DNA of 47,185 bases from Nitrospira sp. (lineage in GTDB: Bacteria; Nitrospirota; Thermodesulfovibrionia; Thermodesulfovibrionales; SM23-35), in NCBI GenBank assembly GCA_016873615.1, contig VGWX01000009.1, forward strand, positions 1 through 47,185, written 5' to 3'. Shown here piece after piece: positions 1 to 47,185 of this stretch (positions are counted from its first letter, which is position 1; every line of letters begins with the position of its first letter). A program made the translations under genes and the position numbers. The notes under the pieces are model-generated. The model was not told the origin of the DNA and searched no databases. It saw nothing but the letters and a program-made list of their open reading frames with translations.

Positions 1-110
1 CGAGTCGCTCCCGCACTCAGGCGGGTTCGCTGAGGAGAAGAGGTGACCCGACAAGCGGGAATGACATCCATGTAGCCTTACTTTTGCACTTATTAGTATA
101 AAGGAGAAGG
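1..110. repeat. Right end of a composite palindromic repeat
   Basis: Bases 1-66 match the reverse complement of about 5777-5842 almost base for base, including the stretch with CGAGTCGCTCCCGCACTCAG, and end in GGGAATGACA. Bases 75-105 then resemble 12900-12928, the right outer arm of the composite repeat described there (CCTTACTT...TTAGTA). The element is cut by the window edge and ends just before the asnS remnant. Confidence 0.75.
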
Positions 111-111
111 T

Positions 112-1013
112 ATGAGTACACCATGGGTTTATATAAGTTCGGCAGGACGATATTCCGGGCAAACAGTATGTATTAAAGGTTGGTTATACATTAAGCGCTC
201 TTCAGGTAAAATTCATTTTTATTTGCTACTCAGTATTATGATTTAGGAACAGCATATTTGGCGCAAACCGGGCAACTCTATCTGGAAGCAGCAATATTTT
301 CGCATGGATTGGTATATAATTTTGGCCCAACTTTTCGAGCTGAAAAATCTAAAACCCGCCGCCATCTTTCAGAGTTTCGGATGGTTGAGGCCGAAGAAGC
401 TTATTATAATAATGATGACAACATTGCACTGCAGGAACGCTTTGTTCAATATATTATCGGCCGCTGTCTGGAGGATTGCAGGGAAGATTTAAAAGTCTTA
501 GAGCGCGATACCGCCAAATTGGAACAGGTGGTTAACGCTCCGTTTGCCCGAACTACTTATGATGATGCTCTTAACATACTGCAAGGGATGGGAAATCCTA
601 TTCAGATGGGCGATGATATCGGTAAAGATGAGGAAACGTCCATTAGCCATCATTTCGGTAAGCCAGTATTTGCAATGAACTATGCCAAAAAGATCAAAGC
701 TTTTTATATGAAAGAAGATTCTCAAAATCCAGAACGAGTTAAATGCGCGGACTTAATTGCTTCCGAAGGTTATGGAGAGATAATAGGGGGTAGTCAACGT
801 GAAGATGATTATGATAAATTATTAGAGCGAATGCAGCAATTTAATATACCGATGGAGCCTTACCGTTGGCATGTGGATCTCCGTAAATACGGTTCAGTGC
901 CTCATTCAGGGTTTGGGTTAGGGATAGAACGGACTGTAAGCTGGATAGCAGGAATATCTCACGTAAGAGAGGCTATTTTATTCCCCAGAATGCTATATAG
1001 AATATATCCCTAA
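112..1013 (+). pseudogene. asnS: Broken asparaginyl-tRNA synthetase (asnS) with internal deletion
   Basis: An ATG at 112, preceded by AAGGAGAAGG, opens about 38 codons that resemble the N-terminal OB-fold anticodon-binding start of AsnRS ([19 protein letters not shown]). The frame closes at 244. From about 237, in another frame, the sequence resumes as the class II catalytic core: [10 protein letters not shown], motif 2 [29 protein letters not shown] and motif 3 GFGLGIER, with stop at 1011-1013. The rest of the OB fold and motif 1, roughly 140 residues of a usual protein of about 430, are missing, and the two parts are out of frame. The best reading is a decaying gene. A catalytic-core protein from TTG 258 (251 residues) is possible, because some archaeal AsnRS paralogues lacking the anticodon domain make asparagine, but those keep motif 1. 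It sits next to asnA. Confidence 0.75.
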
Positions 1014-1128
1014 TTATTGAAAGTGTATATTCTATTAATTCAAATAAATATATATTGCTTAAATGTCAGTGCCTTTACTCGCGGCACGGCTTAACACGGC
1101 ATAATATTCACAACCAAGGAGGTATATG

Positions 1129-2259
1129 ATGGCAGATAAGAAAATGGATTTGGCAGGGCCGGGTATCAGCACTTATGAAGAGGTGGATAAAATCCTCCCT
1201 CACAATTATGAGGCGTTGTTGGGTCCCAAAGAGAGGATGAAGGCACTTTTCAAGATTAAAAATTTTATTGAAGAGAACCTGTGCAAGGAACTCAACCTTT
1301 TTATGGTTCAGGTTCCGCTCATCGTAACCAAGGAGAGCGGTGTCAATGATTACCTTGACCGGGATGGTTCACGCACGCCCGTTGAATTTCCTTGTGGGCT
1401 CGGTCTTGAAAAAAGAATCGAGACTCAGGTGGTCCAGGCGGCCACAAAATGGAAACGGATGGCCTTGAAACAGTTCGGCTGTGAAGTGGGCGAAGGGATT
1501 TGTACAGATATGAGGGCAGTTAGAAAGGACTATTTCCTGGACCATGACCACAGCGCCTATGTTGATCAATGGGATTGGGAACGGGTTATCACTAAGAATA
1601 TGCGTAATCTGGATTTTTTGCGGGATGTCGTCGAGAGAATCTGGTCGGTTATCTATGAGGCAGGTCAGATGGTCAAGAAAGACTTCCCCGGACTCAATAC
1701 CGATAAATATCCGGATATACCAAAAAAGTTGGAATTTTATCACGCGGAGGAAATCCTGGAACGCTATCCGGACTTCACCCGCAAACAGCGAGAGACAAAA
1801 ATGGTACAGGAGGTGCATCCGGCAATATTTATCATAGGCATCGGCTATGTCTTGGAAGACGGATATCCCCATGAGATGCGAGCGGCGGATTATGATGACT
1901 GGATCACGCCAACTATTAAAAAGAAAGGAAGACAGTTTCATGGACTCAACGGCGATATCCTGGTCTGGAATCCGGTGACGAAGCGTCGTCATGAACTGAC
2001 ATCCATGGGTATCCGTGTGACTAAAGAGACCATGGTGCAGCAACTTAAAGAGGCCGTACAGGAACATTTTCTACAGTTGCCCTACCATCAGGCGATCCTC
2101 AATGATGAGATACCATTAAGTATTGGAGGCGGCATCGGTCAGTCACGTACATTCATGTATCTGTTAAGGACCGCTCACATTGGCGAGGTGAGCACCACGG
2201 TCTGGCCTGATGTCCTCAAGTCGATTTCTAAAAGAAAAAATATCCATGTATTGGAATAA
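1129..2259 (+). CDS. asnA: Aspartate--ammonia ligase (asparagine synthetase A)
   Basis: AsnA makes asparagine from aspartate, ammonia and ATP in the cytosol and has a class II aaRS-type fold. The match covers the whole protein: VQVPLIV, AATKWKRMALKQF, SAYVDQWDWERV, AADYDDWITP, LNGDILVWNPVTKRRHELTSMGIRV and the C-terminal GGGIGQSRTFMYLL with HIGEV. At 376 residues it is longer than the E. coli enzyme (330), mainly through an N-terminal extension and an insert before KKKGRQF. ATGs occur at 1126 and 1129. AAGGAGG at 1116-1122 is better spaced from 1129. It lies downstream of the broken asnS, a homologous fold, and 116 bp upstream of an AAA+ ATPase on the same strand. Confidence 0.93.
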   Translation: MADKKMDLAGPGISTYEEVDKILPHNYEALLGPKERMKALFKIKNFIEENLCKELNLFMVQVPLIVTKESGVNDYLDRDGSRTPVEFPCGLGLEKRIETQVVQAATKWKRMALKQFGCEVGEGICTDMRAVRKDYFLDHDHSAYVDQWDWERVITKNMRNLDFLRDVVERIWSVIYEAGQMVKKDFPGLNTDKYPDIPKKLEFYHAEEILERYPDFTRKQRETKMVQEVHPAIFIIGIGYVLEDGYPHEMRAADYDDWITPTIKKKGRQFHGLNGDILVWNPVTKRRHELTSMGIRVTKETMVQQLKEAVQEHFLQLPYHQAILNDEIPLSIGGGIGQSRTFMYLLRTAHIGEVSTTVWPDVLKSISKRKNIHVLE

Positions 2260-2375
2260 CTATTGAGAAAAATCAGACCTTAGTTTAATTCAGGTTCAAC
2301 TGCGTAGAAAGTTTCAGACGTAGAAGTCCGGCGCAGTAATCCTGACAGCCGTTAATGTGAGAAAGTAAGAGGTAA

Positions 2376-3461
2376 ATGATGAATATAAGCATTCCGGAAA
2401 CACCGTCACCAGAGGAATGTGCCGGCACTATCTTTGAAATTAGCGGCATAAAATTTGATCCTGAAATTGCCACTGACATTTGGGCAAAAATATTGCAGCA
2501 TAAATGGCTGATGTCTGAAAAACTCGGCCGCGATGTAGGATTGCGGACTGCATGCATCGATTTTCTCGAAAATATGGATCAAGCCCTTAAGGAATACTTG
2601 GACTACGAAAGACAGGATGTCCTGTCTGAGATGGGGGCTCAGATCATCAGCAGAGAAATATGGGACACCATATCGGATTCTCAGCCTCCAAAACAGATGG
2701 TTCAACGGAGAATTATCCTTCCCCTGACAGAAGAGAGCCTTTCAAAAAAGCATGGAGTAATTCCGCCGAAGACCATTATTTTTTTTGGACCTCCAGGCAC
2801 CGGCAAGACTCATTTTGTTAAAGCAATAGCAGGTGTCTTGTCATGGTGGTATATCGAAATTTTGCCCAGCATGCTCATGGTAGATGGTGTGGATAGAATT
2901 GGAGTTAATTTGCACAACATAATGGAAAAGGCGAGAACCCTGGAAAAAGCAGTTATCTTTATTGACGAGTTTGAAGAGATCGCAGCAAGTCGGGATATCG
3001 GATCAAGGGTTGACAAGTCCATTACCAATGAATTTCTCAAACAGGTTCCTCTGCTCAAAAATCAAGGGAACAAGGTATTGCTCGTGTGTGCCACCAACTT
3101 TATCCGTCAGCTGGATGCTGCGCTGCTTCGTCCGGGACGGTTCGATTGCATAATACCGGTTGGTGGTTTGGACGAAGATGGAAGGAGAACGATTCTGGAA
3201 CATTATTTGTCCAAGCTTCATACAGAAGACATTGATCTGAATCTAATTGTCAAGATGACATCCCGCTTTACGCCTGCGGATATTGAGTACCTCTTTCAGC
3301 AAGTTGCTCAATTCGCTTTTGAAGAGGAATATGCCAGCAGGCAAGATTACCGGGTAACCACAGATACTTTTATTCAAATATTGCCGAAAATTCGTCCATC
3401 TCTGACGGATGAAATTATTGAAGAATTTCAAAAGGACAGTATCACCTATTCCCGGACATAG
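2376..3461 (+). CDS. AAA+ ATPase with unusual N-terminal helical domain
   Basis: The protein has 361 residues. Residues about 1-120 are a helical N-terminal region. The ATPase core follows, with Walker A GPPGTGKTHF (about 138-147), Walker B AVIFIDEFEEIA, sensor 1 LLVCATN, and RPGRFD as the arginine-finger/second-region-of-homology segment. This is the FtsH/Cdc48/proteasomal-ATPase subgroup, but there is no membrane segment, zinc protease motif or second ATPase domain, so it probably works as a remodelling ATPase with an unknown partner. The N-terminal piece LQHKWLMSEKLGRDVG resembles, from memory, a segment at the C terminus of DUF4032 proteins. ATG occurs at 2376 and 2379, after AAGAGG. It lies 116 bp after asnA on the same strand, so a functional link is possible but unproven. 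Confidence 0.85.
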   Translation: MMNISIPETPSPEECAGTIFEISGIKFDPEIATDIWAKILQHKWLMSEKLGRDVGLRTACIDFLENMDQALKEYLDYERQDVLSEMGAQIISREIWDTISDSQPPKQMVQRRIILPLTEESLSKKHGVIPPKTIIFFGPPGTGKTHFVKAIAGVLSWWYIEILPSMLMVDGVDRIGVNLHNIMEKARTLEKAVIFIDEFEEIAASRDIGSRVDKSITNEFLKQVPLLKNQGNKVLLVCATNFIRQLDAALLRPGRFDCIIPVGGLDEDGRRTILEHYLSKLHTEDIDLNLIVKMTSRFTPADIEYLFQQVAQFAFEEEYASRQDYRVTTDTFIQILPKIRPSLTDEIIEEFQKDSITYSRT

Positions 3462-3545
3462 AGACATGCCGGAGAATACATGAATATGACAAACATATTT
3501 ACCCTTTTAAAAAATATTCCAGCAATATAAAAGGAAGGGTAGAAG

Positions 3546-3626
3546 ATGAACGATGTATTTAAAGACCTCGCTATTTCTATATTTTATCAAATAATATTGA
3601 CAATTCGGATTTCTCTATACTATTAA
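3546..3626 (+). CDS. Possible 26-residue hydrophobic microprotein
   Basis: A very short frame starts at ATG 3546, 6 nt after AAGGAAGGG, and reads MNDVFKDLAISIFYQ followed by a hydrophobic tail to a TAA at 3624-3626. It lies alone in the 210-bp AT-rich gap between the AAA+ gene and the converging flavoprotein gene. Only the Shine-Dalgarno and the hydrophobic composition support it, and chance is a good alternative. Confidence 0.2.
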   Translation: MNDVFKDLAISIFYQIILTIRISLYY

Positions 3627-3671
3627 AAAAATAAAGATTATAGATGTTATAAACAATCAGAGCTGCGGGTA

Positions 3672-4244
3672 TTAAACCTTTGCCAGTTTCTTCCCTGCCT
3701 CGTAAGCCTCCTTGAACGCTGCAGGATGCTTTAAGATGTCGCCTTTGGCATCTACTCCGGTATAGCCTAATGTCCTATGTTCCGGGACGCTGATAGTCCT
3801 GAAAAAAGCCTTTGCAGTTACTTCTGAACATTCTATGCCTATATTTTTTTTCATGCCGGCAACGAGAAGGAGCAGCCCCTTCCTTTTATGAGGGCCTTCA
3901 GGCATCGGTTTTTTAAGTAGGTATTTCTCGCACCAGAATGCCTGACATCTGTCAATCATAATTTTTGTTTGAGCGCTGAGGCTGAAAAAGAAGACGGGAG
4001 AGGCAAGGATGATCCTGTCAGCAGACCGTATTGCATCATAGATCTGAGACATATCATCATCATAGACACATCTGCCTGTTTCCTCACATCCCCCGCAGTT
4101 CTGGCATGGCATGATATTCATAAGGTTCAGATTGAAAACCTGTACAGTTATGCCTGAATCTTCGATTGCCCTTACTGTTTCTTTGAGCAGGAGTTCGGTA
4201 TTCCCTCCCTTGCTCGGGCTTCCAAGGAAAGCGATAACTTTCAT
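3672..4244 (-). CDS. Flavodoxin-fold iron-sulfur flavoprotein (NADPH-dependent FMN reductase family)
   Basis: This 190-residue protein starts with the flavodoxin-like FMN-binding motif AFLGSPSKGGNTE and carries the compact cysteine cluster CQNCGGCEETGRC at about residues 47-59. This is the pattern of archaeal and anaerobic iron-sulfur flavoproteins (Isf-like), in which the cysteines hold a [4Fe-4S] cluster that passes electrons to FMN. ASPVFFFSLSAQTKIMIDR is the family's second conserved segment. The ATG directly follows the stop of the octaheme cytochrome gene (TGA-ATG), so the two are probably translationally coupled. It is the last gene of the minus-strand redox-stress set. The likely role is a reductase or electron carrier in O2/peroxide detoxification. 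The exact substrate cannot be read from sequence. Confidence 0.85.
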   Translation of the reverse strand: MKVIAFLGSPSKGGNTELLLKETVRAIEDSGITVQVFNLNLMNIMPCQNCGGCEETGRCVYDDDMSQIYDAIRSADRIILASPVFFFSLSAQTKIMIDRCQAFWCEKYLLKKPMPEGPHKRKGLLLLVAGMKKNIGIECSEVTAKAFFRTISVPEHRTLGYTGVDAKGDILKHPAAFKEAYEAGKKLAKV

Positions 4245-5762
4245 TCAGTCCCTGTCCTTTTTTAATTTTTTGAGTTCTGTCCATTCCTTCATATTCTGAA
4301 GGTTTTCATTAAGATGCCACCAGCCGTTTTTGAATGATGTGTAATCAGGGGCACCGGTCATGGCAGAGGAATAACGGATTGAATTGGCATAGAAGAGCCA
4401 CTGTTTTATCCACAACTGTTCAATCGATTCATCAAAAGGATTTGTCTTGTCTGCGATCCCATTCCCCCATGCATCAGATAAAAGTTTTGTAGCTGCAAGG
4501 GTCATCGCATCCGTTTCCTTCAATGTGTTGCCGAGTTTTGCAAAATGACCATTTATCCAGCTTGTGCTGTGGCAGCTGCTGCAGACCCTGCTCATGATCT
4601 GCAGCCTGTTTTCCTGCTCAGATTGATCAATCAGATACTCTGATGCAGGTTCGCCGGTAAATGCAACGGGCAAGGGCAATCCATCCCTGTTCCTGATAAT
4701 GGTTGTATCCCCTGATTTTGGCTGGGAATGGCTGTATATCAACCCGAAAAGCCTTACCCATAGCCTTGAACCAAAGTTGTGAGTTCTTTCTGCAATTACA
4801 ATATTATCAGGTGAAACAACCAGGCTGTTATGGCATGTGGCACACGTTGGAGCCTTGAAATCTTCTCCTGCCTTCCATGGCACGTTCGTGAAATTCCAGC
4901 TGCTGTTTTTAGACAAATAGATATTCCCGTGTTTGCTTTCCTCATACACACTCCATGCAGGCACATCAGGTTCATGGTGACATTGGCTGCAGGTATAAGG
5001 CTTTCTTGCAACCTCTATTAAAAAGCCATGCCGTGGATGGCAGGCTGTACAGGCTCCGGTACTCCCGTCAGGATTTACCCTTCCAACACCCTGGTTTGGC
5101 CAATTTGTAAGATCCGGGATATCAATGTTGCCGAGCTTTGTGTCTATGCTTTTCATACCGGTTGCCTTAACTATCGTGCCGTGACATCCGAGGCAGGTTT
5201 CGTGCAGGGTCATTTCTGTGGGGGAATCTGATGCTAACCCTTTTTCTGTAACCTGCTTAACACCTGTAATTGTTTTTACCAATGTGTTATAAACAGGATT
5301 TTCCATAAGGTTTTTGTATGCGTATGATTTCTTGCTTCCGTTAAACTGGCTGAATTCAACAGGGTGGCAGGTCTTGCAGTCCTGCGGGGTAACAATCACG
5401 TTTATTGTCTGCCCCATGTGAGGAAAGCTGTCTTTATGGCTGCCGGTATTAAGGCTGTGACATTCATAACAGCCAACCGCAATTCCCTGCAAACCCTGTG
5501 GAATCTCTTCTGCAGAGATCCTTTTCTCCAAAGTAGATTTTTTCATGGCCTCTGAAGGGTTCGTCTTCGCGTGTCTGCTTGATAACCAGTCTTTGACTAT
5601 CCCTGGTGTATAAAGATGATGACAGCCTATGCAAGTCTGTGTCTGAGGACTCAATGAGACCTGATTCATGATCTCTTCTTTAACTTCAGCAGAGGATATT
5701 CCATGAAAATAAAATAAAGACAAGGTTACAAAAATAAATAAAATGTATTTAAAGAGGTTCAT
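4245..5762 (-). CDS. Octaheme c-type cytochrome, hydroxylamine oxidoreductase (HAO)-like
   Basis: From ATG 5762 (AAGGAG at 5770-5775) the protein has 505 residues. A signal peptide covers about residues 1-25 (KYILFIFVTLSLFYF, then GISSA). Eight CxxCH heme sites start at residues 44, 98, 129, 190, 238, 258, 307 and 394. The order and spacing, ETCLGCHGT for heme 4, the pair CTACHPRHGF / CSQCHHEPD, YEESKHGNIY and the C-terminal CSSCHSTSWINGHF all fit the octaheme HAO/hydroxylamine-reductase family. It should be periplasmic and act on hydroxylamine, nitrite or NO. Whether it oxidises or reduces depends on the heme-crosslinking tyrosine, which needs an alignment. A frame open upstream to 5882 runs through a repeat and is not the start. 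Downstream is a flavoprotein gene; upstream, past the repeat, is rubrerythrin. Confidence 0.88.
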   Translation of the reverse strand: MNLFKYILFIFVTLSLFYFHGISSAEVKEEIMNQVSLSPQTQTCIGCHHLYTPGIVKDWLSSRHAKTNPSEAMKKSTLEKRISAEEIPQGLQGIAVGCYECHSLNTGSHKDSFPHMGQTINVIVTPQDCKTCHPVEFSQFNGSKKSYAYKNLMENPVYNTLVKTITGVKQVTEKGLASDSPTEMTLHETCLGCHGTIVKATGMKSIDTKLGNIDIPDLTNWPNQGVGRVNPDGSTGACTACHPRHGFLIEVARKPYTCSQCHHEPDVPAWSVYEESKHGNIYLSKNSSWNFTNVPWKAGEDFKAPTCATCHNSLVVSPDNIVIAERTHNFGSRLWVRLFGLIYSHSQPKSGDTTIIRNRDGLPLPVAFTGEPASEYLIDQSEQENRLQIMSRVCSSCHSTSWINGHFAKLGNTLKETDAMTLAATKLLSDAWGNGIADKTNPFDESIEQLWIKQWLFYANSIRYSSAMTGAPDYTSFKNGWWHLNENLQNMKEWTELKKLKKDRD

Positions 5763-5775
5763 AAATAGCTCCTTT

Positions 5776-5920
5776 TTGTCATTCCGACTTGTTCGGTCGC
5801 CTCTTCTCCTCAGCGAACCCGCCTGAGTGCGGGAGCGACTCGCCGAGGAGAGAATCCTTCTTGCTGCACTTTCTTCAAACATTCTATTGAAGAAGGATTC
5901 TGGACAAGCCAGAATGACAA
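5776..5920. repeat. TTGTCATTC...GAATGACAA palindromic repeat (long copy)
   Basis: The element has exact 9-bp terminal inverted repeats, TTGTCATTC at 5776 and GAATGACAA ending at 5920. Its left half (5777-5842) is the inverted match of window bases 1-66. The right half contains GGATTCTGGACAAGCCAGAATGACA, also seen at 18700-18724. It separates the rubrerythrin gene from the cytochrome gene and puts a strong fold-back in any shared transcript. Confidence 0.85.
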
Positions 5921-5955
5921 GATTGAAGAAATATTTCAGTATTATAAAAAATTAT

Positions 5956-6450
5956 TTACTCAACCTTCTTAAACATCTTTTTCAATGCCCCGCAAATCGG
6001 GCATTTGTCAGGCGGTTCTCCCTCAACAGTGTTCCCGCAGACCTGGCAGACATGGTAATCAACCTCTTCATTTTTGCCAAGCTGATCAAAGGCCTTCTTG
6101 TAAAGACCGGCATGTATTTTCTCAACCTCATTGGCAAAGTTGAAACTCCTTAAGGCGCCTTTATCTCCCTCAGCTTCAGCGTCGGCAATCATCTGTGGAT
6201 ACATGCTCTGAAACTCATGCGTCTCTCCGCCTATTGCCTCGGTGAGGTTTTCTTTTGTGCTTTTAATGCCGTCCATCTCCTTCAGATGGTTCAGGGCATG
6301 AACAGTTTCTGCCTCTGCAGCTGCCCTGAAAAGTTTTGCAACCTGTTTGTATCCTTCCGCATCAGCCTTTTTTGCAAAAGCGAGATATTTTCTGTTTGCC
6401 TGTGACTCTCCTGCAAAAGCCTCCTGAAGATTTCTATCTGTCTTTGACAT
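5956..6450 (-). CDS. rbr: Rubrerythrin
   Basis: This 164-residue cytosolic protein reduces hydrogen peroxide with electrons from rubredoxin-type carriers. Residues about 1-130 form the ferritin-like diiron domain, with iron-ligand helices FAGESQANRKY, EAETVHALNHL and EVEKIHAGLY. Residues about 132-160 form the rubredoxin domain, with CQVCG and CPICG pairs holding one iron. The domain order and length are typical. The start codon follows a GGAGG-type site (AAGGAGGG). It lies 40 bp downstream of fprA on the same strand, and both belong to the PerR-headed set. Confidence 0.96.
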   Translation of the reverse strand: MSKTDRNLQEAFAGESQANRKYLAFAKKADAEGYKQVAKLFRAAAEAETVHALNHLKEMDGIKSTKENLTEAIGGETHEFQSMYPQMIADAEAEGDKGALRSFNFANEVEKIHAGLYKKAFDQLGKNEEVDYHVCQVCGNTVEGEPPDKCPICGALKKMFKKVE

Positions 6451-6490
6451 ATTCCCTCCTTAACTTATAAAAATATCTTTCCCCTATTGT

Positions 6491-7708
6491 TTATTCAAAC
6501 TGAGCATGATATGCCTTAACCTTTTTTGCAAACTCTCTGCCGAATTCATAGCATTTAATTTCATCCTCTGCAGATGGCCTGTAGAGGGACTGTATTCCAG
6601 GCTCCATTAATTCAAGACCAATTATTTTGAATTCCTCATACATATCCCTGACAGCGCCGCCGCCCCACCCATAACTGCCAAAGGCTCCGATAATACGGTT
6701 CCTGGGCTTCAGTCCCTTCAGGTACACGAGAAAATCCGCAACAGTCGGAAACATTGAATTATTCAGGGTAGGAGAACCGATAAGGCACCCCCGTGACTTC
6801 CAGAATTCTTTTATAGCTGTACTGTTGGGATTCACCCTCAGCTTTATCACCTTTACATCAACACCCTCATCATGTATCCCCTGCATGATTGGCACTATCA
6901 TAAGTTCAGTGCTGTGCCACATGGTATCATAGATGATTGCAACTCTTAAATCCGCTTTGCCGTTTGCCATATCGAGATACATGTTAATGATTTTTGAAGG
7001 GTCTTTCCTCCATATAATCCCGTGGTCAGGAGCTATCATGTCTATTTCAAGCCCAAGCTTCTGGATTTCAGCGACCTTGCTCTTAATCAATGTACCGAAC
7101 GGCATCAGTATATTTGCATAATAGTCCTTAATAGCATCATCGAGTTCAGATACCGAATGGCAGGTAATAAACTCGTCGTCAAACCGTGCAGAGGACGCAA
7201 AATGCTGGCCAAAACCATCCTGGCTGATAAGAAGTTTATCTTCTTTAACGTATGTCATCATCGAATCCGGCCAGTGAAGCATCGGCGTTTCAAGAAAGAG
7301 CAGGGTTCTTTTGCCGATATTCAGGGTATCTCCGGTCTTGACCATGTTTATATTCCAGTTTGATATATCAAAGAACCTTGCCAATCCTTTCTTGCCTTTT
7401 TCAGTAATGTAAATGGCAGCATCAGGCGTAAGCACCATAATATCGGCAAGGCTTGTCACATGATCGTTTTCGATATGATTGATCACGATATTTTTTATCT
7501 TTGAAGGGTCGACAAGACTCTTAATACTATCAATAGTGGTTTTTGAAAATTCATGTTTGACAGTATCAAAAAGGGTGACCTGTTTGTCTATTGCAAGATA
7601 ATTATTATAGGTTGTGCCATTAGGCGTTATATAACCATGAAAATCACGTATCGCCCAGTCGATTGCGCCTACCCAGAAAATGTCGGGCTTTATTTCAATA
7701 GCTTTCAT
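6491..7708 (-). CDS. fprA: Flavodiiron protein (A-type flavoprotein), O2/NO reductase
   Basis: The protein has 405 residues: an N-terminal metallo-beta-lactamase-like diiron domain (about 1-250) and a C-terminal flavodoxin domain for FMN (about 255-400, AIIYDTMWHSTELM). The diiron ligand set is complete: H78, E80, D82 (NHIENDH), H145 (MLHWPDSM), D164 (SQDGFG) and H229 (APDHG), at family spacing. Such enzymes reduce O2 to water or NO to N2O with electrons from rubredoxin. The gene sits between a rubredoxin-domain protein and rubrerythrin, so it very probably receives electrons from the neighbouring rubredoxin. O2 versus NO preference cannot be read from the sequence. The HAO-like cytochrome nearby makes NO a reasonable candidate. 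Confidence 0.96.
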   Translation of the reverse strand: MKAIEIKPDIFWVGAIDWAIRDFHGYITPNGTTYNNYLAIDKQVTLFDTVKHEFSKTTIDSIKSLVDPSKIKNIVINHIENDHVTSLADIMVLTPDAAIYITEKGKKGLARFFDISNWNINMVKTGDTLNIGKRTLLFLETPMLHWPDSMMTYVKEDKLLISQDGFGQHFASSARFDDEFITCHSVSELDDAIKDYYANILMPFGTLIKSKVAEIQKLGLEIDMIAPDHGIIWRKDPSKIINMYLDMANGKADLRVAIIYDTMWHSTELMIVPIMQGIHDEGVDVKVIKLRVNPNSTAIKEFWKSRGCLIGSPTLNNSMFPTVADFLVYLKGLKPRNRIIGAFGSYGWGGGAVRDMYEEFKIIGLELMEPGIQSLYRPSAEDEIKCYEFGREFAKKVKAYHAQFE

Positions 7709-7775
7709 GTTTTGAAACTCCTTTCAGCATGAGACTCTTTTGTATTCTTATACAATTCTATACGATAATTATCTC

Positions 7776-8255
7776 TTATGCCACTTTTTCAAAAATACCC
7801 TTTTCTGCCTTACATACAGGGCATTTCCAGTCTTCCGGCAGGTCTGCAAATTTTACGTTTTCTTTTTGATCCTTGTAGAGCCATTTGCACATCGTACATC
7901 TCCACATACTGAAATCTTCCCTCTCACCTTCTTTTTTTGCCACCTCCCAGCCTTTTCCGATCCATTCTTCAAGGCTTGGTGGATAATAACCAGAGAACAA
8001 TTTCTTGTCCCGTGCATCTTCCATGCTCACTTCAACTGTGAAATCGCCTTTTTTTACTGTATACCCCCAGTTGAATGTGTCCTGGGTATCAGGACCGGTG
8101 GCTTTCGCAGTGAAGACAAATCTGTTCCCGCTCTGCTTTATCATTGACCAGCTATAGCAGCATGCAATTATTGATGTGCAACCGCATTTCCCCCTCTTCA
8201 GATCAAGACCGTCAACTCTGAATCCTCCTGGTATTTTTTCGACTGTTATGCTCAT
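7776..8255 (-). CDS. Rubredoxin-like protein with a Cys-containing N-terminal domain
   Basis: From ATG 8255 (GGAGGGGG just upstream) the protein has 159 residues. The C terminus (about 117-155) is a rubredoxin-type iron site, C120-x2-C123 and C145-x2-C148. The inter-pair spacing of 21 is shorter than in classical rubredoxin but seen in short forms. The first about 110 residues are a domain I do not recognise. It has four cysteines (C24, C26, C32, C33; CGCTS then ACC) and aromatic positions such as FSGYYPPSLEEW. It starts 2 nt after the perR stop and precedes fprA, so it is probably the electron donor for the flavodiiron protein and rubrerythrin. An in-frame ATG at 8285 lies inside perR and is less likely. 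Confidence 0.82.
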   Translation of the reverse strand: MSITVEKIPGGFRVDGLDLKRGKCGCTSIIACCYSWSMIKQSGNRFVFTAKATGPDTQDTFNWGYTVKKGDFTVEVSMEDARDKKLFSGYYPPSLEEWIGKGWEVAKKEGEREDFSMWRCTMCKWLYKDQKENVKFADLPEDWKCPVCKAEKGIFEKVA

Positions 8256-8257
8256 AA

Positions 8258-8656
8258 TTATTTCCCCCTCCTGCATTTTGGACATATGCCGTAAAATTTA
8301 ATATGGTTCCCTGTGATTTCAAACCCCTGTTTTTTTTCATAAGGAACCCGGAGTTCATAATCAATATGAATATCAAGGATCTTGCGGCATTTGTTACAAA
8401 TCAGATGATTATGAGGATCCGGATTCGGGTCAAAACGTTTTTTGTCAGGATCAATGGTAAGTTCTGAAACGCTGCCACGGTTTTTCAGAGATTCCAGAGT
8501 GTTATATACTGTTGCAAAAGACATGGTTGGAAATTTCTTAAGGACAGCCTTATAAATATCATCGGCTGAAGGATGATCAATATTGCCCTCAAGATATGCA
8601 AGTATCGCAAGCCTTTGAGGGGTCATTTTTAATCCTTTTATTTTATTTTTGATCAT
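8258..8656 (-). CDS. perR: Fur-family transcriptional regulator, PerR-like
   Basis: A 132-residue winged-helix repressor of the Fur family. It has the helix-turn-helix (MTPQRLAILAYLEG through SFATVYNTLESL), the regulatory metal segment RFDPNPDPHNHLIC, and two CxxC pairs (CNKC, CPKC) for structural zinc. The Asp in RFD is the position typical of the peroxide sensor PerR. Context agrees: it heads rubredoxin, flavodiiron and rubrerythrin genes. A perfect palindrome on its promoter at 8682-8700 implies autoregulation and control of the operon. Start ATG 8656; a second ATG is at 8626. Confidence 0.92.
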   Translation of the reverse strand: MIKNKIKGLKMTPQRLAILAYLEGNIDHPSADDIYKAVLKKFPTMSFATVYNTLESLKNRGSVSELTIDPDKKRFDPNPDPHNHLICNKCRKILDIHIDYELRVPYEKKQGFEITGNHIKFYGICPKCRRGK

Positions 8657-8680
8657 AATTATTAAATTAGAATTATTCCT

Positions 8681-8719
8681 TAATGATAAATATTATCATT
8701 ACATAAAATTTCTTGTCAA
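8681..8719 (-). promoter_or_regulatory. Promoter with overlapping Fur/PerR-type operator
   Basis: On the minus strand TTGACA (8719-8714) is followed, 16 bp on, by GATAAT (8697-8692), a good sigma-70-type promoter. The perfect palindrome AATGATAA-ATA-TTATCATT (8682-8700), flanked by a matching T/A pair, covers the -10. The form matches Fur and PerR boxes. Repression by the downstream perR product would block RNA polymerase directly and give negative autoregulation of the stress operon. Confidence 0.8.
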
Positions 8720-8741
8720 GAGATTAGTGAGGACTAATCTC
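8720..8741 (-). terminator. Hairpin over the end of the radical SAM gene
   Basis: A perfect 9-bp inverted repeat, GAGATTAGT-GAGG-ACTAATCTC, covers the stop codon of the 8724-9707 gene and ends directly before the perR -35 box. There is no clear U-tract, so it may be a weak or factor-assisted terminator that limits read-through into the perR promoter. Confidence 0.4.
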
Positions 8742-9707
8742 ACACCTGGGGTCTGCAGCATCCAGTGAGCCATAAGCGGAAAATATGTGCGCAGGACATC
8801 CGCCGGAGCATATAGAATAATGTTTACATGAAATACTTGCGCATCTGTTTCCATCATATTTCTTAAATCTATCGAGAATGGGGTTTTTTAAAATTGATTC
8901 CAGGCCATCCTGATATATATTCCCAAGACAAAAATCGTCGAACCCCAAAAAGAGGTTGCAGGGGAAGGCTGAGCCGTCAGGAAGAAGTGCAATCTTGGTT
9001 ATTCCCGCATTACACCTGATACCTTTCCTCGGTCCATATTTATAGAACCCTGAGGCTGCAACAAAACCGATATCCAGTATCCCGTTTAATTTCTGTTTTA
9101 ATTCTGAATAGAATTCATGAAATTCCGGGAAAGAAAAACAATCTGAATATTGCTCCCTGCCGATAATATCCTCATGTAACAAGTAATACCTTTTAACCCC
9201 GATATCTCTTAAATGCAGAACAATGTCATATATTTCATTCTTGTTCTTCAGCGTCAATACACTCTTGACAATAGGGTTTTTGCCTCCGTCGATTAATAGT
9301 TTAATCCCAGCGACAGCTTTCGAGAAATTATCTGCCAAGGTCAAGGCATTATGCATTTGAGAGAATCCGTGAATGGAAAAGCCTATGTTCATTAATGAAG
9401 TTTGTATTTCATCATATTGAGAAACGATATCAGGAAGGCTTCCATTCGTACTGATATTGAGCGTGATATCCAGACCCGTCACATATTCAACAAAATCCTT
9501 CATCCAGGCAAGAAGCATAGGCTCACCGCCAAGAATGTCGATCTCACGAATTCCTTCTTCTAAAAGCAGGTCAATCAGTGCATATGCGTCTTTTTCACTC
9601 ATGTCTTTGTATAAAGCTGAACGTGATATGTTCTGGTTGAAGCAAAAACTGCAAGACTGATTACAGCGCAAGGTGGGATAAAGTTGTATAAAAGAAAGAC
9701 GGTTCAT
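8724..9707 (-). CDS. Radical SAM protein with SPASM-type C-terminal domain
   Basis: The 327-residue protein has the radical SAM cluster motif C15-x3-C19-x2-C22 (RCNQSCSFC) near its N terminus, the SAM-binding LGGEP segment and ISTNGS. The C-terminal cysteines (IRCNAG, PCNLF, CASISCKHYSICSGGCP and a last Cys) look like a SPASM/twitch region holding extra Fe-S clusters. Family members modify peptides or enzymes or act as maturases; the substrate is unknown. It ends just before the perR promoter on the same strand and is divergent from a ferritin-like gene at 9842. Confidence 0.88.
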   Translation of the reverse strand: MNRLSFIQLYPTLRCNQSCSFCFNQNISRSALYKDMSEKDAYALIDLLLEEGIREIDILGGEPMLLAWMKDFVEYVTGLDITLNISTNGSLPDIVSQYDEIQTSLMNIGFSIHGFSQMHNALTLADNFSKAVAGIKLLIDGGKNPIVKSVLTLKNKNEIYDIVLHLRDIGVKRYYLLHEDIIGREQYSDCFSFPEFHEFYSELKQKLNGILDIGFVAASGFYKYGPRKGIRCNAGITKIALLPDGSAFPCNLFLGFDDFCLGNIYQDGLESILKNPILDRFKKYDGNRCASISCKHYSICSGGCPAHIFSAYGSLDAADPRCEISPH

Positions 9708-9841
9708 TTCTATAATTTTTATTATAAGTAATCTTGAAAATAATTAGAAATATGATGAAAAAAGAAAAGTGAATTGAATATCTTCAGGGAAATAGTTAAA
9801 CTGAATAAAACGCCTATATTTTATAATTCGAGGAGGGATAC

Positions 9842-10327
9842 ATGAATGCTATTGAGATAGCCATCAGGATGGAGAAAGACGCAATCAGGTTTTACACTGA
9901 GGCTGCTGAGAAGACAAAACATCCGGCAGGGAAAAAAATGTTACTGTCCATAACAGAAGATGAAAAGAGACACATGCAGATGCTTTCTGAGATATTCAAA
10001 GAGGTTGATATAAAGATTGATGAGGTCAGCCCTATGAAGAACATGAAAACGATTTTTGAGTCAATGAAGGACTCAATGATGGAGAGGATAGAAGCAACGA
10101 ATGATGAGCTTGAGGCATTTAAGGTCGCCATGCATATGGAAAAAGAGGGGATTGAATTTTATAAAAAGGCTGAAGCAGAGGCTCAAAAAGAAAAAGAGAA
10201 GACTTTGTTTAACAGACTCATCAAGGAAGAACAACAGCATTACAGTATCTTTGCTAACACCTATTCTTTCATGGCAGATACAGGAAACTGGTTTATGTGG
10301 TCAGAGCACAGCATTGTTGAAGGTTGA
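9842..10327 (+). CDS. Ferritin-like diiron protein (rubrerythrin-type domain, no rubredoxin)
   Basis: 161 residues forming one four-helix diiron bundle. Paired iron-ligand motifs are EKDAIRFYTEAAE with EDEKRHMQML, and EKEGIEFYKKAEAE with EEQQHYSIF. There is no C-terminal rubredoxin domain, so it is an erythrin-like or ferritin-like protein that may bind iron or reduce peroxide. A strong site, GAGGAGGG, lies 6 nt before the ATG. It is upstream of a ferredoxin on the same strand and near the PerR-linked set. Confidence 0.88.
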   Translation: MNAIEIAIRMEKDAIRFYTEAAEKTKHPAGKKMLLSITEDEKRHMQMLSEIFKEVDIKIDEVSPMKNMKTIFESMKDSMMERIEATNDELEAFKVAMHMEKEGIEFYKKAEAEAQKEKEKTLFNRLIKEEQQHYSIFANTYSFMADTGNWFMWSEHSIVEG

Positions 10328-10497
10328 ACCCTGTTGGCTTGAATATATTTTATTGTTACATATATGAAAGAGATGCTTAAATTCAAGACAGGGAAAGATG
10401 GTGAAATAGGAGGAAGTATTTTGATTTCTCAATCGAGGAACTCTGTAAAAAGTTACAGGGTACTCATTACATTACATTCAATATAAGGAGGTGCGGT
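10328..10497 (+). other. Intergenic stretch with a possible 40-codon frame
   Basis: Between the ferritin-like gene and the ferredoxin, a frame runs from ATG 10364 to TAA 10486 (MKEMLKFKTGKDGEIGGS...). It has no convincing ribosome binding site and no recognised family; it could be a gene remnant or the 5' leader of the ferredoxin. AAGGAGG at 10485-10491 belongs to the ferredoxin. Confidence 0.2.
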
Positions 10498-10680
10498 ATG
10501 CCAAAGCCAGTAGTGGATGAAGATTTATGCGAAGGATGTGCTACATGTGAAGAGATGTGCCCGGAAGTTTTTAAGGTGGAAAATGAAAAAGCAATAGTTA
10601 TAGGCCCTGACAAATGCAACACCTGCGACTGTCAGGAAGCCGCTGATACCTGTCCCACCCAGGCGATAACGTTCAAATAA
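10498..10680 (+). CDS. Small [4Fe-4S] ferredoxin
   Basis: A 60-residue electron carrier. CxxCxxCxxxCP (C11, C14, C17, C21) is followed by CNTCDC and a distal CPTQAI. The first three cysteines and the distal C52 can hold one [4Fe-4S] cluster. The remaining cysteines could form a disulfide or part of a second site, as in Desulfovibrio-type small ferredoxins. AAGGAGG lies just upstream. The gene stands alone before a strong terminator. KorAB, encoded 3 kb downstream, needs such a ferredoxin as electron acceptor. Confidence 0.93.
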   Translation: MPKPVVDEDLCEGCATCEEMCPEVFKVENEKAIVIGPDKCNTCDCQEAADTCPTQAITFK

Positions 10681-10690
10681 GAGGATGTGT

Positions 10691-10729
10691 GAAAAAGAAA
10701 GGCTGGCAAAATACCAACCTTTCTTTTTC
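10691..10729 (+). terminator. Intrinsic terminator after the ferredoxin gene
   Basis: GAAAAAGAAAGG (10691-10702) pairs perfectly with CCTTTCTTTTTC (10718-10729), with three more pairs inside and a short loop. The hairpin begins 10 bp after the ferredoxin stop. The A-rich/T-rich arms could make it work in both directions. Confidence 0.85.
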
Positions 10730-10888
10730 CTGCTTATACATATCTCTTCTATACTACTTTAGATTCTAACAGGAGCTTTTGCATTTACAGGTCATTGAGA
10801 CCCTCTTTGAAACCTTCTTAATTGTCATGCCGGACACCCCCCTTTCATAGAGGTATCTGAGCTTCATGCCCAGATATTCGCTTTATTT

Positions 10889-12085
10889 CTAAAATATACC
10901 ATATAAATTGCATTTGTAAAGGTCTTTCCCGAGAGGGTCTCCAAGGAGAAGCGCCCTGTATCTGCATCCTCCCCTGCAGGATTCAATATAATCACAGTCA
11001 CATTGCAGTTCAGCGAGTCGTAAAGGCTTTATCTTCTTCCAGCATTTTTGCAGTCCTTCTGCAATTAAGCTAACCGGTTTTTTGGAATAAAAGGTGCATT
11101 TTGAAACCCAGCCGTCAGCCAATACTGCCATTAAATGCAATCCACATGCGAAACCTGAATCGCCTGAATGCAGTCCTTTGCCATGCCCGTACCTGAGATA
11201 TTTCCCTCCAGCTTCAGGACTGATCTGGAATTCACCATGTTCTTCTAACCTTCCTGTTATACACGGAACGTCAACTGTCCAATCCTTAATCCCCATTTCT
11301 TTAAACAAACTCTCCATTTCATTAAAATCATTCAGATTTCCCGGATGAACCATTGTTGAAATAGAGACCTCAAACCCTGAATCAATTGCACGTTTCACAG
11401 CATTGAGCGCTGAATTAAAAGTCCCTTTGCCCCTTAATGAATCATGTGCTTCTTCAAGTCCGTCTATGCTTATCTGCATTTCGTCTACATTAAGCCCTTT
11501 GAGTCTTTTTTTATTCAGGAGCAAGCCGTTTGTAAAGAGGACTTTCCTTATGAAAAAATCCGGGAGCATAGCATTTATCTCTTCAAACCCGCGATGCATA
11601 AATGGCTCGCCCCCTGAAATGAGTACCCGCAACCCCTGCATCTCCTCAAATTCTTTGAGGATATCATGTATCTGTTTTATTGAAAGCTCGTTGAAGTTTT
11701 GCTTTTTTAATGACTTATCAAATCCCCCCATCCCCCCTTTTCTAAAGGGGGGTGAAGGGGGATTTTTATCTGCAATGTAACAATGTTTGCATTTGAGATT
11801 GCATCTGTCCGTGATCTGCAGTTCAAGATACCGCAGAGACGGCTCCGGAGACTTTATCAAAGCAGGGCGACGCAATATAATCCTGTCTTTCAGCAGAATC
11901 CCTTCATTCAGGCAATAATCAATAAATTCTGAATCTTGTGAACTGCATCCCGGGCCGGATAAGCATTCTCCGAGAAACTTAAAGGCATCCTCATCAAGCT
12001 CATACAGCTCATCTTTTTTTATGTGATAAACAGAAGGGGTTTCAAGCCATTTCAGGACGCATTCCCTGGAGAGAAAATATTTCAT
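10889..12085 (-). CDS. Radical SAM/SPASM protein with N-terminal PqqD-like region and repeat insert
   Basis: 398 residues. Residues about 10-65 (SVYHIKKDELYELDEDAF) resemble a PqqD/RRE-type winged helix, as in peptide-modifying radical SAM enzymes; this is a resemblance only. The cluster motif is C95-x3-C99-x2-C102 (DRCNLKCKHCY), with SGGEPF as SAM-binding motif and SIDG. The C-terminal cysteines (CGLH, CTF, CDCDYIESCRGGCRYR, and KCNLYG) fit a SPASM domain. Residues 108-122 (NPPSPPFRKGGMGGF) are encoded by a 45-bp palindromic repeat lodged five codons after the catalytic motif without breaking the frame. The neighbour on the other side of a repeat is a Cys-rich small protein. Substrate unknown. 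Confidence 0.88.
   Translation of the reverse strand: MKYFLSRECVLKWLETPSVYHIKKDELYELDEDAFKFLGECLSGPGCSSQDSEFIDYCLNEGILLKDRIILRRPALIKSPEPSLRYLELQITDRCNLKCKHCYIADKNPPSPPFRKGGMGGFDKSLKKQNFNELSIKQIHDILKEFEEMQGLRVLISGGEPFMHRGFEEINAMLPDFFIRKVLFTNGLLLNKKRLKGLNVDEMQISIDGLEEAHDSLRGKGTFNSALNAVKRAIDSGFEVSISTMVHPGNLNDFNEMESLFKEMGIKDWTVDVPCITGRLEEHGEFQISPEAGGKYLRYGHGKGLHSGDSGFACGLHLMAVLADGWVSKCTFYSKKPVSLIAEGLQKCWKKIKPLRLAELQCDCDYIESCRGGCRYRALLLGDPLGKDLYKCNLYGIF
11721..11765. repeat. 45-bp C-rich/G-rich palindromic repeat inside a gene
   Basis: AATCCCCCC...GGGGGATTT folds on itself and is nearly the same, inverted, as 17854-17898. Being 45 bp (15 codons) it stays in frame and adds 15 residues to the radical SAM protein. 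Confidence 0.9.
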
Positions 12086-12117
12086 TCGCTATTCTACAAA
12101 AATAAAGGTTACAGTTG

Positions 12118-12279
12118 CTATATAGTGTCTGTCCATAAAGTTGGTATTCTTGCCTTTTGTTTGTCATTCCGGCTTGCCCGGAATCTTTCCGATGGCTTCA
12201 CAGAAGGATTCCCGACGCGCTTCACTTGCGGGAATGACAGCCTTTGGATTTTTCCATGCGTTTTAAAACAGACTATATA
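12118..12279. repeat. Nested palindromic repeat with TTGTCATTCC core
   Basis: The core 12161-12239 runs from TTGTCATTCC to GGAATGACA with two inner hairpins (GGCTTGCCCGGAATC; GATTCCCGAC...GCGGG). Imperfect outer arms, CTATATAGTGTCTGT at about 12117-12131 and ACAGACTATATA at 12268-12279, flank it. This fills most of the 281-bp gap between the divergent radical SAM and Cys-rich protein genes. Confidence 0.75.
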
Positions 12280-12366
12280 AAGGCCATCATATTCAGCTTT
12301 TGTGATATAATTATTAAATTTTATCATCAAAAAAATTCTTGAGAAAGAAGGCTAAATGATAGAACT

Positions 12367-12702
12367 TTGAGAAAGTATATTCAAAAGAATCTTTGTCAGA
12401 AATTCTGTTCCTATTATAAACCTTCAAAAAAAGAAAACATCGCCTGCAAAGGATTCCTTGTCATCGAAAAACTGCTGAAAAGAGGCAGTAATATCCCATT
12501 TGATAAGACCTATGAGAAGCCCGGCGATGCAATTCAGGGAGAACTAATCCGGGAAATGTGCATTGCGTGCTCCTTTTATGAAAACGGTTGTGATTTTGTT
12601 CAGAAAAAAAAAGATGCTCCTCCATGTGGAGGGTTCATGCTATCAGCAAATCTTCTTGAAAAAAATATCATAAGCATTGACGATATACAAAATATCATCT
12701 AA
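12367..12702 (+). CDS. Small cysteine-rich protein of unknown function
   Basis: 111 residues with eight cysteines in three groups: CQKFC near the N terminus with a later IACKGF, then MCIACSFYENGC, and a PPCGGF near the C terminus. The spacing suggests metal or Fe-S binding, but I do not recognise a named family. Codon use is normal and the C-terminal half is regular, so it is probably a real gene. The start is odd: the frame opens with TTG at 12367. AAGAAGG (12345-12351) is better placed for an ATG at 12356, but that ATG is in another frame and stops after four codons. A single-base change near the start would join them. It is divergent from a radical SAM gene and is followed by a composite repeat. 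Confidence 0.65.
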   Translation: MRKYIQKNLCQKFCSYYKPSKKENIACKGFLVIEKLLKRGSNIPFDKTYEKPGDAIQGELIREMCIACSFYENGCDFVQKKKDAPPCGGFMLSANLLEKNIISIDDIQNII

Positions 12703-12772
12703 ACTGTAGACAGTAAATAGTGAATATTTGGCGAACAGCAAAGAAATAAAAAAATCATTTCAACTGTTTGCT

Positions 12773-12925
12773 GTTACTAATGAGGTCATAAGCAATGCCT
12801 CACAATTGTCATTCCCGCAAGCGGAGCGCGTCGGGAATCCTTCTGAAAACAAAGAAAGATTCCGGACAAGCCGGAATGACAAACCATCGACTGAATGTGG
12901 CCTTACTTATGAACTCCTTAGTAAC
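12773..12925. repeat. Composite repeat: TTACTAA outer arms around a TTGTCATTCC element
   Basis: The outer arms GTTACTAATGAGGTCATAAG (12773-12792) and CTTATGAACTCCTTAGTAAC (12906-12925) are inverted repeats matching at 18 of 20 positions. The inner element 12806-12882 has TTGTCATTCC...GGAATGACAA ends. The right arm is almost identical (19 of 20) to 43022-43041, where the inner part is a C-rich palindrome instead. Confidence 0.85.
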
Positions 12926-12956
12926 TGATGAATATTCACTTTTTTAGGGAGGAATT

Positions 12957-13424
12957 ATGATAACTTTTTCCGTTCGGGAAGTAGTTGAGCAGGCTGTTCA
13001 GACAGAAAAACTCGGCAATGAATTTTATAATAAAATGGCAAAGAAATTTGAAGACCACAATGAGCTGAAGAAGCTTTTCGAACTCCTTGCAGCGCATGAG
13101 TTAAAACATGGGACAAGTTTCTCCGGCATAAAAGACAAGATAGGGGAGGAAGAACCGGCAGAATGGAATGAAGTCACTCCCTATTTAAGGGCCATTGTTG
13201 ATTCAGAGTTTTTTCTCGGCAAGGATAAATGCCTTCCTTCACTTGAACATGTAAAAACAGCTTTGGAGGCGATCGAGTTCTCTCTCTGTTTTGAAAGAGA
13301 GACGCTGCTCTATTATTATTCGCTGAGAGAGGCGCTAAAGGAAAAAGATCTTATCGATGCGATCATCCGCGAGGAAAAAAGCCATATCGTTTGGTTGAAT
13401 AATTTAAGAAAGAGTTTTCTATAG
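12957..13424 (+). CDS. Ferritin-like diiron protein
   Basis: 155 residues in one ferritin-like bundle, with helices EKLGNEFYNKMAKK, AAHELKHGTSF, FERETLLYYYSLRE and REEKSHIVWLNNL giving two E/ExxH half-sites. There is no rubredoxin domain. GGGAGGAATT precedes ATG 12957. It is the second stand-alone ferritin-like gene in the window and differs clearly from 9842-10327. The likely role is iron binding or peroxide handling; function is not proven. Confidence 0.85.
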   Translation: MITFSVREVVEQAVQTEKLGNEFYNKMAKKFEDHNELKKLFELLAAHELKHGTSFSGIKDKIGEEEPAEWNEVTPYLRAIVDSEFFLGKDKCLPSLEHVKTALEAIEFSLCFERETLLYYYSLREALKEKDLIDAIIREEKSHIVWLNNLRKSFL

Positions 13425-13434
13425 GTGAAGATTA

Positions 13435-13582
13435 TTTAGTAATCGTAATTCTTTGGTGAATGGCATTATATCATAACCCCACCTTGCCTCCCCTTATCTT
13501 AAGGTGAGGAATAACCCCCTCTTAAATTAAGAGGTGGAAGGGGGAGTTATCCGATCCCACGTTTTACTGAAGTATTACTAAG
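13435..13582. repeat. Degenerate composite repeat with C-rich palindrome core
   Basis: TTTAGTAAT near 13435 and ATTACTAAG near 13574 are inverted and resemble the TTACTAA arms at 12773 and 42915. Inside are ATAACCCC...GGGGAGTTAT-like arms and two hairpins (CTTATCTTAAGGTGAG; CCTCTTAAATTAAGAGG). It fills the gap before korA. Confidence 0.65.
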
Positions 13583-13592
13583 AAAAGCTATC

Positions 13593-15314
13593 ATGGACTA
13601 TTCCATAAAAATTGGCGGCGAGGCCGGACAGGGGATTCAGACCATTGGAGATACACTCTCGAAAGTCTTTTCGAGAGCCGGATATCATGTCTTTACCCAC
13701 CAGGACTATGAATCCCGCATAAGAGGCGGTCACAATTTCTTTCAGATACGGTTTTCAGACAAACCGGTAACAGCTTCAAGGGACAGGATTGACATTATCG
13801 TTGCTCTGGATAAAGAGAGCATATCTCTTCATGAAAGAGAACTCTCGGAAAATGGTCTGATAATCTGCGATTCATCTGCTTTGAAACAGAAACATGAAAA
13901 GCCGTATTTTCTCGATATCCCTTTTATAGACCTGGCTCAGCAGCACGGCAATAAAATCATGGTGAATACTGTTGCAACAGGGGCAGTGCTTGGCATGTTG
14001 AGGCTCGACCTTGATATTCTGAACAACATAATGCATGATACGTTCAAAAAGAAAGGCGAGGATCTGGTACAGGCCAATATCATGGCAGCAAAGGCAGGGC
14101 ATGCCTTTGCCCTCGAAAACTGTCCGAAATGTTCTTTCATTCCCTCTTCTGTATCCGGCGCAAAGATGCTTATTGCAGGGATAGAAGCCATTGCACTTGG
14201 AGCTATAGCCTCCGGGTGTAAATTTTATTCAGCTTACCCTATGACACCTTCAACAGGGATCATGAACTATCTTGCCGGCAAAGAGAAAGAATACGGTATC
14301 GTTGTAGAACAGGCAGAAGATGAGATTGCAGCCATCAATATGGCATTAGGGGCATCCTTTGCAGGTGTGAGGGCAATGACAGGCACAGCAGGCGGAGGTT
14401 TTGCATTAATGGCAGAGGGTCTGTCACTGGCAGGAATGACCGAGACACCCATAGTTATTGCAGTCGGCCAAAGGCCCGCGCCTGCAACCGGTCTGCCAAC
14501 AAGGACAGAACAGGGGGATCTTTTATTTTGCCTGCATGCTGCCCATGGAGAATTTTCAAGGGTTATATTCGCACCCGGCACACCTGAACAGGCATTCTAT
14601 CTCACTATTAAGGCCTTTGATATGGCAGAGAAATACCAGATACCGGCTTTTATTATCTTTGATCAGTACCTTGCTGATACGACATGGACTTATGACAAGT
14701 TTGAACTCAGTAAATTGCAATACAACGACTACAGATTAAGAGGAGATGCATTTCGGAAACTTGACAGCTACAATAGGCATACATTTACAGATACAGGCAT
14801 ATCACCGCTTGCTGTTCCGGGAGATTCAAACTATTTAGTCGTAACAGACAGCGATGAGCATGATGAAGAAGGCCATATTACAGAAGATTCTGAAATTAGG
14901 ATAAAAATGGTGCAAAAAAGATTGCTGAAAAAATTGCCAATAATAAAAGAGGAGATAGAGGCGCCGATTCTATACGGAAGCAAACATCCGGAGATTTTAA
15001 TCACAGGGTGGGGTTCTACATACGGGGTCATGAAAGAGGCGGTGGATATTTTGTCAAGGGATAGAAGTGTAGCTCTGATGCACTTCAGCGAGATTTATCC
15101 GTTACCTTCTACAGAGAAGTTTGATTATCTTGCTTTATTAAGCAATGCGAAGATGAGTATCTCTGTGGAAAATAATGCCACCGGGCAGTTTGCTCGCCTC
15201 ATAATGGCAGAAACAGGTTATGAATTCAGCCACAGAATCAATAAATACGATGGAAGACCTTTTACCGTGGAAGGTCTTTTAGGAGAATTAGATGCCTGTA
15301 TTGGACGATTATAA
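13593..15314 (+). CDS. korA: 2-oxoacid:ferredoxin oxidoreductase alpha subunit with fused gamma domain
   Basis: 573 residues. The N-terminal gamma-type domain (about 1-175) has GGEAGQGIQTIGD and SRIRGGHNFFQIRFS. The alpha-subunit pyrimidine-binding domain (about 190-400) has AYPMTPSTGIMNYLA, EQAEDEIAAINMALGA, GTAGGGFALMAEGLSLAG and ATGLPTRTEQGDL, followed by the C-terminal domain. This layout fits 2-oxoglutarate or a related 2-oxoacid as substrate, giving acyl-CoA, CO2 and reduced ferredoxin, and it can run in reverse for CO2 fixation. It overlaps korB by 23 nt. No separate delta (ferredoxin) subunit gene is adjacent; the ferredoxin at 10498 could serve. The ribosome binding site is weak. Confidence 0.93.
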   Translation: MDYSIKIGGEAGQGIQTIGDTLSKVFSRAGYHVFTHQDYESRIRGGHNFFQIRFSDKPVTASRDRIDIIVALDKESISLHERELSENGLIICDSSALKQKHEKPYFLDIPFIDLAQQHGNKIMVNTVATGAVLGMLRLDLDILNNIMHDTFKKKGEDLVQANIMAAKAGHAFALENCPKCSFIPSSVSGAKMLIAGIEAIALGAIASGCKFYSAYPMTPSTGIMNYLAGKEKEYGIVVEQAEDEIAAINMALGASFAGVRAMTGTAGGGFALMAEGLSLAGMTETPIVIAVGQRPAPATGLPTRTEQGDLLFCLHAAHGEFSRVIFAPGTPEQAFYLTIKAFDMAEKYQIPAFIIFDQYLADTTWTYDKFELSKLQYNDYRLRGDAFRKLDSYNRHTFTDTGISPLAVPGDSNYLVVTDSDEHDEEGHITEDSEIRIKMVQKRLLKKLPIIKEEIEAPILYGSKHPEILITGWGSTYGVMKEAVDILSRDRSVALMHFSEIYPLPSTEKFDYLALLSNAKMSISVENNATGQFARLIMAETGYEFSHRINKYDGRPFTVEGLLGELDACIGRL

Positions 15315-16143
15315 GGGGAAAATCCCTGCATGGTGCCCTGGCTGCGGCAATTTCGGCATCCTTAAGGCATTTAAGGATGCAATGGTTGAACTCGGCAAAG
15401 AACCTCATCAATTAACTATTGTTTCCGGAATAGGCCAGTCCGGCAAATTTCCTCACTACGTGAAATGCAATACCTTCAACGGACTGCACGGAAGAACACT
15501 TCCTGTTGCGACAGGAATAAGGCTCGCCAATCACGAAATGCTTGTTATTGCTGTTGCAGGAGACGGAGACTGCTATGGTGAAGGCGGGAACCACCTGATG
15601 CATGCAATGAGGAGAAATATTAATGTAAAGCTATTTGTGCATGATAATCAGATATATGGGCTTACAAAGGGTCAGCCTTCTCCAACAAGCATGGAAGGAA
15701 TGATTACAAAGAATCAGCCCTTCGGTGTATTTTCAGAACAACTTAACCCCATGGCATTGGCAGTGTCTCTTGACTGCAGTTTTGTTGCCAGAGGTTTTGC
15801 AGGCAATACCGAGCATCTAAAGGAACTTATGAAAGAGTCAGTGCTTCATAAAGGTTTTTCCTTGCTCGATATACTGCAGCCATGTGTGACATTCAATAAA
15901 ATCAATACATATGACTGGTATAAGCAGAGAGTCTATCATATAGAGCCTGAATATAAACCTGAGAACAGGATCGAAGCATTCAAAAAGGCCCTTGAATGGG
16001 GAGACCGTATCCCTTTAGGGGTAATCTATAAAAACAAACGCCTTATGTTAGAAGAAAGGGTACCGGTAATTAAGGATAACCCCCTTGTCAGGCAAGGCTT
16101 CGATTTATCAGGAATCGATACTGCCATGAAGGAATTCTATTAA
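15292..16143 (+). CDS. korB: 2-oxoacid:ferredoxin oxidoreductase beta subunit
   Basis: 283 residues, the TPP-binding catalytic subunit paired with KorA. It has WCPGCGNFGIL near the N terminus, SGIGQSGKFPHY with CNTFNGLHGR, the TPP/Mg motif GDGDCYGEGGNHLMHAMRRN, then DNQIYGLTKGQPSPTS. The cysteines in CPGC and further on would hold the [4Fe-4S] cluster. The start ATG at 15292 lies inside korA, so translation is probably coupled. Sequence alone does not separate 2-oxoglutarate from other 2-oxoacids, though the subunit layout favours Kor. Confidence 0.93.
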   Translation: MPVLDDYKGKIPAWCPGCGNFGILKAFKDAMVELGKEPHQLTIVSGIGQSGKFPHYVKCNTFNGLHGRTLPVATGIRLANHEMLVIAVAGDGDCYGEGGNHLMHAMRRNINVKLFVHDNQIYGLTKGQPSPTSMEGMITKNQPFGVFSEQLNPMALAVSLDCSFVARGFAGNTEHLKELMKESVLHKGFSLLDILQPCVTFNKINTYDWYKQRVYHIEPEYKPENRIEAFKKALEWGDRIPLGVIYKNKRLMLEERVPVIKDNPLVRQGFDLSGIDTAMKEFY

Positions 16144-16296
16144 CATCCCGGAATCTCAAGAAAGATTTCTGTTATAAAGAAAATAACCGACAAGCAAAAA
16201 AAGTAAAATTCCTTAACTGAAAAAGCACATATAACGGATTTTGAAACAATATATAAAATATCAGCAGCAGAGGTTCAAAGAAGTATAATATAAATT

Positions 16297-18612
16297 ATGT
16301 CATTGCCGCTAAGAAGGGCAGTAAAAATAATCTCTCTTCTATTGCTTGCCTTTATTATCTTAATCGCTGCTTTTGCCTATCTGAGATATCGTGAAGTAAA
16401 GAAAGCACTTATTACAAAAATAGCTGATGAAGCCACTTCTTTTATCGGTCAGAAGGTCGAAATCCGTGACTTATATATTGGATCTGCTTCTGATGTAACA
16501 ATCCATGATATTTCAGTGAAAAATCCTGAGGGATTTATATCAGGAGAGCTTCTAATGATAAAAAAGCTTCATCTAAATATGAGTTACAGCGACCTTGCCA
16601 GAAACAAATTCTCTTTACAAAAGATCACAGTTTATTCGCCTGAACTTACCATTGTAAGGGATAAGGAAGGCAGGATGAATATTTCAGAAAAGCTCATGGA
16701 TTTATTCAAAATAAAATCTGATACAAAGTATCGAGTGGATGAATTAAATATCGAGTCCGGTGTCTTTGATTTTAATAAGGACAATAAGTACAGATGTCAG
16801 AATCTCAATGTAGATATAAAAAACCTCTCTTCAGATCCTGATGCCAAAACAGAGATCAAGGCAAGCGCTTCATATGCCGCCGGCAGCATAGGAGTTCAGG
16901 GATGGGCATATCTTAAGCACAAGACCAAAAAAATGAATATATCTGTTTTATCGGACGGCGTATCACTTAGTGCATTCAGGGATATTCTTGATAAATATAA
17001 AATAAATACAGGGCAGACAAGGATTGCGATGGATATTATTGCACAAGGGGATATAGAGACTGGTGTGAATTTCAAATCGAAATTTCATATAAAAAATACA
17101 GGGCTGTACCCATTCCGCAATGAAATAAAAGATATCATGTTCAGCGCCGATGCTTTTTTAAACATGCGGGAAGATTCCGTTTTTCTGAAGGATATTTCAT
17201 TGGAGGCAGATGGAATTCTTGGATTGCGGGCAGATGCACTGATCAAAGATTTAAGAAAGAATCCTGTATTCAGTTCTGAGATTAAGATCAATAAAATAGA
17301 CCTTTCAGCGCTCAGGATCAGAGAGGATTTAGCGCTAAGTGGTTTAATGACATCAGATACCATCCATATCAAAGGAATGTCCAAAGAGACGCTGCCTGAA
17401 ACATCAGGAACCATCTTCATTAAAAGCGCAGCTCTGAAAAAGGACAGCACGAAGAATGTCTTCAAAGATGCAAATTTCAATTGCATCTTCAAGTCAAGGG
17501 GCGGGGATCTGGGTTTTACGTTACGGTCGGTTATAGGGAAGATACCAACAGATGTATCAGGAACCATAAAAAGAATTATGCAAAAAGACAGAATTACCGA
17601 GATCAAAATAAACCAGCCGGAGGTTAAAGTTGCTGATATCAGGGAAACCTTCTGGGAAATATTCCCCGACGGCCTTTTGTATGCAGGACTCGATGGCGCG
17701 ATATCTTCAGAAGCCCTGATTTCTTTTTCTCCCGGCATATTAAAAGTGAACGGAACACTAAGGATCAGGGAATTAATTCTTCAGGGAGAGAATGGTGAAT
17801 ACTCTATAGGGCCGGTAAACGGGACAATGCCCATAGTATATAGTAGAACCAATAATCCCCCCTTGCCCCCCTTTAGAAAAGGGGGAGAGGGGGGATTTGA
17901 TAATAAAAAAGAGACAAGGCTGCCTTCTTTTGACCGTTCAGAATTTGATAGTCAGATTAAATACTATTCTCAGAAAACTTTTGGAAACGATTACAGCAGG
18001 ATTACGATAGGTTCTTTGAATTACGGGTTTAAATTTTCAGATGATATAAATATCTGGATCAAACAGGAAGGGAGTGTTTTGAATATAGGACGTTTTAGTG
18101 GTAATATATTCGGAGGAAGGCTTAATGGGTCCGCTGTTGTCGATGTTTCTGACGACCTCAATTACAGGGCAGGTGTTATTCTGGAGGGAGTCAGTTTGAC
18201 AAAACTCTGTGACGGAATAGAACCTATTAAGGGGTATATATCCGGAAAGGTTGACGGTATAGCGAGCTTAAAAGGGAAAGGCACAGGAATTTCTCAGCTT
18301 ATCGGCAAAGCTGATTTCTGGACTTACAGCGCTAAGGAAGAAAGAACAAAGATAAGCAGGGAATTTTTACAGAGAGTCGGAGGTCCTTCTCTGGGCGCGT
18401 ATCTCAGGGACCGAAACTTTGATAAAGGGATAATGAGCCTGTATCTGCAGAACGGTTTTATAATCTTTAAGGAACTCGAAATATCAAACAGAAATCTCCT
18501 TGGTATGACAGACCTTTCTGTAAAGGTTGCGCCTTTAAGCAACAGAATTGCGATCGACCACCTTATGTGGTCAATAACAGAGGCAGCCCAGAGGGCTAAA
18601 GAGAAAAAATGA
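16297..18612 (+). CDS. AsmA-like envelope protein (YdbH/DUF748-like)
   Basis: 771 residues. One N-terminal membrane segment (about 8-28, VKIISLLLLAFIILIAAFAYL) is followed by a long, beta-rich periplasmic region typical of AsmA-like proteins, which are thought to bridge the envelope and move lipids. Near the N terminus GQKVEIRDLYIGSASDVTIHD is the family's opening pattern, and GNIFGGRLNGSAVVD comes late. Residues about 520-534 (NPPLPPFRKGGEGGF) derive from an in-frame 45-bp repeat. The next gene is YdbL-like; in enterobacteria ydbH and ydbL share an operon with ynbE, which supports the call. No ynbE is visible; a repeat lies between the two genes. Confidence 0.82.
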   Translation: MSLPLRRAVKIISLLLLAFIILIAAFAYLRYREVKKALITKIADEATSFIGQKVEIRDLYIGSASDVTIHDISVKNPEGFISGELLMIKKLHLNMSYSDLARNKFSLQKITVYSPELTIVRDKEGRMNISEKLMDLFKIKSDTKYRVDELNIESGVFDFNKDNKYRCQNLNVDIKNLSSDPDAKTEIKASASYAAGSIGVQGWAYLKHKTKKMNISVLSDGVSLSAFRDILDKYKINTGQTRIAMDIIAQGDIETGVNFKSKFHIKNTGLYPFRNEIKDIMFSADAFLNMREDSVFLKDISLEADGILGLRADALIKDLRKNPVFSSEIKINKIDLSALRIREDLALSGLMTSDTIHIKGMSKETLPETSGTIFIKSAALKKDSTKNVFKDANFNCIFKSRGGDLGFTLRSVIGKIPTDVSGTIKRIMQKDRITEIKINQPEVKVADIRETFWEIFPDGLLYAGLDGAISSEALISFSPGILKVNGTLRIRELILQGENGEYSIGPVNGTMPIVYSRTNNPPLPPFRKGGEGGFDNKKETRLPSFDRSEFDSQIKYYSQKTFGNDYSRITIGSLNYGFKFSDDINIWIKQEGSVLNIGRFSGNIFGGRLNGSAVVDVSDDLNYRAGVILEGVSLTKLCDGIEPIKGYISGKVDGIASLKGKGTGISQLIGKADFWTYSAKEERTKISREFLQRVGGPSLGAYLRDRNFDKGIMSLYLQNGFIIFKELEISNRNLLGMTDLSVKVAPLSNRIAIDHLMWSITEAAQRAKEKK
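17854..17898. repeat. 45-bp C-rich/G-rich palindromic repeat inside a gene
   Basis: AATCCCCCC...GGGGGGATTT, the inverted near-copy of 11721-11765. It sits in frame in the AsmA-like gene, between two beta-rich regions, and is probably tolerated as a loop. Confidence 0.9.
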
Positions 18613-18638
18613 GAGAGGCATAATGCAGAAAACTTTAT

Positions 18639-18725
18639 TTGTCATTCCCGCTTGTCGGGAATCTCTCTGGTGTTTTTGTGATTACAGGGCGATCAAGAAA
18701 GATTCTGGACAAGCCAGAATGACAA
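18639..18725. repeat. TTGTCATTC...GAATGACAA palindromic repeat
   Basis: An 87-bp element with exact 9-bp terminal inverted repeats. The left half folds as CATTCCCGCTTGTCGGGAATC and the right half as GATTCTGGACAAGCCAGAATG. It lies between the AsmA-like gene and the YdbL-like gene. Confidence 0.88.
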
Positions 18726-18775
18726 ATTTGATTTAAAATTTCTTGTTTTTCAAAAATAATAAGGAGGATAAAGGC

Positions 18776-19393
18776 ATGAAAGGAAAAATTAAGTTTCTCT
18801 CGACAGCAATATTTTTCATTTTTGTATCATGTGCCGTCATTACAGTGAACATTTACTTTCCGGAAAAAGATGTGAAAGAGGCTTACAAAACTCTGGAAAA
18901 AGAGCTCATGGGCACTGACCAGAAAACTGACGAAAAGAAACCGGCAGGGAAACCAGAGAGTTCAATACGGTTTGAATTTATCACCTCTGCATATGCACAG
19001 GATTCGGAGCTTGTGGAAAAGATTGCAGATATGGTCAAGAAGATGCCTGATGTAGTTAATGCCTATAAGGAAGTAGGGGCCAGGATTTCTGATATTGATC
19101 GTTTGCGTGACAGTGGAGTTGCAGGTGAGGGCAATGGCGGGCTTCTCGTTGTGCGTGAAGGGAATTTATCTCCTGCTGATCAGAAACTATTAGACCTAGA
19201 AAACGAAAACAGGAAAACAATCATGAAAGGGATGGCCAAAGCAATCATTCGGCTGAACAAACAACCTGAAAATGAAGCTAACCTGAAACAGGTGACACCG
19301 CAGGCGGTTGAGCAGTTTGCATCAAGAAGACGGGATGCGGCCAAAAAAGGTTGGTGGATCCAGGATGCCAGCGGCAACTGGTCGAAAAAATAA
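18776..19393 (+). CDS. YdbL-like (DUF1318) exported protein
   Basis: 205 residues from ATG 18776, with GGAGG 9 nt upstream; an ATG at 18743 lacks a site. An N-terminal export segment ends in FVSCAVITVNIYFP, so a lipoprotein is possible though the lipobox is weak. After a low-complexity K/E/D linker and SAYAQD, the DUF1318 domain (about 95-205) follows, with GARISDIDRLRDSGVAGEGNGGLLVVREGNLS and a late NRKTIMKGMAKAI. It follows an AsmA/YdbH-like gene. YdbL proteins are thought to help the AsmA-like bridge YdbH. Location is the periplasm or outer membrane. Confidence 0.8.
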   Translation: MKGKIKFLSTAIFFIFVSCAVITVNIYFPEKDVKEAYKTLEKELMGTDQKTDEKKPAGKPESSIRFEFITSAYAQDSELVEKIADMVKKMPDVVNAYKEVGARISDIDRLRDSGVAGEGNGGLLVVREGNLSPADQKLLDLENENRKTIMKGMAKAIIRLNKQPENEANLKQVTPQAVEQFASRRRDAAKKGWWIQDASGNWSKK

Positions 19394-19459
19394 GATAAAA
19401 CGTAATTTTATTTGATATAATAAACTAAATAATTAAGGAGTTAAAATAAACTGTCTCCC

Positions 19460-20017
19460 GTGAAGCTGACTTGCAGAAATTATTTTTCTTACAGAAGGCT
19501 GAAAAAGACTGTCCTGATGTTCATAGGCATTGTCTTTTTCTGCTGTGTTGGTTTTTTTCTTCACCTGCCTGAAAAAGCAGCAGCAAGTTTTATGAAAGCG
19601 GATAAGGTTATCGTTATCAAAAGCAAGAGGCTCATGATGTTAACAAGGGAGGGTGAAATTTTAAAGATATATAAGATTGCTCTCGGGAAACAACCGAACG
19701 GGCATAAGACCAAGGCTGGGGATAAAAGGACACCCGAAGGAACGTATCTTTTAGATACAAGGAATTCAGACAGCAAGTTTCATCTGGCAATCCATATTTC
19801 CTATCCGAATGAATCAGATATCACAAATGCTCAAAAACGCGGTGTATTGCCTGGCGGCGACATCATGATTCATGGTTTATCCGAAAAATTAAAGACAATA
19901 GGGAAATTACACAGAACAGCAGACTGGACTGACGGATGTATAGCGGTTACCAATCCGGAAATCGAAGAGATATGGAAACTTGTCCCTGACGGCACCCCGA
20001 TAGAAATTAAACCGTAA
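19460..20017 (+). CDS. L,D-transpeptidase (YkuD-domain) family protein
   Basis: 185 residues. One N-terminal hydrophobic segment (about 17-35, VLMFIGIVFFCCVGFF) is an anchor or signal. The YkuD domain follows, with IVIKSKRLMML, TPEGTYLLDTRN, MIHG (catalytic-region His) and DWTDGCIAV with the nucleophile Cys. This is the YafK-like form, where TDGC replaces SHGC. Such enzymes cross-link peptidoglycan or cut or attach envelope proteins. Start is uncertain: GTG 19460 is 19 nt from AAGGAG (19435-19440), an in-frame CTG 19451 is 10 nt from it, and ATG 19517 is another choice. It ends 1 bp from the converging gene. Confidence 0.88.
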   Translation: MKLTCRNYFSYRRLKKTVLMFIGIVFFCCVGFFLHLPEKAAASFMKADKVIVIKSKRLMMLTREGEILKIYKIALGKQPNGHKTKAGDKRTPEGTYLLDTRNSDSKFHLAIHISYPNESDITNAQKRGVLPGGDIMIHGLSEKLKTIGKLHRTADWTDGCIAVTNPEIEEIWKLVPDGTPIEIKP

Positions 20018-20018
20018 A

Positions 20019-21173
20019 TCAGTTAACGAGTATATCACGTAAAACATCAGCCCGTTCTTTATCGATATCTCTCAGAGTTATGTATTCCTGAAAAGCTGCT
20101 GTTTTATCTCCTGTAAGAAAATAAGCAATCCCGAGATTAAAATGTGCTTCAGCATTGTTAGGTTCAATATCGGTTGCCTTTCTGAAGGCATCTACAGCCT
20201 CAGAATATGCGCCGCGAATTATGTAAGCTGTTCCAAGTTTCCTGTAAACTAATAAAGAATTTGGCTCAACCTTTGCCGCTTCCTTAAACGCCTCAATAGC
20301 ATCAGAGTATTTGCCGAGCTTGTAGTAAACTACTCCAAGATTTATATAAGCATCCGGATAATTTGGATTCATGCGTAATGACTCCTTGTATGCCTCTATT
20401 GCCTCTCTGTATGAATGTGAGTTTTCATATTTGCATCCAAGGAGAAAGTATTCATTAGCATCACCTGGTTTTTTTGTTTCTTTTGGAGGCTGATAAGGCG
20501 GTGGAATGTTTTTCTTCAGTGCGATAGATTTTTTATACCTTTCAATCTGATTCGGGATATCCTTTAAAAGAGCCGCATTCATATTTTTATCTTTTTTTAC
20601 CGGAGAGACTATCGCTCCTACGACTTCACCATCACTGTTAAATACCGGACTACCGCTGCTTTTAGGATTAACGCGGATGGAAGTCTGAATAAGTTTATCC
20701 TGTTTAAGGATGTTCTTGATGGTGGCTTCTGAGAAGATCGCGCCAGCGCCTGAAATGCCCTGCACCACCGTGATATTCTTACCGATTTTTGGCTTGTAAT
20801 GCATATCGAGTTTGACTGAAGGAAGATCTGCTGCATCTATTTTTATCAGAACGAGATTATTTTCGCACCTGCGGGAGAGCAGATCTTCTAACGGAAATTG
20901 GACGCCTCCTGTTTCAACCCTCAGTATATTTTCAGCTTTCTTAAACCATTCTGAGATGATTTTACAATCGGTTATTATGATCCCGCTCTTGTCAATAATA
21001 AACCCTGTTCCTGAAGCAATTTGTTTGCCGTTTCTGTCATTGACATAGACAGTTACGACTGCGCTTTTCTGTTTCAACACAGCATCAGGGGTTTTGGCTT
21101 CGCTATAAAAAGCAGTTCCAATAAGAAAAAAAACAATCAGAAGGTTTATTAGCGTTGAGGGGTTCCTATGCAT
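20019..21173 (-). CDS. Trypsin-like (DegP-type) pseudoprotease fused to TPR repeats
   Basis: 384 residues. A signal peptide covers about 1-26 (LINLLIVFFLIGTAFYSEA). Residues about 35-215 have the chymotrypsin/HtrA fold pattern: GTGFIIDKSGIIITD, NNLVLIKID and NPKSSGSPVFNSDGEVVGAI. The usual TNxHV histidine position reads TDCKI, and the DLALLKI aspartate position reads NNLVLIKI, while the serine in SSGSP is kept. The protease is therefore probably inactive and may act as a binding domain. Residues about 243-375 hold four TPR motifs (NSHSYREAIEAYKESLRMNP and repeats). It is probably a periplasmic scaffold. It is divergent from the export operon. Confidence 0.82.
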   Translation of the reverse strand: MHRNPSTLINLLIVFFLIGTAFYSEAKTPDAVLKQKSAVVTVYVNDRNGKQIASGTGFIIDKSGIIITDCKIISEWFKKAENILRVETGGVQFPLEDLLSRRCENNLVLIKIDAADLPSVKLDMHYKPKIGKNITVVQGISGAGAIFSEATIKNILKQDKLIQTSIRVNPKSSGSPVFNSDGEVVGAIVSPVKKDKNMNAALLKDIPNQIERYKKSIALKKNIPPPYQPPKETKKPGDANEYFLLGCKYENSHSYREAIEAYKESLRMNPNYPDAYINLGVVYYKLGKYSDAIEAFKEAAKVEPNSLLVYRKLGTAYIIRGAYSEAVDAFRKATDIEPNNAEAHFNLGIAYFLTGDKTAAFQEYITLRDIDKERADVLRDILVN

Positions 21174-21275
21174 TCAAATATTCTATCAAAATCATCGCAA
21201 ATGAAATAAAATTATTATAACCTAAAAAATCTTTTCAGGCAGAAAGTCAAATTTAGAGGAGCTAACAGGGAGGGA

Positions 21276-21293
21276 TTTGTTATAATTAACAAA
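21276..21293 (+). promoter_or_regulatory. Perfect palindrome enclosing a -10 box upstream of the export operon
   Basis: TTTGTTA-TAAT-TAACAAA is an 18-bp perfect palindrome, and its middle contains a consensus TATAAT (21281-21286), 47 bp before the first gene. No good -35 is seen, so the promoter may need an activator, or a repressor may bind here and cover the -10. No regulator gene is adjacent. Confidence 0.55.
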
Positions 21294-21333
21294 TTGTAAA
21301 TAAAGCCCAATTTTAGACGAGGAACGGGAATTT

Positions 21334-22551
21334 ATGGCGAATGAAGATCTTTCGCAGTTAAAAATAGACAAGACAACAGATATCTACAGACCTCAAAGAC
21401 GCCGTAAAATGATCTATATGGCAGCCGGTGTATGTTTCATTGTATTGTTAGGCGTCTTTTACATAAAAGGTGTTTTTACCCCTGCTGTTCAGGTAGAGGC
21501 AGCGAATGTTACACAGGTCTATCCGTCTCAGACCTTCACCCTTTTGAACGCAAGTGGTTATGTGGTTGCCCAGCGCAAGGCTGCCGTAGCTTCAAAGGTA
21601 ACAGGACGTCTTATATCCATCACTGTTGAAGAAGGCAGCAGGGTGAGAAAAGGAGAGGTGATTGCCCGGCTTGAAAACGACGACGTTACTGCCCTGCGGG
21701 ATCAGGCTGATGCCAATCTTAGAGCAGCCGGATACAATTTAGAACAGTCAAAAGCTGAACTCCATGACGCTACGGTTTCTTTTAACAGGAATAAGGGGCT
21801 GGTCAAACAGGGCTTTATATCAAAAGCTGAAAATGACGTTTCAGAAGCGCGCTTTAATAAGGCAGTTGCTGCGGTTGCAGCTGCTGAGGCAGCAATTAAA
21901 GCAAATGCGGCAGGTCTTCAGAACGCAAGGGTCAGCCTGGAGTATACCTTAATCCGCGCTCCGTTCGATGCAGTAGTATTAACAAAAAATGCAGATGTAG
22001 GCGATATTGTTTCACCTTTGAGTGCGGCTGCCAATGCAAAGGCTGCTGTAGTAACTATTGCTGATATGGACTCCCTCCAGGTCGAAGTTGATGTCTCTGA
22101 ATCAAATCTTCAGCAGGTGAAGAAGGGCCAGCCGTGCGAGATACAGCTTGACGCCTTTCCTGATTCACGCTTCCGGGGTATGGTCCATATGATCGTGCCC
22201 ACCGCAGACCGCACTAAGGCTACGGTAATGGTTAAAATCCGTTTTATGGATAAGGATAACCGCATATTGCCTGAAATGAGCGCGAAGGTTGCTTTTCTGT
22301 CGAGAGAGGTCAGGGAAGACGAGAAGAAACCGCGCACTGCGCTTAATCCTGCTGCAATCGTGGATCGCAACGGTAAAAAATCAGTCTATCTCATTAAAGA
22401 GAACAGGGTGGTGGAAACTGTAGTAACATTAGGGGAGAAACTCGGTGATACAGTGGAGGTTTTGAGCGGTGTGAAGGCAGGAGACAGGATTGTACTGAAA
22501 CCACTGGAGAAAATAAGAAACGGTTCGAGGATAAAGATTGCAGAAAAGTAA
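21334..22551 (+). CDS. Periplasmic adaptor (HlyD/MacA-type membrane fusion protein)
   Basis: 405 residues. One N-terminal membrane anchor (about 27-45) is followed by a barrel-sandwich (lipoyl) domain with SGYVVAQRKAAVASKVTGRL and RVRKGEVIARLEND, an alanine-rich helical hairpin (about 115-200, AVAAVAAAEAAIKANAAG), the returning half (LEYTLIRAPFDAVV) and a beta-barrel plus membrane-proximal domain to the end. It links the inner-membrane ABC exporter to an outer-membrane channel. AGGAACGGGA precedes the ATG. The next gene starts on its last base (TAATG), so the operon is tightly coupled. Confidence 0.92.
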   Translation: MANEDLSQLKIDKTTDIYRPQRRRKMIYMAAGVCFIVLLGVFYIKGVFTPAVQVEAANVTQVYPSQTFTLLNASGYVVAQRKAAVASKVTGRLISITVEEGSRVRKGEVIARLENDDVTALRDQADANLRAAGYNLEQSKAELHDATVSFNRNKGLVKQGFISKAENDVSEARFNKAVAAVAAAEAAIKANAAGLQNARVSLEYTLIRAPFDAVVLTKNADVGDIVSPLSAAANAKAAVVTIADMDSLQVEVDVSESNLQQVKKGQPCEIQLDAFPDSRFRGMVHMIVPTADRTKATVMVKIRFMDKDNRILPEMSAKVAFLSREVREDEKKPRTALNPAAIVDRNGKKSVYLIKENRVVETVVTLGEKLGDTVEVLSGVKAGDRIVLKPLEKIRNGSRIKIAEK

Positions 22552-23252
22552 TGGCCAACAGACCGCCGATTGTAGAAATAAGAAACCTTTTTAAGTCCTA
22601 CCGTCGCGGCAACCAGACACTGGAGGTCTTAAGTGATATATCCCTTAATATCGACGACGGAGAGTTTCTGGCTTTAATGGGTCCTTCGGGGTCGGGTAAA
22701 ACCACTCTGCTGAACCTGATCGCCGGCATAGATAGCGCTGACAGCGGAACCATAAAAGTAGGTGGAGTTGACATTACTTCTCTCTCTGAAACTGATCTTG
22801 CCCGCTGGCGCGCTAACAATGTAGGTTTTATCTTTCAATTTTATAATCTCATTCCTGTGCTCACAGCCTTTGAAAATGTTGAATTGCCTCTGCTTCTTTC
22901 AGGCCTTTCTAAAAAGGCCCGCAGGGAACATGTAGAAGTAGCGCTCCGTATCGTGAATCTTGCCGACCGGATGGACCATTATCCCGGACAGCTTTCAGGC
23001 GGGCAGCAGCAGAGAGTAGCCATTGCGCGGGCTGTGGTCACTGATCCGTCCATACTCGTTGCGGACGAACCTACAGGTGATCTCGATCGCGTTTCAGCTG
23101 AGGAAATACTTGAACTGATGGAGCGTCTTGTCCATGAGATCGGAAAAACTATAATTATGGTAACGCACGACCCGCGGGCAGCTAAGAAGGCTCACATCAT
23201 CAAGCATCTTGATAAGGGCGTTTTGAATGCACATCCTCAAGCTGATTTATAA
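22551..23252 (+). CDS. ABC transporter ATP-binding protein (MacB/LolD type)
   Basis: 233 residues, a complete ABC ATPase: Walker [11 protein letters not shown]-loop [22 protein letters not shown] (the MacB/LolD-type form), signature [14 protein letters not shown], Walker [13 protein letters not shown] and H-loop VTHD. It overlaps the adaptor by one base at its start and the first permease by 26 bp at its end. It powers the two FtsX-type permeases downstream. Confidence 0.95.
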
Positions 23253-24384
23253 GAACGCATTCCGTCATAAGCTCCGGACGTTTCTGACTATCCTCGGTGT
23301 AACTGTAGCCATTCTCTCTTTTGGTCTGCTCAGGACTGTGGTCAGCGCATGGTATGCAGGAGTTGAAGCCTCTTCCGCAAGCCGCCTTGTTGCGAGGAAT
23401 TCCGTGTCGCTTGTCTTCCCTCTGCCGCTTTCTTATAAAGAAAAGATCAGACAGATTGAGGGAGTTAAGGGAGTTTCTTACGGTACATGGTTTGGCGGTA
23501 TTTATATTGATGAAAAGAATTTTTTTGCCAACTATGCGGTTGAACCGAAAACATACCTTGCAATTTATCCGGAGATAATCATACCTCCGGAACAATGGGC
23601 AACGTTTATTCGAGACCGCAAGGGAGCGGCTGCCGGACGTAAACTGGCTGAAAGATTCGGATGGAAGATTGGAGATATTATTACATTGAAAGGGACGATT
23701 TACCCCGGCAATTGGGATTTTGTGCTGCAAGCCATATATAAAGGAAGGGATGAGACTGTAGATGAAACCGCCTTTTTCTTTCATTGGGATTATCTGAATG
23801 AGGCGCTCAAAAAGGCCGGCAGGTTATGGACTGATCAGGTCGGATGGTATATGATCGAGGTCAAAGACCCGAACCTTGCGGCAGACGTTTCAGTTAGGGT
23901 AGACAAGGTTTTCAAAAACTCACTTGCTGAAACATTGACTGAAACGGAAAAGGCCTTCCAGCTAAGCTTCATCTCTATGACAGAAGCGATTGTAATAGCG
24001 ATTCAGCTTGTCTCGTTCCTTATAATTTTCATCATAATGGCAGTTGTTGCCAATACAATGGCTATGACCGCCCGGGAGCGGATTGGTGAATATGCTGTTT
24101 TTAAGACCCTCGGATTCGGCGCTTTCCATATTTCAGGTCTTATATTCGGAGAATCCTTGTTCATAACCATGGCAGGCGCTTCTCTTGGCATTGTGCTTAC
24201 ATTCCCTGCGGCAGAAATATTTGCCAGGGAACTCAGTCAGTACTTCCCTATATTTAATGTTGAACGGGAAACAATCTATATGGATATAGTCACTTCTCTG
24301 GTCGTAGCGTTTATTGCTGCACTGTTGCCGGCATGGAGGGCGGTAAATATCCGGATAGCTGAAGGGCTGAGAAGGATCGGGTAG
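23227..24384 (+). CDS. ABC exporter permease, FtsX/MacB type (first subunit)
   Basis: 385 residues. The layout is one membrane segment after the N terminus (about 17-38), a large periplasmic MacB-like domain (about 40-255), then three C-terminal segments (about 262-285, about 308-335 and about 350-375, the FtsX domain), ending PAWRAVNIRIAEGLRRI. It lacks its own ATPase, unlike MacB, and uses the upstream one. It starts inside the ATPase gene, so translation is coupled. Confidence 0.9.
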   Translation: MHILKLIYKNAFRHKLRTFLTILGVTVAILSFGLLRTVVSAWYAGVEASSASRLVARNSVSLVFPLPLSYKEKIRQIEGVKGVSYGTWFGGIYIDEKNFFANYAVEPKTYLAIYPEIIIPPEQWATFIRDRKGAAAGRKLAERFGWKIGDIITLKGTIYPGNWDFVLQAIYKGRDETVDETAFFFHWDYLNEALKKAGRLWTDQVGWYMIEVKDPNLAADVSVRVDKVFKNSLAETLTETEKAFQLSFISMTEAIVIAIQLVSFLIIFIIMAVVANTMAMTARERIGEYAVFKTLGFGAFHISGLIFGESLFITMAGASLGIVLTFPAAEIFARELSQYFPIFNVERETIYMDIVTSLVVAFIAALLPAWRAVNIRIAEGLRRIG

Positions 24385-24438
24385 ATAATTCGAAGTGGTA
24401 AAGATTAGGGATTAAGGGGTAAGGATTAAGATAAGAAA

Positions 24439-25605
24439 ATGAAAATTCCTCTTTCATACAGCCTGCGAAATCTTATGACACGCAGGCTTACAACTTTTCT
24501 TACAGCCGCCGGCATGGCTTTGGTGGTATTTGTGTTTGCGGCGGTACTGATGCTTGCCGAGGGCTTGCAGAAGACACTTACCGAAACGGGCTCTTATGAA
24601 AATGTCGTTGTAATAAGGAAAGCAGCGGGTTCAGAGGTACAGAGCGGCATTGACAGGATTCAGGCTTCTGTCATCGAAACGCAGCCCGAGATTGCCACAG
24701 GCTCCGGCGGTAAACGTCTTGCTGCCAAAGAGCTGGTGGTGCTTATTGCCCTTCCCAAGCGGGGTACGGAAAAACCTTCAAATATAGTCATACGCGGGAT
24801 TGGAGAGCATTCAATGCTGTTGCGGCCGCAGGTAAAGCTTGTTCAGGGGCGGATGCCTCGTCCGGGTTCCTCAGAGATCATTGCGGGGGTGAATATTGCA
24901 AAACGTTTTCAGGGTGGAGGTCTTGGAGAGTCACTTAGGTTTGCCGTAAGAGACTGGATGGTCGTCGGCGTATTCGATGCCGGCAACACCAGCTTTAATT
25001 CAGAGATATGGGGGGATGTAGATCAATTCATGCAGGCATTCAGAAGGCCGGCTTATTCGTCGGTTATCTTCAAATTGAGTGATCCTTCTGAATTTGAAAG
25101 AGTAAAAACAAGGATTGAGAATGATCCGCGTCTGACGCAGGAAGCTATGCGTGAACCTGAATATTACAGGAAACAATCTGAGATGATGGCGAAATTCCTT
25201 CGGGTTCTCGGCCTCACACTCACAATCATATTCTCTCTTGGGGCTGTCATAGGCGCTATGATTACCATGTACTCTTCTGTTGCCAATCGCGTTTTTGAGA
25301 TCGGCACGCTGCGGGCGCTCGGCTTCCAGAGGAAGAGCATTCTTGCAGCTTTTCTTGCAGAGGCCATTTCCCTTGGTCTGATAGGGGGAGTAGCCGGCCT
25401 TTTCTTAGCCTCGTTCCTGCAGCTTTACACTGTTTCTACAATGAACTGGCAAACTTTTTCCGAGCTTGCGTTCAGTTTTTCATTAACATTTGAGATTATT
25501 TATGAGGCAATGTCCTTTGCTATTATAATGGGATTTGTTGGTGGTGTGCTTCCGGCAATCAGGGCATCGCGAATGGATATCATCGAGGCATTAAGGGCAA
25601 GTTAA
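24439..25605 (+). CDS. ABC exporter permease, FtsX/MacB type (second subunit)
   Basis: 388 residues with the same plan as the gene before: an N-terminal membrane segment, a periplasmic domain (about 45-255), and three C-terminal segments ending LPAIRASRMDIIEALRAS. Two different permeases with one ATPase and one adaptor suggest a heterodimeric tripartite machine of the kind that exports peptides, lipoproteins or lipids; the cargo is unknown. The 54-bp gap before it holds short imperfect GGATTAAG repeats and no clear ribosome binding site. Confidence 0.9.
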   Translation: MKIPLSYSLRNLMTRRLTTFLTAAGMALVVFVFAAVLMLAEGLQKTLTETGSYENVVVIRKAAGSEVQSGIDRIQASVIETQPEIATGSGGKRLAAKELVVLIALPKRGTEKPSNIVIRGIGEHSMLLRPQVKLVQGRMPRPGSSEIIAGVNIAKRFQGGGLGESLRFAVRDWMVVGVFDAGNTSFNSEIWGDVDQFMQAFRRPAYSSVIFKLSDPSEFERVKTRIENDPRLTQEAMREPEYYRKQSEMMAKFLRVLGLTLTIIFSLGAVIGAMITMYSSVANRVFEIGTLRALGFQRKSILAAFLAEAISLGLIGGVAGLFLASFLQLYTVSTMNWQTFSELAFSFSLTFEIIYEAMSFAIIMGFVGGVLPAIRASRMDIIEALRAS

Positions 25606-25823
25606 CTCCAAAATGCAGTTGATGCCAGGTATGCATGCAGAAAAAACTTTACAAATCGCAATCCGGCTTTAAAAAGCATATATTTGTTATACATGAAAAT
25701 ATGCAGGTGTCATTGTTTGCAGATGTCTTACAAAGGTGGCGACGTAAAGCTTTTTCTGCATACATACCTGACATATTAAGTTCAGAATTGTATTTTACTG
25801 TCACAGGCAGTGCGCGGATATTA

Positions 25824-25904
25824 TTACCTTCGGGTCAGCACCCTGATGATGATGTAAACTAAGAACATGACTGCGAGTGAAATTATAAAAGTCTTGATAT
25901 CCAT
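25824..25904 (-). CDS. 26-residue single-pass membrane microprotein
   Basis: Starting at ATG 25904, 6 nt after GAGGA, a 26-codon frame reads MDIKTF, a continuous hydrophobic stretch (IISLAVMFLVYIIIRV) and a basic LTRR end before TAA. This is a classic small N-in or N-out membrane peptide. It lies 37 bp downstream of nth on the same strand and could be the last gene of that operon. The overlapping plus-strand frame 25635-25862 has no family resemblance or ribosome binding site. Support is sequence pattern only. Confidence 0.5.
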   Translation of the reverse strand: MDIKTFIISLAVMFLVYIIIRVLTRR

Positions 25905-25941
25905 TTATTCCTCTATAAACAGCAAGCTGAATTTTGTGTGA

Positions 25942-26574
25942 TCAGATGTTTCTCGAAGGGCAGATGTTGCTGAGAATGCATTCCTGATGATCAGGTTTTT
26001 TTGCCTGACATATCTTTCTTCCATGAAATATCAACAGATGGGAAATGTTTCCCCATTCTTTTTTGGGTGTGATTGCCATTAAATCCTTTTCTATTTTTAC
26101 CGGATCAGCGTTTTTTGTAAGCCCGAGCCTGTATGAAAGTCTTTTAACATGAGTGTCTACCGCAATCCCCTCGTGAATGCCAAAGGCATTGGAAAGGATA
26201 ATATTTGCTGTTTTTCTCGCAACACCGGGCAGGCTTGTGAGTTCATTCATTGTTTTTGGAACCTGTGAATTGAATTGAGCGACTATGATCTTTGCCCCGG
26301 CCTGAATGTTTTTTGCCTTTGTCTTGTAGAAATTTACAGACCCTGTATCTTTTTGCAGTGTCTCAAGAGGAGCATCCGCATAATCTTTTACAGTCCTGTA
26401 TTTCCTGAAAAGGTTTTCAGTTACCTTGTTAACAAGCGCGTCAGTGGTCTGCGCCGAGAGTATTGTGGCCACAAGAAGCTGGAACGGGTCTGAGAAGTTG
26501 AGAGCTGTCTTGGGCTTTGGATATGCCTTGTTTAAACGCTTCAGAATTTCAGGTAATTTATCTTGCGTATTCAT
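25942..26574 (-). CDS. nth: Endonuclease III (DNA glycosylase/AP lyase)
   Basis: 210 residues. This base-excision repair enzyme removes oxidised pyrimidines. The helix-hairpin-helix segment SLPGVARKTANIIL has the catalytic Lys, and AVDTHVKRLSYRLGL has the catalytic Asp. The C-terminal Fe-S loop reads C-QAKKPD-H-QE-C-ILSNI-C. The canonical pattern C-x6-C-x2-C-x5-C has its second cysteine replaced by His, confirmed at the codon (CAT). Its start overlaps the end of the apgM-like gene by 4 nt (ATGA), so the two are cotranscribed. Confidence 0.95.
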   Translation of the reverse strand: MNTQDKLPEILKRLNKAYPKPKTALNFSDPFQLLVATILSAQTTDALVNKVTENLFRKYRTVKDYADAPLETLQKDTGSVNFYKTKAKNIQAGAKIIVAQFNSQVPKTMNELTSLPGVARKTANIILSNAFGIHEGIAVDTHVKRLSYRLGLTKNADPVKIEKDLMAITPKKEWGNISHLLIFHGRKICQAKKPDHQECILSNICPSRNI

Positions 26575-27779
26575 TCGCCTTTAATAAAATAATCCATCAG
26601 CCTCTGGCCTTCCTCAAAAAACAGGATGCCGTCCATCTCTGTGATTGATTCATCAAACGCAGCTTTGTTTTTTCTCTTAACGCTGTTGTCGTATATCACA
26701 AAAGGAACAGGCTCATCAGAATGTGTCTTGATTTCTATGGGTGTGGCATGGTCAGGCAATACGAGTATTTTATATTTATTGAAGGATTCAATACCTTTCA
26801 GGACAGTGCCTACCACAAGCGCATCAAAATCTTCTATCGCCTTTATTTTATCTCTGAAATTTCCGGAATGGCCTGCCTCATCCGGCGCCTCAACATGGAT
26901 ATATGCAATATCAACCCTCTCCAATGCCTTAAGGGATGCCTCAGCTTTTCCGACATAATTCGTGTCTAAATAACCGGTAATCCCCGGAACTTCAAGGATC
27001 TCAAATCCGGCATTAATCCCCAACCCCCTCATGAGATCAACAGCAGAGACGAGCGAACCCTTAAGTGAATACTTCTGTTTGAATGTGGGCAGGGTCATTT
27101 TTTTACCCTGCCCCCAGAGCCATATGCTGTTTGCCGGTTTATAGCCTTTTCTAAGACGCTCCCTGTTGACAGGATGGTTTTCAAGAACACCTGCTGATTT
27201 GAGCATCAGATCTCTCAATGTGTCCTCTCCGTCTCCAACAGGAAGGTAGTCTGCTATTTCTTTGCCTGTTATATCATGAGGCGGGGTGCATTCAATATTT
27301 GCGGCGCCGGACGACCATACCATTATATGCCTGTAGCTGACACCCGGATAAAAGCTGATCTGCTCTGAGCCGATATTGTTGTTAATATCTTTAACAAGTT
27401 CCCCTGCCTCTTCTGTTGTTATATGTCCGCTGCTGTAATCTTCCATAACAGCCTTTGTTTTGTCTTTATTATATTTGAGTGTGACCAGATTGCATCTGTA
27501 AGCCACATCTTCTTGTTTTAACGGGATCCCTATGCTTGCTGCTTCGAGCGGAGCCCTGCCTGAATAAAATTCCTGGGGATTGTAGCCGAGGATGTTCAGA
27601 TTAGCAATGTCTGAGCCTGGATGAAAACCCGGAGGTACGGTCCTGATCTTGCCTATTGTACCCTCACGTGCAAGTCTGTCCATGTTGGGCGTATATGCGC
27701 TCTGCAACGGAGTTTTCCCACCGAGTTCTTTTAATGGCCTGTCTGCCATACCATCGCCAATGATGACAACATATTTCAT
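26571..27779 (-). CDS. apgM: Cofactor-independent phosphoglycerate mutase, archaeal type / proposed homoserine kinase
   Basis: 402 residues of the alkaline-phosphatase-like ApgM family. IIGDGMADRP, TPLQSAYTPNMDRLAREG and PPGFHPGSDIANLNILGYNP form the metal and serine nucleophile region, and HVEAPDEAGHSG and VLPDHATP are later metal ligands. In many bacteria a branch of this family lies beside homoserine dehydrogenase and has been proposed to replace homoserine kinase (TIGR02535). Here hom is two genes upstream on the same strand, which favours that role. Sequence alone does not separate the two activities. Confidence 0.85.
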   Translation of the reverse strand: MKYVVIIGDGMADRPLKELGGKTPLQSAYTPNMDRLAREGTIGKIRTVPPGFHPGSDIANLNILGYNPQEFYSGRAPLEAASIGIPLKQEDVAYRCNLVTLKYNKDKTKAVMEDYSSGHITTEEAGELVKDINNNIGSEQISFYPGVSYRHIMVWSSGAANIECTPPHDITGKEIADYLPVGDGEDTLRDLMLKSAGVLENHPVNRERLRKGYKPANSIWLWGQGKKMTLPTFKQKYSLKGSLVSAVDLMRGLGINAGFEILEVPGITGYLDTNYVGKAEASLKALERVDIAYIHVEAPDEAGHSGNFRDKIKAIEDFDALVVGTVLKGIESFNKYKILVLPDHATPIEIKTHSDEPVPFVIYDNSVKRKNKAAFDESITEMDGILFFEEGQRLMDYFIKGE

Positions 27780-27841
27780 ATGATATCCTTTATCGCCTTT
27801 CCTGCTGATTTCATATTAAATTTTAACAGTCCGGCTGCTGA

Positions 27842-28078
27842 TTAATCTACGAAGTCTCCTTCAATAACTTCAACATTAATCCCCTGATCCTCAAGGGACT
27901 TTATGCCTTTGCCGAGGTTTTCTTCGGTTCCCTCAAGTTCAAGTACCATCTCTCCCACTGTCTCTGTGACCCTTGCCCGGCGTATGTTCGGCATAACATC
28001 ATATTTTTTTGCCATGGTAAAGATAACAGGCTCTTTGATGAGACGCTGGGGAAAGGTCAATTTAACCCTTTTTTTCAT
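27842..28078 (-). CDS. NIL-domain small protein
   Basis: 78 residues. The whole protein is a NIL domain, a small ACT-like fold found at the end of methionine ABC importer ATPases and in ferredoxin fusions of anaerobes: LTFPQRLIKEPVIFTMAKKYDV, then IRRARVTETVGEMVLELEG. In methanogens and Desulfobacterota, NIL-ferredoxin proteins take part in homocysteine or sulfur-transfer steps. Its position between hom/E1 and the apgM-like gene suggests methionine or sulfur metabolism here. AAGGAG precedes the ATG. Confidence 0.82.
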   Translation of the reverse strand: MKKRVKLTFPQRLIKEPVIFTMAKKYDVMPNIRRARVTETVGEMVLELEGTEENLGKGIKSLEDQGINVEVIEGDFVD

Positions 28079-28122
28079 AGCAATCTCCTTTGATTACACA
28101 TTTTACTTTAAAATCATAATAA

Positions 28123-28914
28123 TTAATAGTGACTGGTATAATCTATCAACTCGGTAATTACCGGATGGTCGCTGCATATAGGGCAGTCGGGATTTTTTGG
28201 TATTTTTACTTTTCTGAAGGAAGTTTTGAGTGCATCGTAGATGAGAAGCTCGCCTTTCAGTATTTGCCCTGTGCCGACTATAAGTTTAAGCACCTCTGTT
28301 GCCTGAAGCGTTCCTATTACACCCGGGACAACCCCAAGAAGTCCAAGCCCCTGAGGTGAAGGGAGTATTCCCGGTGGCGGGGGTTCTTCGAACAGACATC
28401 TGTAACACGGGCCTTCTCCGGGAACGAAAACTGTCAACTGGCCTTCAAACTTGAATACTGCACCGGTTACCAGAGTTTTTTTTGACATGACACAGGCATC
28501 GTTAACCAGGAATCTCGTTGCATAATTATCGCTGCAATCAATCACAATGTCATAATCTTTTATCAGGCCGAGGATATTCTGCCTGGTTAGTCGCTCTTTG
28601 ATGGGGATAATGTGAACATCGGGGTTCAGGGATTCAAAGGTATTTTTTGCCGATTCAACCTTTGGTATGCCAAGTGTCCTTGTGCAATGCGCTATCTGGC
28701 GCTGGAGGTTGCTGAGATCAACTTCATCATTGTCAATAATGGCAATCGTACCGACCCCTGCTGCAGAGAGATAATATCCAACTGATGAGCCAAGACCTCC
28801 TGCGCCAACCATGAATACCTTTGCGTTTAAGAGCTTGGCCTGTCCCTCTTCTCCTACCTCCGGCAGAATAAGATGCCTGCTGTACCGCTGTAGCTGTGCT
28901 TCTGTAAATTTCAC
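28123..28914 (-). CDS. ThiF/MoeB/HesA-family adenylyltransferase (E1-like)
   Basis: 263 residues. ATP-binding GAGGLGSS, IDNDEVDLSNLQRQ, and the metal/adenylate Asp in DIVIDCSDNYATR are clear. The zinc-binding cysteines are CYRC and CPIC. These enzymes adenylate the C-terminal Gly-Gly of sulfur-carrier proteins (ThiS, MoaD, HcyS). No dedicated thiF is seen in the thi operon, so it could serve ThiS (43855-44055). Its position between hom and the NIL gene also fits an HcyF-like role in methionine synthesis. It ends CSDHPVITELIDY. Confidence 0.9.
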   Translation of the reverse strand: MKFTEAQLQRYSRHLILPEVGEEGQAKLLNAKVFMVGAGGLGSSVGYYLSAAGVGTIAIIDNDEVDLSNLQRQIAHCTRTLGIPKVESAKNTFESLNPDVHIIPIKERLTRQNILGLIKDYDIVIDCSDNYATRFLVNDACVMSKKTLVTGAVFKFEGQLTVFVPGEGPCYRCLFEEPPPPGILPSPQGLGLLGVVPGVIGTLQATEVLKLIVGTGQILKGELLIYDALKTSFRKVKIPKNPDCPICSDHPVITELIDYTSHY

Positions 28915-28928
28915 GGAACTATTTTTCC

Positions 28929-30227
28929 TTAACCCTCTTCTCTCCCCTCAACCCTGATTACCATTGTTTTGCCCATGACAACAGGTAATTTGTCGATTTC
29001 TTCCAATGCCTGCCGGACGTCTTTTTCCTTTGCTTCATGGCTGAGAACCACAAGCGGGACAGCCTCGCCAAGTTTTCTGCCTTTCTGGATCACCGAGGCA
29101 ATGCTGATGTTGTAAGTGCCGAGGATCCCTGAAATCTTTGAAAGGACACCCGGCTTGTCCAGAGCAGAAAACCTGAAATAATACCTGGACACAACATCAT
29201 CTATATTTTTTACCCGGGTTTCTTTCAAAACCGGCGGGATTGTCGGAACTCTTCCTACAGCATTCTTCTGAATATTTCTTGCAATATCAGCGATATCACT
29301 TACTACAGCGCTTCCTGTTGGCACAGAACCGGCGCCCCGGCCGTAATAGAGCGTTGACCCTGTTGCATCGCCGTCAACATAGATCGCATTGAAGGGTCCG
29401 TCTACTTTTGCGATCAGATATTCTTTCGGCAGCATTGTCGGATGAACCCTGAGCTCTATTTCTCCTTCTGCTTCTTTTGCTATAGCGAGCAGTTTCACCT
29501 TATACCCAAGCTCAGATGCAAACCCTATATCCTGTGAAGATATCTTTGAAATTCCCTCTATGTGCAGGGATTTATACGAGAGGGGAATCCCGTAAGCAAG
29601 TGTTGCAAGGATGGTGAGTTTGTGAGCAGTGTCAATACCTTCTATGTCAAAGGTTGGATCAGCTTCAGCATATCCGAGGGCTTGCGCCTCTTTCAGGGCG
29701 TCTGCAAATTCGACATTCTCATCCGTCATTTTAGTGAGTATATAGTTTGAAGTGCCGTTAATTATGCCGTACACAGCCTTAATCCTGTTTGCGACAAGGC
29801 TTTCCTTCATTACCTTAATAATAGGGATGGCTCCGGCAACAGCTGCCTCAAACCCTACTTCAACTCCTGCCTGCAGGGCAGCAGCAAAGATGTCAGTTCC
29901 TTCAGTGGCAAGCAGCGCTTTGTTGGCAGTAACAACATGCTTGCCTTTCTGAATTGCCTTCAGGATGAAATCTTTTGCAGGTCTGATGCCGCCGATAAGT
30001 TCAACGACTATCTGAATATCCGGGTCATTGAAAATATCATTCACATCTGTGGTAAGAACTCCCGCAGGCACCTTAACCCCCCTGTCTGTTTTGATATCAA
30101 GATCAACGATCTTCCTCAGATTTATCTCAAACCCAAGTCTCTCTCTGAGGACATCCTTATTTTCAAGAAGAACCTTTGCTGTGCCGCTGCCGACAACACC
30201 GAAGCCTATAATTCCTATGTTTATCAT
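28929..30227 (-). CDS. hom: Homoserine dehydrogenase with ACT domain
   Basis: 432 residues. NAD(P)-binding GFGVVGSGTAKVL, VELIGGIRPA, VTANKALLA, the catalytic region GIINGTSNYILTKM with ADPTFDIEGIDTAHKLTIL, and a C-terminal ACT domain (about 355-430) for feedback control, probably by threonine. It reduces aspartate semialdehyde to homoserine, the branch to threonine and methionine. The downstream E1, NIL and apgM-like genes make a coherent cluster. Confidence 0.96.
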   Translation of the reverse strand: MINIGIIGFGVVGSGTAKVLLENKDVLRERLGFEINLRKIVDLDIKTDRGVKVPAGVLTTDVNDIFNDPDIQIVVELIGGIRPAKDFILKAIQKGKHVVTANKALLATEGTDIFAAALQAGVEVGFEAAVAGAIPIIKVMKESLVANRIKAVYGIINGTSNYILTKMTDENVEFADALKEAQALGYAEADPTFDIEGIDTAHKLTILATLAYGIPLSYKSLHIEGISKISSQDIGFASELGYKVKLLAIAKEAEGEIELRVHPTMLPKEYLIAKVDGPFNAIYVDGDATGSTLYYGRGAGSVPTGSAVVSDIADIARNIQKNAVGRVPTIPPVLKETRVKNIDDVVSRYYFRFSALDKPGVLSKISGILGTYNISIASVIQKGRKLGEAVPLVVLSHEAKEKDVRQALEEIDKLPVVMGKTMVIRVEGREEG

Positions 30228-30283
30228 TTTCTTAGCACCTTCCTTAAACTTTTTGTGGTCTTTCTGTCCTGTTACTATTCACT

Positions 30284-31126
30284 TTAGTTATTATTATACA
30301 TCTCCTCTGCATTCATTGAGCTCCTGACCAGTGGAGCTGACGCAGCATACTTAAATCCCATGGCGAGAGCTGAAAGACGGAGCCTCTCGAAAACATCAGG
30401 GCGTATATATTCGACAACAGGCAGGTTCAGTTTTGACGGCCTGAGATACTGTCCTATGGTGATGATATCACAGCCTGCATTCCTCAGGTCTCTCAACACG
30501 TTCATAACCTCAGGTATTTTTTCTCCAAATCCAAGCATGAGACCTGACTTTATATATATCCCCGGAGCTCTCTTCTTAGCGTTTTCCAGAATGTGCAGTG
30601 AACGCCTGTAGTCTGCGAGCGGCCTGACAACAGGATAAAGCCCCGGAACAGTTTCTATATTATGGTTATAGACATCGGGCCCTGAATTCAGGACCGTATT
30701 AAGACTGTCGGGATTCCCCTGAAAATCAGGGGTAAGCACCTCTACCTTTGCTTCCGGCAGATTACTTTTGACGCTGCAAACAGTCCTTGCAAAATGTCCG
30801 GCGCCGCCATCATGAAGATCATCCCGTGTTACAGAGGTAATGACAACGTAACGCAGCCCCATCTCCCTTGCAGCCAAAGAAATCCTTGCAGGTTCTCCAG
30901 CGTCAACAGGTTCAGGGGTTGAAGATTCTACCGAGCAGAAACCACAGTTCCTTGTGCACTTTGAACCGAGTATCATAAAGGCAGCAGAGGGCTTTGAGAA
31001 ACATTCGCCTGAATTCGGACATCTCGCCTCTTCGCAGACAGTGGAAAGACCATAAGTCCTTAATACCCGCTTTGTTTTGTGCAGTCCTCCGGCATGTTTC
31101 GTCCTTATCCAATCAGGCAATCTCAA
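30284..31126 (-). CDS. lipA: Lipoyl synthase
   Basis: 280 residues. The enzyme inserts two sulfurs into octanoyl groups on lipoate-dependent proteins. The auxiliary cluster motif CEEARCPNSGEC and the radical SAM motif CTRNCGFC are both present, with DDLHDGGAGHFA, VEVLTPDFQG and the C-terminal SSMNAEEMY with the RSS motif that holds the auxiliary cluster. The product implies a lipoylated complex such as glycine cleavage or a 2-oxoacid dehydrogenase, none of which is in the window. No lipB is adjacent. Confidence 0.96.
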   Translation of the reverse strand: MRLPDWIRTKHAGGLHKTKRVLRTYGLSTVCEEARCPNSGECFSKPSAAFMILGSKCTRNCGFCSVESSTPEPVDAGEPARISLAAREMGLRYVVITSVTRDDLHDGGAGHFARTVCSVKSNLPEAKVEVLTPDFQGNPDSLNTVLNSGPDVYNHNIETVPGLYPVVRPLADYRRSLHILENAKKRAPGIYIKSGLMLGFGEKIPEVMNVLRDLRNAGCDIITIGQYLRPSKLNLPVVEYIRPDVFERLRLSALAMGFKYAASAPLVRSSMNAEEMYNNN

Positions 31127-31195
31127 GATAAACCCCTTATAAAGATAGTCATTAAAAATATATAGAAATGTGCAGCTTTGTCAAATACTGCAGAG

Positions 31196-31249
31196 TTTCG
31201 AATAAGCCTAATCTGGCAACTGTCGCCGCTGAATAACGCTCATTCGAAA
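31196..31249. repeat. Intergenic inverted repeat between lipA and mazG
   Basis: TTTCGAATAAGC (31196-31207) and GCTCATTCGAAA (31238-31249) are inverted repeats with one mismatch, 30 bp apart. It lies in a 160-bp gap and may fold in the lipA leader; function unknown. Confidence 0.5.
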
Positions 31250-31286
31250 GTGATGGCTTTTCTGATAATGTCTGCGATCTGAACTA

Positions 31287-32060
31287 TTAACCTTTGGCCT
31301 CCCTGCCTTTTGCCTCATCCCATAATTTATCCATCTCATCAAGTGTCATATCAGACAATTTCCTGCCATGTTCCGCTGCTTTCATTTCAATATAGCGGAA
31401 CCGGTGGATGAACTTGCTGATGGTCTTTCTGTGCGCATCTTCCGGGTTGACTCCGATGAATCTTGAAAGATTTACCAGCATGAAAAAGATATCGCCAAGC
31501 TCATCTTCTATCATGTCCTTATTTTTTGTTCCCAGCGCCTCTTTAAACTCTTTCAGTTCCTCATCGAGCTTCTTTAAGACATCGTCGGCCCTTTCCCAGT
31601 CGAACCCGACCCCGGCTGCCCTTTTCTGCAGCCTGTGTGCGCGAAGCAATGAGGGAAGTGTTTCAGGGACTCCTTCGAGTATGGATACACGCAGTTTGCC
31701 CTCCTGTTTTTTCTGCACCTCCCATTGTGCAACTACCTCATCTGATGTTGAACAGGTTGTATTTCCAAAGACATGGGGATGCCTTGATATCATCTTTTTA
31801 GCGATCTTATCAATAATATCTGACATGTCAAACTCTTTGTTCTCTCTGGCTATCTGGGACTGGAAGACTATCTGAAAGAGCAGATCACCCAGTTCCTCCT
31901 TTATTTTTTCAAGATCATTCTCTTCAATCGCCTCAAGAAGCTCATATGCCTCTTCGACAATGTAAGGTTTCAGGGATTCCCTGGTCTGTTCCTTATCCCA
32001 CGGACAGCCCTTCTCACCCCTGAGTTTCTCCATTATGTTTATTAATTCCTGAAAATCCAT
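31287..32060 (-). CDS. mazG: Nucleoside triphosphate pyrophosphohydrolase MazG
   Basis: 257 residues with two tandem MazG domains. The first has CPWDKEQTRESLKPYIVEE and the metal ligands EELGDLLFQIVF; the second has EELKEFKEA with EDELGDIFFMLVNL. The bacterial two-domain form hydrolyses NTPs/dNTPs, cleaning damaged nucleotides and affecting ppGpp levels. It follows the DUF2784 gene by 17 bp. Confidence 0.95.
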   Translation of the reverse strand: MDFQELINIMEKLRGEKGCPWDKEQTRESLKPYIVEEAYELLEAIEENDLEKIKEELGDLLFQIVFQSQIARENKEFDMSDIIDKIAKKMISRHPHVFGNTTCSTSDEVVAQWEVQKKQEGKLRVSILEGVPETLPSLLRAHRLQKRAAGVGFDWERADDVLKKLDEELKEFKEALGTKNKDMIEDELGDIFFMLVNLSRFIGVNPEDAHRKTISKFIHRFRYIEMKAAEHGRKLSDMTLDEMDKLWDEAKGREAKG

Positions 32061-32077
32061 AATGTCTTTAAAAATAA

Positions 32078-32431
32078 TTATTTTTTCTTTCTTCCATAAT
32101 AAATATATACTGTTATTGAGACAAGGATAATCGTTAACACAAAGATTATCACAGACGACAACTGAAGATAAACAATCTTTTCAACATAATGAATGATATA
32201 TGAGCCTTTATAGGCAAGCATTGGGGCATGTTTCTGTCTGAGCCATACTTCGAGATGTGTCAGGGGGCAATACCATCCAACTATCTGCATGATAACCGAA
32301 AAAGCAAGACCTGTGATGTGGAATATCTTTATCAGGAGATATTTCCTGCCTATGAATGCACCGAATATCAGGAAAATGATCCATAGAAAATGGATGAAGA
32401 CAACAAAATCTGCAGCTACTTTATAGCGCAT
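32078..32431 (-). CDS. DUF2784 family membrane protein
   Basis: About 117 residues from ATG 32431. A TTG at 32446 would add five residues and overlap rnr. Four hydrophobic segments are visible (about 8-25, 32-53, 68-90 by topology, 92-112), with the conserved WYCPLTHLEVWLR and HFLWIIFLIFG of DUF2784. Function is unknown in all bacteria. The lysine/arginine tail suggests a cytoplasmic C terminus. It lies directly between rnr and mazG. Confidence 0.82.
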   Translation of the reverse strand: MRYKVAADFVVFIHFLWIIFLIFGAFIGRKYLLIKIFHITGLAFSVIMQIVGWYCPLTHLEVWLRQKHAPMLAYKGSYIIHYVEKIVYLQLSSVIIFVLTIILVSITVYIYYGRKKK

Positions 32432-32438
32432 TTGAACG

Positions 32439-34541
32439 TCATGCAATATCCAGGATTATCTCCCGCTCTTCCATATCAATCCTGTCGATTCTGACCTTCA
32501 ATTCTTTTCCTATGGCATAGGAACGTTTTGTGTTTTTTCCAATAAGGCTTATGCGGGATTCATCGAACTGGTAGAAATCATCGGTCATGAACGATACATG
32601 GAGAAAACCCTCGACAAAAAAGTCTTTGAGTCTCACTTTTAAACCATAAGGAGTTATGTTTACAACCCTCGCATCAAATTCTTCTCCCACCTTATCTTTC
32701 ATGAACCAGACCCTCATTGCGTCAATGACCTCCCTCTCTGCTTTCTCAGCAAGACGCTCTGTCTGTGAAGAAGTGAATGCAATATCAGGAAGGAGCTTAT
32801 TGAATTCCTGGATCCGTTTATCCGGCAAATGCTTTTTATACAGCGCCTCCCGCAATATCCGGTGAACAACAAGGTCAGGATAACGCCTTATCGGTGATGT
32901 GAAATGTGTATAACATTGAGATGCAAGGCCGAAATGGCCGACGTTTATATGTGAATAGCGTGCCTGCTTTAAACTCCGCAATACCATATAATTGATGATC
33001 TCTTCCTCGGGTTTGCCTTTTATTGCCCTGAGAATATCCGGAAAATCTTTTGGTTTTAACGGGTGCTTCATCCTGCCGGCAGATTTCATTACTTTCATGA
33101 TATTCTCAAGCTTTAGTGGGTCAGGTTCCTCATGGATCCTGTAGAGGGCAGGGATGCCGGCAGCTTCGAGATGCTCAGCAACCCCCTCGTTCGCTGCGAT
33201 CATGAATTCCTCTATGATCATATGGGCATAGTTTCTCTCTGCGCTCAGGATTGCTTCAGGCTTTCCCTGCAAGTCAAGCAAAACCTCAGGATCAGGCAGA
33301 TCAAAGTCAAGGCTTCCTCTCGCAAGCCTCCTGTTCCTGAGTATACTGCAGAGTTCTCCCATCAACTCGAACTCCTGCAGGAGATAATCATATTTCCTGC
33401 GTTCATGCGAATCGTTATCAATGAGGATTTTCTTTACAGATGTATACGTCATTCTTTCATCACTAACAATAACGCTCGGATAAAATTTTACTGCACACCT
33501 GTCCCCATCTCTGTCAAAATCCATTTCTACAGTAAAGGCAAGTCTCTCGACCTTTGGCTTCAGACTGCAGAGATCTTCAGAGAGTTCCCGGGGCAGCATC
33601 GGAAGAACCCTGTCCGGGAAATAGACGCTCGTCCCCCTTTTTCTGGCTTCGATATCGATTACCGAATTCCAGTCGACATAAAATCCGACGTCTGCAATGT
33701 GAACAGAGAGCGTATACCCATGTTTTGATGTCTTTATAGAGACAGCATCATCAAAATCCCTGGCACGCTCGCCATCAATCGTAACTGTAGTAAGCGGCCT
33801 CAGGTCTTTTCTCCTGTGCGCCCCTGGTCCTGTGCCTTCTGTTTTACGCTGAAACAGGGGCATTGCAGCCTCACGAACAGCACGCGGAAACCTTCTCGGA
33901 AGATCGAATTCATCAATAATAGCCTCGACCTCTGCCCTGGGATCTTCAGCTTTCCCTATAATCTTCACCACCCTGCCGGAAGGCGGCTTTCTGTCCGACG
34001 GATAACTTATTATTTCAGCAATAACTGTTTCTCCATGTTTTGCCCCTCCCCTGTCCTTGCGGGCAATGGTAAGGTCAAAATTCAGCGCCTTGTCTTTCGG
34101 CCTTACATAGAGCGCTGTTCCTGTATCCTCAAATGTGCCGGCTATTTTTGTGCATGACCTATCAAGTATCCTTATTATTCTTCCCTCACGTTTACGGAAA
34201 TTTTCAACGCGTACAAGAACCCTGTCATTATTCATTGATCCAAGCGTTGCCCTGGCCGGGATGAAAATATCCCTTTCTCCCGGTTTTTCCATTATCACGA
34301 AACCGTAGCCTTCCTTGTGGGATTCGAAATATCCGGTTGCAAGATTCATATCTTCGGAAGGACCATAGAGACCTTTCCGTGTAAGAACAAGGTCTCCGGA
34401 TCGTACCATTACTCTCAGTATGTTCTTCAGCGCCCTGGCCTGTTTATGATTCAATTCCATGAGAGAAACGATATCCCTGAAAGAAAGAGGTCTTCTGGTC
34501 TCTTCCCGGAAGAATGTGAGAATGGTTTCCTTATTAAGCAT
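32439..34541 (-). CDS. rnr: Ribonuclease R
   Basis: 700 residues. N-terminal winged-helix (about 1-60), two cold-shock/OB domains (GYFESHKEGYGFVIM through DIFIPARATLGSMNNDRVLV), the RNB catalytic domain with TVTIDGERARDFDDAVSI holding the aspartates, LYRIHEEPD, and HFTSPIRRYPDLVVHR, then a C-terminal S1 domain (about 615-700). It degrades structured RNA 3' to 5'. The usual long basic tail is absent. Confidence 0.96.
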   Translation of the reverse strand: MLNKETILTFFREETRRPLSFRDIVSLMELNHKQARALKNILRVMVRSGDLVLTRKGLYGPSEDMNLATGYFESHKEGYGFVIMEKPGERDIFIPARATLGSMNNDRVLVRVENFRKREGRIIRILDRSCTKIAGTFEDTGTALYVRPKDKALNFDLTIARKDRGGAKHGETVIAEIISYPSDRKPPSGRVVKIIGKAEDPRAEVEAIIDEFDLPRRFPRAVREAAMPLFQRKTEGTGPGAHRRKDLRPLTTVTIDGERARDFDDAVSIKTSKHGYTLSVHIADVGFYVDWNSVIDIEARKRGTSVYFPDRVLPMLPRELSEDLCSLKPKVERLAFTVEMDFDRDGDRCAVKFYPSVIVSDERMTYTSVKKILIDNDSHERRKYDYLLQEFELMGELCSILRNRRLARGSLDFDLPDPEVLLDLQGKPEAILSAERNYAHMIIEEFMIAANEGVAEHLEAAGIPALYRIHEEPDPLKLENIMKVMKSAGRMKHPLKPKDFPDILRAIKGKPEEEIINYMVLRSLKQARYSHINVGHFGLASQCYTHFTSPIRRYPDLVVHRILREALYKKHLPDKRIQEFNKLLPDIAFTSSQTERLAEKAEREVIDAMRVWFMKDKVGEEFDARVVNITPYGLKVRLKDFFVEGFLHVSFMTDDFYQFDESRISLIGKNTKRSYAIGKELKVRIDRIDMEEREIILDIA

Positions 34542-34717
34542 GTTTTTATTGAAGTTTTATACAGATTCTTTTAAAATATTTATTGTTACAAATATACTGT
34601 TCTGAACTATTATAAAAGATTCAGTTGTCATTACCAAGTATCTTCTATGCAGGATAGCCGCCAAAATGCCTTTAATTGACAGTTTTTGCCATTTGTGATA
34701 CTTTCAATGGACACACA

Positions 34718-36997
34718 ATGATAGATAAAGCAGCTACCATAAAAGAAGCACAGAAGTATCTTGCCCGCGGACAGGTTGATAAGGCTATTGCCGAATGGGA
34801 TAAGGTGGCGAAGGAACACCCTGACGGCAATACCTTTAACACTATTGGCGATTTGTATCTTAAGAAAGGCGATAAAGCTGACGCGATACATACGTTTCAC
34901 AAGGCTGCTGATATTTTCCGGAAAGAAGGTTTTGCTCTCAAGGCTTTAGCGTTATATAAAAAGATACTGAATATCAATCCCCCGGATGCCCTGGCGCTCC
35001 AGGCCCTTGGTGAACTCAATGAAGCCAAAGGACTTGTTTCAGATGCAATAAAATTTTACCTTGCTGCTGCCGACACGCTTTCAAAAGAGGGGAAAAAGGA
35101 GCAACTTCTCGAAATATATGAAAAGATCCTTGCTCTCTCTCCAACGAATATACCTCTGAGGAGCAAGGTTGCAGAAATATACGGCAGGGAAGGGCTTATC
35201 TCAGAGGCGGCAAAACAGCACTTCACTATTGCAAGAATTTATGCTGAGAAGGGCGAAACAGAAAAATCTATCGGATTCTATCAGAAGGTCCTTGAGATCC
35301 AGCCCTTAAACAGGGAAGTGATTATAGATTTAGGCAACCTTTATGAGAGGACCGGTAATCTTGAGAAGGCGGTTGCACAGATAAGAGAAGCGGCCAGCCT
35401 GTTCCCGCAGGATGTGGATATCATGCTGAGAAGCGCAGAAGTCCATATAATGATAGAAAAGTTTGATGAAGCAAAGGAGGCGCTCGGTCGGGTTATTGAA
35501 ATTGAGCCGGCTAATATTAAGGCAAGACGCATACTCGGGGATATATATATTAAAGAAGGAAATAAAGAAAAAGCATGGTCTGAGTATATTCCTGTCCTCG
35601 ACGAAATATTGCTTGAAGACAATTATGACGATGCTATTAAGCTCCTTGCGACTTTCAGGGATATAGACCCTTTGGAGACCGGGAAAAGACTTGTTTCACT
35701 CTATATGCAGCTTGGAGATCAGGTCCAGGCAGTCCGTGAGCTTTGTTCTATCGGGGAGGTATTTATTGAACAAGGCAAACAGAAAGAAGCGCTCAATTGT
35801 TACAGAGAAGCCCTTAAAATCTCACCTGACGACGATTCCGTCAAGACAAGGGTAATTGAACTCGAGAAAGATATCGGCAAGGAACATATCTCAATAGGCG
35901 CTGAAAAAACAGCCGATGAAGCTGTTATTGAAATAGATATCTACCTCAGGTACGGTCTTTATGACAATGCAAGGAACCTCCTTGAAAACATCATACAGAA
36001 AGAGCCTGATAATATAGACCTCCATTTAAAACTGAAATCTTTGTATGTTGACACAGGTGACAAGGAGAAAGCTGTTGGAGAATATCTTGTTTTGCATGAA
36101 CTCTATATAAAGCATGGTGAAGTTGCAAGCGGTGAGCGGATGATTCAGGAAGCGCATGAAATAAGCCCTGAAGACCTGAGACTCGCCGGCATGGTTGCAT
36201 CTCCGGCATCTGAAGAAGAAATTGCCCCCCCGCCTTCTGAAATGCCTTCCATAGAGGATTATAGCGAGGAGATAGCAGAGGCGGATTTCTACTCAAGACA
36301 GGGACTGATTGATGAGGCCCGGGAGATACTGGAAAGACTCCAATCCCTTTTCCCCGGTGACAGGGAAATAAGCCGGAGACTGGAATCTGTCTCTCAGGTA
36401 GTGGAGAGCGGGGAAAAGACAGAGTATACGGCTGAAAAGAAAGATGAGGAGCCTGAGGTTACTGAGGAGGACGCCCTTTCGGTAGAAGAGATCGCTGAAC
36501 CTGCACTTGACAGCGATGTGCTGGATATATTTAATGAATTCAAGAAAGGACTCGAAAAGGAGCTTGAAGAAGAGGACTACGAAACACACTATAACCTCGG
36601 AATAGCTTATAAGGAAATGGGTTTGATTGATGATTCTATACGGGAATTCCAGACATCCCGGAAGGACCCGAAGAAATTTCTCAATTCTTCAAATATGCTC
36701 GGAATTTGTTATATCGAAAAAAACCTCTATCCCCTCGCAATAGAGGTATTTAAGGATGCTATTGAAAAAATGGAAGACCGGGGTGAACCTTATTGGGCAA
36801 TGCATTACGATCTTGCCGATGCATATGAGAAAAACGGAAATATAAAAGAGGCTCTCGACATATATACGCAAATCTACGGATGGAATTCAAAATTCCGTGC
36901 TGTTTCTGATAAGATAAATCAGTTGAGGACAAGTGTTATAGAAAGTACCGAACAAAAGAAACCAAAGGAAAGGAAGGACAGGGTATCGTATCTATAG
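34718..36997 (+). CDS. Long tetratricopeptide-repeat (TPR) protein
   Basis: 759 residues from ATG 34718. An upstream TTG at 34676 is part of a TTGACA -35-like element and gives an unlikely N terminus. The protein is almost wholly TPR: at least twelve helix-pair units such as AQKYLARGQVDKAIAEWDKV and DNARNLLENIIQKEPDN. An acidic spacer (about 580-620, rich in E/D) divides a long N-terminal array from a short C-terminal one. No signal peptide or enzyme domain is seen, so it is a cytosolic scaffold. The downstream ExeA-type ATPase suggests a surface or secretion system, but this is guesswork. Confidence 0.88.
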   Translation: MIDKAATIKEAQKYLARGQVDKAIAEWDKVAKEHPDGNTFNTIGDLYLKKGDKADAIHTFHKAADIFRKEGFALKALALYKKILNINPPDALALQALGELNEAKGLVSDAIKFYLAAADTLSKEGKKEQLLEIYEKILALSPTNIPLRSKVAEIYGREGLISEAAKQHFTIARIYAEKGETEKSIGFYQKVLEIQPLNREVIIDLGNLYERTGNLEKAVAQIREAASLFPQDVDIMLRSAEVHIMIEKFDEAKEALGRVIEIEPANIKARRILGDIYIKEGNKEKAWSEYIPVLDEILLEDNYDDAIKLLATFRDIDPLETGKRLVSLYMQLGDQVQAVRELCSIGEVFIEQGKQKEALNCYREALKISPDDDSVKTRVIELEKDIGKEHISIGAEKTADEAVIEIDIYLRYGLYDNARNLLENIIQKEPDNIDLHLKLKSLYVDTGDKEKAVGEYLVLHELYIKHGEVASGERMIQEAHEISPEDLRLAGMVASPASEEEIAPPPSEMPSIEDYSEEIAEADFYSRQGLIDEAREILERLQSLFPGDREISRRLESVSQVVESGEKTEYTAEKKDEEPEVTEEDALSVEEIAEPALDSDVLDIFNEFKKGLEKELEEEDYETHYNLGIAYKEMGLIDDSIREFQTSRKDPKKFLNSSNMLGICYIEKNLYPLAIEVFKDAIEKMEDRGEPYWAMHYDLADAYEKNGNIKEALDIYTQIYGWNSKFRAVSDKINQLRTSVIESTEQKKPKERKDRVSYL

Positions 36998-37031
36998 CTG
37001 ACCAGCTATACAGCTTGCAAGCCGGCCGGCT
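36993..37031. promoter_or_regulatory. Cluster of two perfect palindromes between the TPR and ATPase genes
   Basis: TATAGCTG-AC-CAGCTATA (36993-37010) overlaps the TPR stop codon. AGCCGGCCGGCT (37020-37031) follows 9 bp later and runs into an AT-rich stretch before the ATPase start at 37050. They could be an operator, an attenuator or a terminator-like fold. The ATPase has no clear Shine-Dalgarno. Confidence 0.4.
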
Positions 37032-37049
37032 ATTATTTATTATTAAAAT

Positions 37050-37874
37050 ATGGACTATTTAGAATACTATGGTTTAAAAGAACATCCCTTTTCCAATGTA
37101 GTTGACAGCAGGTTTTACTATAACAGCCCCCTGCATGCTGATGCACTTATCAAACTGCGGTACGCAGTAGATACAAAAAAAGGACTTTCTGTTGTGATCG
37201 GGGGGATTGGGACGGGTAAGACCACACTCGCAAGAAGGTTCCTTGAAGAAATGGATGAGAACTCATATGAGGCGGCTCTTCTTGTGGTGGTCCACTCAAG
37301 TGTCAGCTCAGAGTGGCTTTTTAAAAAATTTGCAATACAGCTCGGCGTTAAGGATGTGAAGGACGACAAGGTTGAACTTCTCACCCAGATTTATAAAAGA
37401 CTGTACGAAATTATTGAAGAAGATAAAAAGGCTGTGGTCATGATAGATGAGGTTCAGATGCTGAATTCAAAGGAGATTATGGAAGAATTCAGGGGCCTTC
37501 TGAACATGGAGTCGAGCGATGGGAAAATGATCAATATTATTTTTTTCGGTCTGTCGGAGCTTGAAGATGTTCTTTCCCTGGATGAACCGCTGAAACAAAG
37601 GGTTGCTGTCAAGATCAGGCTAAAGGAGTTCTCTGAAAAGGATACAAGCGACTATATAAAGCACAGAATGAATGTTGCAGGGTGCAAGAAGGAGATTTTT
37701 TCAGAGGAAGCGATCAAGCTGATATATCAGTGTACAAATGGAACTCCCAGGCTCATAAATACTGTTTGTGATAATGCGCTCCTCGAGGGATATCTGTCTA
37801 AAGCAGGCAACATAGAAGGTTCAATTATAAATACTGTTGTGGTTGACCTTGGTCTGTGCATTAAGGATAAATGA
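37050..37874 (+). CDS. ExeA/GspA-like AAA ATPase
   Basis: 274 residues. The N terminus YYGLKEHPFSN with FYYNSPLHADALIKLRYAV is the signature of ExeA-type ATPases. Walker A GGIGTGKTTL (about 51-60), Walker B AVVMIDEVQML, and QRVAVKIRLKEFSE with NGTPRLINTVCDNALLEGY follow. Unlike full ExeA there is no C-terminal peptidoglycan-binding domain, so it is the short form. Such proteins work with type II secretion, pilus and polysaccharide export systems. It comes after the TPR gene and its end overlaps the opposing lipoprotein gene by 54 bp. Confidence 0.88.
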   Translation: MDYLEYYGLKEHPFSNVVDSRFYYNSPLHADALIKLRYAVDTKKGLSVVIGGIGTGKTTLARRFLEEMDENSYEAALLVVVHSSVSSEWLFKKFAIQLGVKDVKDDKVELLTQIYKRLYEIIEEDKKAVVMIDEVQMLNSKEIMEEFRGLLNMESSDGKMINIIFFGLSELEDVLSLDEPLKQRVAVKIRLKEFSEKDTSDYIKHRMNVAGCKKEIFSEEAIKLIYQCTNGTPRLINTVCDNALLEGYLSKAGNIEGSIINTVVVDLGLCIKDK

Positions 37875-38483
37875 TATATCTTTAATCTTCAGCGTTACGG
37901 CATATTTAGACAGTTCTATCCTGATCCTTGAAGGATACCAGATGTCCCCGGCTTTTTCCGGATTTTCATAGTAAATGTTCAGTTGCCTGTTTTCTTCAAG
38001 GGATATTATCTGCTTTTTGGGGAACATGGTTTTTCTGTCAAGCCATAATGTTCTTGTCAGGTTACTGATAATAAAATAGTCTTCTTTTTCTTCTATTTCA
38101 AAATCTTCCATGTCCCACCAGAAAATACAGTCCCTAAGACCATATGTGAGTATTATGCTTTTGTTTCTGTCGACAGCAGGGGCGCTTTTTATGAAACCGT
38201 TTTCAGATGTGAGCTCGAATGCGAGGAACCCGAATGAATATATGCGCATGGTCATATTGCCATTGCGCGCCATATTTACAACCCCATCCCCCCTTATTTC
38301 CGAGTCGTCTTTCTCAAAGGTTATGGAAAATGTACTGTCTACCGATGAGATATTATTTTTTGAAGACAGCGCCTCTCGTACATCGATCCCCTCGTAAACA
38401 GGCAGTTCTACCCGCTTTGCTGTGCAGGAACATAAGAATAAGATGCAACTAATTAAAAACAGCGTCGAGACATTCTTCAACAT
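37821..38483 (-). CDS. Outer-membrane-type lipoprotein, DUF4292/LolA-like
   Basis: 220 residues. A type II signal peptide with lipobox LCSC (Cys about 19) gives a lipid-anchored protein. The rest is beta-rich (FSITFEKDD, GVVNMARNGNMTMRIYSFGF, LNIYYENPEK), in the manner of LolA/LolB-like or DUF4292 folds. It starts inside the end of radA (35-bp overlap) with AGGGGC 6 nt before the ATG, and its tail runs 54 bp into the converging ATPase gene. Function is not known; lipid or lipoprotein handling is a guess from fold. Confidence 0.72.
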   Translation of the reverse strand: MLKNVSTLFLISCILFLCSCTAKRVELPVYEGIDVREALSSKNNISSVDSTFSITFEKDDSEIRGDGVVNMARNGNMTMRIYSFGFLAFELTSENGFIKSAPAVDRNKSIILTYGLRDCIFWWDMEDFEIEEKEDYFIISNLTRTLWLDRKTMFPKKQIISLEENRQLNIYYENPEKAGDIWYPSRIRIELSKYAVTLKIKDISFILNAQTKVNHNSIYN

Positions 38484-39810
38484 TTTTTGCCCCTGTTATC
38501 TCCAATCCGAAATTGCCTTTTATTTTATCAGAGTTGCCTGAGGGCATTATGGCGCGCTTAAAACCGATTTTTGAAGCCTCCTTTAAACGTGTTTCTGCCT
38601 GTGCGACAGCCCTTATCTCACCGGAGAGTCCAACCTCGCCGAATACAAATATTTCAGGATCAACAGGCATGTCCCGCAGAGAGGAAGTTATAGTAGTGAT
38701 AATCCCGAGGTCAACAGCCGGTTCGATCAGTTTGAGCCCTCCAACCACATTAACAAATACATCCATGCCCCCGAGCTGAAGACCTATCTTTTTTTCAAGC
38801 ACAGCTACAAGGAGGTTTACCCTGTTAAAATCGAAACCAATGCTTGTTCTGCGGGGCATGCCGAAATTTGTGCGGGAGACGAGAGACTGTATCTCAACCA
38901 TCAACGGTCTTGAGCCCTCCATGCTTGCAACAACAACAGAACCTGAAACATTCAACGGCCTTTCGAGCAGAAAAAGCTCTGATGGGTTTTCAACCTCCAA
39001 AAGCCCGGCGTCGGACATCTCAAAGATACCGATTTCATTTGTTGAACCAAAGCGGTTTTTTACGGTCCTGAGGATACGGTATGGATATCCCCTGTCTCCT
39101 TCAAAATACAGAACGGTATCTACGATGTGTTCGAGGACACGCGGTCCGGCAATCGCCCCTTCCTTGGTTACGTGGCCTACAAGGAATACAGGGATATCCG
39201 ACCTTTTCGCAAAAAGCATGAGCTTTGCAGCGCATTCCCTGACCTGACTTACAGAGCCGGGCGCGGATACCAGTTCCTCTGTGTAAGCTGTCTGTATGGA
39301 ATCAATGACCATTGCCTTTGGAATAAGTTTTGACGCCGTATGTATAACGGATTCAAGAGAGGTCTCTGAAAGCAATATGATATCTTCAGAATTTACCGAG
39401 AGTCTGTCGGCCCTGATCTTAATCTGTTCAGCAGATTCTTCACCTGAGACATACAAGACTTTGCCGTATTTTTTTGAAAGACCCGAAAGGGCCTGCAGGA
39501 TGAGCGTGCTCTTGCCAATGCCGGGGTCTCCGCCGATAAGTATTACCGATCCGCTCACAACGCCTCCGCCAAGAACTCTGTCAAGTTCTTTTATGCATGT
39601 GGATGTCCTCTGTTCATGTCCGCTTGTGACAGCGCTTAAGGGTTGAGGCTCTGATTTGCCGAGATGAGAGGTGATTGAAGAACGACGGGAAGCGGGCTCT
39701 TTCTTTTCTTCTGCAAAACTGTTCCAAGCCCCGCAGTCAGGACATTTCCCAAGCCACTTAGGGCTCATATAGCCGCATGACTGACACTGGAAAAAAGTCT
39801 TATTCTTCAT
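38449..39810 (-). CDS. radA: DNA repair protein RadA (Sms)
   Basis: 453 residues. N-terminal zinc finger CQSCGYMSPKWLGKCPDC, RecA-type core with Walker A GGDPGIGKSTL, the RadA motif KNRFGSTNEIGIFEM, and a C-terminal Lon-like domain (about 355-453, GLKLIEPAVDLG). It assists branch migration in recombination. ATG 39810 is the preferred start; the TTG just before it would add one residue. It overlaps the end of a 55-residue gene by 11 nt, so translation is probably coupled. Confidence 0.95.
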   Translation of the reverse strand: MKNKTFFQCQSCGYMSPKWLGKCPDCGAWNSFAEEKKEPASRRSSITSHLGKSEPQPLSAVTSGHEQRTSTCIKELDRVLGGGVVSGSVILIGGDPGIGKSTLILQALSGLSKKYGKVLYVSGEESAEQIKIRADRLSVNSEDIILLSETSLESVIHTASKLIPKAMVIDSIQTAYTEELVSAPGSVSQVRECAAKLMLFAKRSDIPVFLVGHVTKEGAIAGPRVLEHIVDTVLYFEGDRGYPYRILRTVKNRFGSTNEIGIFEMSDAGLLEVENPSELFLLERPLNVSGSVVVASMEGSRPLMVEIQSLVSRTNFGMPRRTSIGFDFNRVNLLVAVLEKKIGLQLGGMDVFVNVVGGLKLIEPAVDLGIITTITSSLRDMPVDPEIFVFGEVGLSGEIRAVAQAETRLKEASKIGFKRAIMPSGNSDKIKGNFGLEITGAKNVEECLDAVFN

Positions 39811-39967
39811 CAACCAGATAGTCCTTCAGTTTTTCCCTCAGTGAATCAGGCCATTCCTCTTCATAGAGAAATGCATCGACCTCTTCTTTTGTAAGAGTCT
39901 GTTTGATTTCTACAGGCAGACTTCTCAATGCCTGCATTTTCACAGGATCCGGTTTCTTCTTTTCCAT
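39800..39967 (-). CDS. 55-residue acidic protein upstream of radA
   Basis: From ATG 39967 (AAGGAG 7 nt upstream), 55 codons give MEKKKPDPVKMQALRSLP... ending KDYLVDEE, a charged, helical, acidic protein without cysteines or membrane segments. The strong ribosome binding site and the stop-start overlap with radA make it a real gene. No family is recognised. It is part of the thi-radA run: thiD ends 27 bp upstream... in fact thiD follows on the other side, so it lies between thiD (39995) and radA. Confidence 0.72.
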   Translation of the reverse strand: MEKKKPDPVKMQALRSLPVEIKQTLTKEEVDAFLYEEEWPDSLREKLKDYLVDEE

Positions 39968-39994
39968 AAAATCTCCTTGTTATAAAACAGTTTA

Positions 39995-40756
39995 TTAAAT
40001 ATTGAGCAGCCCCATGCCTCTGCCCAGATGATAGGCCTTACGTATTGCGCCATTTACGAACTCCTTTGCCTTTCTGACTGATTCAAGAGGAGAATGTCCA
40101 AGGGCGAGCAGGGCTGTTAAGGCAGCAGAAAATGCACATCCGGTGCCGTGGTACTCTCCTTTTATTTTTTCACCTTCAATGGAATGAAATTCTCCATCAT
40201 AGTAAAGGTCAAGGGCTATCCCCTCAAGGTGTCCACCGGTAATGACAACAACATCAGCGCCCATACCTTTCAGAACCTTAGCTGCCTCTTCCATCCCGTT
40301 CCTGTCTTCAACCATGATGCCGGTGAGGACAGCGGCTTCATAGATATTCGGGGTGATTACCTTTGATAACGGGAAGAGGCTCTCTCTGATTGAATCCAGT
40401 GTCCCATCATCTACAAGACTCATTCCGGAAGAAGAGACAGTGACAGGGTCAATAACAAGGTTCTGTAATGAATGTTCCCTGATCATCTCGGCAATCACAT
40501 CAGCTGCCCATCTGCTGTAGAGCAGCCCTGTTTTTAAGGCGTCAGGCTTAATATCAGAAAGGAGTATGCGAAGCTGTTTTTCGAGAGTATCCTTTTCAAC
40601 AGGAAGTATGGAATCTACTCTTTCCGTATTCTGTGCAGTTATCGCGGATGTGACAGACAAGCCATGAATGCCGAATAACCTGAAAACCTTCAGGTCTGCC
40701 TGGAGGCCTGCGCCGCCGGTCGGATCAGAGCCAGCTATAGTTAAAGCTGTTTTCAT
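39995..40756 (-). CDS. thiD: Hydroxymethylpyrimidine/phosphomethylpyrimidine kinase
   Basis: 253 residues. TIAGSDPTGGAGLQADLKVF and TSAITAQNT form the HMP site, and GTGCAFSAALTALLA holds the anion-hole and catalytic region near the C terminus. It phosphorylates HMP-P to HMP-PP for thiamin. It is downstream of thiC after a 221-bp gap with a fold-back repeat and may have its own expression. Confidence 0.95.
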   Translation of the reverse strand: MKTALTIAGSDPTGGAGLQADLKVFRLFGIHGLSVTSAITAQNTERVDSILPVEKDTLEKQLRILLSDIKPDALKTGLLYSRWAADVIAEMIREHSLQNLVIDPVTVSSSGMSLVDDGTLDSIRESLFPLSKVITPNIYEAAVLTGIMVEDRNGMEEAAKVLKGMGADVVVITGGHLEGIALDLYYDGEFHSIEGEKIKGEYHGTGCAFSAALTALLALGHSPLESVRKAKEFVNGAIRKAYHLGRGMGLLNI

Positions 40757-40819
40757 AGAAGATTAGAGTTATAACTTAAGCTTATTGTTATTGCCCACAT
40801 AATAAATTCTTGCGATTTA

Positions 40820-40942
40820 GCTGAGGATAGAGCATTTTCGCTCATTCTCGGTCGTTCCTCCCTGCGAGGCTTTTGCCTCCTTATTCAAAATACTTCAATT
40901 GACTATCAGCAAAAGAATCCGCTCAAATACTCTATCCTCAGC
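40820..40942. repeat. Fold-back repeat between thiC and thiD
   Basis: GCTGAGGATAGAGCATTT (40820-40837) and AAATACTCTATCCTCAGC (40925-40942) are inverted repeats with one mismatch. A smaller hairpin, GAGGCTTTTGCCTC, lies between them. At 123 bp it is MITE-like in size and shape and unrelated in sequence to the other repeat families here. Confidence 0.75.
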
Positions 40943-40977
40943 AGGGGATTGCTAACTGTATTACCTCAACCTTGTTA

Positions 40978-42261
40978 TTATTTCTTTCTCAATGCCCGCT
41001 CTACTGTCCTGATCGCGCAGAACTCTCCGCACATGCTGCAGACTTCCTGTTCAGTCGGCGGGACTTCAGAACGCCATTTCCGTATCTTTTCAGGATCAAA
41101 ACTCAATTCTATCTGTCCATTCCAGTCGAGATTTTTTCTGCATTTTGCCATTTTTCTGTCGCGATCAATAGCGCCGGGGACGCCCTTGGCAATATCTGCT
41201 GCGTGTGCTGCAATCTTCGATGCAATAACCCCTTCCTTTACATCCTCTATATCCGGAAGCCTGATATGTTCTGCCGGAGTTACATAGCAGAGAAAGTCAG
41301 CGCCTGCAGCGCCTGCAATAGCGCCGCCTATTGCTGCAGCTATGTGATCATATCCCATAGCAACATCAGTCACGAGCGGGCCGAGCACATAAAACGGCGC
41401 GCCTTTGCAGATCTCCTTCTGGAGTCTGATATTGAGTTCGACCTGGTTTAAAGGCACATGGCCCGGCCCCTCAACGATTACCTGAACACCGTATTCAAGC
41501 GCCCTGTCCCGTAATTCACCAATCGTCAGCAGTTCTTCAATCTGGCTCCTGTCTGTTGCATCTTCAAGGCATCCCGGACGCATACCGTCACCGAGGCTTA
41601 AGGTCAAATCGTATTTTTTTGAGATCTCCAGAAGTCTCTCATAATGTTCGTACAGCGGGTTTTCCCTGTCATTATAAATCATCCATTCAAGGAGGAATGA
41701 TCCGCCACGGCTCACGATATCAAGAATTCTGCTATCTTCTCTCAGCCTTTCTACAGCTTTTCTTGTAAGACCGCTATGGACTGTGACAAAATCAACACCT
41801 TCTTCTGCATGTCTTTCAATAACTTTGAACAGATCATCATGGGTCATTTTTGAGATTGTACCATGGGTCTCAGCAGCCATAATTGCAGCCTCATAAATTG
41901 GAACTGTTCCAACAGCGATGGGGGATTTCTTTAAAAGAAGGTTCCTGAGATCCCTGATATGCCCGCCTGTTGAAAGATCCATGACAGCATCGGCGCCGTA
42001 TCGGACGAGTACATCGAGCTTTTCCATTTCGTCATCAAAAGAAACCTTATCTTTTGATGTCCCTATATTCGCATTGATTTTTGTGCTCAGACCTCTGCCG
42101 ATAGCGACAGGCTTTATATTGTGTATTTTATTCCTTGGGATAACAGTTACCCCAATTGAAATATCAGAGGCGAGGCTCTCAGGGTTTATGCCTTCAGAGA
42201 CAGCCGCCTCTTTTATTTCATCAGTGATAATCCCTTTTTTGGTTATTTCTATCCTTGTCAT
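40978..42261 (-). CDS. thiC: Phosphomethylpyrimidine synthase ThiC
   Basis: 427 residues, the short form common in anaerobes. It is a radical SAM-type enzyme that rearranges AIR into HMP-P. Conserved GTVPIYEA, HSGLTRKAVERL, SLGDGMRPGC, EGPGHVPLNQV, GPLVTDVAMGYDHI, FLCYVTPAEHIRLP and the C-terminal cluster motif CSMCGEFC are all present. Its start overlaps the end of thiE by 4 nt. Confidence 0.97.
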   Translation of the reverse strand: MTRIEITKKGIITDEIKEAAVSEGINPESLASDISIGVTVIPRNKIHNIKPVAIGRGLSTKINANIGTSKDKVSFDDEMEKLDVLVRYGADAVMDLSTGGHIRDLRNLLLKKSPIAVGTVPIYEAAIMAAETHGTISKMTHDDLFKVIERHAEEGVDFVTVHSGLTRKAVERLREDSRILDIVSRGGSFLLEWMIYNDRENPLYEHYERLLEISKKYDLTLSLGDGMRPGCLEDATDRSQIEELLTIGELRDRALEYGVQVIVEGPGHVPLNQVELNIRLQKEICKGAPFYVLGPLVTDVAMGYDHIAAAIGGAIAGAAGADFLCYVTPAEHIRLPDIEDVKEGVIASKIAAHAADIAKGVPGAIDRDRKMAKCRKNLDWNGQIELSFDPEKIRKWRSEVPPTEQEVCSMCGEFCAIRTVERALRKK

Positions 42262-42884
42262 TTAAGCAACCTCAAGAACTCTTTTGTTGTTTCTGTTATG
42301 TTTTCTGCTGCAAGGATTGCAGATATTAATGCAATGCCATCAGCGCCGGCCTCTTTCGCTTCTTTAACCTTGTCAAGTTTTATACCCCCAATCGCCAATA
42401 TGGGTATTGATATCCGGGATTTGGCTTTGCTGATGGAATCGATACCGACCGGGTTGCCATACTTGAGTTTTGAAGGTGTCTCATAGACCGGGCCGAGAGT
42501 TATGAAGTCTGCACCATCTCTTTCCGCATCGATAGCCTCATTAATGCTATGGGTTGAGACGCCAACCATAAGTTTATCGCCTGAGATTTTCTTCGCCGCA
42601 TGAGGCGGTATGCTGTTCTGCCCGAGATGAACCCCATCCGCCCCTACAGAGAGCGCAATGTCGACTCTGTCGTTGATGAACAGTTTAGCATCATATTCAC
42701 CTGTCAATTCTCTCATCCAGACCGCCATTTCCAGAAGCTCCTTAACCGATAAATCTTTTTCTCTTAACTGAATGTATTTGGCGCCTGCTTCAAGTGCGCT
42801 CTCAATTGCGAAATACATTGAACACTGTGCCTTGAACAGTTTCCTGTCAGTTATCAGGTAAAGGTCAGGTCCATTCAGTGTCAA
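42258..42884 (-). CDS. thiE: Thiamin-phosphate synthase
   Basis: 208 residues, a TIM barrel joining HMP-PP and thiazole phosphate. LYLITDRKLF, YIQLREKDLSVKELLEMA, LFINDRVDIALSVGADGVHLGQ, GVSTHSINEA, FITLGPVYETPSK and AIGGI are all conserved. It overlaps thiC by 4 nt, and a 169-bp repeat-bearing gap lies between thiG and thiE. Confidence 0.96.
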   Translation of the reverse strand: MTLNGPDLYLITDRKLFKAQCSMYFAIESALEAGAKYIQLREKDLSVKELLEMAVWMRELTGEYDAKLFINDRVDIALSVGADGVHLGQNSIPPHAAKKISGDKLMVGVSTHSINEAIDAERDGADFITLGPVYETPSKLKYGNPVGIDSISKAKSRISIPILAIGGIKLDKVKEAKEAGADGIALISAILAAENITETTKEFLRLLK

Positions 42885-42914
42885 TTTCCACCTTTCAACT
42901 TTTAACTCTTAACT

Positions 42915-43041
42915 CTTACTAATGAGTTCATTGGTAAGCGATCAAATTTGCATAACTCCCCGCCGCCCCCTCTTAACTTAAGAGGGGGTTGGGGGGCGTT
43001 ATTAAAAAGAATGTCATCATACTTATGAACTTCTTAGTAAC
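42915..43041. repeat. Composite repeat: TTACTAA outer arms around a C-rich palindrome
   Basis: The outer arms CTTACTAATGAGTTCAT (42915-42931) and CTTATGAACTTCTTAGTAAC (43022-43041) are inverted. The right arm matches 12906-12925 at 19 of 20 positions. The inner part is AACTCCCCGCCGCCCCC...GGGGGGCGTT with a TTAACTTAAG-centred hairpin, not the TTGTCATTCC element found at 12806. It sits between thiG and thiE inside the operon. Confidence 0.85.
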
Positions 43042-43053
43042 TCTCAACTGTTA

Positions 43054-43851
43054 TTACAGCATCCCCTCTATCGGACTGCTTGCCGTAGCGTAGAGTTTTT
43101 TGGGAATCCTTCCTGCCTTATATGCAAGCCTTCCGGCAATAACAGCATGTTTCATAGCTTCTGCCATTGCAATCGGGTCTTTTGCGCCTGCTATGGCGGT
43201 ATTAATCAGCACAGCATCACATCCGAGTTCCATGGCTATGGCTGCATCAGATGCTGTCCCAACGCCCGCATCAACAACAATCGGAAGCTTTACTGTTTCG
43301 AGTATTATCTTTAAGTTGTAAGGGTTCCTTATGCCGAGACCTGAACCGATAGGCGCGCCGAGCGGCATGATTGCAGCAGCGCCGGCATCTGCAAGTCTCT
43401 TTGCCATTATGGGGTCATCGTTTGTATAGGGAAGAACGATAAAGCCCTCTTTAGCAAGGATCTCGGTCGCCTGTAGAAGCCCCCATGTATCCGGGAAAAG
43501 GGTTTTTTCATCTCCGATCACCTCGAGTTTTATAAGGTCGGAAATGCCTGCCTCCCTTGCAAGACGCGCATACCTCAATGCATCTTCAACAGTATAACAA
43601 CCTGCGGTATTCGGTAATATTTTATATTTGCCGGGATCAATATAATCGAGCAGATTTTCAGACTTTCTGTCAATGATATTAACCCTCCGGACAGCAACAG
43701 TCACAACATCTGCGCCTGAGGCTTCAATGGCCATTTTTGTCTCATTAAAATCCTTGTATTTCCCTGTCCCAACCCAGAGACGGGATTCAAATTCAATGCC
43801 CCTGATAATTAAATTATCATCCATATTCCTTACTCCCTTCGAACCCTGCAT
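43054..43851 (-). CDS. thiG: Thiazole synthase
   Basis: 265 residues, building the thiazole ring from deoxyxylulose phosphate, dehydroglycine and ThiS thiocarboxylate. [67 protein letters not shown] and [10 protein letters not shown] are present. ATG 43851 has GGAGG 7 nt upstream (over the thiS stop); ATG 43824 (MDDN) also has a fair site and may be the true start. Neither thiH nor thiO is in the window, so the glycine-derived donor enzyme is elsewhere. Confidence 0.96.
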
Positions 43852-43854
43852 TTT

Positions 43855-44055
43855 TCATCCTCCACCGACAAAATTCACTATCTCGACCTTATCTCCTTCA
43901 TGCAGCCTGAAGGTTGAATGATCAGACTTCCTGATTATGGACAGATTTACCTCCACAGCAACCTGACCGGGATCAATGCTGAGCTCATTGAGGAGATCAG
44001 TTATGGTCCCTGCATTTGACGTCTCGAAAAATTCTCCATTGACTATTAGTTTCAT
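43855..44055 (-). CDS. thiS: Sulfur carrier protein ThiS
   Basis: 66 residues from ATG 44055 (MKLIVNGEFFE...), ending in the required GGG tail (VNFVGGG). It carries thiocarboxylate sulfur to ThiG. Length matches the family. The frame stays open upstream through the riboswitch terminator to GTG 44094, which would add 13 residues (MDRIPSGMRFFVF). The ATG has no Shine-Dalgarno; it stands at the end of the terminator U-tract. GGGAATGGGAG just before the GTG could serve that alternative. Confidence 0.92.
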   Translation of the reverse strand: MKLIVNGEFFETSNAGTITDLLNELSIDPGQVAVEVNLSIIRKSDHSTFRLHEGDKVEIVNFVGGG

Positions 44056-44090
44056 AAAAACAAAAAACCGCATCCCTGAAGGGATACGGT
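44056..44090 (-). terminator. Riboswitch expression-platform terminator before thiS
   Basis: On the minus strand, ACCGTATCCC-TTCA-GGGATGCGGT is a 10-bp stem with one wobble, followed by TTTTTTGTTTTT and then directly the thiS ATG. It is a textbook intrinsic terminator downstream of the TPP aptamer, so control is probably by premature termination. Confidence 0.9.
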
Positions 44091-44100
44091 CCACCTCCCA

Positions 44101-44189
44101 TTCCCTACGACGGCATTGTCCGCATCAGGTTCAAGGGGTCTCTCCTGTGTGTACAGGAGACTCTCAGGCTTTTGGCCTCCCCCAAGGGT
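44101..44189 (-). ncRNA. TPP riboswitch (thi-box) aptamer
   Basis: Read on the minus strand, CTTGGGGGAGGCC...GCCTGAGAGTC is followed by GACCCCTTGAACCTGATGCGG and AATGCCGTCGTAGGGA, the conserved thi-box parts in the usual order and spacing. A variable arm, CTCCTGTACACACAGGAG, lies between them. It is upstream of thiS-thiG-thiE-thiC and should switch the operon off when TPP is plentiful. Confidence 0.95.
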
Positions 44190-44266
44190 ATTGTTAACTA
44201 TAGATTAAATGCTATTTTTCTGTCAATGAATACCATCAGAAAAATGACTGCTATTGAATCTGATAA

Positions 44267-44309
44267 ATACATAAAGGACCCCTGGAAATTCAGGGAATCC
44301 TCTATGTAT
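44267..44309 (-). terminator. Strong hairpin downstream of the papain-like gene
   Basis: ATACATAAAGGACCCCTG (44267-44284) and CAGGGAATCCTCTATGTAT (44291-44309) fold into a stem of about 17 pairs with a 6-nt loop, 15 bp after the stop of the protease gene. The U-tract is poor (TTTATC), so termination is probable but not certain. It also insulates the thi promoter. Confidence 0.55.
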
Positions 44310-44324
44310 GCCTAAAATTATGGT

Positions 44325-46430
44325 TTAGTTGTAACTATAAAAGTTAAGCGATGTGCTTGAACTGCTGAAGCTGATAGAAGACGGGTAAAATATTTTACCT
44401 GTTTTGCCGGGTGTTACGCGATAAGTAGTTCCGGACTGGAATCCTGTCTGAGTCCAGTTTCCGCCTGCATCAGTCTGAACAGAAGCAGGTATTGCCCCTG
44501 TTCCGGATATTCTGGTGAAGGTCATTGTAACGCCTGAAATTGCTGTTACAGTGCGTGTTGCTGCTTTGCCGGATACACTGAAATCGCCCGTTGAAACAGT
44601 TCCGGTAAAATTCAGGGTCGTGCTTGTGCCGCTGAAAGAAAGAGAAGCAGGGCTAAAGGTGTAACCTGTTTTACCGGGTGTAACGCGATAAGTAGTTCCG
44701 GACTGGAATCCTGTCTGGCTCCAGCTTCCATCTGCATTAGTCTGAACAGAAGCTGGGATAGTGCCTGTTCCGGAAACCCTGCTAAAGGTCATTGTAACAC
44801 CTGAAATCCCTGTGCTGCCATCTGTTACTGTCCCGGCTCCGGAGAAGGGGCTTGCCGGAACCGTGCCGGTAAAATTCAGCGCAGCGCTTGTATTGCTGAA
44901 AATACGATTGACAGGGCTGAATGTGGAACCTGATTTAGTCGGGGTTACGCGATATGTAGTGCCGGACTGAAAGCCGGTCTGAGACCAGTTGCCGCTTGCA
45001 TCAGTCTGAACAGAAGCAGGGATGGCGCCTCTCCCGTAATAAATGCTGAAGGTCATTGTAACGCCTGAAATCCCTGTGCCGGTGTTTGTTGCTGCCCGGC
45101 CGGAGGCATTGAAGCCGGTGGATGAAGCTGTGCCGGTGAAATTCAGCACAGAGCTTGCACTGCTGAAATTACGATAGACAGGGCTGAATGTGGAGCCTGA
45201 TTTAGTCGGGGTTACGCGATAACTTGTTCCGGGCTGAAAGCCGATCTGGCTCCATCTTCCATCTGCATCAGTCTGAACAGAAGCAGGTATTGCCCCTGTT
45301 CCGGATAATCTGGTGAAGGTCATTGTAACGCCTGAAATCCCTGTGCCGCTGCTGGTTGTAACCCAGCCGGAAGCGCCAAAAGGCGACGGCGGCTGACTGC
45401 TGCCGAAATTGACATTAATGGTTGCAAACTCCCTGCTGTAAAAGCTGCCAAAAGGAGGATCACTAAGTGTGCAGTTATAGTTCATTTGCATGCGCATACG
45501 GAATAGCCCATTAGGACGGCCTCCGCCTGATGTCCCCCAGCTGTTCAGCACAATCCAGTATGGTTCAGCAACCTCATCATTGTAACCAACGATCAGGACA
45601 GCATGTCCGCCTCCTGAATAGTCATCCCATGTACGTCCGCAATAAGGATCCGGGTTCCATACTGCATTTTCAGTTTGGGCGCCCCAAAAATTGAAAAAGG
45701 CATTCCAGTCGGTCTGGTTAGCTAAATAGAACCCGAACCAGACAGCCTTATTCTGGTTCAATATATTCTTGATATTATTTATCGCGGTATCCTGTGTTAT
45801 GCTTCCTGTCGTTGCGATCACCTGCTGCTGGATAGAGGTGATGGGATAGTCCGGACTGGTTGAAATGCTTCCGCATGTGACTGCCGGCTGAGAGGAACAC
45901 CCTCTGGAGCCATCAAAGTAAGAGGCATTTGTGTTGGACCAGGGAACTGCGCGTTCCTGTCCGGCATACCAGCTGGTATACCACGAGAGGTTTCCACCAC
46001 AGCATGCGTACCGATCGGTTTTGCAGGAGTTCAGAAACTGTATGGATAGACGGTCCTTCACATTGTCCTGAACGCTGTGAGCTATCTCCAGAATTCCAGT
46101 AGCTGCCCATACCCAGCAGTTTCCGCAGCTTCCCTGGTTTCGCTCGCCCGGGATATAATCAAGGTGACTCAGAAGGCTCATAGATGTCCCGAAACCTAAA
46201 GACCGGGCTTGCAGGAGCTGCGTACGGATCCCGCTCTCGATCCGGGCCTTCGGAGCCGTTTCGAAATCCTTCAGCCATTTCAGACGTGTTTCCCTGTCAG
46301 GCCGCATGATTGAAGCATTCAGGATATCGTAGTCAGGTATGGTGACAGAAACATTTTCTGCCCAAGCAGTGCCTGCCATAATAAATAACAGACATGCAGT
46401 AAGAATGTGGTAAAAGAATCTATTTTTCAT
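44325..46430 (-). CDS. Secreted papain-like (C1) cysteine protease with four C-terminal repeats
   Basis: 701 residues. Signal peptide 1-24 (cleavage AWA-ENV). The protease domain covers about 80-345, with oxyanion Gln99 and nucleophile Cys105 in NQGSCGNCWVWAA, His276 in GGGHAVLIVGYND and Asn296 in VLNSWG, so the catalytic set is complete. CGNCW replaces the usual CGSCW. Residues 351-701 are four repeats of 85-89 residues (starting F351, F440, F529, F617), each with TGISGVTMTF, IPASVQTDADG and TYRVTP, resembling carboxypeptidase-regulatory/Ig-like beta domains. It acts outside the cell or at its surface. The substrate is unknown. Confidence 0.9.
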   Translation of the reverse strand: MKNRFFYHILTACLLFIMAGTAWAENVSVTIPDYDILNASIMRPDRETRLKWLKDFETAPKARIESGIRTQLLQARSLGFGTSMSLLSHLDYIPGERNQGSCGNCWVWAATGILEIAHSVQDNVKDRLSIQFLNSCKTDRYACCGGNLSWYTSWYAGQERAVPWSNTNASYFDGSRGCSSQPAVTCGSISTSPDYPITSIQQQVIATTGSITQDTAINNIKNILNQNKAVWFGFYLANQTDWNAFFNFWGAQTENAVWNPDPYCGRTWDDYSGGGHAVLIVGYNDEVAEPYWIVLNSWGTSGGGRPNGLFRMRMQMNYNCTLSDPPFGSFYSREFATINVNFGSSQPPSPFGASGWVTTSSGTGISGVTMTFTRLSGTGAIPASVQTDADGRWSQIGFQPGTSYRVTPTKSGSTFSPVYRNFSSASSVLNFTGTASSTGFNASGRAATNTGTGISGVTMTFSIYYGRGAIPASVQTDASGNWSQTGFQSGTTYRVTPTKSGSTFSPVNRIFSNTSAALNFTGTVPASPFSGAGTVTDGSTGISGVTMTFSRVSGTGTIPASVQTNADGSWSQTGFQSGTTYRVTPGKTGYTFSPASLSFSGTSTTLNFTGTVSTGDFSVSGKAATRTVTAISGVTMTFTRISGTGAIPASVQTDAGGNWTQTGFQSGTTYRVTPGKTGKIFYPSSISFSSSSTSLNFYSYN
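44328..45380. repeat. Four tandem repeats of about 264 bp within the protease gene
   Basis: The DNA encoding residues 351-701 is four head-to-tail copies. Blocks such as TCAGTCTGAACAGAAGC (44467 and on) return almost unchanged at about 45000 and 45270. The high DNA identity implies recent duplication or ongoing recombination, so copy number could vary between strains. Confidence 0.88.
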
Positions 46431-46462
46431 GGTAGACCTCCATTTTTCTCTATATTGATATG

Positions 46463-46984
46463 TTATTCTTTTTCACTATAATCATCAAGGCGTATTGACG
46501 GGAATTCAAAAATTATAGGAGAACATGTCCCTTTTGTTATTGCCTTAAGATTACATGAGAAAACTTTGCCGGCCTCAATCCCGTACCTCATCAGGAAATT
46601 TTTGCCTGGATATGAGGAATTTGTGAGCAATAAAAGGTATTCCTTGTTTTCTGTCTGTACGTATGGTTCGGTGATTTTCTGATCAGGATAAAAGGCAAAT
46701 TTCACCTCATATTTTTCATCAGAAGTATCTCCGGATTCTGTCCTTGCATTAACTGAGATAATCTTCGCATGTCCTTCGTATGTTTTATACTCGCATGGAC
46801 CGCCTATCAAATGTCCCTCCTTTGCTTTATCTGCTGCATACGCGGAAAAAATATTGACGCCGGCGATAGTAAATACCAGCATCATACAGTAAATGGTGAA
46901 TTTACCTAAAGGATTCCTTAAATGCCTCAAACAGGATGACATAATCATAATATGGATATATATATATTTTATAGCAATAAACAT
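46463..46984 (-). CDS. Secreted protein of unknown function
   Basis: Up to 173 residues. A signal peptide ends near residue 51 (MMLVFTIAGVNIFSAYA-AD) if translation starts at one of several ATGs (46984, 46948 or 46942). None has a clear ribosome binding site, and 46942 gives the most normal signal peptide. The mature part has about 120 residues with three cysteines (GGPCEYKTYEG, FSCNL, GTCSP) and beta-rich patterns (KYEVKFAFYPD, KEYLLLLTNSSYPGKN). No family is recognised. It lies 32 bp upstream of the papain-like protease on the same strand, so the two may be cotranscribed and the product might be a partner or inhibitor of it. Confidence 0.68.
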   Translation of the reverse strand: MFIAIKYIYIHIMIMSSCLRHLRNPLGKFTIYCMMLVFTIAGVNIFSAYAADKAKEGHLIGGPCEYKTYEGHAKIISVNARTESGDTSDEKYEVKFAFYPDQKITEPYVQTENKEYLLLLTNSSYPGKNFLMRYGIEAGKVFSCNLKAITKGTCSPIIFEFPSIRLDDYSEKE

Positions 46985-47059
46985 ACCAGTTCAAGGTTTT
47001 TTAGCCCTGTTATGTCAGATTGCTGAGGGGTTTAATATAAACGCTATAAAGCAGGATGT

Positions 47060-47185
47060 CTATCCGTAGAATTCTGCCTTTAGTGAACGTTCCATGAGGT
47101 CTTTTGCGGCAAAATAAGGATCCTTATCTTCATAGAGAACCTTATATATCTGTTCAATTATGGGCATTTCAATATTATACTTTTT
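47060..47185 (-). CDS. gpsA: Glycerol-3-phosphate dehydrogenase [NAD(P)+], C-terminal fragment
   Basis: The last 41 codons of a gene cut by the window edge. The reading NIEMPIIEQIYKVLYEDKDP and the end SLKAEFYG match the C terminus of GpsA, which makes glycerol-3-phosphate for phospholipids. The stop is at 47060-47062. Nothing can be said of the rest. Confidence 0.85.
   Translation of the reverse strand, partial: KKYNIEMPIIEQIYKVLYEDKDPYFAAKDLMERSLKAEFYG

Follow-up and report, generated by a model that had tools for sequence, protein, structure and literature searches.

The repeat RUP of Streptococcus pneumoniae, known together with IS630-Spn1, is a ~100-bp non-coding MITE that has IS630-like ends and inserts at TA (PMC2229807). 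Correia/NEMIS is also an IS630-related MITE, and carries an optional internal sequence that gives rise to forms of about 107 and 155 bp (PMC2229807, PMC2817692). For CGTC-tagged REP dimers no dedicated transposase is known, and their means of spread has been called open; in A. variabilis and H. neapolitanus REP dimers lie inside long palindromes, REP-free outer palindromes not being found and no transposon being assigned (PMC3733652).

The window analysed here, 47,185 nucleotides in length, makes up the entire contig C9 of a genome of 2.9 Mb in 216 contigs, and contains palindromic cores enclosed by inverted outer arms, an arrangement termed frame A. Like RUP, frame-A elements are short, non-coding MITEs with IS630-type ends and TA insertion; they differ in having another end sequence and interchangeable palindromic cores, and no resident IS with frame-A ends was found in the window's family. 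With Correia/NEMIS they share the optional interior of an IS630-related MITE, although the optional part of the latter is one 50-bp segment with an IHF site rather than exchangeable REP-like dimers. The cores resemble CGTC-tagged REP dimers in being mostly head-to-head short-hairpin dimers with an outer YGTC tag, but TGTC is the prevailing form of the tag, and the dimers are carried in transposon frames with target duplications. A palindromic dimer within a longer palindrome recalls A. variabilis and H. neapolitanus, whereas here there are frames consisting of terminal inverted repeats (TIRs) only, a frame can hold any of several cores, a core can occur in two frames, and the parent is an IS630 element. 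Frame A is judged to be of a known kind, an IS630 MITE like RUP, with the interchangeable REP-like cores as its new feature. As far as the literature searched shows, three things are new: the assignment of the frame to a transposon, frames that hold no core, and the occurrence, within a single genome, of two frames combined with two cores; the search returned nothing on MITEs of Nitrospirae or on the arm sequence. Taken together, it is very probable that the arms are IS630-type TIRs, the composites MITEs, and the cores separate REP-like palindromes that were rarely captured and then co-amplified.

The following features of the window bear on frame A, with the strand given where one is assigned.

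12775-12923: frame-A MITE with a GTCATTCC-type core, including both TA duplications (12775-12776 and 12922-12923; element proper 12777-12921), the TA rule being carried over from a related copy whose empty site is available
12774-12798, plus strand: left arm, CTAAT-type end (TTACTAATGAGGTCATAAGCAATGC), 0 mismatches to the arm pattern, PWM 35.3
12900-12924, minus strand: right arm, CTAAG-type end (TTACTAAGGAGTTCATAAGTAAGGC), 0 mismatches to the arm pattern, PWM 42.1
12807-12881: core of two inverted TGTCATTCC-tagged hairpins (REP-like dimer), with spacers of 8 and 18 bp to the 25-bp arms
42916-43040: frame-A MITE whose core is a single C-rich hairpin (about 42952-43002)
1-99: right part of a high-copy frame-A MITE, with its arm at 75-99 on the minus strand; the contig starts inside the core
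13435-13582: C-rich palindrome without frame-A arms, not a frame-A member

A preliminary description of this DNA had reported one family of outer arms around three palindromic cores, together with a further right arm near the contig start. At 12773-12925 the inverted arms are indeed present, complementary at 23/27 bases and enclosing a TTGTCATTCC...GGAATGACAA core, and the same arms, complementary at 18/27 bases, surround the C-rich hairpin at 42915-43041. The arm near the contig start is also real (75-99; PWM 32 against a null 99th percentile of about -1) and belongs to a high-copy subfamily with copies of 169-198 bp. The supposed third copy at 13435-13582 lacks the arms: its flanks are complementary at only 9/27 bases, the 8-bp TTAGTAAT/ATTACTAA are oriented opposite to frame-A arms, and the best arm PWM score is 4.7 on one side and -12.7 or lower on the other. 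In the window, the arm pattern TTACTAANGAGNTCATAAG has five matches with up to three mismatches, where shuffles predict 0.19. The terminal G/C of 'GTTACTAA...TTAGTAAC' belongs to the flanking DNA, outside the element proper (12777-12921), and 3-bp duplications considered earlier (CTG/CTG at 12773, CTC/CTC at 42915) were dropped once the boundary had been fixed at TA.

The arms occur at dozens of further loci, some with and some without cores, and are thus not confined to the loci from which they had been described. Genome-wide counts refer to pattern searches and selected stretches of the genome, and the genomes compared are mostly fragmented MAGs, those of the window's GTDB family matching contigs named Nitrospirota or Thermodesulfovibrionales. 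In the window's genome the arm pattern, at up to three mismatches, has 74 matches compared with nine for a reversed control. Of 20 genomes in the family, 12 contain frame-A arms, which also occur in 95 stretches of MAGs from three phyla (Nitrospirota, Desulfobacterota and Nitrospinota). In all, 103 distinct paired elements of 50-318 bp were collected, short, non-coding and dispersed: the core is clearly of GTCATTCC type in 77 and C-rich in 19, four are bare, core-free frames of 50-61 bp, and three have uncertain or other interiors. TA is present at both ends of 91 of the 103, a frequency that is not independent evidence since arms with TA were used to construct the search matrix. Long arm pairs in G015 and G012, considered as autonomous copies, proved to be paired short MITEs around ordinary genes. 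In Deltaproteobacteria MAGs (L133, L188, L202, L240-L261) frame-A arms surround a different interior of ~250 bp (GGCGACCGAGGGGCGAGTCCTG...), which is a further core class. The ends of integron attC sites follow RYYYAAC...GTTRRRY and neighbour an integron integrase; compared by eye with this consensus, the frame-A ends TTACTAA...TTAGTAA do not match.

The identity of the arms is indicated by a Deltaproteobacteria MAG (G020), in which a transposase starts within ~60 bp after a frame-A arm (JACRCM010000150.1, L140). The transposase reads ...RKLDHKTLEAIRMRAV..., and pieces of it match HTH_23, HTH_33 and NCBIfam transpos_IS630. This IS is known only as contig-end halves, comprising four left and three right ends, and the L140 copy is frameshifted. 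Its left end is TACTAATCAGTTCATAAGTAAGTAGACAT in three copies and TACTAAGGAG in one; its right end, TACTAAGGAGTTCATAAGTATCTATACAT, presents a CTAAG-type arm after the transposase C-terminus ...FFQSETTRYAA. The IS ends equal the arms, so frame A has ends in common with an IS630-family IS, as is characteristic of IS630-derived MITEs. An intact, 52%-identical relative of the G020 transposase contains a DDE_3 domain (E=6e-36) and has a similar C-terminus, and a 40%-identical IS630 relative (L230, in genome G023) has a similar end, TTACTAATCAGTGCATAA. The IS ends are of two types, CTAAT on the left and CTAAG on the right, and 54 of 66 MITEs likewise have one of each (p about 8e-8 against a 50:50 null). 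An intact IS630-type transposase of 341 aa with DDE_3 was seen in a Nitrospinota MAG (L228:303-1328, minus strand); its ends differ (CAGTCCATAATAG...CTATTATGGACTG), though the MAG also has frame-A arms.

No transposase with frame-A ends was found in the window's genome or its family (20 genomes), an absence that is weak evidence as MAG assemblies tend to drop multicopy IS. IS630-type DDE matches occur in four of the 20, none with frame-A arms nearby, and a relative of the L140 transposase in only four of 40 arm-bearing genomes. The lineage would therefore either have lost the transposase, carry it on DNA missing from the assembly, or encounter it through transfer.

Evidence for movement came from joining the flanks of elements in G016 and related genomes across the element, and searching for the joined sequence in sister genomes. 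Four G016 element flanks are contiguous in the sister genome G015, at 93-98% identity. One of these (L071) is an exact empty site, the only one of its kind, in which GATTGTTTAAGTT has become GATTGTT-TA-[element]-TA-AGTT, the TA of a TTAA target being duplicated exactly. A second (L205:3667) has a near-exact TA duplication with one extra T, L205:3989 and L081 show local differences, and one further comparison, at 82% identity, is consistent. The target-site duplication of TA typical of an IS630-derived MITE is thus found here, and the unit that differs between sister genomes is arms and core together. In the window's genome, five copies of the high-copy subfamily are 98.5-99.5% identical and have unrelated flanks. 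Judged from these comparisons, frame-A MITEs appear to have jumped recently in this Nitrospirota lineage. The same observations make it highly improbable, indeed the least probable of the explanations weighed, that the palindromes are immobile, conserved structural elements such as terminators or mRNA-stability hairpins, selected for RNA structure. Such a role would accord with very stable RNA folding (z -7.3 and -8.1) and with the intergenic position of the window copies examined, but inverted repeats give stability anyway, and neither the empty sites in sister genomes nor near-identical copies with unrelated flanks would be expected. Mobility leaves room for a secondary regulatory effect of frame-A elements.

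The same cores also occur in a second frame, termed frame B, and the relevant features in the window are as follows.

12120-12278: frame-B MITE (AGTGTCTGTCCATAAAG...AAAACAGACT, 12124-12274), flanked by ATAT at each end and holding almost the same core
12162-12239: frame-B core, homologous to the core at 12807-12881 when one of the two is reverse-complemented
18640-18724: GTCATTCC-type core around which neither frame A nor frame B is detectable
5777-5919: GTCATTCC-type core whose frame has decayed or is missing (p=0.09 for the A-like score on the left)

The frame-B element adjoins the frame-A MITE of 12773-12925 at a distance of 0.5 kb, and the alignment of their two cores starts and stops at the core edges. 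Frame B, found in 14 of 20 genomes, has AGWGTCTGTGTATAAA ends, unlike those of frame A. At the junctions of 28 paired copies, direct repeats do not exceed 4 bp, a length reached in 14 of them (AATT, AAAT, ATTT, AAGT and AACT), so that frame B is not a TA-duplicating element. It carries both kinds of core, GTCATTCC-type and C-rich. The C-rich core CACCCTCACCCTTGCCCTCTCCC has 17 close matches in the window's genome, five of them in frame A, eight or nine in frame B and about three in neither; among 19 sampled GTCATTCC core pairs, selected largely because frame A was missing, seven are in frame B and about 10 have no detectable frame. These bare cores could be elements whose frames have decayed.

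A third inverted frame (GAGGCTGTGTCGCAAT...ATTGCGACACAGCCTC), with a GTAG-type REP, was observed inside a frame-B core (L314:1638-1893 compared with L322:1382-1516), where comparison with an uninterrupted copy at another place in the genome shows that it inserted with a TTG duplication; a similar frame lies inside L017.

Within a class the position of the core is fixed. In most GTCATTCC elements one 25-bp arm is separated from the core by 17-20 bp and the other by 8-9 bp, and these spacers are kept, despite diverged spacer sequences, across many genera and several phyla, whereas core orientation relative to end type varies (38 vs 16). Such a register implies that arms and core move as one unit, and argues for one founding composite per class over repeated insertions; each core class looks like a rare founding composite followed by amplification of the whole unit. 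The cores might instead be mobile by themselves, repeatedly entering, or being swapped within, a passive host palindrome, and this reading, although unlikely, has several observations in its favour: the same cores with sharp edges in two unrelated frames, unframed cores, TIR-only frames, and one clear nested insertion, that of the third inverted-repeat element with its TTG duplication in a frame-B core. It is difficult to reconcile with spacers of about 17-20 and 8-9 bp held within a class over many genera and several phyla, with the lack, by eye, of direct repeats flanking cores within frames, and with sister genomes that differ by whole units. The preliminary description had proposed a modular design in which small elements insert into, or swap cores within, a host palindrome. 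Modularity is borne out, in that frame A holds several unrelated cores or none and the same cores recur in frame B with sharp junctions; repeated insertion or swapping is not, since the outer palindrome is itself a transposon, as its IS630 ends, TA duplication and empty sites indicate, and the core register is fixed per class.

The cores are mostly head-to-head hairpin dimers tagged with YGTC, mostly TGTC, and mobilisation of REP/BIME elements by a REP-associated tyrosine transposase (RAYT), as had also been suggested, was considered for them. Y1_Tnp genes are common (19 of 20 genomes, with six matches in the window's genome), and the paired inverted hairpins of the cores resemble REP dimers. 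This explanation is nonetheless very improbable, as frame-A arm pairs and C-rich cores are absent from all 30 RAYT loci, the density of TGTCATTCC at such loci (five in 89 kb) does not exceed what 123 in 2.9 Mb genome-wide predicts, and TA duplication with inverted IS630 ends is not a feature of IS200/IS605. The scan of RAYT loci thus revealed no association of the cores with RAYT genes, and the arms, to which the suggestion had applied, are absent from the 30 Y1_Tnp loci scanned. GTAGCCGCA, a candidate RAYT-linked REP, was rejected as it is missing from these loci too. The six RAYT-like matches of the window's genome lie on C101, C60, C22, C16, C7 and C73.

In the favoured explanation, that of IS630-type MITEs with captured cores, the outer arms would be the ~29 bp TIRs of an IS630-type transposon, with a CTAA tip and an ACAT inner edge, and the composites of 50-270 bp its non-autonomous MITEs. 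An IS630-type DDE transposase, presumably supplied in trans, would cut at the ends, and the whole unit of arms and core would insert at TA, preferably TTAA, duplicating the TA. The cores would represent a separate family of REP-like palindromic dimers, with TGTC/CGTC-tagged hairpins or C-rich hairpins, each of which would rarely have been captured into frame A, by palindrome insertion, template switching at hairpins, or recombination, and then amplified along with it. The same cores would also have been captured by the second MITE frame (AGWGTCTGTGTATAAA ends, 4-bp duplications), and they also occur in neither frame. Sequence comparison shows the equality of IS ends and arms, the TA duplication, the empty sites, the movement of arms and core as a unit, and the sharing of cores by two frames. 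A broader suggestion, which falls a little short of probable, is that YGTC-tagged and C-rich REP dimers, without a transposase of their own, spread as exchangeable cargo in at least two unrelated MITE frames; in this combinatorial 'frame plus core' arrangement, the hairpin core may favour transposition or the exchange of cargo.

As the comparison of sister genomes indicates, REP-like dimers move as cargo of IS630-type MITEs, and a second MITE family, which has another target duplication, contains these dimers as well. This suggests a testable way in which ownerless palindromic repeats could spread. Frame-plus-core elements explain part of the nested-palindrome intergenic DNA of Nitrospirota MAGs, and probably some of the assembly breaks in these MAGs. 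In the window's genome, about 15 frame-A arm matches lie within ~250 bp of contig ends (among them window 1-99, C17:38380, C58:110, C77:10552, C79:10447, C82:10096 and C171:3071), so that the assembly probably breaks at frame-A repeats. An Rfam scan of the window gave a sole match, a TPP riboswitch at 44085-44193 on the minus strand (66.9 bits), upstream of the minus-strand ORF 43054-43851.
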